NCBI RefSeq assembly: GCF_904846675.1
Contig: NZ_CAJHBT010000010.1
Coordinates: 1-64,000 of the forward strand
Direction: 5' to 3'
Length of the DNA stretch: 64,000 nucleotides
Source of the DNA: Psychrobacter urativorans
GTDB taxonomy: Bacteria; Pseudomonadota; Gammaproteobacteria; Pseudomonadales; Moraxellaceae
The notes beneath the pieces are model-generated. The model was not told where the DNA came from, ran no database searches, and saw only the letters and a list, made by a program, of their open reading frames with translations. Made by a program: the position numbers and the translations under genes. Numbering within the stretch: position 1 is the first letter of the stretch; each line of letters starts with the position of its first letter. Below are positions 1 to 64,000 of this stretch, piece after piece.

Positions 1-76
1 ATTATGATAATCTTAATCAGTTAGGCCTAGCGGCCTAACTTAAACAAACAGTCTCCGATATAGTCGGGGTGGTTCA
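1..76 (+). mobile_element. Right end of an IS3-family insertion sequence (partial)
   Basis: The window opens inside an insertion sequence. Plus-strand codons from base 3 read YDNLNQLGLAA then stop at 36-38, like the C-terminal tail of an IS3-type OrfB transposase. The stop lies within a palindrome (AGTTAGGCC/GGCCTAACT, 19-40). Bases about 50-76 (GTCTCC...GGGGTGGTTCA) match the style of IS3-family terminal inverted repeats, which end in GGTTCA on the right. The reading frame that resumes at 77 suggests that base 76 is the element boundary. The left end, most of the transposase and the upstream target duplication are outside the window, so the family call rests on the tail and the terminus only. 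Confidence 0.7.
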
Positions 77-433
77 TTAAGTGAAAGTATTAAAATTTCT
101 ATAAGAGATATTCGTATTCCAAGATGTGAATTAGATAGTTTATTTCAAGAAGATGTATCAACCTACATTACAGATAAGCCATTTTGTGAAGAAGAATTAA
201 GCCCTAAAGATAGCGCTTATCACCTAATAGCTGTACTAAAAGACTTATTACTTAATCCTGATATTAATGCTTATAGCTTTAAAACTGACACTGATAAAAG
301 CACTAACCAACCTACACAAGCAGGGCTTGCAGAATACATTGATTCACTAGAAATTAAAGGCTTAAAAACTAGGAATATAAACGGCATATTTTCACAAGCT
401 AATCGTTTGTTAAATGACGCCCGAAAGAACTAA
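77..433 (+). pseudogene. 3' fragment of an unknown gene cut by the IS element
   Basis: An open frame runs without a start codon from the IS boundary (LSESIKISIRDIRIP...) to TAA at 431-433, about 118 residues. It has normal coding character: mixed charged and hydrophobic residues, a C-terminal half rich in Lys, Asn and Leu, and no internal stop. The lack of a start and the abutting IS terminus indicate the C-terminal remnant of a disrupted gene. I do not recognise the family. Whether the 5' part survives on the other side of the IS cannot be seen here. Confidence 0.55.
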
Positions 434-824
434 TGTCTTTTTAATATTCCAGATTGCATTTGCAATGCCATAAATAATGATAATCCCTACTATAGCCATG
501 TGGTCGCAGCAATCTCGTTACGACACTAACCTCAATAGGTAAGCACATGGTCAACTTAGATAAGACAGACAGCTCAATAAAAACTACCTCATCATCAAAA
601 AGCTTATTTAGCAAGCCACTCAAATGGCAGTTACGCACGCTAAATATCTTACTCACCATTCTAATGCCGTTGTTACTGAGCACGCCTGATATTCACCTTA
701 ACTTTTACGTCATGTCTTAAAGTTAAATAAATTGAGCGCTGCCCTAACTGATACTTACTATAGCTAGACTTTTACTAAGTGTGCGGTTAGGGTATTTATC
801 TATATATTCATTAAGGTTCAACCT
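434..824. other. Gap with one doubtful small ORF
   Basis: No convincing gene. A 57-codon plus-strand frame at 547-720 encodes a Ser/Lys-rich start followed by a hydrophobic stretch (LNILLTILMPLLLS). It has only a weak ribosome site and I do not recognise it. A frame on the other strand (441-683) also lacks a ribosome site. An inverted repeat CCCTAAC (742-748) / GTTAGGG (786-792) lies just before the next gene. Confidence 0.3.
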
Positions 825-1979
825 ATGACCGAGCCTACGCCTCACCCCTCTTCTACTCTTATAAACCCTCCTGTTAGAAATAATGCGCCGTGGGAAGAGT
901 ATCGGCGTCCTTACGTACGAGATTTGGCATACGCTCTCGCCTGCCCAAACGTATTAACCAAATGGTTAGATTTTACGCCCCATGAGAATACTGCCGCGAT
1001 TGCAGTACATAGTGCAAGCTTTTGGGGTGGCCAATATGATGCTTATCGCGCGCGCTTAGTTGAGCTTGATACCACTAACGCTTACCAAGGCTTAACCCGC
1101 TATTTATTGACGCGACCCAGCCCCAATCGTTTAGGCTTTCACTTTGAGGGCTTACTATCATTTTGGTTGACCGATGGCTATGCGCGTGGATTGCATCCGT
1201 ATGAAATAATCGCCAGTAATGTTCAGTTATTTCGTGGTAAGCAAACCACTGGTGAGCTAGATTTGATTTTATATAATCATCAAGAAAAACTAACGGAACA
1301 TTGGGAATTAGCCATTAAGTTCTTTATGGGTTCAGCGCCGTTTGCGCCTGAGAATTGGGTGGGTATCAACTCCAATGATAATTTGCAGCGTAAAATGACC
1401 CACATGCAAACCAAGCAGTTTTGTACAGTCTGGGTAGACACTAAAGATCATGGACAGGTCAAAATTGATAAGCGTTATGCGGTCATTAAAGGTCGGTTTT
1501 TTCTTCCCACAACTATCGCTGACTTTACTTACCCTGACTGGCTAGTGCCAAGCTTTCCTATGCATCGCTGGCTAGCTGCACCTAATAGTCAAAACTTAAA
1601 TAGTCAAAAGCCACAGGCCACACATGAGACAGCTCAAGAGAGCAGTCAACCTAAAGAAGACCTATTGCGTAACGCTGAAACTACTATAGAAATACTTATA
1701 GATGCTACCGTTATACGCCGAGCGCATTATATCGAATGGTTTACTCAGCGCGATTTTTATAATAGCGACTATATAGAACACAGTAGAGAAAACAATAAAG
1801 ATGACAGTAATAATAAGAGGCCACCTACTCTGGAGACTTTACCGCAAGGGTTCTACTTCATTAAGACCGCTGCTAATCGAAAATCATCCTCTGAGGAACT
1901 GCTTTCTCAAGAACGCTATGAGCCCTTAGTTATTTTACAAACTGATGTTAATGCTGGACAAGATAGCTTATCTGATTAA
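825..1979 (+). CDS. DUF1853 family protein
   Basis: Cytosolic protein of 384 residues in the DUF1853 family, whose function is not established. Visible family traits are the RLGFHFEGLLSFWL segment, the GELDLILY segment, and HWELAIKFFMG followed by NWVGINSNDNLQRKMTH. This E-L-D...E-L-x-x-K arrangement recalls nuclease-like folds, but that is inference. The C-terminal third (about 250-384) is polar and Gln/Asn-rich and looks less conserved. The start has a weak upstream AAGG. The gene stands alone, convergent with the DUF2726 gene downstream. Confidence 0.8.
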   Translation: MTEPTPHPSSTLINPPVRNNAPWEEYRRPYVRDLAYALACPNVLTKWLDFTPHENTAAIAVHSASFWGGQYDAYRARLVELDTTNAYQGLTRYLLTRPSPNRLGFHFEGLLSFWLTDGYARGLHPYEIIASNVQLFRGKQTTGELDLILYNHQEKLTEHWELAIKFFMGSAPFAPENWVGINSNDNLQRKMTHMQTKQFCTVWVDTKDHGQVKIDKRYAVIKGRFFLPTTIADFTYPDWLVPSFPMHRWLAAPNSQNLNSQKPQATHETAQESSQPKEDLLRNAETTIEILIDATVIRRAHYIEWFTQRDFYNSDYIEHSRENNKDDSNNKRPPTLETLPQGFYFIKTAANRKSSSEELLSQERYEPLVILQTDVNAGQDSLSD

Positions 1980-2005
1980 CACAGAAATATTAATTTTAAT
2001 GGAGC

Positions 2006-2560
2006 TCAATAAGTCTCAATCACCTGTATCAGCTCGTATCTGAGCATATCAGCACTGGGCATGCGCTCCGCATGAAAACGGACAATTGGAATACCGGCAC
2101 TAGCGAGCGCTTTGTCCTTTTTATCATCTGCCTTTTGACTTACTTTACTGTTATGTGTCCAGTCATCAAGCTCAATAGCCACTAGCGTGGTCTGTGCATC
2201 AACATCCACAATCACATAATCGACACTTTGACGGCAAATACGATTGAACCAAAAGCTCCGTTCAGACGCCTTCTCGCTATTGCCAGTAATAATACGTGAT
2301 AGCTGGACTTGCACAAAGATATGGTATTCCGGCAGCACATTTTTGAGCTTATGAAAGAATATAACCTCAGTATCAGTCATAATTGGCATAGGTGCAAATG
2401 GCCAAATAGCCAAATCGTCACCACGTACCGGTTTTGGCTCAGAATCTACGCTTTTAGATGGCAGCTGCCGCTTCGATGAACGCGAGGAAAATAACTTCGA
2501 CAGTGCTATCAGGCCCAAAAACCCAATGGCCAATACTAAAAACACGACGCCAAATGACAT
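2006..2560 (-). CDS. DUF2726 domain protein with N-terminal membrane anchor
   Basis: 184 residues. Residues 1-22 form one hydrophobic membrane segment, followed by a basic Ser/Arg/Lys-rich linker and a DUF2726 domain (about 60-180). The domain shows FFHKLKNVLPEYHIFVQVQLSRI, then SVDYVIVDVDAQTTLVAIELDD and a DKKDKALASAGIPIVRFHA segment. This D...E-x-D...K pattern resembles the PD-(D/E)XK nuclease-like core of the family; activity is unproven. AAGGT precedes the ATG at suitable spacing. The anchor would place the domain on the cytoplasmic face of the inner membrane. Confidence 0.78.
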   Translation of the reverse strand: MSFGVVFLVLAIGFLGLIALSKLFSSRSSKRQLPSKSVDSEPKPVRGDDLAIWPFAPMPIMTDTEVIFFHKLKNVLPEYHIFVQVQLSRIITGNSEKASERSFWFNRICRQSVDYVIVDVDAQTTLVAIELDDWTHNSKVSQKADDKKDKALASAGIPIVRFHAERMPSADMLRYELIQVIETY

Positions 2561-2904
2561 AGCTTTACCTTATACAAAGTTAGCGTGATTGAGAAGATAT
2601 AACTGTTATATAAATAAGAGCTGAAGAAACAGCAACTAAGCAAGCTGCAACTAAACACCCAATCATAACGCCCCAACCTCTATAGACTGTCGCCTTATAC
2701 AGAAAAAATTGATGGAGAAAAATGATAATTGTTCTGACTATAATTAATTATAATTGACGGGCTATGAAGCACAAAACACGACAATAAATGTCGTGTTTTG
2801 GAAAGAATATGAGTTTGTATAAAATATAGCTATTATTTGGCTGAGGTTTTAACACTAATGCTTAGTTTTAATACTTAGTTAGCACCAACCTTTAACACTA
2901 CGGC
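2561..2904. other. Intergenic gap with a hairpin
   Basis: No gene seen. It holds the upstream region of the DUF2726 gene and one perfect 12-bp inverted repeat at 2772-2800, listed separately. Confidence 0.5.
2772..2800 (-). terminator. Probable terminator of the LysM/SPOR gene
   Basis: CAAAACACGACA and TGTCGTGTTTTG form a perfect 12-bp stem with a 5-base loop (ATAAA). It lies about 105 bases downstream of the minus-strand gene ending at 2905. The T run is partly inside the stem, so termination is likely but not certain. Confidence 0.5.
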
Positions 2905-4029
2905 TTAGCGCCAATATAAAACCCAAGCACTAGTAGTATTAACCTCAGGATCACTATTTACTTTATCTTTTAATGCCAAAGCTGCAATTTTACCGCGCTC
3001 AGGCCCGACGACGACCCGTACACCGCGACTGGTCTGGCTAGTTTTTACTTGATAGCCGGCCGCTTTAAACTTCTTAGCGACTTCGTCAGCAGAGGCTTGG
3101 TTAGAGGCCAATGCTACTTGCACCCCGAAGCTACCTTTGGCATCTGTGGCTTTGACTTCCTTACGCGCCTCGCTAAGCTTTTGCTGCGCATTGCGTTTTG
3201 CATCATCAGACTTTCTAGCCAACGCTTCTTCTTTTTTGCGTTTTTCTTCGCGGACTTTTTCGACCGCAGCGGCTTCTCGTTCTAGGCGTTCAATCTGCTT
3301 ACGCGAGGGCACAGTCAATACTTGTCCAATTTGTAGGATTGCCGACGGTGCTATATTATTGGCTTGCGCTAACGCTGCAACAGAAACATTGTATTGCCTT
3401 GCTAACTTCAATAAGCCATCACCGCTTTTAATAGTATAGTCGATAGGGGCTTTCGGTGGAGATTTTTTAATTTCTTTGCTAGCAGCTTTCTCTTCATCTT
3501 TCTTTTTTTGCTTGGCAGCGGCTTGTGCCTCAGCTTTTTTCTTAGCCTGCGCCGCTTTTTGTTTGTCACTAGCAGTACTTACAGCTGGCTTGACCGTATT
3601 ATCAACACGAGGCTGAATTTTCGGCGTTGCGATTGGTGTGGCAGTTTTACTTTGTGCCGCTTCCGGACTGTCGCTATCGCCTCCTGTTGAAGCGATGTTT
3701 TCCGTATATTGTTGATTTTCGTTACGCGCTTTAGACAAGGCTTGCGCCTCGGCGCTTTCTTGCTCTTCTAAAAATAGCTCAGCTCGTTTTTCTTGCTCTG
3801 CTGTACGGCTAGCCCGCTCTTTTTGTTTTTGTGCCAAGATACGTTTTTCGGTATCAATATCTATGGTCAAAGGCTGTGCTGTGGCTTGCTCAGGACTTGG
3901 CTTAGCGACGATGGCTGTTTTTGGAGCTGGTTCGTCACCTGCACTGAGCTGTTGCGCCAAAGCGGACAGCATCACAATACCTCCTATAATCATCCCAATG
4001 CCCAATAAGGCTTGCCTCGAAAAATTCAT
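2905..4029 (-). CDS. LysM and SPOR domain envelope protein, DedD-like position
   Basis: 374 residues. An N-terminal membrane segment (about 7-28) is followed by a long Ala/Lys/Glu-rich, probably coiled-coil stretch (60-195). Next come a LysM domain (about 196-243: YTIKSGDGLLKLARQYNVSV...GQVLTVPS), a second charged helix (245-298), and a C-terminal SPOR domain (about 299-374: FGVQVALASNQASADEVAKK...GVRVVVGP). SPOR domains bind septal glycan strands lacking stem peptides, and LysM also binds peptidoglycan, so a role at the division septum is likely. It lies downstream of folC, where gammaproteobacteria usually carry dedD. The added LysM is unlike E. coli DedD. Confidence 0.82.
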   Translation of the reverse strand: MNFSRQALLGIGMIIGGIVMLSALAQQLSAGDEPAPKTAIVAKPSPEQATAQPLTIDIDTEKRILAQKQKERASRTAEQEKRAELFLEEQESAEAQALSKARNENQQYTENIASTGGDSDSPEAAQSKTATPIATPKIQPRVDNTVKPAVSTASDKQKAAQAKKKAEAQAAAKQKKKDEEKAASKEIKKSPPKAPIDYTIKSGDGLLKLARQYNVSVAALAQANNIAPSAILQIGQVLTVPSRKQIERLEREAAAVEKVREEKRKKEEALARKSDDAKRNAQQKLSEARKEVKATDAKGSFGVQVALASNQASADEVAKKFKAAGYQVKTSQTSRGVRVVVGPERGKIAALALKDKVNSDPEVNTTSAWVLYWR

Positions 4030-4218
4030 TCGTTCACATCTCTTAGTTGGTAGTGAGGTTGATTGGTCGGCACATCTGAAATCTAATACTATTGATTCAC
4101 AAAAGTTATATTAATTTTGCAAAAACGCTCCAATTATAAGATATATTGTTCGCGCTGTCTGCTATCGTACTGTGGTTAGTCATAACATTGAATGCTTTTA
4201 TTACTATCAGCTATATTG

Positions 4219-5610
4219 CTATGAGCCTTCTTGCACATCAAGCATAGATAGTGCTTCGCCGATAGTATGAAAAGAGCCACAGACCACAATCAAATCTTGT
4301 GGCTGACTGACATTAATCACTGCACGCGTGGCCTGAGCTAAGTTAGCAGATGCATGGATATTAGCGTCATCAATATAAACAGCTAAAGTGGTTTGGAGTT
4401 GTTCAATACTCGCCGCCCGCGGATAATCAATCTCTGCGATAAACCAATCGGTAATGGGCAAGTTGGCATCCGTTAAACGCTGTACCACCATCTCAATATC
4501 TTTATCACCCAACATTGAAAATAACATTTTAATGGTCGCAGGTTGCAGGTTGATTTGATTAATGCTCTCATTATCGATCTGCTGGCTTAATTGACGTTCA
4601 AGATGGTGCTGCCAAAGAGGTAATAACTGGCCTAATAAGAAATTCACTCCTTGCTCGTTATGTGCCACATCGAACAACCAATGACGATTTTCAATATCAC
4701 GATAATCAAAGCGACCTGCCAGCTTCACCGTCTGTAATGCTCGCTCAATAGCAGCAATACCAACCTTAAGCGAACTTGCCAGCACAGCTGACAAAGCATT
4801 GGCGGTATTCATCAATGACAACGCAGGTCGCGGCAGCTGCAAGGTAACAGATGCGTTGCTATATTGCCATGTCTGTGCGGCTTGTACGCGATAACTAAAA
4901 TCCTGTTCTACTTGATAACAAGTGACATTATGAGCCTTAATAAGTTGCTGAACGCTAGCTGGCATCTCAGCGGCACCATAAATTAAAGTAATATCGTCAC
5001 GTAAAATACCCGCTTTTTCAGCACCAATTTGTTCAACATTGTCTCCTAACCAATCGACATGATCGATACTAATATTGGTAATTACTGCCATATCAGGGTC
5101 AATAATGTTGACCACATCTAAGCGACCGCCCAGCCCTACTTCTAATACCCAAACGGCGCAATCGGCTTCAGAAAATATCAATAGCGCCGCTAGCGTGGTC
5201 ATCTCGAAGAATGATAAAGTTAGCTCACACTTTAAACGTGCATTTTCAACTTTGCTAAAAGCCTCAATCAAAGTCTGATCACTGACCATCTCACCATCGA
5301 TACGCACGCGCTCATTAAAACAGCTGAGATGCGGCGACTGATACAGGGCTGTTTTATAACCTGCTGCTTGACACATGGCACTAATAATCGCGGTGGTCGA
5401 ACCCTTACCATTGGTACCGGCGACGGTGAACACATAGGCATCATCTTTGGCCGATTGCACTACGCCCAAATACTCCGCTACTGGCAACACACGCGACAGT
5501 CCCATGTCTATAGCTGACACATGAATCTGCTGCATATAATCCAGCCATTCAGTAAGGCTGGACCGGCTATTAGGGCTATCAGGAGTAACGGTGTTAGAGG
5601 ATGTAGCCAT
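4219..5610 (-). CDS. folC: Bifunctional folylpolyglutamate / dihydrofolate synthase
   Basis: 463-residue Mur-ligase-family enzyme that adds glutamate to dihydropteroate and to folates in the cytosol. The ATP-binding loop TVAGTNGKGSTTAII lies near residues 63-77. SPHLSCFNERVRIDG, the folate-site Ser-Pro-His segment, follows near 95. FFEMTTLAALLIF, LEVGLGGRLDVVNIIDPDMAV and ITNISIDHVDWLG match the central domain, and GRFDYRD with WLFDVAHNEQG the C-terminal domain. AGG sits 9 bases before the ATG. It belongs to the trp-accD-folC block, with about 280 bases and a hairpin between it and accD. Confidence 0.96.
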   Translation of the reverse strand: MATSSNTVTPDSPNSRSSLTEWLDYMQQIHVSAIDMGLSRVLPVAEYLGVVQSAKDDAYVFTVAGTNGKGSTTAIISAMCQAAGYKTALYQSPHLSCFNERVRIDGEMVSDQTLIEAFSKVENARLKCELTLSFFEMTTLAALLIFSEADCAVWVLEVGLGGRLDVVNIIDPDMAVITNISIDHVDWLGDNVEQIGAEKAGILRDDITLIYGAAEMPASVQQLIKAHNVTCYQVEQDFSYRVQAAQTWQYSNASVTLQLPRPALSLMNTANALSAVLASSLKVGIAAIERALQTVKLAGRFDYRDIENRHWLFDVAHNEQGVNFLLGQLLPLWQHHLERQLSQQIDNESINQINLQPATIKMLFSMLGDKDIEMVVQRLTDANLPITDWFIAEIDYPRAASIEQLQTTLAVYIDDANIHASANLAQATRAVINVSQPQDLIVVCGSFHTIGEALSMLDVQEGS

Positions 5611-5777
5611 GAATGGAACCTATATTAGAAAACTGGTTATTGAAAACCTGAAATTAGAAAGATTACTGTTAAAAAATATGCTGTTAAAAACGCGCTACTA
5701 AAGGCTAAATCGAAGCCTAAATGAGAACTTAGGTCAGTGTATAACAAGCATGCGTAAAACCAAAGTCAAAAACCAAA

Positions 5778-5813
5778 AATAGCATTTACCATCTATTGAT
5801 GATAAATGCTATT
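5778..5813 (-). terminator. Terminator downstream of accD
   Basis: AATAGCATTTA pairs with TAAATGCTATT. Inner bases CATC/GATG extend the stem with one mismatch, around a TATT loop. Read on the minus strand it is followed by TTTTT, 75 bases beyond the accD stop. folC probably has its own promoter. Confidence 0.7.
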
Positions 5814-5887
5814 AGAGTGCTTAATGTTCGATTACTTTATCGACGAAAATTAAAAATTAATCGACAATGCATATAGTGCCTACTAAG

Positions 5888-6871
5888 CTAGGCGTCAACG
5901 TTCGGTTGGCTACATAATTTTGCTAATAAACGATAGATAGTATCACCCAGTTGATGGCGATGGACCACTTCATCGACCACGCCATGCTCTAATAAGAACT
6001 CCGCACGCTGGAACGGTTCTTCTAAGGTCTCACGCACGGTTTGTTCAATCACGCGTTTACCAGCAAAGCCAATCATCGCTTTAGGCTCTGCTAGATGAAT
6101 ATCACCCAGCATGGCAAGTGAAGCAGTAACGCCGCCATAAACTGGATTGGTCAGTACCACAATATAAGGCACGCCCGCCAAGCGTAAACGCTCAATTGCT
6201 GCGCCCGTACGTGCCATTTGCATTAAGGATAATAACCCCTCTTGCATACGTGCGCCGCCAGATGCTGCAAAGCAGACCAAAGGTTTCTTTTCTGCTAGCG
6301 CTTTTTCTGCCGCCTGCACGAAACGGTCACCGACTACTGAACCCATTGAGCCACCCATAAAGCGGAAGTCAAAAGCACAGGCAACCACGTCGAGGTTACG
6401 TAGCTTGCCGTATAATACAATCAGCGCTTCGGTCTCACCGGTTTTGGTTTGCGCTTCAAGCATACGCTGAGGATAAGGCTTACTATCGACAAACCCTAGC
6501 GGGTCTTTTGCCACAAACTCTTGCCCAAGCTCACCATCTACTTGGCCTAAGAACCATTGCAGACGCTCACGAGCAGTCATTGCTAAATGATGGTCACAAT
6601 GCGGGCAGACATAACAGTTAAAAATTAGCGCCGTATTGGTAATCATCGAATGACAGCTGGGACACTCTGTTGACGGTTCGGTCTCTACAGCAGTCAGCGG
6701 TGCCGTCAGTTGCTGCTTAACGCCCGGTACTGAGCGGTTAAACCATGAATGGTCTGTATGTGTGGCGCTATCTACAGGATTGGTCGCATTATCATTCTGA
6801 GTATCTGGTTTTTTTATAGTATCAGTCATATTATTCGTCATCATCAAAGGCTTATTGGCAAGTTCGCTCAT
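5888..6871 (-). CDS. accD: Acetyl-CoA carboxylase carboxyltransferase subunit beta
   Basis: Beta half of the carboxyltransferase that moves CO2 from biotin to acetyl-CoA, the first step of fatty-acid synthesis. A four-Cys zinc ribbon is present (C70-P-S-C73 and C89-P-H-C92), followed by the crotonase-fold domain with MGSMGSVVGDRF, PLVCFAASGGARMQEG, PYIVVLTNPVYGGVTAS and MIGFAGKRVIEQTVRE. At 327 residues it is slightly longer than usual because about 65 Asn/Thr-rich residues precede the ribbon. The SD for the chosen start is weak, and a later start within that region is possible. AccA would be encoded elsewhere. Confidence 0.97.
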   Translation of the reverse strand: MSELANKPLMMTNNMTDTIKKPDTQNDNATNPVDSATHTDHSWFNRSVPGVKQQLTAPLTAVETEPSTECPSCHSMITNTALIFNCYVCPHCDHHLAMTARERLQWFLGQVDGELGQEFVAKDPLGFVDSKPYPQRMLEAQTKTGETEALIVLYGKLRNLDVVACAFDFRFMGGSMGSVVGDRFVQAAEKALAEKKPLVCFAASGGARMQEGLLSLMQMARTGAAIERLRLAGVPYIVVLTNPVYGGVTASLAMLGDIHLAEPKAMIGFAGKRVIEQTVRETLEEPFQRAEFLLEHGVVDEVVHRHQLGDTIYRLLAKLCSQPNVDA

Positions 6872-6960
6872 TCACTTGCCCCGAAGAATAAAAGTCAATC
6901 ATAACATGAGCGGTTATGAAGTATGCTTGCACGTAATTGTAACAATTTATAGGTTATATT

Positions 6961-7031
6961 AGTTTACACACGTAAACTAAAATTAGCAAAGTCATTCCTC
7001 ATCATTATGATGACTGTCTATCATCATAATG
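6961..7031. repeat. Inverted repeats between trpA and accD
   Basis: Two perfect inverted repeats sit in the trpA-accD gap: AGTTTAC/GTAAACT at 6961-6978, and CATTATGATGA/TCATCATAATG at 7003-7031. Neither is followed by a clear T run, so I do not call them terminators. They could be transcript structures or an operator for accD. Confidence 0.45.
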
Positions 7032-7071
7032 GAAACATCATAGTTATAAAGCCGTTATAAACCGACTGACT

Positions 7072-7896
7072 TTAAGCACTTAAGCTATCTAAAGCTGCGC
7101 GTAGCTCATCCATTTTTATCATAATCTGTTGCTGAGCAGCAGTAACGGCGGCGCTATCATTGGCATCGATATCAGCAAAGTTCTGTACTAAAGCACTGCC
7201 AACAATAATACCATCGGCATGCGCACCAATCGCTTTAGCTGAAGCACCATCGCGAATACCAAAGCCCACGCATACTGGCAAATCAGTTTCCGCTTTAATC
7301 GCTTTTACATGCATCGCCACATCATCGGTATCCAATGTCGCTGAGCCCGTAACGCCTTTGAGCGATACATAGTAAATATAGCCACCGCAATGAGTCAATA
7401 CTTGCTGACGACGTTCCGCTAAGGTGGTCGGTGACAATAAGAAAATCTCATTCATTGCATGGTCGGTTAAATGCTGGGTAAAGCTACCCGCTTCTGCTGG
7501 CGGCAAATCAACCATCAATAAACCATCAACACCCGACTGCTCACATAACGCGACAAATTTATCATAGCCAATAATCTCAACAGGGTTCAAATAACCCATT
7601 AGAATAATTGGCGTTTGAGTGTCTGTCGTGCGGAATTCTTCAACCATTTTTAGCGCATCACGGGTACTGGTACCCGCTGCTAAAGCACGTTCGCCAGCCA
7701 ATGCTACCGTTGGGCCATCAGCCATGGGGTCTGAGAATGGCAAACCAACCTCAATCATATCTGCGCCGTGTTTGACTAAGTCATGTAGTAAGCCAACAAA
7801 GTTACTAGGATTAGGGTCACCTGCCATCACATAAGGAATTAGGGCTTTTTTGTTTTGTGATTTTAAAGTTTCGAAAGTGGTTTCAATTCGGGTCAT
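7072..7896 (-). CDS. trpA: Tryptophan synthase alpha chain
   Basis: 274 residues, the normal length. TrpA cleaves indole-3-glycerol phosphate to indole and glyceraldehyde-3-phosphate and passes the indole to TrpB. Motifs seen: ALIPYVMAGDPNP, MIEVGLPFSDPMADGPTVALAGERAL (catalytic Glu in EVGLPFSDP), GLLMVDLPPAEAG (catalytic Asp), FLLSPTT and the phosphate-binding CVGFGIRDGASAKAIGAHADGIIVGSALV. It is the last trp gene here. It is separated from trpB by an unrelated ORF and 38 bases, which is unusual for trpBA. Confidence 0.97.
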   Translation of the reverse strand: MTRIETTFETLKSQNKKALIPYVMAGDPNPSNFVGLLHDLVKHGADMIEVGLPFSDPMADGPTVALAGERALAAGTSTRDALKMVEEFRTTDTQTPIILMGYLNPVEIIGYDKFVALCEQSGVDGLLMVDLPPAEAGSFTQHLTDHAMNEIFLLSPTTLAERRQQVLTHCGGYIYYVSLKGVTGSATLDTDDVAMHVKAIKAETDLPVCVGFGIRDGASAKAIGAHADGIIVGSALVQNFADIDANDSAAVTAAQQQIMIKMDELRAALDSLSA

Positions 7897-7934
7897 AGTT
7901 ATCTCTTTAGTTATCTATCTCTTCAGATAAATTA

Positions 7935-8678
7935 TTATTCAAACTTTATATTAATAATAGTATTGCCGTCTTGACCTTTAACCAACCATGCTCCATTCAT
8001 AACTATTTCTAGTTCATTAAAACTCGATAGTACCTGTTCTTGTTTAACAGTATTACCTTTATAGACCGTTTTAATAACCTTATTAGCTATAGACAAGTAA
8101 GTCTTACAGATTAGTTTACTATGCTCTTCAAGAGTCAGCTTAAGGTCAATCTCGTTGCTTTCATTATTTTTATGATTAAAATATGTCAGCTTATAATCTT
8201 CAAACTGCACTCTAACAGGTACAAACATTTCTGTTTCTTCATTACTTTGGGAAATATAGTTAATACTATGAGCACCCAGTTTATGACGAGCTTGCGTTAT
8301 TGATAAATCGTTAAACTCTTGTTTTACTACTTTAGGGTTTGGACACTTAAACAATTTGAATATATGTAATATAGCTTGCTGCTGCTGATAAACTGCATTT
8401 AACACTCCATACAATCTCAGATACTTCTCACCCAAATCATTGTATTTAGTAGGACCTGATAAACCAAACTTTAGAAAGCTTTTCAAAGCCTCATTAGAAT
8501 CTTCTAAAATATCCTCAGAAGCAATGATTTCATTCCAATCATTCTTCGCATTCAACTTAAATTTTTGTTGTGCAAAGCCTAAGAAGTCAGCGGTTTCTTT
8601 AGAAAAAACCTGCTTCCTTGTAAACTCAATAAACATATCGTTTATTAAGTTTACTAAATCCACCATATCCGTCTTCAA
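7935..8678 (-). CDS. Unrecognised AT-rich protein inserted between trpB and trpA (HEPN-like motif)
   Basis: 247 residues, not recognised as a known family. It is largely helical by composition, rich in Asn, Lys and Ile, and visibly more AT-rich than trpA and trpB. R131-HKLGA-H137 fits the R-x4-6-H pattern of HEPN RNases, and a long helix (about 88-111) precedes it as expected; this is a motif-level inference only. The start is TTG at 8678 with AGGA seven bases upstream, just past the trpB stop; an in-frame ATG at 8666 is the alternative. It is co-oriented and 12 bases from trpB, so it should be co-transcribed. Context suggests horizontal insertion. Confidence 0.75.
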   Translation of the reverse strand: MKTDMVDLVNLINDMFIEFTRKQVFSKETADFLGFAQQKFKLNAKNDWNEIIASEDILEDSNEALKSFLKFGLSGPTKYNDLGEKYLRLYGVLNAVYQQQQAILHIFKLFKCPNPKVVKQEFNDLSITQARHKLGAHSINYISQSNEETEMFVPVRVQFEDYKLTYFNHKNNESNEIDLKLTLEEHSKLICKTYLSIANKVIKTVYKGNTVKQEQVLSSFNELEIVMNGAWLVKGQDGNTIINIKFE

Positions 8679-8690
8679 AAGAACATCCTT

Positions 8691-9977
8691 TTAAAACTCA
8701 AGGCCTTCCGCCTTCATCACAGAGTGCAAGTCTTTGTCACCGCGACCAGACATATTAACCACGATGGTTTGGTCAGGGGTCATAGTCTTCGCAAGCTTGA
8801 GCGCATACGCAACCGCATGAGCGGTTTCAAGCGCAGGAATAATACCTTCTTTACGCGTTGATTCATGGAAGCCTGCGAGCGCCTCTTTATCAGTACAACC
8901 GACATATTCAACACGCTTCATATCTTTTAAGAAACTGTGTTCAGGGCCAACACCTGGGTAATCAAGACCCGCTGAAATCGAATGAGTTTCTTGAATTTGA
9001 CCGTCATTATCTGCCATTAAATAAGTCCGGTTGCCATGTAGCACGCCAATACGACCAGCGGCAAGTGGTGCAGAATGGCGACCCGTCTCGATACCATCGC
9101 CAGTTGCTTCCACACCATACATTTTCACTTCAGTATCATTTAGGAAGTCAAAGAATAGACCAATGGCGTTTGAGCCACCACCAACACAAGCAACCAACGC
9201 ATCGGGTAATTTTCCGGTTCTCTCTAGATGTTGAATACGGGTTTCTTTACCAATAATCGCCTGAAAGTCACGTACTAGTAGCGGATAAGGATGCGGACCT
9301 GCTACGGTACCGATAATATAATAAGTGCTGTCAACGTTGGTGACCCAGTCGCGCATGGCTTCGTTCATCGCGTCTTTAAGCGTACGTGAGCCAGAAGTAA
9401 CTGGCACAACGGTTGCACCTAACAGACGCATACGATAAACGTTCATTTTTTGGCGCTCGACATCATCCGCACCCATATAAACAATACACTCTAGCCCTAA
9501 ACGAGCGGCAATAGTGGCCGTAGCAACACCGTGTTGCCCAGCGCCCGTTTCGGCAATAATACGTTTTTTACCACACATTTTAGCCAATAATGCCTGACCG
9601 ATGGTGTTATTTACTTTGTGTGCGCCAGTATGGTTTAAGTCTTCACGTTTAAAGTAGATTTGCGCCCCGCCAATCTCATCACTGAGACGCTTGGCATGAT
9701 AAAGCGGGGTTGGACGACCAACATAATTGACCAAATCAGTATGGTACTCTTCCCAGAATGCAGGATCTGCTTTTACTTTGGTATATAACGCCTCTAACTC
9801 CTCTAACGCTGCCATCAAAGTTTCGGAGACAAAGCGTCCACCGTGGACACCAAAATGACCACGGGCATCAGGGTACTGGTTAAAGTCCTGTACGTCTTTT
9901 GGATTGTTTAAGGTATTGATAGATTGTGCGCTAGCAGATGGGGCATCAGTTGCAGCATGGTTGTCGGCTTGACTCAT
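8691..9977 (-). CDS. trpB: Tryptophan synthase beta chain
   Basis: 428 residues. This PLP enzyme condenses indole and serine to tryptophan in the alpha2beta2 complex. Seen: [40 protein letters not shown] (the Lys of HTGAHK forms the Schiff base), [14 protein letters not shown], the phosphate-binding [10 protein letters not shown], and near the C-terminus NMSGRGDKD. About 30 polar N-terminal residues precede the conserved core ([11 protein letters not shown]). It is separated by 160 bases from trpF upstream and followed after 12 bases by the unrecognised ORF rather than by trpA. Confidence 0.98.
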
Positions 9978-10137
9978 GATAATTCCTACGATAAGTGGTA
10001 TTTTTTAGGATAAATAGTAAACGTAAATAACGAGAGATGTAAATGTAGAATTTAAATCTAAAAATAGAGATAAAAGAAAGCTGGATTATCTTATTACTAG
10101 GTTGTAGTTTGCAAGGCAGCTAACTTCTAACTCACAT

Positions 10138-10821
10138 CTAGATTTCGGACAGTTGGCTTTTAGCTAGAGAGTCGCTTTGCCATCGGTCACGCTTAACGGC
10201 CTTCATAAAGGCGCGCATTTTAGCGGGGTCTTTTTTGCCTTTATCAATTTCGATACCGCCGCTGACATCAACCCCATAAATAGGCAAATCACGAGTAGCG
10301 GCAACATTTTGCGCATCCAAGCCACCGGCTAAAATAATCGGTAGCGCACTATTTTGTGGAATAAGACTCCAATCAAAGCGCGCACCAGTACCGCCATATT
10401 TCTGCTGATGATAGGCATCAAGCAAAATACTACTCGCCCCTGCTGCCGCAAATTCGCTAATCTGGGCGCTGACGTTAGCAGGCGTATCTTGTTCGGTATT
10501 TATACGCAAAGCCTTTATCCAGCGTTTATTAACAGCAGCAGCAAATTGCTGACACTGCTCAGGACTTTCATCGCCGTGGAATTGTATGATATCAAAGGCT
10601 ACTATATTCGCCAGCTTAATCAGCTCCTCCTCGCTCATATTAACTACCAGCGCTACTACGCTCACAAAAGCGGGCAGCGCCGCACTTAACGCTTGCGCCT
10701 GTAATGGGGTCACAGCACGCGGACTTGGCGGATAAAACACTAAGCCTACCGCATCGACACCTAAGGCAACAGCCGCATGAATATCGGTAAGCTGGGTAAA
10801 ACCACAAAACTTAACGTGCAT
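10138..10821 (-). CDS. trpF: Phosphoribosylanthranilate isomerase
   Basis: 227 residues. It converts N-(5-phosphoribosyl)anthranilate to CdRP, the third step of tryptophan synthesis. TIM-barrel features: VKFCGFTQLTDI (catalytic Cys in KFCG), GLVFYPPSPRAV, IQFHGDESPEQC, the LLDAYH..KYGGTGARFDW segment with catalytic Asp, and phosphate-binding PIILAGGLDAQNV and GVDVSGGIE. It heads the trpF-trpB-X-trpA group on the minus strand. The remaining trp genes (E, G, D, C) are not in the window. Confidence 0.97.
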   Translation of the reverse strand: MHVKFCGFTQLTDIHAAVALGVDAVGLVFYPPSPRAVTPLQAQALSAALPAFVSVVALVVNMSEEELIKLANIVAFDIIQFHGDESPEQCQQFAAAVNKRWIKALRINTEQDTPANVSAQISEFAAAGASSILLDAYHQQKYGGTGARFDWSLIPQNSALPIILAGGLDAQNVAATRDLPIYGVDVSGGIEIDKGKKDPAKMRAFMKAVKRDRWQSDSLAKSQLSEI

Positions 10822-11000
10822 CGTATAACCTTAATATGACCTTAACAATCAGCAAGTATTGATTATGAATCAAAATGAGCAATTAATCACAAGAAATAGT
10901 GAGGATTTGTTAATCGAATGCCAAATAAATTGCATCCAAAAACTTATCCTAGCATACTTTTATTCATAGTTTTGTTTATGATTCAAAAAAGGATATGTGA

Positions 11001-12656
11001 ATGCCTACGACTGCCCTAGCAACTGACGATGCCAATAGAAATACCACCGCAAACCAACCACATTATTTAATGTGGTTCCGGCGTGACTTGCGACTCCATG
11101 ACAATACTGCTCTGACCGCACTTTGCGAACATGCTAATTCAACGAACGCTCAGGTCTCAGCAGTATTCTTCTTTACTCCTGAGCAATGGCAGTCGCATGA
11201 TACTTCATTACCACAAGTCGACCACATCGCCCGTACCTTACCAAAATTAGCCCAAAGTTTAGCTAAGCAATTGAATATATCTTTGACCGTATATGTCTGT
11301 GACGACTTTGCGGCTTGTAATGATGCAATTATCAAGATTTGTACGGCTCAGAATATAACTACGCTGATGGCAAATCATGAATATGAAGGCAATGAAATTG
11401 CACGTGATGAGCAAGTAACCAAGCAGCTAGCTAAGCATAATATTGAATTTTTGCGCTTCCATGACCAATGTATTTTGCCACCGAAAAGTATCACTACCAA
11501 TGATGACAGCATGTACCAAGTGTTTACCCCTTTTTATAAAAAATGGCGGCATACTTTGGACATCGGTACCATTCAAGCTCATGAAGCCCAAACGGTCAAT
11601 GCCATTAATGCAACTCATGCTAGCACTCCAATTGCTAACAGTGACAATATTGCTAACAGCGCTGTCAGCAAAAAGGCTATAGAAACGTTGGGCAAAAAAG
11701 TAGTCGAAGAGTATCAACAGCGCTTACAGGAAACTGGAATAGTAGGCAGTACTGATAGCAATGCGCAGCTGTCTCATGCTCGCGCTGCCTACCCTGCTGG
11801 TGAAGTGACTGCCTGTCATCGCTTAGACCAATTTATCGCTGATGATATCAATAATTACGATGTAAGCCGCGATGTACCCAGCCTACATGCCACCAGTCAG
11901 CTGTCTGCTTATTTGACCATCGGTGCGATTAGCGCCCGCCATTGCTATATCCAAGCCACTAAAGCGCTTGATAAGCAACATACGAGTGCTCAAGTTGATA
12001 GAGAGAACAAAAATAGCCAGCAAGGCGATAATAAAGACATCAATCGCTGGATAAGCGAGCTGGCGTGGCGGGATTTTTATCGGCATGTATTAGCACATAA
12101 GCCAGAACTGATTCGCCATCAGGCTTATAAGAATGAGACGGATAAGAGTATCAATTGGTCATATAATCAGGACGATTTTGACGCTTGGTGTGCAGGAAAA
12201 ACGGGTGTGCCGCTAGTAGATGCCGCAATGCGTTGCCTTAATGCGACTGGCTTTATGCACAACCGTTTACGGATGGTTACGGCAATGTTTTTGACCAAAG
12301 ACTTGCTGATTGATTGGCGCTGGGGTGAGCGTTATTTTATGCAGCAGCTGATAGATGGTGACTTTGCCTCCAACAATGGCGGCTGGCAGTGGAGCGCCTC
12401 AACCGGTACCGATGCGGCGCCCTACTTTCGTATTATGAACCCCTTTAGCCAAGCCAAAACCCATGACCCTGACGGCGAATTTATCAAGCTATGGCTGTCT
12501 GAGTTGCAAGATATTTCCGCCAGCGTATTGCATAGCGAGGACAAGCTACGTAAGGCACTGGAAAAAAATGATCAATTCAACCATCTTGATTATCCAGTAC
12601 CCATGGTAGACCATAAGGCAGCACGGCTACTGGCTATCGCCGCCTTTAAAACTTAA
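11001..12656 (+). CDS. phrB: Deoxyribodipyrimidine photolyase (class I CPD photolyase)
   Basis: 551 residues. It repairs cyclobutane pyrimidine dimers using light, FAD and an antenna pigment. The N-terminal photolyase domain (LMWFRRDLRLHDNTAL) covers about 20-200. A variable linker (200-285) precedes the FAD domain with RDVPSLHATSQLSAYLTIGAIS, WISELAWRDFYRHVL, TGVPLVDAAMRCLNATGFMHNRLRMVTAMFLTKDLLIDWRWGE and FASNNGGWQWSASTGTDAAPYFRIMNP. It is longer than E. coli PhrB because of inserts in the linker and at 325-345. AGGAT precedes the ATG. It is divergent from trpF. Confidence 0.97.
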   Translation: MPTTALATDDANRNTTANQPHYLMWFRRDLRLHDNTALTALCEHANSTNAQVSAVFFFTPEQWQSHDTSLPQVDHIARTLPKLAQSLAKQLNISLTVYVCDDFAACNDAIIKICTAQNITTLMANHEYEGNEIARDEQVTKQLAKHNIEFLRFHDQCILPPKSITTNDDSMYQVFTPFYKKWRHTLDIGTIQAHEAQTVNAINATHASTPIANSDNIANSAVSKKAIETLGKKVVEEYQQRLQETGIVGSTDSNAQLSHARAAYPAGEVTACHRLDQFIADDINNYDVSRDVPSLHATSQLSAYLTIGAISARHCYIQATKALDKQHTSAQVDRENKNSQQGDNKDINRWISELAWRDFYRHVLAHKPELIRHQAYKNETDKSINWSYNQDDFDAWCAGKTGVPLVDAAMRCLNATGFMHNRLRMVTAMFLTKDLLIDWRWGERYFMQQLIDGDFASNNGGWQWSASTGTDAAPYFRIMNPFSQAKTHDPDGEFIKLWLSELQDISASVLHSEDKLRKALEKNDQFNHLDYPVPMVDHKAARLLAIAAFKT

Positions 12657-12744
12657 GCTTAAAAACTGATTTTAACACCCAAATTTAGGAACTGAATTCA
12701 AGAACTAAGCTTAAAAAAAGCTAGTGCGCACTTAGCTGATGCTA

Positions 12745-13047
12745 TTATTTATTATTATATTGCTGGTCAAGCTCTGTTAAATGATTAATGGTCTTATTCA
12801 TTCCATACATGATTTGTCCGAGCAGTACTTGCTGCTTGGTCACTATAATCACAATCATTGGCTGGTGTTGGTTGGGTACGGCACTAATCATAATTTTGCC
12901 ATCTTGAACATCTAAAATCACTGAGCGACAACCGGTCAGATGTGCCTCATTGGTTAATGCTTGTACCAATGCCAAAATAGAGCTGCCAACAGCAGATAAC
13001 TTATCCACACCCATCGGGCCACTAAAAATATTTTTTAAACGTTGCAT
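12745..13047 (-). CDS. Roadblock/LC7-like small protein
   Basis: 100 residues. The pattern is an N-terminal helix (SAVGSSILALVQALTNEAHLTG), a beta hairpin (SVILDVQDGKIMISAVP), a strand (MIVIIVTKQQVLLGQIMYGM) and a final helix. It resembles a Roadblock/LC7 domain, the fold of MglB-type regulators of small Ras-like GTPases. No GTPase gene is next to it, so a partner would lie elsewhere. No good ribosome site is seen before the ATG. The family call rests on the hydrophobic pattern and is moderate. Confidence 0.6.
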   Translation of the reverse strand: MQRLKNIFSGPMGVDKLSAVGSSILALVQALTNEAHLTGCRSVILDVQDGKIMISAVPNQHQPMIVIIVTKQQVLLGQIMYGMNKTINHLTELDQQYNNK

Positions 13048-13134
13048 AATGATTGATTAACTATAACTTAAAAGAGCATTCCAAAGGTAAGGCCGTTGAA
13101 ATAAAACTTGTAGATAAACAATGAATAGCAATCT

Positions 13135-13827
13135 TTAACCAAAGCCTGTCGTGTTGCCGAAAACACTGCTTAACCAGCCAATGGCTGTCCACAATCCCCA
13201 AATTAATAAACCAATCACGACAATACCCAGAACATCAGGAATATGTAAATAAACCCAAGCAGCTACTGGATTACGCCAAAAACGGCTGTGTCGCTGTTTG
13301 TGTTCTAATTGCTGATGTAAAAGTGGGCGATCTATATGGATGGTTTCTGTGATGCCATATTCATCCTGTATGTGCTGATGGACGATGTTAAGTGTCTTAC
13401 GACTGGGCCGAATAAAGATATCTAGCAACGTACCAATTCCCGGAATAACGCCCACCACCATATCGATTAGAGCCAATCTGACCGCAGGGATCATTTTATA
13501 TACCGGTACACCCAAGCGGCGACCTAATATGAAGGCATAGCTGGTCAACACCAACCCTGCTAAGTCACCTGCCAGCGGTATCGTCGATAGCGCCGCATCC
13601 GCACCCACCCCTTGTTTAGTAAAAGGGATACGCACTACCGAGTCCATGGCATTGGCAAACTTTGCTAATTTGCGTTCGGTGGCAATCACCTGCTCACGGG
13701 TCAGACCGTGCTGAGCAAGATTGAGCTGATAGTTAATTGCAGACTCATTTATAGAGCTATTTTCAGAATAATTGGTAGAGGTACTTGCCACTGGCTTTAT
13801 TTTTTTTAGCTTTACTGACTTATCCAT
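13135..13827 (-). CDS. DUF4112 membrane protein
   Basis: 230 residues. The DUF4112 signature is clear: [38 protein letters not shown], then [32 protein letters not shown]. The central part carries two hydrophobic segments with the repeated Pro-x-x-Gly-(Asp/Thr) motif, and a third membrane segment lies near the C-terminus ([21 protein letters not shown]). Function is unknown. Its start overlaps the last 8 bases of ubiA, so the two are translationally coupled. Confidence 0.85.
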
Positions 13828-14758
13828 TCAAACTGGTCCAAATGCAAGATGCAGCGACCAAGGCAAAAACATAACGCCCTACCCAAATATTGGCTAAGAA
13901 GGCCTGAAAACAGGCGGGAGCTTGGCGGCTGGCACAAGCGTTATTCTGTTTAGTAAACATCATTGCGACCAATGCCAAACCGAATATTGGCGAAATACTT
14001 AAACTGGTTGGCGCAAAATAATGCCATAACACCACCCCCATCAATAATAAAAATAGCGTTTGTAATATGGCAATAATCACCACATCGTACCGGCCAAATA
14101 ATATCGCCGTGGACTTGACCCCAATTTTTAAATCATCCTCCCGATCCGCCATCGCATATTGGGTATCATAAGCCACCGTCCAACACATGTAGGCCAAAAA
14201 CAACAACCAACACCAAATATCAGGCGCACCAACTATCGCTACATAAGCCATCGGTATCGCCCAACCAAAGGCAGCGGCTAAAAATAACTGTGGCAGATGA
14301 GTAAAGCGTTTCATAAACGGATAAATAAAGGCTAAAACGACTGCCCCAAGCGACCAATAAAATACTTGAATCGGTAAAAACAATAATAAACTGGCACTTA
14401 ATAATACCAATATTAAAAATGTGGCAATGGCCTCCTTGCCAGAAAGACGACCATCAGCTAATGGACGACCTTTAGTACGGGTCACATGACCATCTACTTT
14501 GCGGTCGGCAAAATCATTAATCGCGCAACCTGCCGCTCGCATTAAAATAGCGCCGAGCGCGAAAATCACGAAGATTTTTAGACTGGGCAAAGCAGCCGTT
14601 ACGCCTTGCTGTTGGGCTTGACCCATAGCAGCTAATAATACGCCCCATAAGGTCGGCCATAGCAACAGCTCAATCCCGACTGGCTTATCAAAGCGCGTCA
14701 GCTGCATATATGCATGGAGTTTGTCTTTAGGCGTCATTGATGAACGATTAGATATCAT
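13820..14758 (-). CDS. ubiA: 4-hydroxybenzoate polyprenyltransferase
   Basis: 312 residues, about eight membrane segments. It attaches the polyprenyl tail to 4-hydroxybenzoate in ubiquinone synthesis at the inner membrane. Both Asp-rich motifs are present: [15 protein letters not shown] (NDxxDxxxD type) and [21 protein letters not shown]. The N-terminal [18 protein letters not shown] is typical. The gene is unlinked to ubiC here. A better ribosome site might favour an internal start such as [11 protein letters not shown]. It overlaps the DUF4112 gene downstream. Confidence 0.96.
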
Positions 14759-14801
14759 TACTTTATGGTCTCTATGTTTATAGCTTTTATCTTTATAGTC
14801 T

Positions 14802-15041
14802 CTATCTTTGCTGCCATAACTGGTTTGCTTCTAACAGTGATAGTTCTGGATACTGTTTGCGCAGTGCTTTAATCGCCGCTATCTTATCGTTCTGTGCTGG
14901 AAGCTTACGTAAGTACGCCATCTGCTGCTGTGGGTTGCTCAGCTCTCTTAAACGCGCCTCTAACCGCAGGATTCGAGTGCGTAGCGTAATATTTATTAGC
15001 AGTAAGCCTGCACCCACTGCCCAAATTATAATTGTTAGCAT
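14802..15041 (-). CDS. Small membrane protein with L7/L12 C-terminal-like tail
   Basis: 79 residues. One N-terminal membrane helix (1-19) is followed by a charged helix and the segment [24 protein letters not shown]. That segment looks like the C-terminal fold of ribosomal protein L7/L12 (IKxxRxxTGLGLKEAK). Small membrane proteins with this layout are known in other bacteria, but their function is unclear. AGGAG precedes the ATG at good spacing. It lies 43 bases upstream of ubiA on the same strand. Confidence 0.65.
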
Positions 15042-15106
15042 TACGCACTCCTATATCTGTGGACTTTATTTATACCGAAAGTTATGCCAAAGTTTATTCA
15101 ATACGC

Positions 15107-16042
15107 TTATACGAAATAGCCGTCAAAACGTACCGCACCATTCTGCCAGCTATCATCTGGTGTTTCGTTAGCCAATAATGGCGCATGCTGGGGACGCTTG
15201 ACGATGACGCGACCCTGATGTTTAATCTTATCGCCATCACCATTAACATCAATACTGTCATTAACATTGCTACTGACCAGCGCTTGTGCATTTTGGAGTA
15301 GCTGCTGCTCTTGCGCTAACGTTGGTGGACTGGCTAAATGATGCAAGGCTTGCATATGCTTGCCAACTTTGGCACCTTTTCCTGTTTTGCTATCTTGATA
15401 GCTGTCCTCTGGAAACATCGGGTCTAAATACACCACATCAATGTCATCTGTAGCGTCCAATGCTGTCATGTTTTGAACATTCATAAAATAACTGAGCGCA
15501 TCAGTATTTATAATATGTAATCGTGACATTAGCTTTTGCCAATTGGGCTGCATGCTCATACGTTGCTGTTCTTCGAGCAATAACAAAGCAATCAATGGCT
15601 GCTGTTCTAACATGGTAACTCTTGCACCGGTACTGGCTAATATTAAACTATCATGGCCGAAGCCTGCAGTAGCATCAATCACATGACTGTCCGCTGCTAT
15701 TTTGGCCGCTTGTAACAATAGCTCCGTCTTACGTCCTGCACTGACTACCCGCCGTTGCAGCTTGTCCCACTCAGGCGCGACACTTAGACCGCCACTGAGC
15801 CATGATAGCTTATTTTTATCATTTAATAATAAAATAGGCTGAGTAGACTCCGCACTCAATAGCTCGCGATTTTTTTGGTTCAGCTTAACGGTTATTAACT
15901 CCGCACTTAAACTCAATGACAATCCATGCTGACTCACTAACGCTTGCAAACACTCAACTTGGGGCAGCTGTGCTGCATTAGTATAGAGCAGTTTACACTG
16001 ACTGAACGATACAGCTTTGTTAGCCGTGAGTTGCGCGCTCAT
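15107..16042 (-). CDS. rsmJ: 16S rRNA (guanine-1516-N2)-methyltransferase
   Basis: 311 residues. This SAM-dependent enzyme methylates G1516 of 16S rRNA. The SAM-binding DATAGFGHDSLILASTGARVTMLEQQPLIALLL and the DVVYLDPMFPEDS motif, followed by KVGKHMQALHHL, match RsmJ (former DUF548). The N-terminal part (LSLSAELITVKLNQKNRELL...PILLLND) also fits. AAGGA precedes the ATG. Inserts near 245-285 make it longer than E. coli RsmJ. Confidence 0.92.
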   Translation of the reverse strand: MSAQLTANKAVSFSQCKLLYTNAAQLPQVECLQALVSQHGLSLSLSAELITVKLNQKNRELLSAESTQPILLLNDKNKLSWLSGGLSVAPEWDKLQRRVVSAGRKTELLLQAAKIAADSHVIDATAGFGHDSLILASTGARVTMLEQQPLIALLLLEEQQRMSMQPNWQKLMSRLHIINTDALSYFMNVQNMTALDATDDIDVVYLDPMFPEDSYQDSKTGKGAKVGKHMQALHHLASPPTLAQEQQLLQNAQALVSSNVNDSIDVNGDGDKIKHQGRVIVKRPQHAPLLANETPDDSWQNGAVRFDGYFV

Positions 16043-16114
16043 GAATATTATTCCTTAAAATGCTAAGCTGAAAAGCCAGCAAACCAGTAAATCCAAACTT
16101 ATAAAAAACAGCAA

Positions 16115-16957
16115 CTAGCCGGCAAACTGATAACCAAACACCCAAGCTGCGACCAATACCACCACACCCGTCACAATACGCAACCAGGCAAAAATCTTAA
16201 AGTCGCGCAGACTGACCCAGGCTACTAGCCAGCGAATACACAATAGCGCCACGATAAATGATACCGCTGTTCCCACACCTAATACCAGCCAATCCTCCTG
16301 ATTGGTAAACACATCACCATGCTTAATTAAATCAAGTAACGCGGCACCCACAATAACTGGAATGCCCATAAAGAAGGAAAACTCAGCCGATGCCTTACGT
16401 GAGACTCCCAACCAAAGCGCACCAATAATGGTAGCACCGGAGCGTGAGGTACCCGGTATTAAGGCCAAACACTGAAATAGACCAATCTTCAATGCGGTCT
16501 TGAAGGTGACCTCTTCTGCCTCGGACGCAATAATAGTTTTGGGACGATTTTCTACGTAAAATATCAGCAGACCACCAATAATCAGCATAATCGCGACAGT
16601 AACTGGATTAAATAAATGCGTTTTAATTTCTTCAGCAAAGCTAAACCCTATAATCATCACTGGAATGGTGGCAATAATAAGACTCAGTCCCAGTTGTCTT
16701 GGATTACTCAGTACTTCCGACTTTCCAGTTACGAGACCTGTAAGCGCCTGCCACAGACGTCCCCAATAGTCATAAATAACCGCTAAAATGGCCCCCATCT
16801 GGATTACGACTACGAACACGTCAACTTTTTCCTTCGTCCAAAAACTCATCAAGTCTGCAGATAAGATGAGATAGCCGGTACTGGAGATGGGTAAGAACTC
16901 AGTGATGCCCTCAACAATACCCATGATGACGGCTTGAATTAATAAGAATATATCCAT
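16115..16957 (-). CDS. uppP: Undecaprenyl-diphosphatase
   Basis: 280 residues, about seven to eight membrane segments. It dephosphorylates undecaprenyl diphosphate to recycle the lipid carrier for peptidoglycan and other surface glycans. Both catalytic regions are intact: GIVEGITEFLPISSTGYL near the N-terminus and IPGTSRSGATIIGALWLGVSR near residue 170. Length is typical of BacA/UppP. AGGA precedes the ATG. It is a stand-alone minus-strand gene between tsaB and rsmJ. Confidence 0.97.
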   Translation of the reverse strand: MDIFLLIQAVIMGIVEGITEFLPISSTGYLILSADLMSFWTKEKVDVFVVVIQMGAILAVIYDYWGRLWQALTGLVTGKSEVLSNPRQLGLSLIIATIPVMIIGFSFAEEIKTHLFNPVTVAIMLIIGGLLIFYVENRPKTIIASEAEEVTFKTALKIGLFQCLALIPGTSRSGATIIGALWLGVSRKASAEFSFFMGIPVIVGAALLDLIKHGDVFTNQEDWLVLGVGTAVSFIVALLCIRWLVAWVSLRDFKIFAWLRIVTGVVVLVAAWVFGYQFAG

Positions 16958-17095
16958 AATTACTTTCCTAAAAACGGACCTGCCGCCTGTTCTATGTTGT
17001 TATATTACTGTTGTGGCTCAGCGTTTAGCGATGATAAGGTGACCGTTATAATTAGTGCTGTGTTTATGTAGTAGACTAACGTTATCTAACGAAAC

Positions 17096-17872
17096 TCACG
17101 CTTTGCCTTGCTCTTTTAGAGTTTTCCATGCTTGGTTGCGTAGATATTTTGGTAGGGCTTGCGCCGCATCCGTACCGCCACTCGTCATAAATTGAACGAT
17201 ACCCAACTGTCCAATCACCACCGCATCAGGCCAAACATATTCATGGCTTATCTGCTCATCACGCAAGGTTAAGAACGCTGCGCCATTGCCAACAATAGGA
17301 ATATTAAGCAATGTTTGACTATTATAATCTAGCAGCCGCTCTGTGCCATCAGTATCATCGCTGTTGTTTATCGCGCTATCTCCATTAGTCACAGGTTGCA
17401 TAATAAGGTTGTTAAATTGGCTAGCTTCCAACTGGTTCTCTAGCTGGCTACCTTGTAATTGGTCATCTAACTGCTGCTCTTGTAACACATAGCGGCCAAA
17501 ATAAACTTGCTGCATACGGGCATCAAGAGCGCTATAAACTTGCGTTAAGCCATGTTTTTGATAAGCGCATTGTGCTATTGCTTGTAGGCTAGATACGCCA
17601 ACACAAGGTAAATCATGCGCCACTGATAACGCTTGCACCACTGCAGTATTGATACGAATACCGCTAAAGGCACCTGGCCCACGATTGAATATTAAGGCTT
17701 GCATATCAGCAAGGCGCAGCTGGCACTCAGACAAAGCGGCATCAATCATCGGTAATATTTGCTGGGTTTGCTGGCGTTTACCGGTTTCGGTCTGGCAGGA
17801 TATGACCTTACCGCTGCCATCAAGTATCGCGACCGAACACTGGTCAAACACGGTATCCATTGCTAAAAACAT
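17096..17872 (-). CDS. tsaB: tRNA threonylcarbamoyladenosine biosynthesis protein TsaB
   Basis: 258 residues. TsaB is the non-catalytic partner of TsaD in making t6A37 of ANN-decoding tRNAs. Seen: an N-terminal actin-like strand with MDTVFDQCSVAILDG, the RQQTQQILPMIDAAL segment, and FNRGPGAFSGIRINTAVVQALS, which matches the conserved GPGSFTGLR region. A Gln/Asn-rich insert at about 145-180 is not part of the usual fold. AGG precedes the ATG. It lies upstream of uppP on the same strand. Confidence 0.94.
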   Translation of the reverse strand: MFLAMDTVFDQCSVAILDGSGKVISCQTETGKRQQTQQILPMIDAALSECQLRLADMQALIFNRGPGAFSGIRINTAVVQALSVAHDLPCVGVSSLQAIAQCAYQKHGLTQVYSALDARMQQVYFGRYVLQEQQLDDQLQGSQLENQLEASQFNNLIMQPVTNGDSAINNSDDTDGTERLLDYNSQTLLNIPIVGNGAAFLTLRDEQISHEYVWPDAVVIGQLGIVQFMTSGGTDAAQALPKYLRNQAWKTLKEQGKA

Positions 17873-18024
17873 AATGACCTCGGCTTAAACTGCTGGTGTT
17901 ACAAAAAATAGCGCCTATCATAGCATTTAGGGTCAACAAGTTTTAACGCTTTCTTAAAATTTTTCTATAGTCCTGTTAAAAGTTATCTAATCTTAAGATT
18001 CATAACCTTCGACGCTATGCCCAT

Positions 18025-18056
18025 AAAAAACCCCAAAGCTGTCATCAGCTTTGGGG
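18025..18056 (-). terminator. Terminator of ffh
   Basis: CCCCAAAGCTG and CAGCTTTGGGG form an 11-bp GC-rich stem with a TCAT loop. On the minus strand it is followed by TTTTTT, 34 bases beyond the ffh stop. Confidence 0.88.
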
Positions 18057-18089
18057 TGTTTCTATTATGATTGCTAAAGTCAGACTAAC

Positions 18090-19646
18090 CTAAAAGCGTT
18101 TTTTAAACCCTTTTGGGGAACTATCTTGCACCTCTTGCATTTGCTTTTGCATCTCTTCAGTGCTTGGCATATTGTTAGGATCAAGACCCATTTGCTTTGC
18201 CATTTGCGCCTGGTTGACATCTTTGATGCCGCCTTGGCCTTGCGACTGACCACCGCCACCAAATAATGGGCCACCGCCGCCCGCTGCACCGCCGCCACCC
18301 ATTAATCCCTGCATAGATTTCATCATTTTACTGATGCCCTCAGGCTTTGAGATCATTTTCATCATTTTTGCCATTTGCTTATGTTGCTTAAGCAGACGGT
18401 TGATATCTTGAATATCTTTACCGGAGCCTGCAGCGATACGGCGCTTACGACTCGGGTTAATTTTATCCGGATTTTTACGCTCAAATGGGGTCATAGAGTT
18501 AATTAAGGCTTCCATCTCACGTACTTTTTCTTCCGGCTTAGCATCTTCGACCGCTTTTTGCATATCAGAGCCACCCATACCCGGCATCTTATCGAGGAAG
18601 CCTGACATACCACCCATATTTTTCATTTGCTGAAACTGGGTCAATAGATCCTCAAGGTCGAACTCGCCACCCTTTTGCATCTTTTGCGCCATTTTTTCGG
18701 CTTTATCACGGTCAATCTTTTGCTCGACCTCCTCAACTAAGCTCAGTACGTCACCCATACCAAGAATACGCTGGGCGATACGTTCAGGATGGAACAGCTC
18801 TAGCGCGTCTAATTGCTCACCGCGACCTAAGAACTTAATCGGTTTGCCAGTGATAGCGCGAACTGATAACGCCGCACCGCCGCGAGCATCGCCGTCCGTC
18901 TTGGTTAAGATAACACCAGTCAACGGCAACGCATCGTTAAAGGCTTTTGCGGTATTGGCCGCATCTTGGCCGGTCATAGCATCGACGACAAACAAGGTCT
19001 CGGAAGGGTTAGCCGCTGCAGTTAGCGCCTTAATCTCATCCATCATGCTTTCGTCAATGTGCAGACGACCGGCAGTATCAATAATCAAGATATCTTGATA
19101 TTGAATTTTAGCTTCTTCAATTGCACGTAGAGCAATATCAATTGGATTTTCATCGGTGCTTGAGTTAACGAACTTGGCACTCACCTGCCCAGCGACTTGC
19201 TCAAGCTGCTGAATCGCAGCTGGACGATAAACGTCAGCTGAGACCAACATCACTTTCTTTTTATGGCGCTCTTGTAGATATTTGGCCAATTTACCAGCGG
19301 TGGTGGTTTTACCCGCCCCTTGCAGACCTGCCAGCAAATAAACGATGGGCGGTTTGCCTGTCATCTCTAACTGCTGATTGGCACTGCCCATCATTTCAGT
19401 CAGCTCGTCATGGACAATTTTTACGAAAGCTTGGCCTGGGGCTAATTCTTTGAGCACTTCTGCACCCATGGCTTGCTCTTTCACGCGTTTAACAAAATCG
19501 CGGGTGACAGGCAATGCCACATCGGCCTCTAACAACGCCATCCGTACTTCGCGCAAAGTGTCTTTAATATTGTCTTCGGTCAACTGCCCGGTACCGGCGA
19601 TATTACGCAGACTCGACGATAGGCGTTCGGTTAAGGTATCAAACAT
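18090..19646 (-). CDS. ffh: Signal recognition particle protein
   Basis: 518 residues. This GTPase of the SRP binds signal sequences on nascent inner-membrane proteins and delivers them to FtsY. Order: N domain (1-95), G domain with LAGLQGAGKTTTAGKLAKYL (G1), DVYRPAAIQQL, DTAGRLHID (G3) and ILTKTDGDARGG (G4), then the Met-rich M domain (about 320-518). RKRRIAAGSGKDIQDINRLLKQ is the RNA-binding part. A Gly-rich tract (about 440-460) and a Met/Gln-rich tail extend the M domain beyond the E. coli length of about 453. The SRP RNA gene was not found here. Confidence 0.98.
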   Translation of the reverse strand: MFDTLTERLSSSLRNIAGTGQLTEDNIKDTLREVRMALLEADVALPVTRDFVKRVKEQAMGAEVLKELAPGQAFVKIVHDELTEMMGSANQQLEMTGKPPIVYLLAGLQGAGKTTTAGKLAKYLQERHKKKVMLVSADVYRPAAIQQLEQVAGQVSAKFVNSSTDENPIDIALRAIEEAKIQYQDILIIDTAGRLHIDESMMDEIKALTAAANPSETLFVVDAMTGQDAANTAKAFNDALPLTGVILTKTDGDARGGAALSVRAITGKPIKFLGRGEQLDALELFHPERIAQRILGMGDVLSLVEEVEQKIDRDKAEKMAQKMQKGGEFDLEDLLTQFQQMKNMGGMSGFLDKMPGMGGSDMQKAVEDAKPEEKVREMEALINSMTPFERKNPDKINPSRKRRIAAGSGKDIQDINRLLKQHKQMAKMMKMISKPEGISKMMKSMQGLMGGGGAAGGGGPLFGGGGQSQGQGGIKDVNQAQMAKQMGLDPNNMPSTEEMQKQMQEVQDSSPKGFKKRF

Positions 19647-19665
19647 AAATTTTTCTCAGTTAAAA

Positions 19666-19926
19666 TTAGTCAGTTAATAATTCGTTAGTTAATGATTGGT
19701 CAGTCAGCGATAAAGGTAGCGGTCGACTAACATAGCTTTCTATTCGCGACCTCTGTATTGCAGTTCTGAACATATAGTTTTCAATAGATACTGTAATATC
19801 AGACAATGTGAGGATGAATGATCTAATAATAAATACTATAATAACGGATACTACTAAGTAGCAAAAAAGCCTATTTCTTGTAATAAGGAAAGCGCCAAGC
19901 AAAAGAATGATGACGATGATTCTCAA
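19666..19926 (-). CDS. Doubtful small membrane ORF
   Basis: 86 codons from a TTG start, with two hydrophobic stretches in the first 45 residues and a Ser/Thr-rich tail. It lies upstream of ffh in AT-rich sequence and has no clear ribosome site. I do not recognise it and it may be non-coding. Confidence 0.22.
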   Translation of the reverse strand: MRIIVIILLLGAFLITRNRLFCYLVVSVIIVFIIRSFILTLSDITVSIENYMFRTAIQRSRIESYVSRPLPLSLTDQSLTNELLTD

Positions 19927-19986
19927 TTGAGAGTCATTTTATGATAAATTAAACAATTATTCTAATCATACCATTTTATTAGCGTT

Positions 19987-20015
19987 AACTTGAGCGGTTA
20001 TACTCCGCTCAAGTT
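19987..20015. repeat. Perfect 11-bp hairpin upstream of the ypjD-like gene
   Basis: AACTTGAGCGG and CCGCTCAAGTT form a perfect stem with a 7-base loop, 35 bases before the GTG start at 20051 and between divergent genes. No T run follows on the plus strand. It could be a leader structure of the downstream gene. Confidence 0.5.
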
Positions 20016-20050
20016 ACTCCTACGCTGTTGATACTCAATGAGGCTTGCCT

Positions 20051-20842
20051 GTGTTACTTGCGTTTGTAATAGCTAGTATGGCTTATATCGTAGTCAGTAT
20101 CCATATTAGTTGGGCGCTGACAACCGATCAACCTATCCATAAAGATGTCAGTTTAGGCTTATTATTAGTCGGAATGTTGGCACATGCCACGTTACTGTAC
20201 CCTTATATGGTTACCCTATATGGGCTAAATTTCAATCTATTTAATGTGATTAGCTTTATTAGCCTACTGTTCTTATTCTTTTATGGGCTATTTTGTTTAT
20301 ACCGCCCTATTTTAAGCTTGGGAATATTGGCCGCGCCTACCGCTTTGATTGGTATGACTATCGGTTATATTGGCCGCGCGCCCTATCAGCCTTTGACCGA
20401 CATCAGTGTCGGGCTGGAAGCTCATATTCTGCTGTCTTTTGCCGCCTATTGTGTGCTGCTGATGGCGACGGTGCAAGCGCTATTTTTACGCCTGCAAATT
20501 CGTGAATTAAAACATCATACCATCCATAGATTTTGGGTCAATAAATTGCCTTCACTACAAAGTATGGAAGGCTTATTGTTCGATATGATCTTAGTCGGCT
20601 TTGTGCTGCTCAGTATTGCGCTGGGGCTGGGCTTTGTTTATGTTCAAGACCTATTTGCACAACATATCGCTCACAAAACAGTCTTTAGCGTATTGTCATG
20701 GTTGTTATTTGGCGCGCTCCTATTGGGCAATTGGCGTGCTGGCTGGCGCGGTAAACGTGCCGCCAATATCACTATTTATGCCTTTATTTTACTAGCGATC
20801 GGCTTTGTGGGTAGCAAGTTTGTGTTAGAGCTGGTGCTGTAG
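20051..20842 (+). CDS. CcsA/YpjD-type inner-membrane cytochrome assembly-like protein
   Basis: 263 residues, about eight membrane segments, of the cytochrome c assembly (CcsA/HemX/YpjD) type. It has DISVGLEAHILLSFAAYCVLLMATVQALFLRLQ in the middle and ends in the usual LLGNWRAGWRGKRAANITIYAF region. It lies beside ffh, divergent, as ypjD does in E. coli. I start it at GTG 20051 because AGG (20041-20043) is seven bases upstream; an in-frame TTG at 20045 is too close, and the ATG at 20038 is out of frame. The exact role is unproven. Confidence 0.85.
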   Translation: MLLAFVIASMAYIVVSIHISWALTTDQPIHKDVSLGLLLVGMLAHATLLYPYMVTLYGLNFNLFNVISFISLLFLFFYGLFCLYRPILSLGILAAPTALIGMTIGYIGRAPYQPLTDISVGLEAHILLSFAAYCVLLMATVQALFLRLQIRELKHHTIHRFWVNKLPSLQSMEGLLFDMILVGFVLLSIALGLGFVYVQDLFAQHIAHKTVFSVLSWLLFGALLLGNWRAGWRGKRAANITIYAFILLAIGFVGSKFVLELVL

Positions 20843-20904
20843 TTAGCAGTAATCGCTGGGTAGTTCAGAATATAGTATAGATATCTAATAGTGAATAAAA
20901 TAAA

Positions 20905-20933
20905 AGCCCCCGATATGATATCGGGGGCTTTTT
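20905..20933. terminator. Bidirectional terminator
   Basis: AGCCCCCGATA and TATCGGGGGCT form an 11-bp GC-rich stem with a three-base loop. AAAA lies before it and TTTTT after. It sits between the converging ypjD-like and Ig-like lipoprotein genes and can serve both. Confidence 0.9.
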
Positions 20934-20951
20934 ACTCTGAGTTTGTTATGC

Positions 20952-22991
20952 TTATTTTATAATATCGATAGTTTTGACCGTTGTTTTGCTATTTGGTGAA
21001 GGGGTGATTACTGTGAGTTTAATCTCATTGCCAGCGCTACACTGCTGCGCTCTAATCACATAACTCTTATCACTATCATCTTGATTGTTTCCGAGCATAT
21101 TTCTACCATCAGGAGTAGATAAATCGACTAGCATTGGTACTGTTAGTATACTACCGATGAGGCCTTTGCTCGTTATCTGCGCTGTACAATTAGCATTGTC
21201 GCCGCTCGTTTTATCGAATGCGCGCACCTGAACTTGAGTCCCTGATGGCATAGATATTTTCTTACTATCTTGAGGATTAGCGCCATACATTTTAAATGGC
21301 AGTTGCATTGTCCCTTTACGGTTTTCTGTTAGATCATCGAAACTAGGACTGAAAGTCGGCGTAGTATCTGCAAATCCAACAACAAACTGTCTAAAAATCA
21401 CACCTGTTATGGAAGGTAGTTTGAATTCATTAGCATCTGCTATACCATTTTCATCTTCATCAAGAAAAATGCCATTACCATTAATTTCTTGTTGAACACC
21501 TGTACCTGTGGTGTAAGATAGTACAGTAACGCGTCTGTCATCAGGCAGTATCCCTGAAGTGCTTAGAGTAACTTGGCAGCGACCATTATTCACAACGCAA
21601 AAGTTGGAAGATAAAGTACCCCCTTCTGCTATAAAGTTTATAGTAGAGCCGTTAACAAACTCATTATTACCGTCTCGTGCTATGACGTTCAAAGTGGTTG
21701 AGTCATTTAAACGTGTAATGGTCGTGACACCAGCAGTAGAGGTAGTAGTCTCTGTGGCAGCAAGGACATTTTTGGTAGGAGTTACAGTAAATCCTGATTG
21801 AGTAGATACACTACTAACCACGCCGATGTTCTCAAATATGGCAGTAACATCAACTCTACTAATCAAAGTTGCTCTTAATTTAATATTATCAGCAGTAGCA
21901 TTACCTGCATATAGTGGCACTTTAATTCGACCGGCGTTGTCTGTGTTTAAGGTAAGCGGTTGCTGATTTCTAGCACTACCTATGCCAAAGTCATTGGGTG
22001 CACTCAATAATTCAACTTTAACGCGCTCATTGGCAAATGGCTTATCGTCTTTACTGACCACAAACTCAACACTACGTACTGAGGGCAGCGTACTACCTAC
22101 AACACCTAATAATACTTCATTAGCGCAACCGTCTGCACCTGAGCCATCAGCAGAAGAGTCTGGGAAGCTTGGAGTATCGCCAGAAATACATTTTAGACTC
22201 AAAGCTCCTAGTGCCGTACGTTGATCAATAGTCACTGGCAAGCGAATATTAGCTCCGCTCTCCTCTATAGTGGCCACAATCGTCTGACTACCTTCACAGG
22301 TACCGGCGTTATAAGTAGCTCTAAAGCCTAAGACATTAGTCGCTGCACTACTGACCGTACCGCAGGTCGCCGCAAAACTCACTTCGACGTCTTTCTGGGC
22401 GTGCATCGTAGCAGAGTTTTTCACTAGACCTGTAATATCTGTAGAACCGCCATAAGGCAGTCTGTTTTGCTCTAATCTTACTTCATCAAAAATTAAGTTA
22501 GCGCTTTGAACAGAGAAGAAGTAAGCTGGGGTTGTAGCGTCCACACCATCATAAGTGGCAGTCGCAGATAATGAGTAGCTACCAGAGTCTGAAGTCCCCA
22601 CAGCTTTTAAAGTCATCGTGGCGATACCATCAGCATTGGTCAACACAGTGCCATTCGTATTACCAAATAGCACCGAGGTGATTGCAGCATCAGTGCCGAA
22701 TGTTACTAACGCGCCACTAATCGGCTCGCCTTTACCATCTGTAACTTTGACACTTGCTGTCGATCCTGAGCTGGTAATAACGCGCGTAGGCTGACCTAAA
22801 CTATCAGTAATGTTAACAGCGCTAATATTAGTATTACGTACTGGCGCTCCTGGTTCAGATCCAGAACCAGGATTAAATGGAGGTGGAAGAGAGTCCACAC
22901 CATCACTACCGCACCCTGCTAATGTTAATGCTAAAGTAAGTGCTGTTAACTGGAATAGCTTAAAAATAAATGGCTTTGAGCTATACGACAT
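20952..22991 (-). CDS. Large lipoprotein with bacterial Ig-like (Big-1 type) repeats
   Basis: 679 residues. A signal peptide ends in a lipobox (LTLAGC, Cys27), so it should be a lipid-anchored envelope protein. A Gly/Pro linker follows. Next are Ig-like beta modules of the Big-1 (invasin/intimin) kind: VKVTDGKGEPISGALVTF... with NADGIATMTLKA (about 80-130), then modules with KDDKPFANERVKVELL..TDNAGRIKVPL (about 300-350) and VIARDGNNEFVNGSTINF (about 430-460). The C-terminal 150 residues are not recognised. A surface or periplasmic structural role is likely; no partner gene is adjacent. Confidence 0.8.
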   Translation of the reverse strand: MSYSSKPFIFKLFQLTALTLALTLAGCGSDGVDSLPPPFNPGSGSEPGAPVRNTNISAVNITDSLGQPTRVITSSGSTASVKVTDGKGEPISGALVTFGTDAAITSVLFGNTNGTVLTNADGIATMTLKAVGTSDSGSYSLSATATYDGVDATTPAYFFSVQSANLIFDEVRLEQNRLPYGGSTDITGLVKNSATMHAQKDVEVSFAATCGTVSSAATNVLGFRATYNAGTCEGSQTIVATIEESGANIRLPVTIDQRTALGALSLKCISGDTPSFPDSSADGSGADGCANEVLLGVVGSTLPSVRSVEFVVSKDDKPFANERVKVELLSAPNDFGIGSARNQQPLTLNTDNAGRIKVPLYAGNATADNIKLRATLISRVDVTAIFENIGVVSSVSTQSGFTVTPTKNVLAATETTTSTAGVTTITRLNDSTTLNVIARDGNNEFVNGSTINFIAEGGTLSSNFCVVNNGRCQVTLSTSGILPDDRRVTVLSYTTGTGVQQEINGNGIFLDEDENGIADANEFKLPSITGVIFRQFVVGFADTTPTFSPSFDDLTENRKGTMQLPFKMYGANPQDSKKISMPSGTQVQVRAFDKTSGDNANCTAQITSKGLIGSILTVPMLVDLSTPDGRNMLGNNQDDSDKSYVIRAQQCSAGNEIKLTVITPSPNSKTTVKTIDIIK

Positions 22992-23259
22992 ATTTCGGAC
23001 TCCGCGGCAGCGTTAATTTATTTGAGTAAAAAGTGAAAAAATTGCCACACTATCTGTAAAAATTAATATAACGACAAGTAGGTTTACAGTAGTAACAGTT
23101 CTATTAACAGATTGTATTAAATTTATAACGGAGACTTTACTGACCTTTGTCCTAACTTACAACCAAAAACTCTATCCTTGCATCAAACAATCAATAACAT
23201 AACACCGCAAATACAGGGTATAATGACTGCTTTTATGACGACAATTAGAATAAAATTAT

Positions 23260-23288
23260 TTGATTATTCACTGATTTTATGGTATAAA
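23260..23288 (+). promoter_or_regulatory. Sigma70-type promoter of rpmB-rpmG
   Basis: TTGATT (23260-23265) and TATAAA (23283-23288) are separated by exactly 17 bases. Transcription would begin near 23295, about 180 bases before rpmB. Confidence 0.65.
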
Positions 23289-23408
23289 TGTCGGCTTTAA
23301 AATTTTCTGAATTGGTCGGTCTGTTATTTGCCTTTAGATGACAGAAATACCAGCTCAACCTTCATATAGTTTTGTTTGGTGCAATGGTGCCTCTTGCTGT
23401 GTCCATGC

Positions 23409-23455
23409 CGCAAATTTGCGCAACTTGCCCAGACTTGTATGAGAATCCCTCATAC
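23409..23455 (+). promoter_or_regulatory. Symmetric elements in the rpmB leader
   Basis: A perfect 12-base palindrome CGCAAATTTGCG (23409-23420) is followed by a 7-bp hairpin GTATGAG/CTCATAC (23437-23455), about 20 bases before the rpmB start. Ribosomal protein operons are often controlled through leader structures, so a regulatory role is plausible but unproven. Confidence 0.4.
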
Positions 23456-23476
23456 TTCATAGATTAGGAGTTCGCT

Positions 23477-23713
23477 ATGTCTAGAGTTTGCCAAGTGACT
23501 GGAAAGCGCCCTATGGTGGGTAATAATGTTTCGCACGCAAACAACAAAACCCGTCGTCGCTTTCTACCAAACCTTCAACGCCATCGTTTTTGGGTAGAAT
23601 CTGAAAATCGTTTTGTGCGTCTACGTATATCTACTAAAGGTATGCGCATCATTGACAAACTTGGTATCGATAAAGTGTTAGCAGATTTGCGCGCACAAGG
23701 TCAAAAAGTTTAA
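23477..23713 (+). CDS. rpmB: 50S ribosomal protein L28
   Basis: 78 residues, the normal length. It opens [29 protein letters not shown] and continues with the basic [21 protein letters not shown] segment, an unmistakable L28. AGGAG precedes the ATG. It is in the usual pair with rpmG, 39 bases downstream. The N-terminal Cys residue is not part of a four-Cys zinc set. Confidence 0.99.
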
Positions 23714-23752
23714 GCCTAGTGCTTGCATGCCATCATTTAAAGGAAAGCTATC

Positions 23753-23908
23753 ATGAGAGATAAAATTAAATTGGTATCAACTGCTGGTACTGGGTATTAC
23801 TATACCACTACGAAAAACAAGCGCACGATGCCTGGCAAGATGGAGATCAAAAAGTTTGATCCGAAAATTCGCCAACACGTGATCTTTAAAGAAGCAAAAA
23901 TTAAATAA
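23753..23908 (+). CDS. rpmG: 50S ribosomal protein L33
   Basis: 51 residues: [42 protein letters not shown]. It is the zinc-free form of L33, since it lacks the CxxC pairs of the other paralogue. AAAGGAAAG precedes the ATG. Second gene of the rpmB-rpmG operon, followed by a strong terminator. Confidence 0.98.
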
Positions 23909-23936
23909 TAGTCATTATTCAATGGCTATTGTTTTA

Positions 23937-23982
23937 GGCAATAAAAAAAGGTTTATCAATTGATAAACCTTTTTTTATTGCC
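23937..23982. terminator. Bidirectional terminator after rpmG
   Basis: A perfect 46-base palindrome: GGCAATAAAAAAAGG, then TTTATCAATTGATAAA, then CCTTTTTTTATTGCC. It has A and T runs on either side of the stem and ends the rpmB-rpmG transcript. It can also stop the minus-strand gene at 24057. Confidence 0.92.
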
Positions 23983-24056
23983 TAATTTTTATAATCTTGT
24001 ATGTTTATCACGCAACCATTCAAATTAGCTACTGATTAAATCAATTAGTAGTCATA

Positions 24057-24368
24057 TTAGCTATAATTTGCTGGCTCTTTATCGTAAACATGCGCATGCC
24101 ACTGGCTCATTTGTTTTTGCATAATTACTTGTATAGCAGCATGAATCATATGCTGACCGATCGATTGAGTATCGCTACCGAGCAACTCTTTGAGCTTATC
24201 AGAAAAATCAATGGTCATTAGCGGCTCTTCATCTTTCTCAGCATCTCGTAATAACAGCGTGCCATCATCCGCCTCAACTAGCTCAAGGGTGGTTTCTTTG
24301 CCAAATCCTGCAAACTGATCGCTACTGTCATTATCTACTTCTATCTCATTATCAATATCGTATGGCAT
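24057..24368 (-). CDS. Conserved-looking acidic protein, unknown
   Basis: 103 residues, not recognised. The first two thirds are acidic (Asp/Glu-rich, with TTLELVEADDGTLLLRDAEKDEEPLMTIDFSDKL), and the last third is a helix (SIGQHMIHAAIQVIMQKQMSQWHAHVYD). GAGGAAAA precedes the ATG. No membrane segment or signal peptide, so it is probably cytosolic. It stands alone. Confidence 0.65.
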   Translation of the reverse strand: MPYDIDNEIEVDNDSSDQFAGFGKETTLELVEADDGTLLLRDAEKDEEPLMTIDFSDKLKELLGSDTQSIGQHMIHAAIQVIMQKQMSQWHAHVYDKEPANYS

Positions 24369-24545
24369 TCAGCGTTTTCCTCATTATCCCGTCTTATAAC
24401 CATATAATGTCTGCAACAGCAAACAGCATGGCAATGCGGGTAAAACCTATTACCCTACAATGGACGCTTTAGCCCTAAATTTCAAGGGCCATTACGCAAG
24501 TCTTATGAATGGATCGTTATTAATTGCAGCTCAGTAACCAATACA

Positions 24546-24857
24546 CTAACGCCAATAGCGCAACTTACCTATAGTAAATAACAAGGCGACAAACATACCC
24601 ATATAATATGCCAGCCTTAGCTCAAAGGTGGGATCGCGGTACTTAAGTGGTAACGCAACCGTTGCCGTGGCTGTGGGCAATATCAGCAGCATCAGCAGCC
24701 AATTTTCGATAACGTTAAGCCAACCTTGTAGCCCCGTCCCATTACGTAGTGATGCCAATCCTAATAATAAACAAGCAATAATTAAAACAATAATTAAGCC
24801 TTTAGGTAAGTCCTTTGGAAAGATAATATCAGTGATTTTAATCGGTGATTTTTGCAT
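24546..24857 (-). CDS. Small membrane protein, unknown
   Basis: 103 residues with three hydrophobic segments (about 18-37, 50-68 and 80-98). No known family recognised. GGA lies just upstream of the ATG. A small inner-membrane protein of unknown role. Confidence 0.6.
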   Translation of the reverse strand: MQKSPIKITDIIFPKDLPKGLIIVLIIACLLLGLASLRNGTGLQGWLNVIENWLLMLLILPTATATVALPLKYRDPTFELRLAYYMGMFVALLFTIGKLRYWR

Positions 24858-24895
24858 GTCATAATCCAGTCACACTTAAACAGCGTGACTCATTG

Positions 24896-24925
24896 ATTAA
24901 TTAGTTAATTAATTAATTAATTATT
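24896..24925. repeat. Short TTAA simple repeat
   Basis: About seven tandem copies of a four-base TTAA/ATTA unit, one with a G, in the gap between two small membrane-protein genes. Confidence 0.6.
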
Positions 24926-24987
24926 GATTGAAAGGGCTACATTTATTTAAAGTAATGGTCACGATTATGGTTATGAGAATAGGCGGC

Positions 24988-25368
24988 TTAGCTGTAAGTG
25001 CCCATCAACCACAATAAAGAAATGCAGGAAGTTAGGTAGCCAAGACTAATCGCATTCCAGCTCTGAATATGCGTATTTTTAACTTTATTGAATACGCGAG
25101 ACCCAAGCCAAAATAGTATCGGAATACCCAGCATAAATACAGGCACTACCACGGCCGCATGCCGTACCACCTCTCCGACATCGTCGCCTACCATTAAGCG
25201 AAAACCGTAACCAGCGAGGCTTAGAATTAATGCAAACACCCCTAGGCCGATAGTAATACCTTTGGGCACTAAGCTGGGAGATTTGGGGCTAGAAGGTTCA
25301 GCGTGATGACTCGTACCCTGCGCTTGGGTAGACGGTGCTGACTGGGTGGCCGATTTTTGCGTATCCAT
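24988..25368 (-). CDS. Small membrane protein, unknown
   Basis: 126 residues. A Ser/Gln/Pro-rich soluble N-terminus (1-33) precedes three membrane segments (about 37-58, 70-88 and 104-122). GAGG is well placed before the ATG. No family recognised. It is co-oriented with rpe upstream, separated by 88 bases. Confidence 0.62.
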   Translation of the reverse strand: MDTQKSATQSAPSTQAQGTSHHAEPSSPKSPSLVPKGITIGLGVFALILSLAGYGFRLMVGDDVGEVVRHAAVVVPVFMLGIPILFWLGSRVFNKVKNTHIQSWNAISLGYLTSCISLLWLMGTYS

Positions 25369-25456
25369 ATTTCACCTCTGTATGACTGACAATCACGCTG
25401 CAATTTAGTATTGTACTAAATTAATGCTGTAACCACTTACCCTTTTAATATAACAC

Positions 25457-26149
25457 TTACCCGTTACTGTTTACCAATGCCAGCTCATCACGCATGGCGG
25501 TAATGGCGGCGCGGTAGTCTTCATTGTTAAAAATAGCAGAGCCTGCCACAAACATATCAGCGCCAGCTTCAGCGATAGCGCGAATGTTATTGGTTTTGAT
25601 ACCACCATCTACCTCTAATCTGATATCACGGCCGCTGTCGTCGATCAGCTTACGTACTGCACGTACTTTATCTAAAGTGCTTTCAATAAACGACTGACCA
25701 CCAAATCCAGGGTTTACGCTCATCAAAAGAATTTGATCAACTTTATCCATCACATAGTCTAAATAATGCAGCGACGTGGCAGGATTGAGTACCAAGCCGC
25801 ATTTTGCACCGCCATCTTTAATCAATTGTAATGAGCGATCAACGTGACCACTGGCTTCCGGATGAAAAGTAATGACGCTTGCGCCCGCCTCCAAAAACTG
25901 CTCAATCATGCCATCAACAGGTGTGACCATCAGATGCACATCAATCGGCACATCAATGCCATAATCGCGCAGGGCTTTACAAATCATACTACCGAAAGTG
26001 AGATTCGGCACATAGTGATTGTCCATCACATCAAAATGAATCACGTCGGCCCCTGCTTTTAGAACGGTATCAACTTCCTCACCTAAACGAGCAAAGTCAG
26101 CGGACAAGATAGAAGGGGCGATTAGATAAGGCTTAGACGGACAAATCAT
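25457..26149 (-). CDS. rpe: Ribulose-phosphate 3-epimerase
   Basis: 230 residues. It interconverts ribulose-5-phosphate and xylulose-5-phosphate in the pentose phosphate pathway. TIM-barrel motifs: [34 protein letters not shown] (metal-binding His and Asp), [34 protein letters not shown], and [16 protein letters not shown] precedes the ATG. Confidence 0.98.
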
Positions 26150-26217
26150 AAGGAGCTACCTAGTTGACGTTTGCTTAATAAATTAAAATGCTGGGTAAAG
26201 CAATGGTTATAATAGTA

Positions 26218-26673
26218 CTAGCGCGGCTTATATTGAGTGGCGCAATAAGCGCGGCCCACTAAAAATGGGCGTTTTGCTTGATGCTTAGTCGTACGACCAG
26301 TCACCCGCTGCCGCCATAATCGAAAAGAGGAGGACTTTAATTCCTGACGCATCAATAAAATAACATCAGCTTCAGTAAGTTCATAGCTGTATTCTATCGC
26401 TGCAAATGGCGTTCTATCTTCCCATGCCATCTCTATTACCCGTGATATTTGCGCGGCATCAAGTACTGTATTATCTGCCACATCGGTTACTTTTGATAGC
26501 AGCTTACTTGACTTAAGAGTACCAGAATCAACGGTATATGCTTGACGCTTTGCTTTCTGCTTGTCTGCCATTGCCTTGTCTATATCAGCCTGCATGATGG
26601 CAAGTGAAGAGTGAGTGTTTTGGTGCTTTGCGTCTGAGCGATCACTTACTGATAACACTTGAAAACTTGCCAT
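26218..26673 (-). CDS. TIGR03643-type conserved protein
   Basis: 151 residues. The C-terminal half has the family's conserved block ISRVIEMAWEDRTPFAAIEYSYELTEADVILLMRQELKSSSFRLWRQRVTGRTTKHQAKR. Its helix-turn-helix-like look suggests nucleic-acid binding, but no function is established. The N-terminal 75 residues are polar and extra to the core. AAGG precedes the ATG. Confidence 0.75.
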   Translation of the reverse strand: MASFQVLSVSDRSDAKHQNTHSSLAIMQADIDKAMADKQKAKRQAYTVDSGTLKSSKLLSKVTDVADNTVLDAAQISRVIEMAWEDRTPFAAIEYSYELTEADVILLMRQELKSSSFRLWRQRVTGRTTKHQAKRPFLVGRAYCATQYKPR

Positions 26674-26765
26674 AAAAACTTACCTTTTGAGTGTTTATAT
26701 GCTTTGTTGTCTACTTTTTATTTTCTATATTAAATACAGTCTTATTGAGCTTAACAAAGCACTAT

Positions 26766-27662
26766 TTAGCTTAGCTGTGCCATACGCCAGTGATGTTCAA
26801 TATGGTCATTAATCACGGTTTGGATAAAGTAATAGCTGTGATCATGACCCGCTTGATAACGTAGGGTCAACGGCTGCTTTACTCTTTCGCAAGCTTGTTG
26901 CAGCTTAGGCGTTTGCAGCTGTCCGTCTGCTAAAAACTCATCGGCTGCCCCTTGATCCACTAAAATGCTGGAATATTGCTGGCCAACTGTTTCAATAGTA
27001 TGGGCGGCATCGAACTCTTTCCAGACTGTCTTATCTTCGCCGAAATATTCGGTATAAGCAGCCTGACCCCATGCCGACTCACTAGCTGCACACACTGGCG
27101 ATAATGCTGAAACGCTAACAAATTTACTGGGAAATTTAAAGCCTAATAATAGCGCGCCATGTCCACCCATTGAGTGTCCCATAACCCCAATACTGCTAAT
27201 AGCAAACTCAGCGCGGAGCAAATCGTATAACTCATCGACGATGTAACTTTGCATATTAAAGTTATCCGACCACGGTGCGCAGGTGGCATCGACATAGTAG
27301 CTGGCACCTTGACCGACAAAATAGCGCTCATCGTTAGGCACATCAATTCCTGTATCAGCATCACTGCGCGGTGAAGTATCAGGCGCAATAAATATCATGC
27401 CAAGCTCGCTGCATTTTTGTTGAAAATGTGCTTTGTGGGTAACGTTATCTGCATTACAAGTGAGACCTGATAAATACAATACCGCAGGACAACGATGTCC
27501 TGCCAGCGCCTCGTCAGGCAAATAAATGCTAAAGGTCATCGGCGTCTTAGTAGCCGTTGATTGATGACTGTAATAATGCTGTTCGCCATCAAAGCAGCGA
27601 TTGGCACTTACGGTTGTTAATTGCGAATTGGCCGGTAAACTGTAGCTATAATGATCACTCAT
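26766..27662 (-). CDS. S-formylglutathione hydrolase
   Basis: 298 residues. This alpha/beta-hydrolase esterase finishes glutathione-dependent formaldehyde detoxification by releasing formate and glutathione. Seen: PAVLYLSGLTCNADNV, the nucleophile elbow GVMGHSMGGHGALLLGFKFP, DQGAADEFL, and the catalytic His in YQAGHDHSYYFI. I start at the ATG at 27662 (MSDHYS) because AGGA lies about 9 bases upstream; an ATG three codons earlier abuts the same SD. No formaldehyde dehydrogenase gene is adjacent, so the pathway is split. Confidence 0.94.
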   Translation of the reverse strand: MSDHYSYSLPANSQLTTVSANRCFDGEQHYYSHQSTATKTPMTFSIYLPDEALAGHRCPAVLYLSGLTCNADNVTHKAHFQQKCSELGMIFIAPDTSPRSDADTGIDVPNDERYFVGQGASYYVDATCAPWSDNFNMQSYIVDELYDLLRAEFAISSIGVMGHSMGGHGALLLGFKFPSKFVSVSALSPVCAASESAWGQAAYTEYFGEDKTVWKEFDAAHTIETVGQQYSSILVDQGAADEFLADGQLQTPKLQQACERVKQPLTLRYQAGHDHSYYFIQTVINDHIEHHWRMAQLS

Positions 27663-28029
27663 ATTGAACATCCTTTTTATCTTATCTTTTGTATATTTTT
27701 AAAAGTAGTATTTAATATTCAAAAAACGGCATTGGTAAATAAGTACTTAATAATGCACTGTCTAAACAAAAAAACTAAGGAGAAATAATAAAAATAAGCA
27801 CTAGGACTCATGACAATAGCGCTTATTTTTATTATTTTTTATGAACGACATACTTAAAACTTTAGATAGTAAGCCTATCAACAACTAGGCGCTTAACAGC
27901 CAATCAGTAACTATTATACAAACTTCAAGCAAGTACAACGTAGCCTTTATATGGCTCTTTGTTAAAACCATCTTAAGCCGATATTACTCAAAGTGATTAA
28001 TAAACCATTTATCATTCAACACTCATCAA
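27663..28029. other. Gap with a terminator hairpin
   Basis: No gene seen. AT-rich sequence with one long hairpin at 27784-27836. Confidence 0.5.
27784..27840. terminator. AT-rich hairpin with T run
   Basis: AATAATAAAAATAAGC (27784-27799) and GCTTATTTTTATTATT (27821-27836) form a perfect 16-bp stem, followed by TTTT on the plus strand. It lies downstream of the minus-strand C13 peptidase gene and may end that transcript. Confidence 0.5.
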
Positions 28030-29553
28030 TCACTGCTGTTGGCGCTCATTAATCACTGTCTTCTTGGACAATGCATTGGATGCTGGTTCAGGCATGCTAT
28101 CAGGCACAAGATTAATTGTCGCCTCATTCATATTGTTAGAGTTATCAAGATTACTACGGGTAATATCTGCTATCGTTGGTCGCGCCTTATCGAACAACAC
28201 TTGCTCAAATGCCGGTAATGCCGTTTCCATCAGACTACCAATCACCATTTGCGGCTCTGAGGGCTCAAAACCCATAAAGCCTTCGCGCTCGCTAACCCGC
28301 AAACTGGCATCTTTAAAGGCTGCAGCAAAGCTGGTATTTTCGCGTAAGCTCTCAGCAAAAAAAGCTTGCCCAAAATAGGTCATCTCTGCGGTATTGGTGC
28401 AACCGAACGACATCTTATTAGCCGCTGATGCAGTAATAACCACAGTGGTGGGCGACTCCAATTCATCGATAAATGAGCCGGAATAACAGGCAGATACCAC
28501 AATCACCCGCCAGCGAATACCAGAAGAGTCCAGTGCTTCACGTAGCCATGCTGGATCTAAGTTATCCATCTCAAGCGGTGGATTCTCTAATTGCAGAATA
28601 TCTTGGTCACCATGCGATGATAGCGTCAGCAGCAACACATCCTCATCAGCATTCATCTGCTGTCCTATACGTTTCAGTCCTTGCAAAATACTAGTCTTAG
28701 TCGCAACTGGCTCATCAAGCCAGCTATAGGTGTTGTTAATTAGCGCCAGCGAGTTGCCACTGGTGCCAAAACGCACATCAAACAACTCACGGACTTTATT
28801 AATCTCAGAGCGAAATACGTTTTGCTCAGCGTAGCCTGCTACTCCCATAAAGTACCAATCACTTTTGCCTGGTATACTTGGGTTAATACTGTTTAGCGCT
28901 TGTTGTAAGAGGCGCGGCTGCTCATAGAGTGCCGCCTCTTCTAATACAGGCTGTATGGGTATTTGCTTAAATATCGGCTGATCTGCAACGTTGTTTTGCC
29001 AAATGGTTAACAGCGCCACCGCGCCTACCAATACAATGATACGCTCCCACCACGGCGTGCGCTGGCGACGGGCAAAAATCCATAACAGCGCCAACGTTTG
29101 CCATAAAAATAGCAGCAAAAATAATATCGGTAAAAACGAATAACTCCAGTCTGGTAGCCAGCCATGAGTGCCCAAAAACTGTACCGCGCTCTGTAACAAC
29201 GCGGATAATGTATCGGCCACTAACCATAGCACCACCGGCACAAAAACCAAGCTTTGATTACTGGCGCGCCGGGCTAGAATAATGCCGCCCAATAAAATAA
29301 TGGTCGGCCAAATCAGATAGCTAACCAGCCCTTGCTCATTGAAGACACTCCCATTTTCGGCAGCCAGCCATGAAAACAGGACGTTACTGCCTAACCCCAA
29401 TAATGCAAAAACTGCGAACTGTATAAAAGTTGGCTTTACCCATGAAAACGCGCGTGTTGACCCGACTAGCATCCATAAAGATGCAATAATATTGGCAGCG
29501 AAATTAAGTGAGAAGCGCTGAAGAGAGATGGTTTTGAGCGACGAGAGTGACAA
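28030..29553 (-). CDS. Membrane-anchored C13 family (legumain-fold) peptidase
   Basis: 507 residues. The N-terminal 185 residues carry about five membrane segments. A C13-type cysteine peptidase domain spans about 230-445, with VLLLTLSSHGDQD (catalytic His314) and VIVVSACYSGSFID (catalytic Cys356); the upstream KVRELFDVRFG and SILQGLKRIGQQM segments fit the family. The polar tail after 450 looks disordered. Bacterial members have no settled substrate. The start is TTG at 29553 with GAGG nine bases upstream; no ATG occurs before residue 28. It stands alone, between terminators. Confidence 0.85.
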   Translation of the reverse strand: MSLSSLKTISLQRFSLNFAANIIASLWMLVGSTRAFSWVKPTFIQFAVFALLGLGSNVLFSWLAAENGSVFNEQGLVSYLIWPTIILLGGIILARRASNQSLVFVPVVLWLVADTLSALLQSAVQFLGTHGWLPDWSYSFLPILFLLLFLWQTLALLWIFARRQRTPWWERIIVLVGAVALLTIWQNNVADQPIFKQIPIQPVLEEAALYEQPRLLQQALNSINPSIPGKSDWYFMGVAGYAEQNVFRSEINKVRELFDVRFGTSGNSLALINNTYSWLDEPVATKTSILQGLKRIGQQMNADEDVLLLTLSSHGDQDILQLENPPLEMDNLDPAWLREALDSSGIRWRVIVVSACYSGSFIDELESPTTVVITASAANKMSFGCTNTAEMTYFGQAFFAESLRENTSFAAAFKDASLRVSEREGFMGFEPSEPQMVIGSLMETALPAFEQVLFDKARPTIADITRSNLDNSNNMNEATINLVPDSMPEPASNALSKKTVINERQQQ

Positions 29554-29711
29554 AGACTTAGACCTCTATCCAGCCGAGAGAAGTGAAGATGTAATGAGAT
29601 ACAGATTACATAATTGACCAGTTTATCCTGCCAATGCATCGCGATTGTAACGGATTGTCAGTAAAGACGATAAGGCTAATTTGTAAAGTGTGCTATAAAA
29701 AATCCATAAAA

Positions 29712-29738
29712 AAAGAGGTCTCATTGCGAGACCTCTTT
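29712..29738. terminator. Bidirectional terminator after htpG
   Basis: AAAGAGGTCTC and GAGACCTCTTT form an 11-bp stem with a five-base loop (ATTGC), flanked by A and T runs. It lies 48 bases beyond the htpG stop. Confidence 0.9.
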
Positions 29739-29785
29739 TTTATGTATGACCATTTTTGTAAAACAGCCTAACTTTTCTAAATTGA

Positions 29786-31789
29786 CTATCTCGTCAATAG
29801 CTCATTCACACGTTTAAGATAAGCAGCTGGGTCTTCTAACTGACCACCATCAGCTAACAAGGCTTGGTCAAAAATAACTTGCGCCAAATCATCAAACTGC
29901 TCGCTGGTCTCTAGCTTTTTAATCAATGGATGGTCAGGGTTGACCTCTAACGTTGGTTTGCTTTCTGGTACTTCCTGACCCATTTGCTTAAGCATCTGAA
30001 TCATCTGTGGTGATAATTCACCTTCGCCAACCACTAAACATGCAGGACTATCTACTAAACGAGTAGATACTTTCACGTCTTTAGCACGGTCACCTAATGC
30101 TGTTTTTAATTTATCGACGACTGGCTTGAGCGTTTCTTGCGCCTTTTCAGCTTCGGCCTTTTCAGCTTCGTCTTGCAAGTCGCCTAAGTCCACCGCACCT
30201 TTAGCAATATTCTGCAATGGCATCTCATCAAATGAGGTCAAGAAGTTCATCGCCCACTCATCAACACGGCTAGTCATTAGGATAACTTCGATGCCTTTTT
30301 TCTTAAATAGCTCAAGTTGTGGGCTATTTTTGGCGGCAGCAATATTATCAGCGGTTAGATAGTAGATGGCTTTTTGACCCTCTTTCATGCGGTCCTTGTA
30401 ATCTTCAAAGCTGGTCGTCTCGCCGTCTTGGGTACTGGTAGCATAGCGTAGCAACTTGGCAATACGTTCTTGATTACCCATGTCCTCGCCAACACCTTCT
30501 TTGATGACATCACCAAATTCTGCATAGAACTCCGCAAACTTCTGTTGCTTGTCGCTATCTTCACTATTAGCTAGGCTCGCCAGCAACGTTAGAATACGAC
30601 GGGCGTTCCCATCACGAATCGACTTCACATCACGCGATTCTTGTAATATTTCGCGGCTGACGTTTAATGGCAAGTCGGCTGAATCAATAACACCTTTAAC
30701 AAAACGCAGATACATCGGTAGCAGTTGCTCAGCGTCATCCATAATGAAGACACGTTTGACGTAAAGCTTTAGTCCCTGTTGCTGCTCACGAGTATATAAA
30801 TCTACCGGCGCTGTTTTAGGAATATAAAGCAATTGGGTATATTGAACACGGCCTTCAACACGGTTATGCGTCCAAGTAAGCGGCGCGTCCATATCGTATG
30901 TGATGTTTTTATAAAAATCGACATATTCATCGTCATCAATCTCAGATGCTGAGCGTGTCCATAAAGCACTGGCTTTATTAATGGTTTCCCACTCATCGGT
31001 CAGTACCATCTCGCCACCGGCTGAAGTGTCGGTATCGTTACCGTTTTCTTCGGTATTTTCTTCAGTGTCATCAGCAATATCTTCTTGCCAAACTTCTTTA
31101 CGCATCTGAATCGGTAGGCTGATATGGTCGGAATATTTATTGACCAAACGCTTAATTTTGCTACGGTCTAAATAACTGTCTTCGCCTTCACTATACTGCT
31201 CTTTAAGATGTAAAGTGATCGATGTGCCGCGCTCAGCTTTAGTGATAGGCTCAACGGTGAACACACCGGTGCCATCAGATACCCAGCGCACACCTTTATC
31301 TGCGGCATCACCCGCTTTGCGTGATTCAACGCTGATGCTATCAGAAACAATAAAACCTGAATAAAAACCAACCCCGAACTGACCGATCAGCTGACCATCT
31401 TGCTTTTGCGATTCAGACAATTTGTCCAAAAAGGCTTTGGTACCTGATTTGGCAATCGTACCTAAATTTTCAATTGCATCGGCTTCGTTCATGCCAATAC
31501 CGTTATCAATAAAGGTAATGGTTTTGGCATCTTCGTCAACTGCGATACGAATACGCAGCTCACCGTCATCTTCATAAAGACTGTCATCGTTAGTGGCTTC
31601 AAAGCGCAATTTATCACAGGCATCAGAAGCGTTAGATACTAATTCACGGACAAAGATATCAGAATTAGAATACAGTGAGTGGGTCACTAAATGTAATAAT
31701 TGCGCAACTTCTGCTTCGAAACTATGTTTTTTTAATTCAGGATCTTTATTATCAGCACTCTGATTGTCAGCTTGGGTTTGTTCACTCAT
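29786..31789 (-). CDS. htpG: Molecular chaperone HtpG (Hsp90)
   Basis: 667 residues. ATP-dependent Hsp90-type dimeric chaperone in the cytosol. GHKL ATPase motifs: [41 protein letters not shown] and [15 protein letters not shown], then the middle domain ([18 protein letters not shown]) and the C-terminal dimer domain. An acidic insert ([17 protein letters not shown], about 240-260) sits near the N/middle linker. I start at MSEQTQ (31789) because AGGAG is well placed there; the longer ORF (31816) has no SD. Confidence 0.98.
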
Positions 31790-32020
31790 GAAAAGCTCCT
31801 TTAACTTATTCTGCAATAAATTATTATAAAATAGCGGATATTAAGCTGGGCTCGGTTTTAAGAATAAATATCAAGCTCAACGTTAAATACAACTAGACTG
31901 ATTATACAAATAGGGGCGCGGCAAAAAATTTCAAGCATCGAGCAGCGCTTTATTATAATTAAAGCTTAAATTACAGATTGCTAAGTACTTATTAATCAAA
32001 CATTAGCGCATTAATAAGTA

Positions 32021-32836
32021 TTAGCGTGGCATGGGACGAATAGTCAGAATTTGCTCACTACGCCCAAAAGGCCCATGTACATCATGGAGTACGCTACTTG
32101 TCACACCAATACCATCAGCGCCGTACTGTTGTACCGCCTCAATACCTAGCCAGCGTCCTTTAGGCGCGCGGTGCATATGAATTTGCAAGTCAGTATTAGG
32201 AAACATCCATTCCGCGTCTGATAGCCCCAATCCCAGGCGCGGCACGACGCCATTGGCAGTATCTACCATGCCCATTAAATGTACCAAAACAACAGTGGGC
32301 TCGCCGGCAACCATCTTAGTATCATTGGTTATCCACACCATACCTTTACCAGGACGTCGGTCTGCCTCAGCGACCAGACGCACGCTTTTAATGAAGCCGC
32401 CCGGCCAGCCTTTCATATCTTCCCAGACTGGTAGCTCATTGGGCTGATGCAATGCGTCTTGATCTTCAAGCCCTGCAATAGCGCTGGTATCTTGGGTCAA
32501 CAGTCGCCACGCCCGCGCGATGATACAATCGCGACCACGACTGCTCATCACTGACTCTATTAGCTCTATGGTTTTGCCCGGACGAATACAGCGCGTGGTA
32601 ATAACGAAGTTATCAAGCGGTATCAGTCCTAAAATATCAAGGCTGATGCGTGCGATACGCATATTATCTTGCGGTGCAAACTGGCTCAGCTCGCGCGTCA
32701 GCACGCCCGTTGCTGGCGCCATATGTTGCTCGTGCTCGTTCCACGCCCCTTGTGCATGCTCAGTTGGCTTGTAGTAAGCAGCACAGACACCTTCTGCGTG
32801 CTGTTCACGTTTAATAAGGTTGTAATATGCAGTCAT
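32021..32836 (-). CDS. Acyl-CoA thioesterase-like (hotdog) protein
   Basis: 271 residues. It looks like a two-hotdog TesB-type thioesterase: MAPATGVLTRELSQFAPQDNMRIARISLDILGLIPLDNFVITTRCIRPGKTIELIESVMSSRGRDCIIARAWRL in the first half, and a second half with GLGLSDAEWMFPNTDLQIHMHR (the Asp may be catalytic). The substrate is not predictable. It follows ispH by 53 bases on the same strand, so they may share a transcript. GGAT precedes the ATG. Confidence 0.8.
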   Translation of the reverse strand: MTAYYNLIKREQHAEGVCAAYYKPTEHAQGAWNEHEQHMAPATGVLTRELSQFAPQDNMRIARISLDILGLIPLDNFVITTRCIRPGKTIELIESVMSSRGRDCIIARAWRLLTQDTSAIAGLEDQDALHQPNELPVWEDMKGWPGGFIKSVRLVAEADRRPGKGMVWITNDTKMVAGEPTVVLVHLMGMVDTANGVVPRLGLGLSDAEWMFPNTDLQIHMHRAPKGRWLGIEAVQQYGADGIGVTSSVLHDVHGPFGRSEQILTIRPMPR

Positions 32837-32889
32837 GGTTATCCTTAACGTTTGTTTTTGGCTATTATTTAAGCTGACTTTAGCGTTAG

Positions 32890-33846
32890 TTATTTACTGA
32901 CTTGTGCAACTGGAATGCGTAGCGCTTTTGGTAAACTAAAAGTAACATTTTCTTCAATACCCGCCAGCTCATTTGGTATTTTACCACCCCAATCTTGGAG
33001 CTGTTGCAAAACCTCTTGAATCAGAACTTCAGGTGCTGAGGCGCCAGCAGTAACCCCAACATTTTGCACGCCATCAAACCAGCTATTATCCATCTCACTG
33101 GCGTTATCAATCAGATAAGCATGACAGTTCATACGCTCTGCCAGCTCACGCAAACGGTTAGAGTTTGATGAGTTCGGTGAGCCCACAACTAAGACCACCT
33201 CACAACGTCCTGCCAAGTCTTTAACCGCATCTTGACGGTTTTGAGTGGCATAACAGATATCGTCTTTTCGCGGCCCTTGAATCTTGGGGAATTTATCACG
33301 CAGCGCATCAATAACGCGGGCGGTATCATCCATCGACAAAGTAGTTTGAGTGACAAAGGCTAAGCGCTCGGGGTCTTGTACGGTCAACGCTGCAGCATCG
33401 TTTTCATTCTCAACCAGATGAATATTGCCGCCGTAACGATGACTAAAACGCCCCATCGTACCCTCTACTTCAGGATGACCAGCATGACCAATTAACACGG
33501 CATCCATGCCCTCTTGAGCAAACTTCGCCACTTCCATATGTACTTTAGTAACCAGTGGACAAGTGGCGTCGAATATAGTGAGGTCACGGCGTTTGGCCTC
33601 GTCTTCGACCGCTTTTGAGACCCCGTGAGCTGAGAAAATCACAATCGAGTCATCAGGTACTTCGTTAAGCTCTTCGACGAATACCGCACCACGATTGGCC
33701 AAGTCTGAGACCACAAACTTGTTATGCACCACTTCATGACGAACATAAATGGGCGGCTCAAAACGGGTCAAAGCTTGGTTGACAATAGCAATCGCGCGGT
33801 CCACACCCGCACAAAACCCACGTGGATTGGCAAGATAAATTTGCAT
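32890..33846 (-). CDS. ispH: 4-hydroxy-3-methylbut-2-enyl diphosphate reductase
   Basis: 318 residues. Iron-sulfur enzyme for the last step of the MEP isoprenoid pathway (HMBPP to IPP and DMAPP). The three cluster Cys lie in [32 protein letters not shown] and [36 protein letters not shown] and [11 protein letters not shown] also match. Start chosen at [14 protein letters not shown] (33846), with AGG eight bases upstream; an ATG five codons earlier lacks an SD. It is divergent from gmk. Confidence 0.97.
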
Positions 33847-34084
33847 AAGGCGACCTATCATTGGATAATTTAGATTTAAGAAATTAGGATAACGGAATGC
33901 CCTACTTTATCATAATTTGATTTTATTGCCGTTTAAAATGCCACCGCTTCAGTCTTATCAAGATTTTAGGCGTAAAATGTGTATTTTAAAATGGTTAATA
34001 TTGGAACAGTTTATTTTTTTACCCTCCCTTATCACCGTTTATATTTCACCGTTTTTAGCTTTAACAGCTCATTAGGATACTTTT

Positions 34085-34714
34085 ATGACAGGTTCATTGT
34101 TTATTATTACTGCCGCTTCTGGTACTGGCAAGACCTCACTGGTCAAGCAGTTACTGGCCACTACCAATGACTTGACAGTAAGTATCTCTCATACGACCCG
34201 CGACCCGCGACCCGGTGAAATCGATGGTCACGATTACCACTTTACCGAAGTAGATGCCTTTACTAGCGCTATTGGTGAGAGTAAGTTTTTGGAGCATGCT
34301 GAAGTGTTTGGCAATTATTATGGCACCGCCGAACAAAGCGTACGCGCGCAATTAGATTCAGGAGTCGACGTCATTTTAGAGATTGATTGGCAAGGCGCAT
34401 TGCAAGTCAAACAAATCTTTACAGACGCCACGATGGTTTTTATCTTGCCGCCCAGTCTTTCAACGTTACGTCAACGGCTCTCTACTCGCGCGCAAGACAG
34501 TGTTGAGGTGATTGAGAAACGCTTAGCCGGCGCGGTCACTGAAATGTCGCAATACGTGCATTTTGATTATGTCATTATTAACGACAACTTTGAGGTGGCA
34601 TTAACCGAGCTTAAATCCATCATCGTCGCCGATAGACAAAAACTGGCACGTCAGCAGCGCCGCTATCACCGTATTATTGCAACTTTACTTGGTAATAAAA
34701 CGACTGCAGAATAG
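34085..34714 (+). CDS. gmk: Guanylate kinase
   Basis: 209 residues. It phosphorylates GMP to GDP with ATP. The P-loop reads [17 protein letters not shown]. The GMP-binding segment follows ([21 protein letters not shown]), then [13 protein letters not shown] and [17 protein letters not shown], and the lid ([15 protein letters not shown]). TAGGA precedes the ATG. First gene of the gmk-rpoZ-spoT group that also links these genes in E. coli. Confidence 0.97.
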
Positions 34715-34783
34715 TAACTATAGTATAGTAAACAACTCAAGTTTAAACCTGAAAAGCAAATGCGCGTTACTACAGAAAAGTGC

Positions 34784-34789
34784 TATAAT
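34784..34789 (+). promoter_or_regulatory. Extended -10 promoter for rpoZ
   Basis: TGCTATAAT (34781-34789) is a perfect extended -10 element in the gmk-rpoZ gap. The -35 region is poor. The leader would be about 110 bases and include a 16-codon ORF. Confidence 0.5.
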
Positions 34790-34853
34790 GGTAAGTTATT
34801 CCCTATATTTAATTTTGATATTTTTATTATCAGCTTTTATCAGAGTGGTTATT

Positions 34854-34904
34854 ATGTCTGATACTGACAAACCCTACGCTGATAGAAACAACCGAGGTAG
34901 CTAA
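34854..34904 (+). CDS. 16-codon leader ORF upstream of rpoZ
   Basis: ATG at 34854 encodes [16 protein letters not shown] and stops at 34902-34904, two bases before the rpoZ ATG (34907). AGTGG precedes it as a possible SD. Its last codons contain the rpoZ SD (GAGG, 34894-34897), so translating it should affect rpoZ initiation. Whether it is translated is unknown. Confidence 0.35.
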
Positions 34905-34906
34905 CT

Positions 34907-35167
34907 ATGGCACGAGTGACGATTGAAGATTGTTTGGGTAATGTTGATAATCGCTTTGAGCTGGTTTTAGTCGCCAGTAAACGCGCCCGTCAGCTGGCTA
35001 AAGGTATTGCTGAGCCGATGGTTGACGTTGATAATGATAAGCCAACAGTATTGGCACTACGTGAGATTGCCGCTGGTAAAATTACCCGCGATATCCTTAA
35101 TCAGCCAGAGCATAGTTTTGCTACTAGCTCGTTAGATTTAGCCTTATCAGGTGATCATAGCTTCTAA
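34907..35167 (+). CDS. rpoZ: RNA polymerase omega subunit
   Basis: 86 residues. It binds the beta-prime subunit and aids polymerase assembly. The conserved start [30 protein letters not shown] is unmistakable, and [15 protein letters not shown] follows. GAGG lies nine bases before the ATG. It sits between gmk and spoT, as in E. coli. A strong terminator follows. Confidence 0.98.
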
Positions 35168-35495
35168 AGCTCAAAATGAGCTGTTTGAATTAAAAAACCA
35201 CAGTGTAATGCTGTGGTTTTTTGCCGTTTATATCGTATTCCGTTTAGAGTGTTCTCCTTTTCTACGGAAAAATTCACCGCCAACTGAAGTAGATCCCAAT
35301 TTTTACAGGGTCTTTGTGCTTAACAGTTGACATTCACTCCGATTTACGATTAATTAGAGGGTGGTTAGCCAAACCTAAGAATAAGCAACTTTGCTATACC
35401 TTCATGCTTCGATCGTTTCATTTCTTAATCACTTTATCGCAATAATTTTACAGTGCAGATAAACAGTTCAGCGAAAACAACAGGATAGTCACCTT
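35168..35495. other. Gap between rpoZ and spoT
   Basis: No gene seen. After the terminator at 35192-35222 the AT-rich sequence should hold a spoT promoter; I cannot single one out. The two genes are therefore probably transcribed separately. Confidence 0.5.
35192..35222 (+). terminator. Terminator of rpoZ
   Basis: AAAAAACCACAG and CTGTGGTTTTTT form a 12-bp stem with a 7-base loop, 25 bases after the rpoZ stop. Confidence 0.92.
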
Positions 35496-37682
35496 ATGAG
35501 CCAAACCTTGCCCAAACTCAGTCATCATATGGTTGATGAAGCTCAATATAGTCTGCTACGTTCGGTAGGTTATCTAAACGCAGCTGAGAGACGTGATGTT
35601 ATTGATGCGTGTGGGTTTGGTGATATTGCGCATATTAAAGATAAACGCAAGTCAGGGGAGCCTTATATTACCCATCCGATTGCAGTGGCTGAAATATTAG
35701 CGGGCTTTCGCTTAGATCGTGATACGATTATTGCTGCTATTTTGCATGATACGGTAGAAGATACTGAGGTTAGCGATGACCAGCTTGAGCAACGTTATGG
35801 CAAAGTGGTAGCACGTTTGGTCGATGGAGTCACCAAACTAAAATCTTCCCGTCATAATAAGCAGCAAAATAAAGCGGCGACCTTTCATAAAATTCTGACC
35901 GCAACCCTCGATGATCCCCGTGTGTTAATCATTAAGTTGGCTGACCGTTTGCATAATATGTCTACCCTTGATGCCGTGCGCCCCGAAAAACAGCGTGCGA
36001 CTGCGCAGGAAACGCTGGACTTTTATGTGCCCTTTGCCCGCCTAATGGGATTAAATGATATTGCCGATTATATTGAGGTGCTATGCTACCGCAATCTTGA
36101 TTCTGACATGTATAACAAGCTGTCTGATAAGCTACTACAACACGGGCTTGGACGTAATTTTCAAAGAGAAGCCATTCATCGTTACCTAACCATTGTATTA
36201 ACTAATTTAGAGCTTGGCGGACACGTTAAAGTGTTAGACAATCGCGTGGTTATATATCGGCAGTTTTTCCGTAATCGTGGTGAGATCAACGCGTTGCTAC
36301 GCCATTACGCTTTTGAGATTGTGCTGGACAATATTGAGGCCTGTGACAAGCTGGCTTATTACCTGATTAAAAAATATCAGATTGATGATACCCATATCGA
36401 AGACAATATTCGCCGCCCGCTACCGGGTGGCAATCAGTCGCTCACACTTATTTATAAGCGTGATAATGACTTTGTTAAAGTGACAATTTTAACCAAGCAA
36501 ATGCAACAGGCTGCAAGACTTGGGGTGATTGGTGCTGAGCATGCCTCTGATGTCAGCCAGTCGGTCATTCAAGCCTCATTACGTAATATGAAAGAATTGG
36601 TCGATGAAGACTCATTAGATGATAACAGTCCTGATTTTACAGGGGCCGTCTCTACTATTAATGAGCTGATGGATTATCTGCATTCTAGTAAAATCATCTG
36701 CTACAGTCCGCAAGGGCGAGCTTATGAGTTGCCGCAAGGAGCGACGGCGCTAGACTTTGCCTATGCCGTTGGACCGATGGTTGGTAATGTAGCAGCAGGC
36801 GCAAACGTCAATGGTAAAGCTGCCAAACTAGGTACTGTCGTCAAAAACGGTCAGCTGATCGAAATTGAAGTCGGTAATAATTCAGAGCCAAAAGCTGAAT
36901 GGCTGGGCTTTGTGGTCACTAATAAAGCTCGCGAAGAGATTCTACGTTGGTTTAAGGATTTATCAGCCCCAGAAAAGCAGCGCCATGGTCAGCAAGCCTT
37001 AGACCGCGCTCTAAAGACCTATCAAAAGAGCCTCGCTGACTTAACTGAGTGCGATTGGGACAACCTCATTGAATGGCGTGGTCTGACTGAAAAAGAGGCG
37101 CTATTTGAGCAAATTAGCTCAGGCACTTTATTACCACAACTGGCGGTCTCACGTTTATTTAGTGACGAGTTGACTACAATTCATACTCAAGAACATAGCG
37201 ATGAGATGTCGCAGCCACAACAATTGGTGGCTAATGCTGCCGGCGTAGAGCTGGACTTCGCCAATTGTTGTCATCCTATCTACGGTGACCCTATCGTTGG
37301 ACATCTGTCACGGCACGGGCTGGTCGTCCATCGCCATAAGTGCTTTTCGCTAGATGATATCCGTAAAGACAATCCCTACCAAGTCATCCAATTGCGTTGG
37401 CGTGATGATAATGCCGTTAAGCAAAGCGAATCAGGTGAATCTAGCAGAAAAATCCGCTTCCCAGCCTACCTAAAACTTTCGGTGGCGCTGAGTGACGAAC
37501 AAATTAGTGAAGTGATTTACCATCTGAGACAACTTAATATTGGCGTTGAAACGGTCGATGTGCGTAGTATTGATACCATTATTCATATTATCGTCCGTAG
37601 CCGCAATCATTTAGCACAAGGTATTCGTGAGTTGCGCTCGCTCCTAGGCTTTCCAAATATCATGCGTTTATATCAGTTATAA
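35496..37682 (+). CDS. spoT: SpoT-type (p)ppGpp hydrolase with degenerate synthetase domain
   Basis: 728 residues, RelA/SpoT family. The hydrolase HD domain is intact: THPIAVAEIL (H60), AILHDTVEDTEV (H84-D85 and E88-D89), LIIKLADRLHNMSTLDAV. The synthetase region (about 240-380) has lost its signatures: NQSLT replaces YQSLH, KVTILTKQM replaces the usual EVQIRT, and there is no RFTKY- or KDYI-like block. TGS (GATALDFAYAVGPMVGNVAAGANVNGKAA) and a C-terminal ACT domain follow. I infer a hydrolase-only enzyme that removes ppGpp made by a separate RelA. AGGAT precedes the ATG. ridA and priA lie downstream. Confidence 0.93.
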   Translation: MSQTLPKLSHHMVDEAQYSLLRSVGYLNAAERRDVIDACGFGDIAHIKDKRKSGEPYITHPIAVAEILAGFRLDRDTIIAAILHDTVEDTEVSDDQLEQRYGKVVARLVDGVTKLKSSRHNKQQNKAATFHKILTATLDDPRVLIIKLADRLHNMSTLDAVRPEKQRATAQETLDFYVPFARLMGLNDIADYIEVLCYRNLDSDMYNKLSDKLLQHGLGRNFQREAIHRYLTIVLTNLELGGHVKVLDNRVVIYRQFFRNRGEINALLRHYAFEIVLDNIEACDKLAYYLIKKYQIDDTHIEDNIRRPLPGGNQSLTLIYKRDNDFVKVTILTKQMQQAARLGVIGAEHASDVSQSVIQASLRNMKELVDEDSLDDNSPDFTGAVSTINELMDYLHSSKIICYSPQGRAYELPQGATALDFAYAVGPMVGNVAAGANVNGKAAKLGTVVKNGQLIEIEVGNNSEPKAEWLGFVVTNKAREEILRWFKDLSAPEKQRHGQQALDRALKTYQKSLADLTECDWDNLIEWRGLTEKEALFEQISSGTLLPQLAVSRLFSDELTTIHTQEHSDEMSQPQQLVANAAGVELDFANCCHPIYGDPIVGHLSRHGLVVHRHKCFSLDDIRKDNPYQVIQLRWRDDNAVKQSESGESSRKIRFPAYLKLSVALSDEQISEVIYHLRQLNIGVETVDVRSIDTIIHIIVRSRNHLAQGIRELRSLLGFPNIMRLYQL

Positions 37683-37774
37683 GCCTTAAATTAATAAGTT
37701 TTAAGTGATAAACCTTGAAACCTTAGCTTATTATAAAATGACGGAAATTTAACTACAAAGTAATAATTTCTCTT

Positions 37775-37788
37775 GCTAAATATTTAGC
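37775..37788 (+). promoter_or_regulatory. 14-base palindrome upstream of ridA
   Basis: GCTAAATATTTAGC is a perfect palindrome 35 bases before the ridA start, in the likely promoter or leader region. It could be a protein-binding site. Confidence 0.35.
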
Positions 37789-37823
37789 ATATTTCCCCAC
37801 CAAAAACATAATAAGGATATATT

Positions 37824-38204
37824 ATGACCCGCCAAACCATTCAAACCGATAAAGCCCCTGCCGCTGTTGGTAGTTATTCGCAAGCTGTAAAAGTAGGTAA
37901 TACTGTATATATTTCAGGACAGCTTGGTTTTGATCCTGAAACAATGGATCTAGCTGAAGGTTTTGAGGCGCAAGCGAAGCAAGTATTTGCTAATATTAAA
38001 GCTATTTGTGAAGCAGCAGGCGGTTCTCTCAATGACGTGGTCAAATTTAATGTATCGTTAACCGACTTGAATGACTTTGCTGCTTTAAATGAGCTATTTG
38101 TTGCCAACTTAAGCGAGCCTTACCCTGCCCGCGCTGCGGTACAAGTTGCTGCTTTGCCTAAAGGCGGTGTGGTTGAGATTGAGTCCATTTTATACATTGA
38201 ATAA
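37824..38204 (+). CDS. ridA: Enamine/imine deaminase RidA
   Basis: 126 residues, the family's usual length. RidA hydrolyses reactive 2-aminoacrylate and similar imines formed by PLP enzymes. Hallmarks are IQTDKAPAAVGSYSQAVKVGNTVYISGQLGFDP, FANIKAICEAAGGSL, and near the end EPYPARAAVQVAALPKGGVVEIESI with the substrate-binding Arg. AAGGA precedes the ATG. It follows spoT, as in several gammaproteobacteria. Confidence 0.96.
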   Translation: MTRQTIQTDKAPAAVGSYSQAVKVGNTVYISGQLGFDPETMDLAEGFEAQAKQVFANIKAICEAAGGSLNDVVKFNVSLTDLNDFAALNELFVANLSEPYPARAAVQVAALPKGGVVEIESILYIE

Positions 38205-38294
38205 CTTAAGCATCTAAAATAGTCTGGACGACTTTAATAAATAATAGTTATCAAGTCTATAATCGTTCCATATAAAATTATTCAATATAAAACT

Positions 38295-38348
38295 ATTAAG
38301 CCCAAATTGTTCTAATCTAAGGACAGCTATTTGGGCTTAATTTTTTAA
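38295..38348 (+). terminator. Terminator of ridA
   Basis: ATTAAGCCCAAAT and ATTTGGGCTTAAT form a 13-bp stem around a 21-base loop, followed by TTTTTT. It lies about 90 bases after ridA. Confidence 0.7.
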
Positions 38349-38400
38349 TTTAACTTATCTTTATTATTTCATCCATAAAAGGTTGCGAGGAGCGCGCTTT

Positions 38401-40674
38401 ATGCTGGTACAAGTTGCCCTACCCGTTCCCCTCTATCGGGTGTTTGATTATAGCGTACCGACAGACAGCACAGCTTTACCTGCAATCGGCAGTCGGGTGG
38501 AAGTCTCATTTGGCAGGCAAACCTTAATCGGTATCGTAGTCGCGCATATTGCTCAAGCGAACAGTAGCGTACCTAATAATAAACTCAAACCTATCAATCA
38601 CTGCTTAGATGACGCGCCTATTTTAAATGATAATATGCTGGCGCTCGCCTCGTGGCTGGCACGTTATTATCATTATCCTTTGGGCGATGTACTGGCGGTG
38701 ATGTTACCCACATTAATACGTCAAGGTAAGCCGCTGGATTTACTAATTACTCATTGGCGAATTTTGCCAAACGTCCGGGATGAGGATTTCCGTGCCAATG
38801 CCAATAAGCAAAAGCAACAGTTCGATATGCTAAAATTGCATGGCGAGCGCGGTGCGAGTGAAGAAGTACTGCTATTAGAGGGTATGCAGCGTGCATTTTT
38901 AACGACGTTAGAAGATAAAGGTTTGATTGAACGCTACATTCAACCGAAAACTGAGCCATCTCCAGTCAGCTTAGCCAAAATGCCGCTTGTTTTAAATGAA
39001 GAGCAGCAGCTTGCTGTCGACGCTATTATCGCTGCACATGATGCTGATGAATATAGTGGGTTTTTATTAAATGGGATTACGGGTAGCGGTAAAACTGAAG
39101 TATATTTGCAAGCGATGCAAACGGTATTAGAAGCCGGCAAACAAGTATTAATCTTGGTGCCGGAGATTGGACTGACACCGCAAACACGCGCCCGTTTTGC
39201 CAGTCGTTTCGCCGCTCATATTGTATTGCTCCATTCAGGTATGACCAATACTCACCGTCTGCACGGTTGGCAAGATTGCCGAACAGGCCATGCACAAATC
39301 GTTATCGGTACGCGCTCAGCTGTACTGTATCCTTTTGCTGATTTAGGACTGATTATCGTTGATGAAGCGCATGATGCTTCTTATAAGCAGCAAGATACTC
39401 TGCGTTATCATGCCGCCGATGTGGCGCTATATCGGGGTCTACAATACAATATTCCTGTGGTGCTCGGTACGGCAACGCCTACTCTTGAACACCTAAAGCT
39501 GGTAAATGATGGAAAACTGACTGAATGCCAACTGCGTACCCGACCCGGTAATGCCAAACTTGCCACGATGCAGCTTATCGATGCGCGCCTGCAAAGCACC
39601 CACCAGCAAGCCCAAAATGATGGCGCGCGCTACGATACTGGTCTGACCGATATACTGATTAGTGCGATACGTCAAACTTTAGAAGCTGGTGACCAAGTAT
39701 TAATATTTCTTAATCGGCGCGGTTATGCGCCTGTTTTATTATGCGAGGCTTGTGGCTGGCAGGCGGACTGTCCGCGCTGTGATGCTCATTTAACCGTGCA
39801 CTATAACAGTCAATCTCAGAGCAGCTCTTATTCGAACAGCTCGTATCTCAAATGCCATCATTGTGATTGGCAAGCCTATATTCCTGCCGCTTGTCCGGAT
39901 TGTGGTAGTCAAAACTTAGATGCAAAGGGTATGGGAACCACACGGCTCAGTGATAATCTACATGCGATTTTTGCCAATCCACAAACCAGTAAAGACCTGT
40001 ATCCTATTATTCAAATTGACCGCGATACCACGCGCCGAAAAGACAGCTGGGAGAAAATTTATCAGCAGATTAACCAAGGTAAGCCGGCAATATTAGTCGG
40101 TACGCAAATGGTGGCCAAAGGCCACCACTTTCCCAATGTGACACTAGTCTGCTTGCCTAATGCTGATCGTGGCTTTTTATCGGCAGATTTTCGCTCGCCA
40201 GAGCATACCGCGCAGCTGATGATTCAGGTTGCGGGTCGTGCCGGACGCGGTGATAAACAAGGTCGGGTATTGATTCAAACCTTGCAACCTGACAACCCTT
40301 TGCTCCTTAAATTGGTCAAAGACGGCTATCTGCCCTTTGCACTTGAGCTATTACAAGAGCGTAAAATGATGGGGCTGCCACCCTTTAGCCACGCCGCCTT
40401 GATACGCTGTGAAGGTAAAACCTTGCTAGCAACCTCGCAAGCATTAAAAGATGCCATCGCGAGCTTGCCAGTAGCGCATAACCTCGCAGTACTTGGCCCT
40501 ATTGATGCGCCGATGAGTAAAAAGAACAGCCGTTATCACTCACAACTATTATTATTAGCCAAAGACCGCAATCAATTACACTATATTCTAAATCAATGGT
40601 GGCAGCCAGTGCTCGCGTTACCCAGTACTAAATATCTTAAACTAACCTTAGATATTGATCCTGTCGGTTGGTAG
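38401..40674 (+). CDS. priA: Primosomal replication restart helicase PriA
   Basis: 757 residues. 3'-5' helicase that reloads the replisome at stalled forks. The N-terminal DNA-binding domain starts MLVQVALPVPLYRVFDYSVP. Helicase motifs are Walker A LNGITGSGKTEVY, DEAHD, LGTATPTLEHL, and the motif V/VI region VGTQMVAKGHHFPNVTLV and QLMIQVAGRAGRGDKQG. The eight zinc Cys are present in LLCEACGWQADCPRCDAH and LKCHHCDWQAYIPAACPDCGSQ. I start at ATG 38401, nine bases after GAGGAG; the longer TTG start at 38383 overlaps that SD. Confidence 0.97.
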   Translation: MLVQVALPVPLYRVFDYSVPTDSTALPAIGSRVEVSFGRQTLIGIVVAHIAQANSSVPNNKLKPINHCLDDAPILNDNMLALASWLARYYHYPLGDVLAVMLPTLIRQGKPLDLLITHWRILPNVRDEDFRANANKQKQQFDMLKLHGERGASEEVLLLEGMQRAFLTTLEDKGLIERYIQPKTEPSPVSLAKMPLVLNEEQQLAVDAIIAAHDADEYSGFLLNGITGSGKTEVYLQAMQTVLEAGKQVLILVPEIGLTPQTRARFASRFAAHIVLLHSGMTNTHRLHGWQDCRTGHAQIVIGTRSAVLYPFADLGLIIVDEAHDASYKQQDTLRYHAADVALYRGLQYNIPVVLGTATPTLEHLKLVNDGKLTECQLRTRPGNAKLATMQLIDARLQSTHQQAQNDGARYDTGLTDILISAIRQTLEAGDQVLIFLNRRGYAPVLLCEACGWQADCPRCDAHLTVHYNSQSQSSSYSNSSYLKCHHCDWQAYIPAACPDCGSQNLDAKGMGTTRLSDNLHAIFANPQTSKDLYPIIQIDRDTTRRKDSWEKIYQQINQGKPAILVGTQMVAKGHHFPNVTLVCLPNADRGFLSADFRSPEHTAQLMIQVAGRAGRGDKQGRVLIQTLQPDNPLLLKLVKDGYLPFALELLQERKMMGLPPFSHAALIRCEGKTLLATSQALKDAIASLPVAHNLAVLGPIDAPMSKKNSRYHSQLLLLAKDRNQLHYILNQWWQPVLALPSTKYLKLTLDIDPVGW

Positions 40675-40680
40675 TATTAA

Positions 40681-40711
40681 TGACGAGAATTTAATCATTA
40701 AATTCTCGTCA
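40681..40711 (+). terminator. Possible terminator after priA
   Basis: TGACGAGAATTTAAT and ATTAAATTCTCGTCA form a perfect 15-bp stem with a single-base centre, six bases after the priA stop. There is no T run, so it may protect the mRNA end rather than terminate. Confidence 0.5.
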
Positions 40712-40845
40712 CTAGATTTCAAGCATTTATGTCCATTTTACTTCGGTGTTACAGCTTCTAGTAGTCAAATATGCTAAATTTCCCATATTCACATCCCAGT
40801 TATCTGTCCTAAATAAATCCAATTTTTATCATTCTGAGTGTCATT

Positions 40846-41991
40846 ATGAGTCCAAAAAATTCACTTCCTAAACCTAATAATGGCCCACACTCAGGAAGCG
40901 ATTCCTCCTCTAACGACCACGACCAGACGTTAGAAGTCACGGCTACTCCGCAAGATACCACAGGCTATCAGCGTACCCTACTGTTTAGCTTTATCATCAT
41001 TACCGGCTATATGTTTATCGAAGCGATAGGCGGTTGGCTGACGGGGAGCTTGGCGCTATTATCAGACGCCGGTCACATGCTTAGCGACGCGGTGGCACTG
41101 GGCGCAACGCTCATGGCCTTTAAAATTGGTGAAAAAGCGGCGACCCGTCAAAAAACCTTTGGCTACAAGCGCTTTGAGATTTTAGTCGCTGGGGTGAATG
41201 GTGCAACGCTGATTATTATCGCGCTGATGATTTTTTACGAAGCCATTAAACGCTTTAATTCGCCGCCTGATATTGCTACTCAAGGTATGCTCATCATCGC
41301 AACCATTGGTATGCTAGTTAATATTTTGGTGGCGTGGCTGATGCATCGCAGTAGCAATGATGCCGATGGACATAGGCACAGCCATAGCGTAACTGTCGAT
41401 GATACTCCCTCTAACTCGTCTAACTCGTCTAAAAAGTCAGAGAATAAAAAACCGGCCAACCTCAATATGCAAAGTGCTTATTTGCATGTCTTGAGCGACT
41501 TGATGGGGTCAGTGGCTGCTATTATCGCCGCATTATTAATGATTGGCTTTGGTTGGCTTTGGGCGGATGCGGCGGCTTCTGTTATCGTAGCAATATTGAT
41601 ATTATTCAGTGGTTATCGCGTGGTGCGTGACTCGGTGCATATTCTGATGGAAGGCACGCCTAAAGGCTTGTCTTTAGAGACGATTGAGCAGCGCTTAGTT
41701 GACCACGTACAAGTGCATAAGGTACACGACTTGCACGTTTGGAGCATCACCAGTGGTTTGCATGCGCTATCGTGTCATGTAGTGGTCGACGGTGAAATGA
41801 ATATTCATCAGGCAAGTTTATTGATTGCAGAGCTTGAGCAGCGCCTTCAGGATTTAGGTATTAGTCATGCTACTATTCAAGTTGAAAGCGTCGAACATCC
41901 GCAAACGAAGGCGCATAGCGATGCGTTAGTCTGTGATATCGCTGCACGTCCAATCAAGGATGCCGGCGGTTATCAGGGCCATTCGCACTAA
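40846..41991 (+). CDS. Cation diffusion facilitator (zinc/cobalt efflux), CzcD/ZitB type
   Basis: 381 residues, six membrane segments plus a C-terminal cytosolic domain. It exports Zn2+ or related metals in exchange for protons. Metal-site motifs: ALLSDAGHMLSDAVAL in helix 2 (HxxxD) and SAYLHVLSDLMGSVAAI in helix 5 (HxxxD). A short His-containing loop (DGHRHSHSVTVDD) separates helices 4 and 5, and the tail ends in GHSH. The first 40 residues are polar and extra. No metal-responsive regulator is adjacent. Confidence 0.94.
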   Translation: MSPKNSLPKPNNGPHSGSDSSSNDHDQTLEVTATPQDTTGYQRTLLFSFIIITGYMFIEAIGGWLTGSLALLSDAGHMLSDAVALGATLMAFKIGEKAATRQKTFGYKRFEILVAGVNGATLIIIALMIFYEAIKRFNSPPDIATQGMLIIATIGMLVNILVAWLMHRSSNDADGHRHSHSVTVDDTPSNSSNSSKKSENKKPANLNMQSAYLHVLSDLMGSVAAIIAALLMIGFGWLWADAAASVIVAILILFSGYRVVRDSVHILMEGTPKGLSLETIEQRLVDHVQVHKVHDLHVWSITSGLHALSCHVVVDGEMNIHQASLLIAELEQRLQDLGISHATIQVESVEHPQTKAHSDALVCDIAARPIKDAGGYQGHSH

Positions 41992-42038
41992 ATGAGTTAC
42001 CTAAGATTAATTGAGATTAGTTATAGCGTTGTAGTCGT

Positions 42039-42395
42039 TTATTTAATGCATTTGGATGCTTGATAGCCGTGATAACTATCATAGCCAAAACGTGCGCTCG
42101 ACCATAAAAACCAAATGGGCGACACTATCCAAATAATAGCGGCAATGCCTATCATAGAAAACCTGATCCACATATCTAGCGCCCCATCCATAATATTAGG
42201 CAAATAAGCAGGTCCCATATTAGACGCTAGGAGTAACCAAAATCCAAAACCCAGCAGCAGCCCTGTAATAGTGACATTTAAGAGTATTTTTCCCATCACA
42301 TCTAAAATAGGATGCCGTACTTGATATTCGTCCGAATCTTTTGATTGGTTGTCCACGCCACTCGCTCCTACTAATATTAATATTTTTGAGCACAT
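42039..42395 (-). CDS. Small membrane protein, unknown
   Basis: 118 residues with two clear membrane segments (about 34-54 and 72-95) and a short C-terminal tail. No known family recognised. It converges with the CDF gene. Confidence 0.55.
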   Translation of the reverse strand: MCSKILILVGASGVDNQSKDSDEYQVRHPILDVMGKILLNVTITGLLLGFGFWLLLASNMGPAYLPNIMDGALDMWIRFSMIGIAAIIWIVSPIWFLWSSARFGYDSYHGYQASKCIK

Positions 42396-42588
42396 TCAAT
42401 GTCAGTGATAAATTTTAGAAGTGTGTTTTCAACAACATAGATAGTAATTTCAAACAAATTAACCCGTGCTAATTCATAGCCTTGTGTTAGGATATTAAAA
42501 ATAATGAGAGAGTAGATTATCTATTGTTGACTCTATAAATTATATATACTTGTTTAACTTATCTCTATTTACTTGATGAAATACCGCT

Positions 42589-43293
42589 ATGTCTAAACGC
42601 TCAGCCGCCTTTGTTGCTCCCAGCTATATTGACGACCCTATTTCCAAAGAGGGCAAAAAACACGCCAAAATATTGCTATCGACGCTGCAAGAAGATATTG
42701 CCAGCTTTCGTAATGAGCAGTTCCCGCCTGATATTTTACGTCAAATCCGCGACATGCCTATCTATGAAGGTAATTTAGCCGAAGTACAAGCCTATCAGCA
42801 CCGTTGGCAAAACCTGATTGAACGCGCCATGGCATTTTATCCTGCCGCCTATCTACCACCTGACTTCCTACCCTTGCCAGCCAGCCTTGAGATACCACAG
42901 TTTATCTACCATGTTCAACGTTTACATCTGACCAAAACCCGTGCCAAAGAGTCCAAAAGCTTTGGTTCAGTGGGAGCATTAACGGATAAATGCGGTGATT
43001 ATACGCCGCAAGAGCTTGAGCGTATGGCAGCAGTATTCGATAACGATGATGAAGCGAGATTGGTCGCGCACCGTGAGTTTATCGACCTGCGTGCCTATGT
43101 GTTTTGTAGAGACACTAAGGGCGAGATGTTAGAGCCCGAACGCATTCGTTTTTACCGTACGGGACTGATTGTCCATGCGTTGCCCGATTTTAAAATTATC
43201 GATAGTCGGCAAACCCCGCGTAAGCGGCGTAACGATGCCTATAGCAATCCGCTAGCAAATAATGACGTTTGGAAGATTTATCGTAAAAAGTAG
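42589..43293 (+). CDS. Conserved-looking soluble protein, unknown
   Basis: 234 residues, no membrane segment or signal peptide. It is rich in Pro, Tyr and Arg, with segments such as PDILRQIRDMPIYEGNLAEVQAYQHRW, and a basic C-terminus (RQTPRKRRNDAYSNPLANNDVWKIYRKK). I do not recognise the family. It lies 89 bases upstream of the Kef-type gene on the same strand and may be co-transcribed with it. Confidence 0.7.
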   Translation: MSKRSAAFVAPSYIDDPISKEGKKHAKILLSTLQEDIASFRNEQFPPDILRQIRDMPIYEGNLAEVQAYQHRWQNLIERAMAFYPAAYLPPDFLPLPASLEIPQFIYHVQRLHLTKTRAKESKSFGSVGALTDKCGDYTPQELERMAAVFDNDDEARLVAHREFIDLRAYVFCRDTKGEMLEPERIRFYRTGLIVHALPDFKIIDSRQTPRKRRNDAYSNPLANNDVWKIYRKK

Positions 43294-43382
43294 CGTATTT
43301 TAAACGCTGTTTCAATCACTGATTAATGTTTGTCGTACTTGTTTGATATTGCTTATTTTGAAGTTATTGCTAAGGAATTTAT

Positions 43383-45401
43383 ATGCTCGCTGCCGCCGCC
43401 GGCTCACCAAATTTAATGTTACAAGCGACGATTTTTTTGGGGGCAGCGCTGCTGTTTGTACCTCTTGGCAAGCGTTTCGGACTGGCGACCGTCCTAGGTT
43501 ATCTAGTGACCGGACTGATATTAGGGCCAAGTGCACTGGATGTGGCAGGCGATGCTGAGAGCTTGCTACACTTTTCTGAGTTTGGCGTGGTCATGCTGCT
43601 ATTCATCATCGGGCTTGAGCTACAGCCGTCGCGTTTATGGGCATTAAGGCGCTCTATCTTTGTGCTAGGTGGTTTGCAGGTTGGTCTTACCGGCACCCTG
43701 TTGATGGGTATTTTATATCAGTTCTTTTCCCTACATTTAGATACCGCCTTTATTGTTGGTTTTGGCTTAGCCCTATCCTCCACTGCTTTTGTGCTACAAC
43801 TTCTGACCGAAAAACAACAACTCTCAAGTACTCATGGTCGCGAAGCCTTTACCATTCTACTATTTCAAGATATCGCTGTGATTCCGCTATTGGCTGTGAT
43901 TCCATTTTTGTCAGGGGTGCGCGAACAAAGCTACGACTTGATTTATTTTGGTAAAGTATTTGCCGTTTTTGCCGGTTTAATTTTCTCTAGTCGCTATATT
44001 GTTCGACCATTTTTTAAATTCGTCGCGTCCAGTGGCGCAACAGAACTGCTGACTGCTGTGGCGTTATTTATCGTCATGGGTGTGTCCATCTTGATGGAGC
44101 AAATTGGTCTGTCGATGGCATTGGGAGCATTTTTGACCGGTGTATTATTAGCCGATACCGAATACCGCCACGAGTTAGAAGCCAGTATTGAGCCCTTTAA
44201 AGGCTTGCTGCTAGGCTTATTCTTTATGTCAGTCGGAATGCTGACAGATGTCAAACTTATCATGTCGCAGCCACTCTTTATTATCAGTTGTGCGATTGGA
44301 TTAATGCTAGTCAAGTTTGCAGTGGTCACGGCGATCGCCAAGGTCTCGGGTAATCGCTTACCAACCAGTATCCGTCTGGGGGTCACCTTAGCGCAAGGCG
44401 GTGAGTTTGCCTTCGTATTATTCAGTGTGGCGACTGCGCAAAACGTCTTGCGGCCTGAGCTGGCAAATGCGCTTAACCTTATCGTCACTATTTCTATGGC
44501 GCTCACGCCGGTGGCATTTTTATTATTAGAGAAATTGGGTGAGCCTTATTTTGCTAAACGTAAGCCTAGCCGTGAATACGATACTATTCCTGACCACGAG
44601 CATCCGGTAATTATTGCAGGTTTTGGACGGGTTGGACAAATTATCGGGCGCGTATTGCGTATGCATAATATCGAATTTACCGCTATTGAACGCTCAGCAA
44701 ATCGGGTAGATTTTGTACGTAAGTTCGGTAACCAAGTATATTATGGCGACCCGAAAAACCCCGAAATCCTACGTGCTGCAGGTATTAATAAAGCCCGAAT
44801 CTTTATCATCGCCGTTGATGATTTGGAGCGCTCCGTCACTACCGCTCAATACTTGCGCCGCAATTATCCAGATTTAGTAGTATTGGCACGGGCGCGTGAC
44901 CGCCAGCATTATTATCGGTTACGTGAAGTGGGCGTGCGTCATATTTGGCGCGAGACCTATTTATCGTCATTAGATATGTCGCGCGAGTCATTGCAATTAT
45001 TAGGTATTTCACCTGAAAAAGCACGCGAAACTATCAAAACATTCCGCGATTATGATGATGACCTACTTGAACGCCAACAAGCTATCTATGATGATGAAGC
45101 AAGAATGATTGAATCCGCTCAGTCGGCTATGGCGGAGCTTGAAAGCTTATTCGATGAGGATATAGGTAAAGCGCGGAAGATGGATTTGAGCGATTTTTAT
45201 GCCGTTCTAAAAAACCAAGCGACACCTGTTGATGCCGCAGAGGAGGCAGATGGTTTGAATAGTACGAGCGAATTAGATAATGCTGACGAGCCAAACAATA
45301 TTGATGACATAGACAGTGTAGATGTTGTTGATAAGATAGGCAGTATTGGTAATCCAAGTAATAAGGTCAAAGACGATAACGCCTCCGACCCTAAACCCTA
45401 A
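43383..45401 (+). CDS. Kef-type K+/H+ antiporter with TrkA-N domain (CPA2 family)
   Basis: 672 residues. About 12-13 membrane segments of a CPA2 antiporter (1-385), then a Rossmann TrkA-N/RCK domain (about 403-520, PVIIAGFGRVGQIIGRVL). Helix features include GYLVTGLILGPSAL, HFSEFGVVMLLFIIGLEL, the active-site region LLFQDIAVIPLL, and HELEASIEPFKGLLLGLFFMSVGM, which matches the Kef gating loop. A long acidic Asp/Asn-rich tail (about 610-672) is unusual. Kef systems release K+ to acidify the cytosol under electrophile stress. No KefF/KefG partner is adjacent. AAGGA precedes the ATG. Confidence 0.93.
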   Translation: MLAAAAGSPNLMLQATIFLGAALLFVPLGKRFGLATVLGYLVTGLILGPSALDVAGDAESLLHFSEFGVVMLLFIIGLELQPSRLWALRRSIFVLGGLQVGLTGTLLMGILYQFFSLHLDTAFIVGFGLALSSTAFVLQLLTEKQQLSSTHGREAFTILLFQDIAVIPLLAVIPFLSGVREQSYDLIYFGKVFAVFAGLIFSSRYIVRPFFKFVASSGATELLTAVALFIVMGVSILMEQIGLSMALGAFLTGVLLADTEYRHELEASIEPFKGLLLGLFFMSVGMLTDVKLIMSQPLFIISCAIGLMLVKFAVVTAIAKVSGNRLPTSIRLGVTLAQGGEFAFVLFSVATAQNVLRPELANALNLIVTISMALTPVAFLLLEKLGEPYFAKRKPSREYDTIPDHEHPVIIAGFGRVGQIIGRVLRMHNIEFTAIERSANRVDFVRKFGNQVYYGDPKNPEILRAAGINKARIFIIAVDDLERSVTTAQYLRRNYPDLVVLARARDRQHYYRLREVGVRHIWRETYLSSLDMSRESLQLLGISPEKARETIKTFRDYDDDLLERQQAIYDDEARMIESAQSAMAELESLFDEDIGKARKMDLSDFYAVLKNQATPVDAAEEADGLNSTSELDNADEPNNIDDIDSVDVVDKIGSIGNPSNKVKDDNASDPKP

Positions 45402-45460
45402 ACTACTCATAGTTGTTTTTTATAGCTATCATAGCTATTGATGACAGTTATTGGCGCTGT

Positions 45461-46390
45461 TTAGTTTGCTGTACAGTGTTTGGGCGTTTGTTTCTTATTA
45501 AGCGAGCTGATACAACGCCAACTGTCGCCCTCAAGATTGTGATAGAACACTAACTTCTGCCCATTGAGATAGCGTATTGGAAAACTGACACCTTTGACCG
45601 TCGCGATTACTGCGCAGTCTGTATTAGGTACGCCTTCCGCTTGGTTATCAACATGCATACGCAGTTGTTGAGCGTCAGTACTAAGCGGCAAGTTAACAGG
45701 ACATTGTCCTGTCTGTTGATAAATTAACGCTACCCGATTTTGTGCGTTTTTGGCAATATCATAAGCATCAAACAACACATCGTTCTCTTTTTGCTTCGCA
45801 ATAATGGGTAAAAACTGTATATTTATTACCATCAGCGCGAAGGCAAAAAACCCAAACCCAAGTGCTAAACCATATAAACTAACCCCACCTTCACGTTGTA
45901 GATGGGCCTTTTGTGCCGCCTCATCACGGGGATTATCTTCTATCGCATCGGCAATCTCACGCCGCGCCATACGATAATAATACGCATCCGTCCAGCGCGC
46001 CACCATGAACGACCAAAACACCCAAATCATTGCCGCAATACCGATACGGGCTGGCATATGATAAGCGTTTGGAATGTATGACATGAATGCAAATTCAAAG
46101 AACACCAACACAATGACAATATTTAACTGAATAAACGACCAGCCCGCCACGCTATATACCAATGCATCCATATAACGCTTACGATATAGCAGCCAAGGAA
46201 AGGTAATAAAAAATGCTGCCCAATGCCATTTTGGTGACAGATAACCTTGCTTATCGAATGCCTCAAAACGCTTAAGATAATGGCTTTGCGTCCGATGACC
46301 AATAAACCATTGGTCTAACTGTTTACGCTTGGTAGGCGTTAGCTTTTCTTGATAAAACGGCGGCGGCGAATCCGTCTCTATAAATAACAT
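45461..46390 (-). CDS. DUF2628-like membrane protein
   Basis: 309 residues. The N-terminal segment KWHWAAFFITFPWLLYRKRYMDALVYSVAGW matches the DUF2628 style (a soluble helix, then FFxxFxWxxYRKM). Four to five membrane segments follow up to about 210. The C-terminal 100 residues look periplasmic, with Cys residues (QCPVNLPL, TDCAVI, WRCISS, KHCTAN) that could form disulfides. Function unknown. It converges with the Kef-type gene. Confidence 0.75.
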   Translation of the reverse strand: MLFIETDSPPPFYQEKLTPTKRKQLDQWFIGHRTQSHYLKRFEAFDKQGYLSPKWHWAAFFITFPWLLYRKRYMDALVYSVAGWSFIQLNIVIVLVFFEFAFMSYIPNAYHMPARIGIAAMIWVFWSFMVARWTDAYYYRMARREIADAIEDNPRDEAAQKAHLQREGGVSLYGLALGFGFFAFALMVINIQFLPIIAKQKENDVLFDAYDIAKNAQNRVALIYQQTGQCPVNLPLSTDAQQLRMHVDNQAEGVPNTDCAVIATVKGVSFPIRYLNGQKLVFYHNLEGDSWRCISSLNKKQTPKHCTAN

Positions 46391-46507
46391 ATCAGTAGCC
46401 TCGGTTGGCTATTAAAAAGGGATAATAAGGTGCATGAGCACTATCTATTATATGATAATGTCAAGCCAGATGCGAAGCGTTTCAAATAAACGAAAGCATG
46501 ATAGACA

Positions 46508-46536
46508 TTCACACTAGAAATTATTTCGCCTATAAT
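46508..46536 (+). promoter_or_regulatory. Sigma70-type promoter of trmB
   Basis: TTCACA (46508-46513) and TATAAT (46531-46536) are 17 bases apart. Transcription would start near 46543, downstream of the first in-frame ATG (46498), which argues for the start at 46576. Confidence 0.65.
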
Positions 46537-46575
46537 AGACTCATACCTCCAACTTTATTAAGCCTTAGTACTTTT

Positions 46576-47487
46576 ATGAATAACAACCCTATGAACAGTA
46601 ACTTTATGAATAACCTTACCAATCCAGACGCTCAAACCGATATCACTATTGACAGCAAGCCTGACGTCGCAGCTAATAATGATGATAGCAGTATCGCTGT
46701 CACCACTGACCAAAATGTTAGCGTATCTTCTGCTAATGCTGCAGAAGCTGATAGCAAAGCTACTGATGCTGAGCCTAGCAAACATATACGTATCGTCAAC
46801 ACTTTTATGAAGCGGCGCACGCATATGAATAAAAATGCCGAGCAAGCGTTGACTGATCCAGAGTTTGCGCAGTATTTGGTTAATAATAGCAGCGGTGATG
46901 GTAATTTGGAGAACATTCATGATTTGCGCATATTATTCATTGATACTCCAAACGGCAGCGACGCCCCGCTTACCTTAGAGATAGGTTTTGGTCTTGGAGA
47001 TTCGCTGATCGAGATGGCAGCGGCTGAGCCTGCACGTAATTTCGTCGGTATTGAAGTCCACGAGCCTGGTATTGGTAAGTGTGCTTATATGGCAGGCTCG
47101 CAAAATCTGACCAACATTAAAATAATTAACGGTGATGCGATTCAACTGCTCAAGCAATTACCAGAAAACCATATTGATCGTATCCAACTCTACTTCCCTG
47201 ATCCTTGGCAAAAAAGGCGCCATCATAAACGCCGCTTTGTCAGTCCAGAACGTATGGCAATTCTTACCCGTAGTCTGAAGCGCGGCGGTTGGTTTCATAC
47301 CTCTACTGATTGGGAACACTATGCATTTTGGATGGTTGAGGTATTAGATAGTTTTACAGGACTCAGTAACCAAGCTGGTAATGGCAACTTTACCCCGCGC
47401 CCCGACTTCCGTCCGATGACTAAATTTGAGCGTCGTGGACTGGAAAGCGGTCATGGCGTTTGGGATTTGATTTATACTAAAGACTAA
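46576..47487 (+). CDS. trmB: tRNA (guanine-N7-)-methyltransferase
   Basis: 303 residues from this start. It methylates G46 of tRNA. Core motifs: [40 protein letters not shown] (SAM loop), [37 protein letters not shown] (catalytic PDPWxKxRHxKRR) and [14 protein letters not shown]. About 70 residues, rich in Asn, Asp, Ser and Thr, precede the core and are extra to the family. Starts at 46498, 46591 and 46606 are also in frame, and no SD is decisive; the promoter at 46508-46536 rules against 46498. Confidence 0.95.
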
Positions 47488-47900
47488 GTTTTATCACTTA
47501 ATTCATAAGTTGGTTGATAAGCTGCTTGCAAGTTAAATAACTGCTTTACCAATATGTCCTCTATTTAGTGGCTGAATTATACAGCCGCTCTTTCATGCTT
47601 ATGAACTCACTATCTAGATTATCCAATTCTTCGACTCAATAGCGCAGATAGAAAGCTTGCTATTTTTGCTGCCCTTTTTTAGCCATAGTCCTAAACCCTA
47701 GCTAAGTGCCAGTAGTTATATTTTTGCTGATTAGAGGATATTTTGTCGTTAATAAAATAGCGTCATAATATGTGAAACATAGCCCTAGCCCTTTATTTAA
47801 CGCACTTCTAAACCCTATGATTTCAATAAAATAGGCTTCATATAACACTTTATAATTTTTTCACCCAGCGCAAACATCGGTAACATAAGGGCTACATGAG

Positions 47901-47935
47901 TTCTCCACATAAGCTGTGTATAACTCTGTGGATAA
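47901..47935. promoter_or_regulatory. Cluster of DnaA-box-like sequences
   Basis: TTCTCCACA (47901-47909, one mismatch to TTATCCACA), TGTGTATAA (47915-47923, the reverse complement of TTATACACA) and TGTGGATAA (47927-47935, perfect) fall within 35 bases. The last two are spaced 12 bases start to start in the same orientation. AT-rich DNA follows. Origin-like in style, but no dnaA or dnaN is nearby. Confidence 0.55.
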
Positions 47936-48257
47936 CTAGCTATTTGACGGCTATCATCCTTGATACCTTAAAGGTTAAGGTAAAATTGGTCAATTTTTAT
48001 ACAATTAATTTTCATATGTAAATCAATGGCTTGCGCGTCAATATAAATAGTGAGTATTTATTTTACATTTATTTTTAAATAACTTTTAATAGACCTTATG
48101 TTTCACAGCCCATTAATTTAGCCATCTTATATGTACTGAATGACCTATAATTTTATTGACAAATAGCACTAGCAATGGTTCTAACTTACCATAATAAACA
48201 CAGCTTTTGTTAACATACGCCGTCGATATATTTTGTTTTTTTCTCATTAGTTGGATG

Positions 48258-48319
48258 CGACAGTGACTGTCGTTTAACGTACTTCTGCCCCTGTTATAGC
48301 GCTTGGACTTTGGTATAAT
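48258..48319 (+). promoter_or_regulatory. recA promoter candidate and upstream palindrome
   Basis: CTGTTA (48291-48296) and TATAAT (48314-48319) are 17 bases apart, giving a leader of about 220 bases before recA. CGACAGT-G-ACTGTCG (48258-48272) lies 18 bases upstream of the -35 and could bind a regulator. It is unlike an E. coli LexA box. Confidence 0.5.
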
Positions 48320-48549
48320 AACCTCATCTTCTTAGAACACTCAATAATAAACCTTCAGTAAGAGACACTAGTAGCTTCTTAGTAGCCATAAAATAATGAG
48401 GCGATGATAGGCTAAATCTTTATATTCTTACTCTGAACTTTTTTCAGTTATATTACTATTCATATTGGATATAGTAGGATGAGATGCTCGGCATCACGTT
48501 TTACGATACTTAATAAATAATGCACTTATTGATAAACAAGGAATCCATT

Positions 48550-49605
48550 ATGGACGACAACCAAGCCAAAGCCCTCAAAGCTGCGCTGGGTCAAATTGAA
48601 AAGCAATTTGGCAAAAATACTATTATGCATCTAGGCGATGATGCAGCCGCACTTGATGTAGATGTAGTCTCAACTGGTTCGTTGGGCTTAGATATCGCCC
48701 TAGGCATCGGCGGTTTGCCTAAAGGTCGTATCGTTGAGATTTATGGCCCTGAAAGCTCTGGTAAAACGACCATGACCTTGCAGGCGATTGCAGAATGTCA
48801 AAAACAAGGCGGTACCTGTGCCTTTATCGATGCTGAGCACGCACTAGACCCAGTCTACGCTCGAGCGCTTGGGGTGCAGACTGATGACCTATTGGTCTCC
48901 CAGCCCGATAACGGTGAGCAGGCTCTTGAGATTACCGATATGTTGGTACGTTCAGGTGCTGTCGACATGATTGTCATTGACTCAGTGGCGGCTTTGACGC
49001 CGCGCGCCGAGATCGAAGGTGAGATGGGCGACTCGCACATGGGCCTGCAAGCGCGTTTGATGAGCCAAGCGTTGCGTAAAATCACTGGTAATGCCAAACG
49101 CTCTAACTGTATGGTGGTATTTATTAACCAAATCCGTATGAAAATTGGCGTCATGTTTGGTAGCCCAGAGACCACAACCGGTGGTAACGCGCTTAAGTTC
49201 TACGCCTCCATACGCATGGATATTCGCCGCATTGGTGCGGTTAAAAATGGTGATGAAATTATTGGTAACCAAACCCGAGTTAAAGTTATTAAAAATAAAA
49301 TGGCACCGCCATTCCGTCAAGCTGAGTTTGAAATTACTTATGGCGAAGGGACCAATCACTTGGCGGAAGTCATCGATTTAGGTGTTGAGATAGGCGCAGT
49401 CGGTAAAGCAGGATCTTGGTATAGCTACGGCGATGAAAAAATCGGTCAGGGTAAAGCCAATTCAGTGATATTTCTGAAAGAAAACCCTGCTATTGCTGAA
49501 GAAATTGAAGCTAAAATACGTGCCGAAAAACTCGGTGTAGCCGATGATAGCAAAGCGCCAGAGACAGCTGTTAAGGAAGAACTAGAAGCAGAGCCAGTGC
49601 AATAA
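48550..49605 (+). CDS. recA: Recombinase RecA
   Basis: 351 residues. It forms filaments on single-stranded DNA for recombination and damage signalling. Seen: [20 protein letters not shown], Walker [86 protein letters not shown] and an acidic C-terminus ([10 protein letters not shown]). I start at ATG 48550 with AAGGA upstream; the longer frame from 48520 lacks an SD. recX follows 27 bases later. Confidence 0.99.
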
Positions 49606-49632
49606 CCGTTTACTGACTATCGATCGACTGTT

Positions 49633-50703
49633 ATGAAAATTAAAACATTAGCCGAAATTCTAGCCGAGTCAGAATCCGACTCGGCTAGCTTGGCTAAATC
49701 CAAACGAAAAAGCTCCAAACAAAAACAACCTTCCAAAGCTATTAGCAATGCTCATAAACTCCCCGCTGAATCCAAGATAGAATACCTAAATTCCAAACAG
49801 TATCGGTCTTCTGACGCCGCTGATATTAATGACTCTACAACTTTTGATTCCAATACTCCTTCCTCATCTAAATCCTTTAAAACTAAGTCTAAAAAGCGAA
49901 AAAAACGCTTTCATCCTGCTTCAAATTTTACGATTGAGCCTAATGCTGCTCCCAACTATCAGCTGCCTGAACCACAAAGCATTAAAGAGATGCTCGCGGA
50001 GGTGAAGCATGAGGTTCATGATAAGAATATTAATGAAAGTGCTACTCATACCTCTATAAAGATAGACACTAATTCAGAATCTGTTAAGGGAACCAAAGAG
50101 GTCGATAACCTGCCCTCTGCGCTCAAAGCTTACCTGCGTACTCCCGAACAGCGACAAGCAGAAACAGACGCTATTAAAGCCGAAAGTCGTTTGCGTTGGC
50201 TGGCATTTTATTATTTATCGCGGCGTGAATATGGCAAGGCTGAATTGAAGCAAAAGTTACTGGATAAAGAGCAAGATGTCCATAAGATCGATGCCTTATT
50301 GGAAGAGTTTGAGAGTAAGGGCTATCAAAGTGACTACCGCACCACCCTAATGCTTATCCGCGAAAGTATTCGTAAAGGCCGGGGACGCGGTCGAATTAAG
50401 CAGGAGTTTTACCATAAAAAAATAGCCATGCCCAGCAATATTGATGAGCTAATTGACATGGCAAATAGTGAGTCTGATGAGTTTATTGAATTTATCGATG
50501 ACAGCGCTGATAGCATGGTTGAAGGGGTTGATTGGCTTAAACTGGCGGTAACGGCACGTATTAAAAAGTACGGTGACGATGTACCTATCGAACAAAAAGA
50601 TAAAGCGCGACAATTGCGTTTTTTGCAATATCGCGGCTTTAATAGTGATATATGCTTTCAAGCGCTTAAATATACTCTAAATACATTAGATGAGCGTTTT
50701 TAG
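49633..50703 (+). CDS. recX: RecX-like regulator with long N-terminal extension
   Basis: 356 residues, about twice the usual RecX length. The RecX fold occupies roughly 185-356: RLRWLAFYYLSRREYGKAELKQKLLDK, IDALLEEFESKGYQSDYRTTLMLIRESIRKGRGRGRIKQEF, then KARQLRFLQYRGFNSDICFQALKY. The first 184 residues are a Ser/Lys/Asn-rich, probably disordered, basic stretch (KSKKRKKRFHP). RecX proteins cap or destabilise RecA filaments. Its place right after recA supports the name. Confidence 0.9.
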   Translation: MKIKTLAEILAESESDSASLAKSKRKSSKQKQPSKAISNAHKLPAESKIEYLNSKQYRSSDAADINDSTTFDSNTPSSSKSFKTKSKKRKKRFHPASNFTIEPNAAPNYQLPEPQSIKEMLAEVKHEVHDKNINESATHTSIKIDTNSESVKGTKEVDNLPSALKAYLRTPEQRQAETDAIKAESRLRWLAFYYLSRREYGKAELKQKLLDKEQDVHKIDALLEEFESKGYQSDYRTTLMLIRESIRKGRGRGRIKQEFYHKKIAMPSNIDELIDMANSESDEFIEFIDDSADSMVEGVDWLKLAVTARIKKYGDDVPIEQKDKARQLRFLQYRGFNSDICFQALKYTLNTLDERF

Positions 50704-50760
50704 CTTAAACTTCTCGCACCTTCTCAAAAGTTATTACTCATCAATAATACTTAATAACTT

Positions 50761-52221
50761 TTAATAATAGCCGAGCAACTTCCACCAAATGAGACCCGCG
50801 CCAATCCAAACCACTAGATTGACCACACTCATTATCGCCCCAATACTCCACCACTCCCCTAACGTCACATAACCTGAGTTAAAGATAATCGGTGCTGTAC
50901 CCGTAGCATAATGGGTCAGCGTCATCATAATATTACCCGCTGCTGCAAGTATTAATGCATAGAGCATCGGCGGTGCACCCAAGGCTAACCCTACCGCGTA
51001 AAACGCGGCGAACAAAGCAGTAATATGCGCGGTGGTACTGGCAAAAAAGTAATGGATATATAAGTAAACTAACGTCAAAATCGCCACTGCGCCCACCCAG
51101 CCAACACCCGTCATGCCAATCATGCTCTCAATATTGCTTGAAAACCAACTGATTAAGCCGAGTTTGCTCAAATAAGAAGCCATCATAATCAGCGCACCAA
51201 ACCAGATAATGGTATCCCATGCTGATTTTTCTTTCAGAATATCATCCCAAGTCAGAACACCAGTTAGTATTAAGGTCGTCAATCCAATAAAAGCCGTCGT
51301 CGTAGCATCGACGCTCCATTGTTCACCAAAGATAAGCGCAGGAATATTTGCCCACAATAGTAACATTAAAGCAAATACACCGAGCATTATTTTTTCTTGC
51401 ATACTGACATGACCCATTTCTGCCAAGTTGTCTTTAGCAAAGGTCTTGGCATCAGGCGTCTCTTTTACCTCAGGAGGATAAATCAGATAAATCACTATCG
51501 GCATCAATACCAAACACAGCATTCCTGGTATAAACATTGCCACCGCCCACGTCGTCCACGACAGTTGGATATCGCCGCCTGTGGCCTTATTAACTAAATC
51601 AACTACTAAAGGGTTGGGAGCAGTAGCGGTAATAAACATGCCTGAGGTGATCGGGTTGCCGTGATAATTGACCATTGCCAGATAGCGGCCAATCTTTTTT
51701 TGTGTGCCCTCTTCGGGGGTTGAATGAAAGCTTTGGGCAATGGACTTCATAATGGGGTGAATAATACCGCCACCTCGGGCAGTATTAGAAGGCGTTATTG
51801 GTGCAATCATCAGCTCCGCAGCTGTCAAGGAATAGGCAACACCAATGGTTTTTTTGCCAAAAATAGAAATAAAATAATAAGCAATACGGCGCCCCAAACC
51901 AGTCTTTATCAAACCCCGTGAAATCATGACCGCGATACCAATCAACCAAATCAACGGACTTGAATAGCTTGATAGCGCATCACTTATTGCCTCTTTTGGG
52001 CTGTCATTCGTCACGCCAGTGACTGCTACCAATGTCACCGCGATAATAGCAATCGCGCCAATAGGTAGTACTTTACCGATGATAGCAACGATGGTCGCGA
52101 TAAATAGTGCCAACATATGCCACGCTTCAGGCGTGACCCCAGTAGGAACGGGTATAACAAACCATATTATCAAACCGACCAATATGGCAATAGCGGCAGG
52201 AATAGGCTTAAACGGCATCAT
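50761..52221 (-). CDS. DASS-family di/tricarboxylate transporter (CitT/DiT type)
   Basis: 486 residues, 11-12 membrane segments. The SNT motifs of the divalent anion:sodium symporter family are visible: APITPSNTARGGGIIHPIMKSI, and in the second repeat FFASTTAHITALFAAFYAVG with a TATAPNPL-like segment after the first half. PSNTARGGG is the form seen in CitT/TtdT antiporters and the plastid 2-oxoglutarate/malate carrier, so a C4/C5 dicarboxylate or citrate substrate is likely. AAGGATG precedes the ATG-ATG start. Confidence 0.88.
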   Translation of the reverse strand: MMPFKPIPAAIAILVGLIIWFVIPVPTGVTPEAWHMLALFIATIVAIIGKVLPIGAIAIIAVTLVAVTGVTNDSPKEAISDALSSYSSPLIWLIGIAVMISRGLIKTGLGRRIAYYFISIFGKKTIGVAYSLTAAELMIAPITPSNTARGGGIIHPIMKSIAQSFHSTPEEGTQKKIGRYLAMVNYHGNPITSGMFITATAPNPLVVDLVNKATGGDIQLSWTTWAVAMFIPGMLCLVLMPIVIYLIYPPEVKETPDAKTFAKDNLAEMGHVSMQEKIMLGVFALMLLLWANIPALIFGEQWSVDATTTAFIGLTTLILTGVLTWDDILKEKSAWDTIIWFGALIMMASYLSKLGLISWFSSNIESMIGMTGVGWVGAVAILTLVYLYIHYFFASTTAHITALFAAFYAVGLALGAPPMLYALILAAAGNIMMTLTHYATGTAPIIFNSGYVTLGEWWSIGAIMSVVNLVVWIGAGLIWWKLLGYY

Positions 52222-52516
52222 CGTTACATCCTTGTAAAATGTCCATATAATAGAATAAAAATATTATGACTTAAAAATATTTATTGGATAAAGTTAGTAA
52301 TGAAGTAAAATTAAATTAATTATATAACTATTGTTATTAGCCTGCTCTAACAATCACCATTTTTAACATATTTATTTAAAGGCAAAGATAACTCTAAACC
52401 ATCAATAGAGCTTATAGTATGTGAATACATGAACCATAAAAAAAGCACACCAACAGGCATGCTCTCTTTGATTGTTAATCTTTAATTTATAACATTTATC
52501 CTAAAAAACCATTACT
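52222..52516. other. Gap between yidB-like and carboxylate transporter genes
   Basis: No gene seen. AT-rich, with the upstream end of the yidB terminator at 52437-52463. Confidence 0.5.
52437..52463 (-). terminator. Terminator of the yidB-like gene
   Basis: On the minus strand AGCATGCC and GGTGTGCT pair (two G-T wobbles) around TGTT, followed by TTTTTTT. It lies 54 bases after the stop. Confidence 0.75.
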
Positions 52517-53233
52517 TTACTTCAAAGCTCCCAGACGGTTAGATAGTTGACTGATAATCTGCTCGATTTCCTGATTTGCTTCTGTTTCATTATCTAAATT
52601 ACCATGCGGAGTTAGCTGATTCATAACCTCAGGTAATAATTCAGCCAATCCTTGACGAACTTCCATATCATTAGCGCCGGTATGCGCCGCTACTTGTTGA
52701 ATTTCTTTTTCATCAAACAGACGATGGACTTCATTAGGGTCTAGATTGTCATTTAACTCATGATTGCTCATCCAAGACTGTGCTTGATTCTCATAACCCA
52801 TGCCAGTTATTTTCGATAGCGCACCACTGAGACCACCATTACGCTGAATCCAACTTAGGACCATGGGCATAAGGGCAGCAACCAACATGCCTTTACCACT
52901 AAATCCACTTCTATTACTTTGACCACCCAAAACGCTACCTAAAATATCACCCAATCCGCCAGAACTCGCACTGGTGTTACCTGGCTTATTACCGCCGATT
53001 AGACCACCTAAGATGTCATCTAAACCGAAGTGATTGTCCTGATGGCGCTCATACTGCTGCGGATTATAATCACGTGGTTGATTATGACTTCCTGTTAACA
53101 CACCACCCAAAATATCACCCAGACCACCAGTACGACGCGGGGTAATACGCTGATTGATAGGGTTGCGTTGGCTATCTTCTGGATCAATGGCACTGCGCGC
53201 AACTTGTGAAACTAAATTCCCTAATAAGCTCAT
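52517..53233 (-). CDS. YidB/DUF937-like protein
   Basis: 238 residues. The N-terminal 120 residues are Gly/Asn/Gln-rich, with repeated GGLGDILGGVL-type units (about 34-48, 70-80 and 92-106). The C-terminal part contains YidB-style segments: QSWMSNHELNDNLDPNEVHRLFDEKEIQQVAAHTGANDMEVRQGLAELLPEVMNQLTPHG. The role is unknown in general. AAGGATG precedes the ATG. The Gly-rich repeats are the noteworthy part. Confidence 0.85.
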   Translation of the reverse strand: MSLLGNLVSQVARSAIDPEDSQRNPINQRITPRRTGGLGDILGGVLTGSHNQPRDYNPQQYERHQDNHFGLDDILGGLIGGNKPGNTSASSGGLGDILGSVLGGQSNRSGFSGKGMLVAALMPMVLSWIQRNGGLSGALSKITGMGYENQAQSWMSNHELNDNLDPNEVHRLFDEKEIQQVAAHTGANDMEVRQGLAELLPEVMNQLTPHGNLDNETEANQEIEQIISQLSNRLGALK

Positions 53234-53529
53234 AATGACATCCTTTTATTATTAACTAATTGGCTATCGCTTATGCTATTGAGTATCGTCGTATAATAAT
53301 AAATAATGTCATATAAATAGTACGACATTATTGTTGAAACTCTTATAAATCAATACCAAGCAAATTACCATCTAATATAGCAAATCTCTTCTACCGGCAG
53401 ATAGGTGTTTTGTTATAGCATGTAGAGCTTCGTTAGTTAGTGTATACAAGAAAAATCAGGGCTAATCGTAAAATACTAACCGTAATACACGACTAACAAT
53501 TTATTAAGCACCTAAGAACTATTATCTAC
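53234..53529. other. Gap upstream of the yidB-like gene
   Basis: No gene seen. AT-rich sequence without a clear hairpin or promoter that I can support. Confidence 0.4.
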
Positions 53530-53979
53530 CTAAATAGCGGTAGTCGGGATAACGTTGGCTAAGATATTTAACTCTTGCCATTCCTCAGCGCTAACTTGGT
53601 CGCGAAATACAGTCACTGATAGAGAACGTTGGTAAGGCTCATTAATTATAAACTCAAAATGAATGAATAACTGATAGCGATACACCTTTACCAACTCAGC
53701 TTGCCATAATGCATCGCCGCGACTCGATCGCATCAGCAATTGCCATCCTTGGTCCACTCGTTGATGTAGTGGCGGTTGGCTTAAGTGCAGTAATATTGGT
53801 CGAGACAACGCCAGATAACTGTATACCGCGGACCCAATAATTAATATCAATACATACTGCCACAACGATAATTCAGCTAGCCACGCTAATGATATCAGCG
53901 CACTCGTCAAACTGCCATATAACAAAACCCGTAAACGGCTAGATGGCTGTATTGGCATATCAATACGTAAGGACTTCAT
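53530..53979 (-). CDS. YgfX/CptA-like membrane protein
   Basis: 149 residues. Two adjacent membrane segments near the N-terminus (about 17-57) precede a beta-rich soluble part (GWQLLMRSSRGDALWQAELVKVYRYQLFIHFEFI). This layout, and its place just downstream of an sdhE-like gene, match YgfX (CptA), which E. coli pairs with YgfY/SdhE; the sequence match itself is weak. In E. coli YgfX has been linked to cell-shape effects. No strong ribosome site, so it may depend on the upstream gene for translation. Confidence 0.65.
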   Translation of the reverse strand: MKSLRIDMPIQPSSRLRVLLYGSLTSALISLAWLAELSLWQYVLILIIGSAVYSYLALSRPILLHLSQPPLHQRVDQGWQLLMRSSRGDALWQAELVKVYRYQLFIHFEFIINEPYQRSLSVTVFRDQVSAEEWQELNILANVIPTTAI

Positions 53980-54019
53980 GGGCGCGATATCTCTAAAATA
54001 TAGCTATTAAAAAAAGCTA

Positions 54020-54313
54020 CTAAAGGTCTTTAGCATGACGCCAGGTCTTAATCTTATTAACCAATGTCCATATTGCTTCGTCTTCTGGCTTATCTTGATT
54101 GGTAAAATAATCTAATAAATCAGGATCTTCATGAGTGAGCATTTGCTCAAAGGTTTCTTGCTCAGCAGGTGATGCCGTCAGATATAGCTCTTTCACGTAG
54201 GGATCAATATAGAAGTCCAGCTCTTTTAGCCCGCGGCGGGCTTGATAGATAATACGGCGCTGATCATTGCTGGGTTCTGGCTGGTTTTGGATATCTGAGT
54301 TGGTTGTCATCAT
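54020..54313 (-). CDS. sdhE: Succinate dehydrogenase assembly factor SdhE
   Basis: 97 residues. SdhE promotes covalent FAD attachment to SdhA (and FrdA). The family motif is seen as IIYQARRGLKELDFYIDPYVKELYL, followed by AEQETFEQMLTHEDPDLLDYFTNQDKP. The start is taken at 54313, with GAGA about nine bases upstream; an ATG one codon later is equally possible, and the longer frame up to 54391 begins without an SD. The pair with the YgfX-like gene, 40 bases downstream, is conserved in E. coli. Confidence 0.9.
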   Translation of the reverse strand: MMTTNSDIQNQPEPSNDQRRIIYQARRGLKELDFYIDPYVKELYLTASPAEQETFEQMLTHEDPDLLDYFTNQDKPEDEAIWTLVNKIKTWRHAKDL

Positions 54314-54473
54314 AAAGATAGTCTCATTATTGAATATAATATATATAAACTGGGATACAAAGGTTATGTGGTGCTTAATGACACTTATCATTATTAAAAC
54401 TGCTGCTATTTATTATTCTTTTTAAACATAACTCTTGCTGATTATAGCTTGTACTAACTACAGTGTGTATTAA

Positions 54474-55376
54474 CTACAATTTGCGCTGATTATAGTCAGA
54501 TAACTGCTGCCATAGTGCTACTGCTTGTTGCATCATCGCCACGTTATGGGTACGAATAATACTCGCCCCTTGTTGTAATGCAAAGAGTCCAGCGGCAGTG
54601 CCCGCAGAGTCTCGCTCCAGTGCTTGAGTCTCCGCCACTGCGGTAACGCTACTATTAGTCAACACTTCTGCTAAAAAACGTTTGCGCGAGATACCGAACA
54701 TCACTGGCAGCCCAAGACCTTGTAATTTATTAAGCTGGGTTAATAATGCGCAGTGATGATCATAATTCTTCGCAAAACCAAAGCCTGGATCAATAATTAT
54801 ATTATCACGCCTGACACCAAGCTGGGTCACCTCACCAATACGAGCCGTTAATTCAGCCCTTACTTCATTAATGACATCTTCATATTGCGCAAGAGTGTTC
54901 ATAGTGGTCGGTTCGCCGCGCATATGCATAAGCATCACAGGTATATCCAGCTGAGCAGCCATTGCTGCGGCGCCTTCACGTTTCAAAGCACGTATATCAT
55001 TCCAAATATCAGCGCCCGCCACAAATGCTGCCTGCATAACCATAGGATTGCTGGTATCGATAGATAACCAAACTGCATCACCACACTGTTGCCTTATCGC
55101 GGCAACTACTGGTACTACGCGCTTTATTTCTTCGCTAGTCGCAACCGCTTCAGCATTTGGACGGGTAGATTCACCACCAATATCTATGATAGTCGCGCCC
55201 GCATCTAGCATTTGCTTGCAGTGCGCAACCGCTTTATCTATCCCATTAAAATGACCGCCATCTGAAAACGAGTCTGGGGTCACATTGAGAATGCCCATAA
55301 TATGCGGCTGCGATAAATCTAGGACTTTACCGCGACTAGACACGGTATAAACAGGTAAAGCCTGGAACAATGACAT
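54474..55376 (-). CDS. folP: Dihydropteroate synthase
   Basis: 300 residues. It joins p-aminobenzoate to the pterin diphosphate in folate synthesis and is the sulfonamide target. TIM-barrel features: IMGILNVTPDSFSDGGHF, AGATIIDIGGESTRPNA, LSIDTSNPMVMQAAFVAGADIWNDI, MLMHMRGEP, IIDPGFGFAKNYDHH, FGISRKRFL and IIRTHNVAMM. No insertion near the sulfa-binding loops is obvious. It lies 185 bases after ftsH on the same strand, separated by a terminator. GATGG precedes the ATG. Confidence 0.97.
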   Translation of the reverse strand: MSLFQALPVYTVSSRGKVLDLSQPHIMGILNVTPDSFSDGGHFNGIDKAVAHCKQMLDAGATIIDIGGESTRPNAEAVATSEEIKRVVPVVAAIRQQCGDAVWLSIDTSNPMVMQAAFVAGADIWNDIRALKREGAAAMAAQLDIPVMLMHMRGEPTTMNTLAQYEDVINEVRAELTARIGEVTQLGVRRDNIIIDPGFGFAKNYDHHCALLTQLNKLQGLGLPVMFGISRKRFLAEVLTNSSVTAVAETQALERDSAGTAAGLFALQQGASIIRTHNVAMMQQAVALWQQLSDYNQRKL

Positions 55377-55502
55377 AAATCATCCATCGTTAGTGAATTT
55401 ATAAAGAGCTGTTATAACTCTCTTAGCTCATCATACCAGTAAATCTTATCTGGTTCTAAATTTATGCTGTCCTAAAACCAAACCATCCCAAAACAGTAGC
55501 CA

Positions 55503-55535
55503 TAAAAAAAGCCCTTTATAAAAAAGGACTCTTTA
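55503..55535 (-). terminator. Terminator of ftsH
   Basis: On the minus strand AGTCCTTT and AAAGGGCT pair (55510-55530), followed by TTTTTTT, about 30 bases after the ftsH stop. folP therefore likely has its own promoter. Confidence 0.85.
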
Positions 55536-55561
55536 TGCTAAATATTCATATTTTAATAAGA

Positions 55562-57454
55562 TTACATTGCTGGTAATGGCGGCGGTGTTGAGCCAGAAGT
55601 CTTATTATCGTCTTTCGATAGGTTTATTTCAGTATGCTGATAAACTCTTGGTGGACGAGGATCTTCACCTGCCAAGATATCCTGCAACTGATCGCGATCA
55701 ATGGTTTCCCATTTCATCAAAGCATCAACCATCGCATGCATTTTATCTTGATTGCCTTCAATCAGCTCACGAGCGATATCATATTGCTCCTCTAACATCC
55801 GGCGTACTTCTTCATCGACTTTTTGCTGCGTCGCTTCTGAAATAGTACGGCTGCCACCAAAATAACCTTGCGAGCTATCGTCATCTTCGTAGACCATGAT
55901 ACCTAGGGCATCAGACATACCGTATTTAGTAACCATAGCGCGTGCCATTTTGGTCGCACGCTCAAAGTCGTTAGAAGCACCGGTTGACTGCTGATGGATA
56001 AAGACTTCTTCTGCAATACGACCACCAAATAGAATAGCGAGATCACTGAGCATTTTTGACTTATAAAGGCTAGTTTGATCATGCTCAGGCAACTGCCACG
56101 TCACCCCAAGGGCAAATCCGCGCGGCATAATAGTCACTTTATGCACCGGATCGGTACCCGGTAGCAGCTCAGCCACTAACGCATGACCAGACTCATGGTA
56201 AGCCGTAGCTCGGCGTTCTTCTTCACGTATCACCATTGATTTACGTTCAGGACCCATGTATAGCTTGTCTTTAGCGTCTTCGAAGTCATTCATATCGACG
56301 CTTCTCTTGTTACGACGGGCTGCAAATAATGCCGCTTCGTTCACAAGGTTGGCCAATTGCGCACCAGTGAACCCAGGCGTACCACGAGCAAGTGAGTTGG
56401 CATCGACACCGGTAGTATTCGGTAATTTCCGCAAATGCACTTTTAGAATCTGCTCACGACCTTTAATATCTGGCAAGCCTACCTGCACCTGACGGTCAAA
56501 ACGACCGGGGCGCAACAGGGCTTTATCCAGAACATCTGCACGGTTAGTTGCAGCAATGACGATGACGCCTTCATTCTCATCAAAGCCATCCATTTCGACC
56601 AGCAACTGGTTAAGCGTTTGTTCACGCTCATCGTTACCGCCACCTGTACCAGAGCCACGATGGCGACCGACCGCATCAATCTCATCAATGAAGATGATAC
56701 AAGGCGCACTTTTCTTTGCTTGCTCGAACATATCGCGTACTCGTGAGGCACCGACACCGACAAACATCTCAACAAAGTCAGAACCTGAGATTGAGAAGAA
56801 CGGTACTTTAGCCTCACCAGCAATGGCTCTTGCTAACAGAGTTTTACCAGTACCGGGTGGACCAACCATCAAAATACCGCGTGGGATAGTCGCACCAAGC
56901 TTAGTAAATCTGTCCGGATCACGTAAGAACTCGACCACTTCCACAACTTCTTCTTTGGCCTCTTCACAGCCCGCCACATCTCCAAAGTTCACGTTGATTT
57001 GATCTTCAGTGAGCATTTTGGCTTTTGATTTACCAAAGCTCATCGGACTGCCGCCTTTACCACCAGCGCCGCCTTGCATCTTGCGCATAAAGAACAAGAA
57101 CAGACCAATGATCAGTAAGATTGGGAAGCTGGCAATTAAAAGCTGCATCAAGACGCTCTGACGTTTTGGCGCAGTCCCTTGGATATCGACTTGATTCTCA
57201 CGCAGTAACGGCATCAGCTGTTCATCGGCCACAGCTGGACGAATGGTCTCAAATTCTGAACCATTTTTCTTCTCGCCGGTGATCTGCTCGCCGTCAATTT
57301 CAACACTGGCTACTTGATTTTCAGACACTGCGGTCACAAATTCAGAGTAGTTAAGGTTATCGGGCTCAGACGATTGGTCAAAGCCGCTAAACACCAGCAC
57401 TAAAACGCCGATTACCACCAGCCACAATAAGGTATTTTTTACCATGTCGCTCAC
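55562..57454 (-). CDS. ftsH: ATP-dependent zinc metalloprotease FtsH
   Basis: 630 residues. Membrane-bound AAA+ protease that degrades misfolded membrane proteins and regulators. Two membrane segments (about 7-24 and 107-127) flank a periplasmic domain. AAA motifs: [15 protein letters not shown] (198-205) and [15 protein letters not shown]; the SRH region reads [20 protein letters not shown]. The zinc site is [16 protein letters not shown] Pro-rich tail ends the protein. The start is GTG at 57454, or ATG at 57445 (MVKN). It lies 415 bases after rlmE. Confidence 0.98.
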
Positions 57455-57869
57455 TAGTTATTCCCATCCCTTACTTATTGGTGTGTTTACTAAACACGTG
57501 ACGTCCCCACCGTTATTACTCACTATCTACTGAACCTTTCTTTCTATTACTGGCCATGATTATCAACCTGCTGACTTGAACTTATAATATTAGCAATGAT
57601 GCTCTATCAGCGTGTCGTAGCCGTTAATAACCATACGACTTAAAGGTAAATGATGAAGATTATGAGTTAATCGTTGTCAGACGACTTTGTTTGAAACAAT
57701 TGCTTAAAACAAAGTTAATATACCCTGATATGTGGTATTAACTTGAATAATTCAACCTGAATAGTCGTTTATTCAGTTAACAAATGTAGCGATTTTCGAG
57801 CGGCTCTAAGTCCGTTGTATACCATATATTATATAGAATACTATTGATACATCCTATTGAAACTATAGC
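57455..57869. other. 415-base gap between rlmE and ftsH
   Basis: No gene seen. In many gammaproteobacteria rlmE and ftsH are close, so this spacing suggests separate control. A perfect palindrome GTGTTTA-C-TAAACAC (57483-57497) lies 29 bases upstream of the ftsH start, in the leader or promoter. Confidence 0.45.
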
Positions 57870-58502
57870 CTATTTAATCGCAATCCAAAACATCTCTTTT
57901 GAGCGTGGACGCGATGCATTCGGCTTAATACTACGAATTTTACTAAATTTCGGTTGCATCTGCTTGCGCAATTCTTGCGAGCCTTCGCCCTGAAACACTT
58001 TCATAATCAACGCGCCACCTTCTGGTAATGTCGCCAAGGCAAAGTCCACAGCCAGCTCGCACAAATCCATCATACGTGGTTGATCTACCGCACTATTACC
58101 TGAAGTATTGGGCGCCATATCAGACAACACCACATCCACTTGCCGATCGCCAACCTTAGCCATAATACTATCAAAGACGTCTGCTTCACGAAAATCGCCT
58201 TGTATAAAGGTCACATTCTCCAATTTATCCATCGGCAAAATATCGGAAGCGACTAAGGTACCCTTGTCACCCACTAATCTACCCGCCACCTGTGACCAGC
58301 TGCCTGGGGCACTGCCCAAATCAACAACGGTCATGCCACTACATATTAATTTGGATTTTTCGTTAATTTCAAGTAATTTAAAGGCGGCGCGCGCACGATA
58401 GCCCTCTTTTTGAGCTCTTTTTACATAATGATCGTCAATATGTTCTTTCATCCAAACACGGCTGCTTTTTGACAACTTTTTATTTTCAATGCGCGTGGCC
58501 AA
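57870..58502 (-). CDS. rlmE: 23S rRNA (uridine-2552-2'-O)-methyltransferase
   Basis: 210 residues. It methylates U2552 in 23S rRNA during late 50S assembly (FtsJ/RrmJ). Seen: SSRVWMKEHIDDHYVKRAQKEGYRARAAFKLLEI, the SAM loop VVDLGSAPGSWSQVAG, VVLSDMAPNTSGN and ALIMKVFQGEGSQE, giving the K-D-K-E tetrad region, then KPNASRPRSKEMFWIA. It is divergent from yhbY, as in E. coli. Confidence 0.97.
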   Translation of the reverse strand: MATRIENKKLSKSSRVWMKEHIDDHYVKRAQKEGYRARAAFKLLEINEKSKLICSGMTVVDLGSAPGSWSQVAGRLVGDKGTLVASDILPMDKLENVTFIQGDFREADVFDSIMAKVGDRQVDVVLSDMAPNTSGNSAVDQPRMMDLCELAVDFALATLPEGGALIMKVFQGEGSQELRKQMQPKFSKIRSIKPNASRPRSKEMFWIAIK

Positions 58503-58894
58503 AATACCTGCTCCTATTGCTTTACAACGCGTTAATACGCGACTACCTGCTTTTTATGTCATCAATTTATATGTTCAATCAATCGCACTGCCTAATAATG
58601 GCTATTTATTAATTTCTGAAATTGACGGTACGGTTAATGATTTAGCAGCTTTATAGGTCAGTAGCGTCTATAATGCGGCAAGACAGTCAGTTTAACATTT
58701 CCATCACGTAAAATCGTGCTGATTTCATGCAAGATGGACACAGATTATTTATTATGCTCATTAATATTTTTGATAACATCGTCTTTTATTTTTAAATAGA
58801 GTCATTTTAATCACCACTATCATGATGATACAATTATTCATGAGGATACGATTATTCACCCTGACTTTTATATTTACCCACGCTTAGGAATTTT
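58503..58894. other. Divergent promoter region between rlmE and yhbY
   Basis: No gene seen. It holds a two-copy tandem repeat (58821-58856) close to the yhbY start; other promoter elements are not clear. Confidence 0.5.
58821..58856. repeat. Two 18-base tandem repeats upstream of yhbY
   Basis: CATGATGATACAATTATT (58821-58838) and CATGAGGATACGATTATT (58839-58856) match at 16 of 18 positions and are followed by CA. They end 38 bases before the yhbY ATG, in the likely promoter or leader. Confidence 0.5.
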
Positions 58895-59203
58895 ATGGAA
58901 CTTGATAACGCTACGATTAAACGTCTAAAAGGCATTGGTCATGAGCTTAAACCTGTCGTTATGATTGGCAATAATGGCATTACTCCTGCCATTACTGAAG
59001 AGATTGACCGTGCTCTATCAGATCACGAATTAATCAAGGTAAAACTACCAGCCGGTAGCAAGCATGATCGTGATGTGGTCAGCACCGAGCTTGCCACTAC
59101 TGCAAATGCTAATGTGATTCATACCATTGGACGTATGGCTTTATTACTGCGTCAAAACCCCAATGCCAATCCAAAACTGTCAAATCTAGTTCGTCACGCT
59201 TAA
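58895..59203 (+). CDS. yhbY: YhbY-type ribosome-associated RNA-binding protein
   Basis: 102 residues with a CRM (CRS1-YhbY) domain: LKGIGHELKPVVMIGNNGITPAITEEIDRALSDHELIKVKLPAG, with GNNG loop intact, then NANVIHTIGRMALLLRQNP. YhbY associates with pre-50S ribosomal particles and acts in 50S maturation. AGGA precedes the ATG. It is divergent from rlmE, another 50S assembly gene, as in E. coli. Confidence 0.95.
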   Translation: MELDNATIKRLKGIGHELKPVVMIGNNGITPAITEEIDRALSDHELIKVKLPAGSKHDRDVVSTELATTANANVIHTIGRMALLLRQNPNANPKLSNLVRHA

Positions 59204-59306
59204 TTCTCTACATATAAAAGGCAATGCAAACGACACAATGCCTAACGTTGTCAGCACCATCAGCATTGAGACTCACATGTATTAAAGCTTATCTGTATTA
59301 GAACTT

Positions 59307-59343
59307 ATAAAAGCCGCGACCTATAATTGTTCGCGGCTTTTAT
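59307..59343 (+). terminator. Terminator after yhbY
   Basis: ATAAAAGCCGCGA and TCGCGGCTTTTAT form a 13-bp stem around an 11-base loop, about 100 bases after yhbY. Confidence 0.85.
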
Positions 59344-59446
59344 ATTGCCCATATATTATTGAAGTATTAAATCAAATCTCGGATATTAAGCCAGAACTAA
59401 TGATTTTAACCACCTTCTTAACCACTATTCACGTTGAACGAGAACT

Positions 59447-60235
59447 ATGAGTCAAATTTTTAATTTACGCTTAGCCACCGAGACTTTATTGCTAGATGCG
59501 CAACAACTGGGCGTGACTCCCCTGCAACTACAGAATATCAACGTTTCGGTTAGCGCCTCAATTGTACCGCAGCCAATACCGCAACTGTGGCTTACCTATC
59601 ACGTCCAATTGTCCAGCACTCATTTAGCCACCCAATTAAGCTGGCCAGCTTGGGAACCAGCACAGGTCAAATTTACCGATTATCTTTGGGAGCAGACCTG
59701 CCTTGAGTGTTTTATAGCAAGCAGCTCTACGGATTCTAATGCAGCACAGAGTCTTTATAAAAAACAGAACCCCGATATAGCAACAGACTATATCGAGATT
59801 AATGCCAGCCCTAATGGAAATTATGCCCTTTATCAGTTTGAGAGTTACCGCAGCCCGTCGACGTTACCACCAACACCATTGCGACAAACAGATGAACAAA
59901 CACTAGCCCATATCAATTGGCCTGAATTCTCACCTATGGACAAAAACCGATTGGAATCAACTTTACATTCAATAGCTTCTAGTATCAACGCTCCAAACTA
60001 TCACTATGAACGCAGCTTTGGTATACCTTTAGATCAATTACCATTGTGCTTATTAAATAATAGCGATAGCAAAGATAAATTTTCTAGTATCGATTATATT
60101 AAACGGCTCCATCCTTGCGTAATTTTAAAACTAAATGATGTTTCTTTATACTTTGCCCCTGCCCATGCTTCCCCACCCGACTTTCATCAGCGTCGCTATT
60201 GGTCAAGGTTCGATCATCAAAGAGCACTAAATTAA
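59447..60235 (+). CDS. DOMON-like domain protein
   Basis: 262 residues. It has the WPAWEPAQVKFTDYLWEQTCLECFIASS and YIEINASPNGNYALYQFESYRSP segments typical of the bacterial DOMON-like family (beta sandwich, related to sugar- or heme-binding folds), and ends HPCVILKLNDVSLYFAPAHASPPDFHQRRYWSRFDH. No signal peptide is visible, so it is likely cytosolic. The function is not known. The ATG follows GAACGAGAAC, a fair SD. Confidence 0.8.
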   Translation: MSQIFNLRLATETLLLDAQQLGVTPLQLQNINVSVSASIVPQPIPQLWLTYHVQLSSTHLATQLSWPAWEPAQVKFTDYLWEQTCLECFIASSSTDSNAAQSLYKKQNPDIATDYIEINASPNGNYALYQFESYRSPSTLPPTPLRQTDEQTLAHINWPEFSPMDKNRLESTLHSIASSINAPNYHYERSFGIPLDQLPLCLLNNSDSKDKFSSIDYIKRLHPCVILKLNDVSLYFAPAHASPPDFHQRRYWSRFDHQRALN

Positions 60236-60319
60236 GCGAGACTAGTTAAAGTGTATGAGCTGAATAAATTTTATTACGCTAAGCTCGGCCACAAATAATT
60301 ATGATAAACCATGAAATGA

Positions 60320-60357
60320 AAAAACTCAGTAATGACATTGAGGTCACTACTGAGTTA
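60320..60357 (-). terminator. Terminator of the CHAP gene
   Basis: AACTCAGTA..TGAC and GTCA..TACTGAGTT (60323-60356) form a long stem with one mismatch, followed on the minus strand by TTTTTT. Confidence 0.85.
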
Positions 60358-60401
60358 GGAAAAACAGTAAATGCATTATAAAGGCATTGGTCTATTAGAC
60401 C

Positions 60402-61121
60402 TTATTTATCAGCCATAGCAAGGTAGATACCACGGTTTGATGCATCGTCAACATATTGCGAATCGCGCCATGTGGTATAACTATAAGCACCACTGTATGG
60501 GCTAATACTATTTTGACGGAAATCAGATACCCAGTCACCACCATCAAAAATCTGGATGTGCCCGTGTGGATGTCTTGAGCTGCGATCATAAACGACAACA
60601 TCGCCCACTTGTGGCTGCATGTCATTACTAATTTTGCTGAAGCCTGCACTGCTAAGGGTGCCACGACTGGCATACTGATAGGCTGAAGGATTAGGTCTGA
60701 ATTCATAACCAGCGGATTGTAGCGCTTTACGTACGTAACGGGCGCAATATCCAGAGCTTCTAGACCGTGCCACGCTTGAAGCGCGTGCAGCTGCTATAGC
60801 AGGGGCTGAATTGCGGTCTGGAACTGAGCCATACTGCTGTTGTTGTTTTTTAGTATATAAGCGGTTAGTTAGTGTCGCTAACTGGTATTCTTTTTGCTTA
60901 GCATGAGCGCTAAGGTTATTGATAGCTCGACTGATTTCGTCATTACTAGAGACATGAGCACCACTATTGGTACTATAAATATTTTGCGAAGAACCGTAGG
61001 AATTAGAGATATTTGCTCTGCTATAAGTCAGTGTACTATTTGAGATGGTATTTACAGCGGCACCACTCGTTTGTACCACGCCCATTCCCAATACTGACAA
61101 AATTAATAAAGCCTTTTTCAT
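60402..61121 (-). CDS. Secreted CHAP domain (amidase/peptidase-like) protein
   Basis: 239 residues from the start at 61121. A signal peptide (MKKALLILSVLGMGVVQTSGA) is followed by a Ser/Asn-rich helical region and a C-terminal CHAP domain: SSGYCARYVRKALQSAGYEF (catalytic Cys), GDVVVYDRSSRHPHGHIQIFDGGDWVSDF (catalytic His). CHAP domains often cut peptidoglycan amide bonds. No other cell-wall binding domain is present. AGGTAG precedes this ATG; the longer frame up to 61229 starts without an SD. Confidence 0.88.
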   Translation of the reverse strand: MKKALLILSVLGMGVVQTSGAAVNTISNSTLTYSRANISNSYGSSQNIYSTNSGAHVSSNDEISRAINNLSAHAKQKEYQLATLTNRLYTKKQQQQYGSVPDRNSAPAIAAARASSVARSRSSGYCARYVRKALQSAGYEFRPNPSAYQYASRGTLSSAGFSKISNDMQPQVGDVVVYDRSSRHPHGHIQIFDGGDWVSDFRQNSISPYSGAYSYTTWRDSQYVDDASNRGIYLAMADK

Positions 61122-61372
61122 AAATTTACTACCTATTGTTAATGCAAGATTGCTCGTCATCCATGACAAAGCAGCAATTAATTTAGAAGATATAATCGTC
61201 AAACAAACATGATAAAATCTTAAGTTCAACAGCGTGCCCTTTTGTCTGCAGTGGTTAACTGGGCATCATTACCAATCTAGTTATCCGCTTTATAAAAGGC
61301 TTGCTATCTATTCTGTGTAAAGCAGCTTTAAATCTATTCGCTGCAACATCACCTATTAGATGAGTATCTACG

Positions 61373-61888
61373 ATGTCAAAAAAACAGCCTAATCGCCTCG
61401 CTCAGCTTATTGATCATCAGGCATTTGCTGGTAGCGCACTACCACGAAGCCTTGCTGATAATATGCGTCTTTATACACAGGCGACCAATGAGGTAAAAAC
61501 GCTTCTGGTAGAGTGTCTACCGGATGAAATACTTGATACCTGTTGGGTCGTGGGACTAACTACTGAGCAATTAACGCTCAGTGTAAGCTCAATGACGGCG
61601 GCAAATCATATTCGTTACTTACAAAACGCTTATCTGCGGATCTTAACGGAGCAGTCAATTACATTTCAACAACTCAAGCAGATACGTGTCGTGGTAACCA
61701 AAACTCCTGCTGCTAACGCCTCATTTAAGGAGCAATCAGCACCGCTAACAACCTCATTAAAGTCTTACGAAGCTAATGATAATCAGGCCCTTAGCCAAAG
61801 AACAAAACGGACTATATCACAGGCTGCAAAGCATGTCACCACTGATAAAAATCTCAAAAATGCCCTTCTGCGCCTACTAAATGACTAA
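61373..61888 (+). CDS. DciA/DUF721-like protein
   Basis: 171 residues. The first 110 match the DUF721 layout: VKTLLVECLPDEILDTCWVVGLTTEQLTLSVSSMTAANHIRYLQNAYLRILTEQ. In gammaproteobacteria such genes sit near lpxC/secA and include DciA, which loads the replicative helicase DnaB in species lacking DnaC. A helical, Lys/Thr-rich C-terminus follows. Calling it the loader is inference. It is convergent with lpxC. Confidence 0.82.
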   Translation: MSKKQPNRLAQLIDHQAFAGSALPRSLADNMRLYTQATNEVKTLLVECLPDEILDTCWVVGLTTEQLTLSVSSMTAANHIRYLQNAYLRILTEQSITFQQLKQIRVVVTKTPAANASFKEQSAPLTTSLKSYEANDNQALSQRTKRTISQAAKHVTTDKNLKNALLRLLND

Positions 61889-61978
61889 AAACATCTACCT
61901 TACAATGTAAACTTGTGTAAATAAAATCGTTAAAAGCTGACCAACTTGCCATGTTTTCCTAATTCTATAAATAATAAA

Positions 61979-62027
61979 AAACGTCTGATTGTTAGATCCA
62001 TAATGTGGATTTAACAATCAGGCGTTT
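61979..62027. terminator. Bidirectional terminator between dciA-like gene and lpxC
   Basis: A stem of about 20 bp with a few mismatches: AAACG.CTGATTGTTA.ATCC pairs with GGAT.TAACAATCAG.CGTTT around a short loop. AT-rich flanks. It lies between the two convergent genes. Confidence 0.75.
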
Positions 62028-62175
62028 CTTATTGCGGTGAAGCGTTGGTGGTGACTAGGTTTTAGCAATTAACTATAATTATACTCATATTGATAATATG
62101 AGTATAGCTTCTAACTGAGCTCAAGCCTATGTAATCTTACGTAAATGTTGCGATACATCGTGTATATTCGTGTAT

Positions 62176-63093
62176 TCATCCCTCGACAGTTAACCCGGTT
62201 AAAGGTAAATACTGGATGGGGCAAGTTACATTGTCATCAAAAGTTACAACTTCATAGTTATTTTTATCTGACAATATCTCACGTACTAATAAGTTATTTA
62301 GGGCATGGCCAGATTTATAGGCATTAAAACGACCTAATAGCGGATAACCAATTAAATATAAATCACCTAACGCATCTAAAATCTTATGACGGACAAATTC
62401 GTCAGCAAAGCGCAAACCTTCGGCATTCAAAATTTTTGCTTCATCAATAACAATAGCATTGTCCATACTGCCGCCTAACGCTAGGTTATTCTTACGTAAA
62501 GCTTCAATATCATTTAGAAAGCCAAAAGTACGGGCAGCACTCAGCTCTTCAATAAAGTTCTGAGTAGAAAATTGCAGCTGGGCATGCTGAAAGTCTTTAT
62601 TAAAGGCTGGATGATCAAAATCAATCTCAAAATTTAGCTCAAAACCATCATACGGACGTAATTCTGCCCATTTATCATCGACCTTGACCCGTACCGGACG
62701 TATAATTTTTAAAAATTTCTTCGGACTGTCTTGTTCACGAAGTCCCGCTTGTAGTAACAAGCCTACAAATGGGGCAGCGCTACCATCCATAATCGGAATC
62801 TCACTTGCAGACACGCGAATCAGTAGATTATCCACCCCCAGTCCGGCAATTGCACTTAATAGATGCTCAACTGTACCCACGCGGGTACCCCCAAAGACTA
62901 AATTGGATGACATCATGGTGTCTTGTACCAAAAAGGCACTAGCAGGAATCGGCTCACAACCAGCAATATCCGAGCGCTCGAAGACGACTCCGGTATTGAT
63001 AGATTGCGGATGAAACTCCAAGTCAACAGGCTGGCCACTATGCAAACCAATACCTGTAATAGCTATTGCGGTGTTTATAGTTCGTTGATTCAT
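62176..63093 (-). CDS. lpxC: UDP-3-O-acyl-N-acetylglucosamine deacetylase
   Basis: 305 residues, the normal length. Zinc amidase for the committed step of lipid A synthesis. The zinc ligands lie in VGTVEHLLSAIAGLGVDN (His) and FVRHKILDALGDLYLIG (His, Asp); other motifs are IGLHSGQPVDLEF and SEIPIMDGSAAPFV. SARTFGFLNDIEALRKNNLALGGSMDNAIV also fits. I start at MNQRTIN (63093), with GAGAAAG upstream; the longer frame to 63165 lacks an SD. It follows ftsZ but a terminator separates them. Confidence 0.98.
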   Translation of the reverse strand: MNQRTINTAIAITGIGLHSGQPVDLEFHPQSINTGVVFERSDIAGCEPIPASAFLVQDTMMSSNLVFGGTRVGTVEHLLSAIAGLGVDNLLIRVSASEIPIMDGSAAPFVGLLLQAGLREQDSPKKFLKIIRPVRVKVDDKWAELRPYDGFELNFEIDFDHPAFNKDFQHAQLQFSTQNFIEELSAARTFGFLNDIEALRKNNLALGGSMDNAIVIDEAKILNAEGLRFADEFVRHKILDALGDLYLIGYPLLGRFNAYKSGHALNNLLVREILSDKNNYEVVTFDDNVTCPIQYLPLTGLTVEG

Positions 63094-63466
63094 GGCTGCT
63101 TTCTCACATATTTTGTTACAATTGCCATAGTGTACCATTAGCTGACCCTTATTCGCTATAGTCAAAAAACGCTAAATTCCTCATTTCTTTGATTAATTAT
63201 GCTCATCCAAGGTAATCCTTAGATGCTATTTACGGATAGTAATGGTAAAAAGACAAGCCTATAGGTAGTAAAAGTATGACTTTTGCACTTAATTGCAATC
63301 GATGAACACAAAAAAGCCAGCGTCTCAGCACTGGCTTTTTTAATTGTTGATGTCATCAATTAGGATAGCTATTTAAGACAGTTGTTTAATACAACCATAC
63401 ATTAAGTCAATTCCGAACTATTTAATCAGACCGTTTCATCAAAGTATAGCAAAAACACTATCTCAG
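63094..63466. other. Gap between ftsZ and lpxC
   Basis: No gene seen beyond the lpxC leader and the ftsZ terminator (63310-63341). Confidence 0.6.
63310..63341 (-). terminator. Terminator of ftsZ
   Basis: AAAAAAGCCAG and CTGGCTTTTTT form an 11-bp stem with a 10-base loop. On the minus strand T6 follows, about 125 bases beyond the ftsZ stop, so lpxC needs its own promoter. Confidence 0.88.
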
Positions 63467-64000
63467 TTATTTGTTCTGTTGGCGCTTAAGATAGTCTTGA
63501 ATACTATTGGTTTTAGTTTGTGGTTGTTCTTGCACCGCTGATGAGCGGGTAACACTGTCTTGATACATCTGAGTTTTTGACTGCGTTTGGCTGTTTAGAG
63601 CACTGGTATGCAAATTAGGATCAACTGGCTGAGTGCTAGTCACAGAAGGTACTGGTAGCTCCGGTTCTGCCTCTTCATTTAAGGTAAGACCCGTAGCAAT
63701 GACAGTAACGTGTAAGTCATCATTCATGTCCTCGTCAATCACCGAACCATAGAAGATATGAGCGTCATCGATATCAGTAATGTCTTCAACGATTTCACTA
63801 ATTTTGCTAAATTCGTCTAAAGATAAAGACTCAGAAGAGATAACGTTAACCAGCAAACCTTTGGCGTTTTCTAAACGTAGATCGTCAAGTAATGGCGATT
63901 TAATGGCTTTTTCAGTCGCTTCACGGGCGCGATTATCGCCACTGGCACGGCCAATACCCATCATCGCATGACCTTTAGCCGTCATCGCCGTGCGTATGTC
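63467..64000 (-). CDS. ftsZ: Cell division protein FtsZ (C-terminal part, runs off the window)
   Basis: The 3' 178 codons of ftsZ are present; the 5' part lies beyond base 64000. The frame upstream of MTAKGHAMMG continues (DIRTAM) to the edge, so the visible internal Met at 63985 is not the start. Seen: GHAMMGIGRASGDNRAREATEKAI, the C-terminal GTPase-fold domain up to HVTVIATGL, a Thr/Ser/Gln-rich linker, and a C-terminal tail with IQDYLKRQQNK, the partner-binding (FtsA/ZipA) peptide form. The GTP-binding half is not in view. Confidence 0.98.
   Translation of the reverse strand, partial: DIRTAMTAKGHAMMGIGRASGDNRAREATEKAIKSPLLDDLRLENAKGLLVNVISSESLSLDEFSKISEIVEDITDIDDAHIFYGSVIDEDMNDDLHVTVIATGLTLNEEAEPELPVPSVTSTQPVDPNLHTSALNSQTQSKTQMYQDSVTRSSAVQEQPQTKTNSIQDYLKRQQNK

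Follow-up and report, generated by a model that had tools for sequence, protein, structure and literature searches.

The trpB–trpA junction of Psychrobacter as a recurrent slot for varied small cargo, including a gene for a likely HEPN-type RNase

The closest published ideas to the locus described here are, as far as the available text of each source goes, the core defence hotspot and, for serial replacement, the T6SS effector modules of Vibrio cholerae. In the available portions of PMC10250203, the Pseudomonas aeruginosa hotspots cDHS1 and cDHS2 combine constant core flanks with variable content that includes conflict-type genes, with no single mobile element; medians of 26 kb and 6 kb are given for the core defence hotspots, and cDHS1 has a lower GC content than its host. 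The V. cholerae modules, in the accessible part of PMC5361080, are exchanged at a fixed chromosomal place and leave remnants of earlier occupants. For the protein class at issue, the sections available of PMC3710099 define HEPN proteins by an Rx4-6H motif that closes the third core helix, preceded by a helix with Ex3R, and report that an acidic Ex3[KR] in helix 2 occurs in many HEPN families.

The window, by which we mean the whole 64,000-nt stretch of Psychrobacter urativorans DNA that was analysed, holds the following features:

8691..9977, minus strand: trpB, the upstream flank of the slot
8679..8690, minus strand: trpB/cargo junction of 12 nt, with an AAGGA Shine-Dalgarno-like sequence abutting the trpB stop
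7935..8678, minus strand: HEPN-like cargo gene of 247 codons with a TTG start (from the open reading frame list, the sequence and a predicted model)
7897..7934, minus strand: cargo/trpA junction of 38 nt, with an AAGAGA Shine-Dalgarno-like sequence
7072..7896, minus strand: trpA, the downstream flank of the slot

The products of trpB and trpA form one enzyme complex. A preliminary description of this DNA had placed a 247-residue, TTG-started gene 12 nt after trpB, with a Shine-Dalgarno sequence at the trpB end, and the sequence bears this out: the AAGGA directly abuts the TAA of trpB. The AAGAGA before trpA recurs at the same place in many empty trpB–trpA slots. The deviating base composition that had been noted also holds, with 31.7% GC in the HEPN-like gene, 45–48% in trpA, trpB, trpF and accD, and 42.7% in the window. 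Because the spacers measure just 12 and 38 nt, there is no room for a partner gene, in agreement with the earlier statement that no antitoxin adjoins. The TTG start is kept in all seven other Psychrobacter copies, six of which are uninterrupted (247–250 codons); the copy at locus L004 (genome G008) has a stop after 212 codons.

We searched 105 Psychrobacter genomes, found trpA in 103 and read the trpB–trpA gap in each of these after removal of three duplicate loci (for L057 and L082 just the trpB end lay in the DNA examined). The HEPN-like gene is present in eight of the 105 and is thus not genus-wide; in all eight it lies between trpB and trpA. The gap measures 63–252 nt in 61 of the 103 genomes and contains an insert in the remaining 42. 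Slots with intact cargo carry one gene or a few, in gaps of approximately 0.64–1.64 kb. Eight of these 42 slots hold the HEPN-like gene, 12 hold recognised conflict-type cargo (PIN_8, 3; SocA_Panacea pair, 2; HNH, 2; NADAR, NADAR+HNH, NADAR+PIN, a PIN pair and a Fic/VbhA pair, 1 each), 20 hold unrecognised cargo (a 250-aa type, 10; a 236-aa type, 7; a 325-aa type, 2; a 321-aa type, 1) and two are decayed (an HNH remnant in L121, by alignment, and a PIN remnant in L138, by eye). Intact contents receive 13 labels, made up from 11 kinds of gene or pair. For 20 cargo proteins, drawn from 14 of the 42 occupied genomes, the assignment comes from Pfam, which showed no recombinase or transposase among them; the other cargo was assigned by similarity or by eye. 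Several of the unrecognised proteins appear hydrophobic by eye, and three of ten representative cargo proteins match PADLOC models (PtuB-like HNH, PDC-M42C and PDC-S04). The trpB–trpA junction of Psychrobacter is therefore a recurrent cargo slot with many different occupants. Single-gene cargo in trp had been regarded as unusual; that the cargo sits in the trp gene cluster stands, whereas its being a one-off does not. That the slot in its entirety serves defence is putative, as 20 of the 42 occupants are unrecognised.

Cargo follows the direction of its surroundings: in all 40 slots of at least 640 nt the longest open reading frame runs in the trp direction. Gaps above 500 nt occur at trpB–trpA in 40 of 103 genomes, versus none of 27 at trpA–accD and 2 of 43 at trpF–trpB (one further locus showed no trpF); these control junctions are subsets fixed by the flank length available, and the trpF–trpB sample consists mostly of empty slots. 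The two long trpF–trpB gaps are those of L138 (612 nt) and L147 (582 nt). The two genera whose trpA is closest to that of Psychrobacter also have gaps above 500 nt filled with trp-direction open reading frames, in four of six and three of five genomes with trpA, and one further genome of a neighbouring genus has a 4.9-kb trpB–trpA gap that includes an open reading frame on the other strand. Compared with the hotspots of P. aeruginosa, as far as they are described in the available text of PMC10250203, the Psychrobacter slot shares the constant core flanks, the variable content with conflict-type genes, the absence of a single mobile element and the lowered GC content; unlike them, it is approximately 0.64–1.64 kb in size, lies between two genes of one pathway, carries trp-direction open reading frames and is exchanged among species.

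Some minor features of the slot are recorded here. An 84-codon opposite-strand open reading frame occurs, at the length cut used, just in L001 (with its duplicate L054) and L008, and we took it as chance. The 368-nt gap of L121 contains the decayed HNH gene followed by a duplicated trpA start. Empty spacers tend to fold strongly into a hairpin; compared with 30 mononucleotide shuffles, 44 of the 61 exceed the stability of the shuffles by more than 1.5 sd (examples are L079, L062 and L058), and in six loci this hairpin had no Rfam match.

We then compared cargo and flanks between species, with dS and dN computed by our own Nei-Gojobori script. Between the window and genome G104, DNA identity is 83.3% in trpB and 82.7% in trpA versus 97.5% in the slot, and dS is 0.066 for the cargo versus 0.925 for trpA and 1.238 for trpB. 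Similarly, G044 or G046 compared with G052 gives a cargo dS of 0.007 and flank values (trpA, trpB) of 0.75–0.89, those for G044 being 0.88 in trpA and 0.75 in trpB. These comparisons indicate that the HEPN-like gene moved between species into the same trpB–trpA spot, and the suspected recent insertion is best read as such a recent interspecies transfer. Cargo dS lies below both flanks in 26 of the 28 pairs of HEPN carriers, strongly so in just a few. In G008 versus G044 and G046 the cargo dS (0.444) exceeds that of the flanks (0.22–0.38), which fits the replacement of one cargo variant by another.

We extended the comparison to 100 pairs sharing the same cargo, of any kind. In 26 the cargo exceeded both flanks in similarity by 5 points or more (16 of these pairs belong to the 236-aa type and are not independent), in 21 it fell below the flanks by 5 points or more (19 of these are of the 250-aa type), and in 50 it lay between; three were untestable. 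Judged from such sequence comparisons, some cargo has been transferred between species without its flanks, with a transfer signal that is not universal. For the 26 pairs with more similar cargo, the mismatch in the first 20 nt of flank was 0.096 in trpB and 0.058 in trpA, versus 0.125 and 0.088 in 150 control pairs, and most of the ten bins per side lie slightly below control, as expected for pairs with more similar flanks. Since flank mismatch is near control already in the first 20 nt, either little flank travels with the cargo or the flank has been reset since.

Slot differences could instead be old and vertically inherited with many losses, the high cargo identity then reflecting conservation. 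We mapped slot contents on a trpA tree (a quick tree of 822 columns in which 31 of 100 inner branches are weak), where change counts cannot tell gain from loss, a property that leaves room for such inheritance, as do the decayed remnants and the 21 pairs with less similar cargo. Both the 250-aa type (6 changes versus a shuffled mean of 9.7) and emptiness (26 versus 32.7) are clustered on the tree, so part of the slot pattern is inherited. Against vertical descent as the general explanation, the eight HEPN carriers require eight changes, no fewer than with shuffled labels and seven of them forced by starred branches, and the dS contrasts of the window with G104 and of G044 or G046 with G052 speak for movement of the cargo itself. 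We therefore regard purely vertical inheritance as very improbable.

Exchange also seems to have left traces at the cargo borders. We tested five 236-aa cassettes: two clearly end, on the 3′ side, in the tail of an HNH gene (36 of 39 nt; score 33 versus a shuffle maximum of 14–15), and the other three show a weaker match (score 20–22 versus a shuffle maximum of 15–19). By its similarity, the HNH tail behind some of the 236-aa cargo is a trace of serial replacement. This recalls the V. cholerae modules, in which, according to the accessible part of PMC5361080, exchange at a fixed place likewise leaves remnants of earlier occupants; unlike that system, the slot receives unrelated kinds of genes, its cargo lacks a conserved anchor module and both borders are fixed.

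Turning to the protein itself, a homologue search of 5.8 billion proteins returned 119 at E ≤ 0.01, and a profile search, reported for its top 120 matches, extended this to 563 at E ≤ 1. The main conservation alignment comprises all 156 retrieved homologues aligned to the window protein; in a smaller one (A1; 77 rows) the window protein is joined by 76 of the 119 homologues from the first search. The motif R131-HKLGA-H137 (R-x5-H), pointed out in the preliminary description, is present and strongly conserved: R131 is kept in 155 and H137 in 154 of the 156 homologues, one exception being a truncated 158-aa row and the other showing an aberrant stretch at R131/H137, and both residues are invariant in A1. 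E84, Y86, R88, Y90 and G91 are invariant in 156 of 156, a figure that the search by short exact words may overstate for E84–G91. The presence of an Rx4-6H motif by itself says little, because 400 of 2,000 shuffles of the window protein contain one, and we dropped it as evidence; its conservation is what counts. Between diverged Psychrobacter copies dN is well below dS, which argues for a maintained function. By these alignments the window protein is a member of an unnamed family, whose relatives in the genome collection are, judged by record title, scattered across Pseudomonadota, Bacteroidota, Desulfobacterota, Planctomycetota, Spirochaetota and others; the phage collection and viral contigs searched yielded no relative. 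Elsewhere in Moraxellaceae, seven genomes of a single genus that is presumably Acinetobacter (L251–L257) encode distant relatives of 268–323 aa that keep an R-N-x4-H motif and in which E84/R88 are seemingly absent by eye.

The AlphaFold model of the window protein (pLDDT 90.8) predicts HEPN core helices at residues 47–71, 82–109, 126–136 and 179–205. The four-helix order is that of HEPN, with R131/H137 at the end of core helix 3 and the start of the next loop, and E84xxxR88, of the Ex3[KR] type, in predicted core helix 2. Because the model has the HEPN helix order and motif positions, the window protein is likely a HEPN-type RNase, and the earlier suggestion of a HEPN-like protein gains support from the structure prediction. 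Against it stand profile and fold searches without a decisive match. No Pfam, PADLOC or NCBIfam model matches the window protein even at E ≤ 10, the AbiU2 profile (PF18734) does not match it, and a profile scan of the carrier genome gave no match for AbiU2, HepT-like or ApeA. Foldseek against PDB and viral models gave nothing at E ≤ 0.001, with HEPN structures scoring no higher than unrelated helical bundles. Profile comparison (hhalign) with AbiU2, HepT and ApeA gave E = 0.17–0.22, approximately that of the reversed control, in a test without power, as those families find one another at E = 0.03–0.95. HMM matches in PDB sequences were weak (best E = 0.018) and located away from the motif; weak hits such as HEPN_DZIP3 and Csm6 (Pfam/PADLOC) were dropped, as each came from one of 77 members and stood among unrelated families of similar E-value.

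In its predicted layout the protein resembles the Abi-type HEPN RNases (AbiU2, AbiF/AbiD and AbiJ) as presented in the available sections of PMC3710099, with Rx4-6H at the end of the third core helix, a polar residue after the R, Ex3R in the preceding helix and an insert between the two. Five of six extracted AbiU2 proteins read R-[HNS]-x4-H and so have, like the window protein, five residues between R and H; the window protein and its genome nevertheless lack an AbiU2 match, and the profile alignment is at chance level in the powerless test above. Unlike Abi-type RNases, it has a beta insert (152–178) after the motif, extra N-terminal helices and no operon partner. With HepT/MntA (HEPN/MNT) toxin–antitoxin systems it shares a predicted HEPN core, and two structural comparisons each include one entry of HEPN/MNT type, scoring no better than unrelated bundles; it differs in having no adjoining MNT antitoxin gene, trpB and trpA as flanks, a length of 247 aa and R-x5-H, where most extracted HepT-like proteins have R-x4-H.

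Instead of acting as a toxin or a defence nuclease, a protein with a HEPN fold might bind RNA or nucleotides and regulate the trp genes. The position inside trp, with a start set against the trpB stop, would suit this role, and the available text of PMC3710099 describes some HEPN proteins without the motif or in metabolic operons (MtlR family). R131 and H137 are almost invariant, though, the gene occurs in just eight of 105 Psychrobacter genomes, unrelated genes occupy the same slot, and the 40 homologue loci outside Psychrobacter had no trpA, trpB or accD in the DNA examined, which together make a trp regulator rather improbable.

We consider it probable that the gene product is a stand-alone HEPN endoribonuclease which, once triggered, arrests or kills the cell, and that the gene resides in a trpB–trpA slot exchanging single genes or small pairs across species. 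Translation would probably follow that of trpB on the trp transcript, and the additional parts of the protein itself, namely the beta insert, the N-terminal helices and the C-terminal part, would keep it silent. The trigger would most plausibly be phage infection, upon which the RNase, presumably dimeric, would arrest or kill the infected cell (abortive infection). The slot's single genes or small pairs, many of them conflict-type, may be exchanged by homologous recombination in the flanks, which recombination within species would later reset, or by recombination between brief conserved sequences located where trpB ends and trpA begins (AAGAGA). More tentatively, Psychrobacter and two neighbouring Moraxellaceae genera may use trpB–trpA as an integrase-free slot for small conflict-gene cargo in a housekeeping biosynthetic cluster, where species pass on the cargo alone, cut no further than approximately 20 nt from the coding sequences on either side, and the HEPN-like family is one effector, an undescribed stand-alone phage-defence RNase. 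An open-access literature search, outside which most subscription papers fall, returned nothing on a trpB–trpA cargo slot in Psychrobacter or Moraxellaceae. In Psychrobacter the junction acts like a plug-in socket through which species carry and swap small toxin-like genes, with no mobility genes seen. It offers a short, well-defined place to seek defence or toxin genes that are new. It is also a simple setting in which to study the movement of cargo in the absence of integrases and the tolerance of a biosynthetic gene cluster for passengers that resemble toxins.

Loci outside Psychrobacter bear on whether the gene benefits its host at all. We examined 40 of 41 (L045, a second copy on one plasmid, was left out), and the neighbour comparison took in 136 of 139 proteins (three long ones were left out of alignment A3). 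Apart from a Dadabacteria trio and four pairs, these 40 loci had no common neighbour or partner. That would suit a selfish, toxin-like gene kept through easy transfer without a phage-defence benefit, as would the scattered distribution, the decayed cargo and the one truncated copy. Such a gene is hard to square with the low dN relative to dS in diverged copies, and defence models such as GajB and DpdF match some neighbours of homologues (for each of these two, one of the 136 proteins scanned, without a control count), a result to which we attach little weight. A purely selfish gene thus seems unlikely to us, and a stand-alone RNase with a role in defence is the reading we prefer.

Individual loci show further variety. 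An Acinetobacter plasmid from spoiled shower gel (L084; NZ_CP125670.1, 87672–104352) carries two homologue copies, of which the one viewed adjoins an enoyl-ACP reductase gene and is flanked by two ISAba33 transposase genes. In L024 (an Oxalobacteraceae MAG) and L049 (an uncultured Lacinutrix) no single continuous open reading frame spans the homologue match. A Tenacibaculum plasmid (L085; NZ_CP116302.1) has genes for restriction S subunits and for a PDDEXK nuclease in the vicinity of its homologue.
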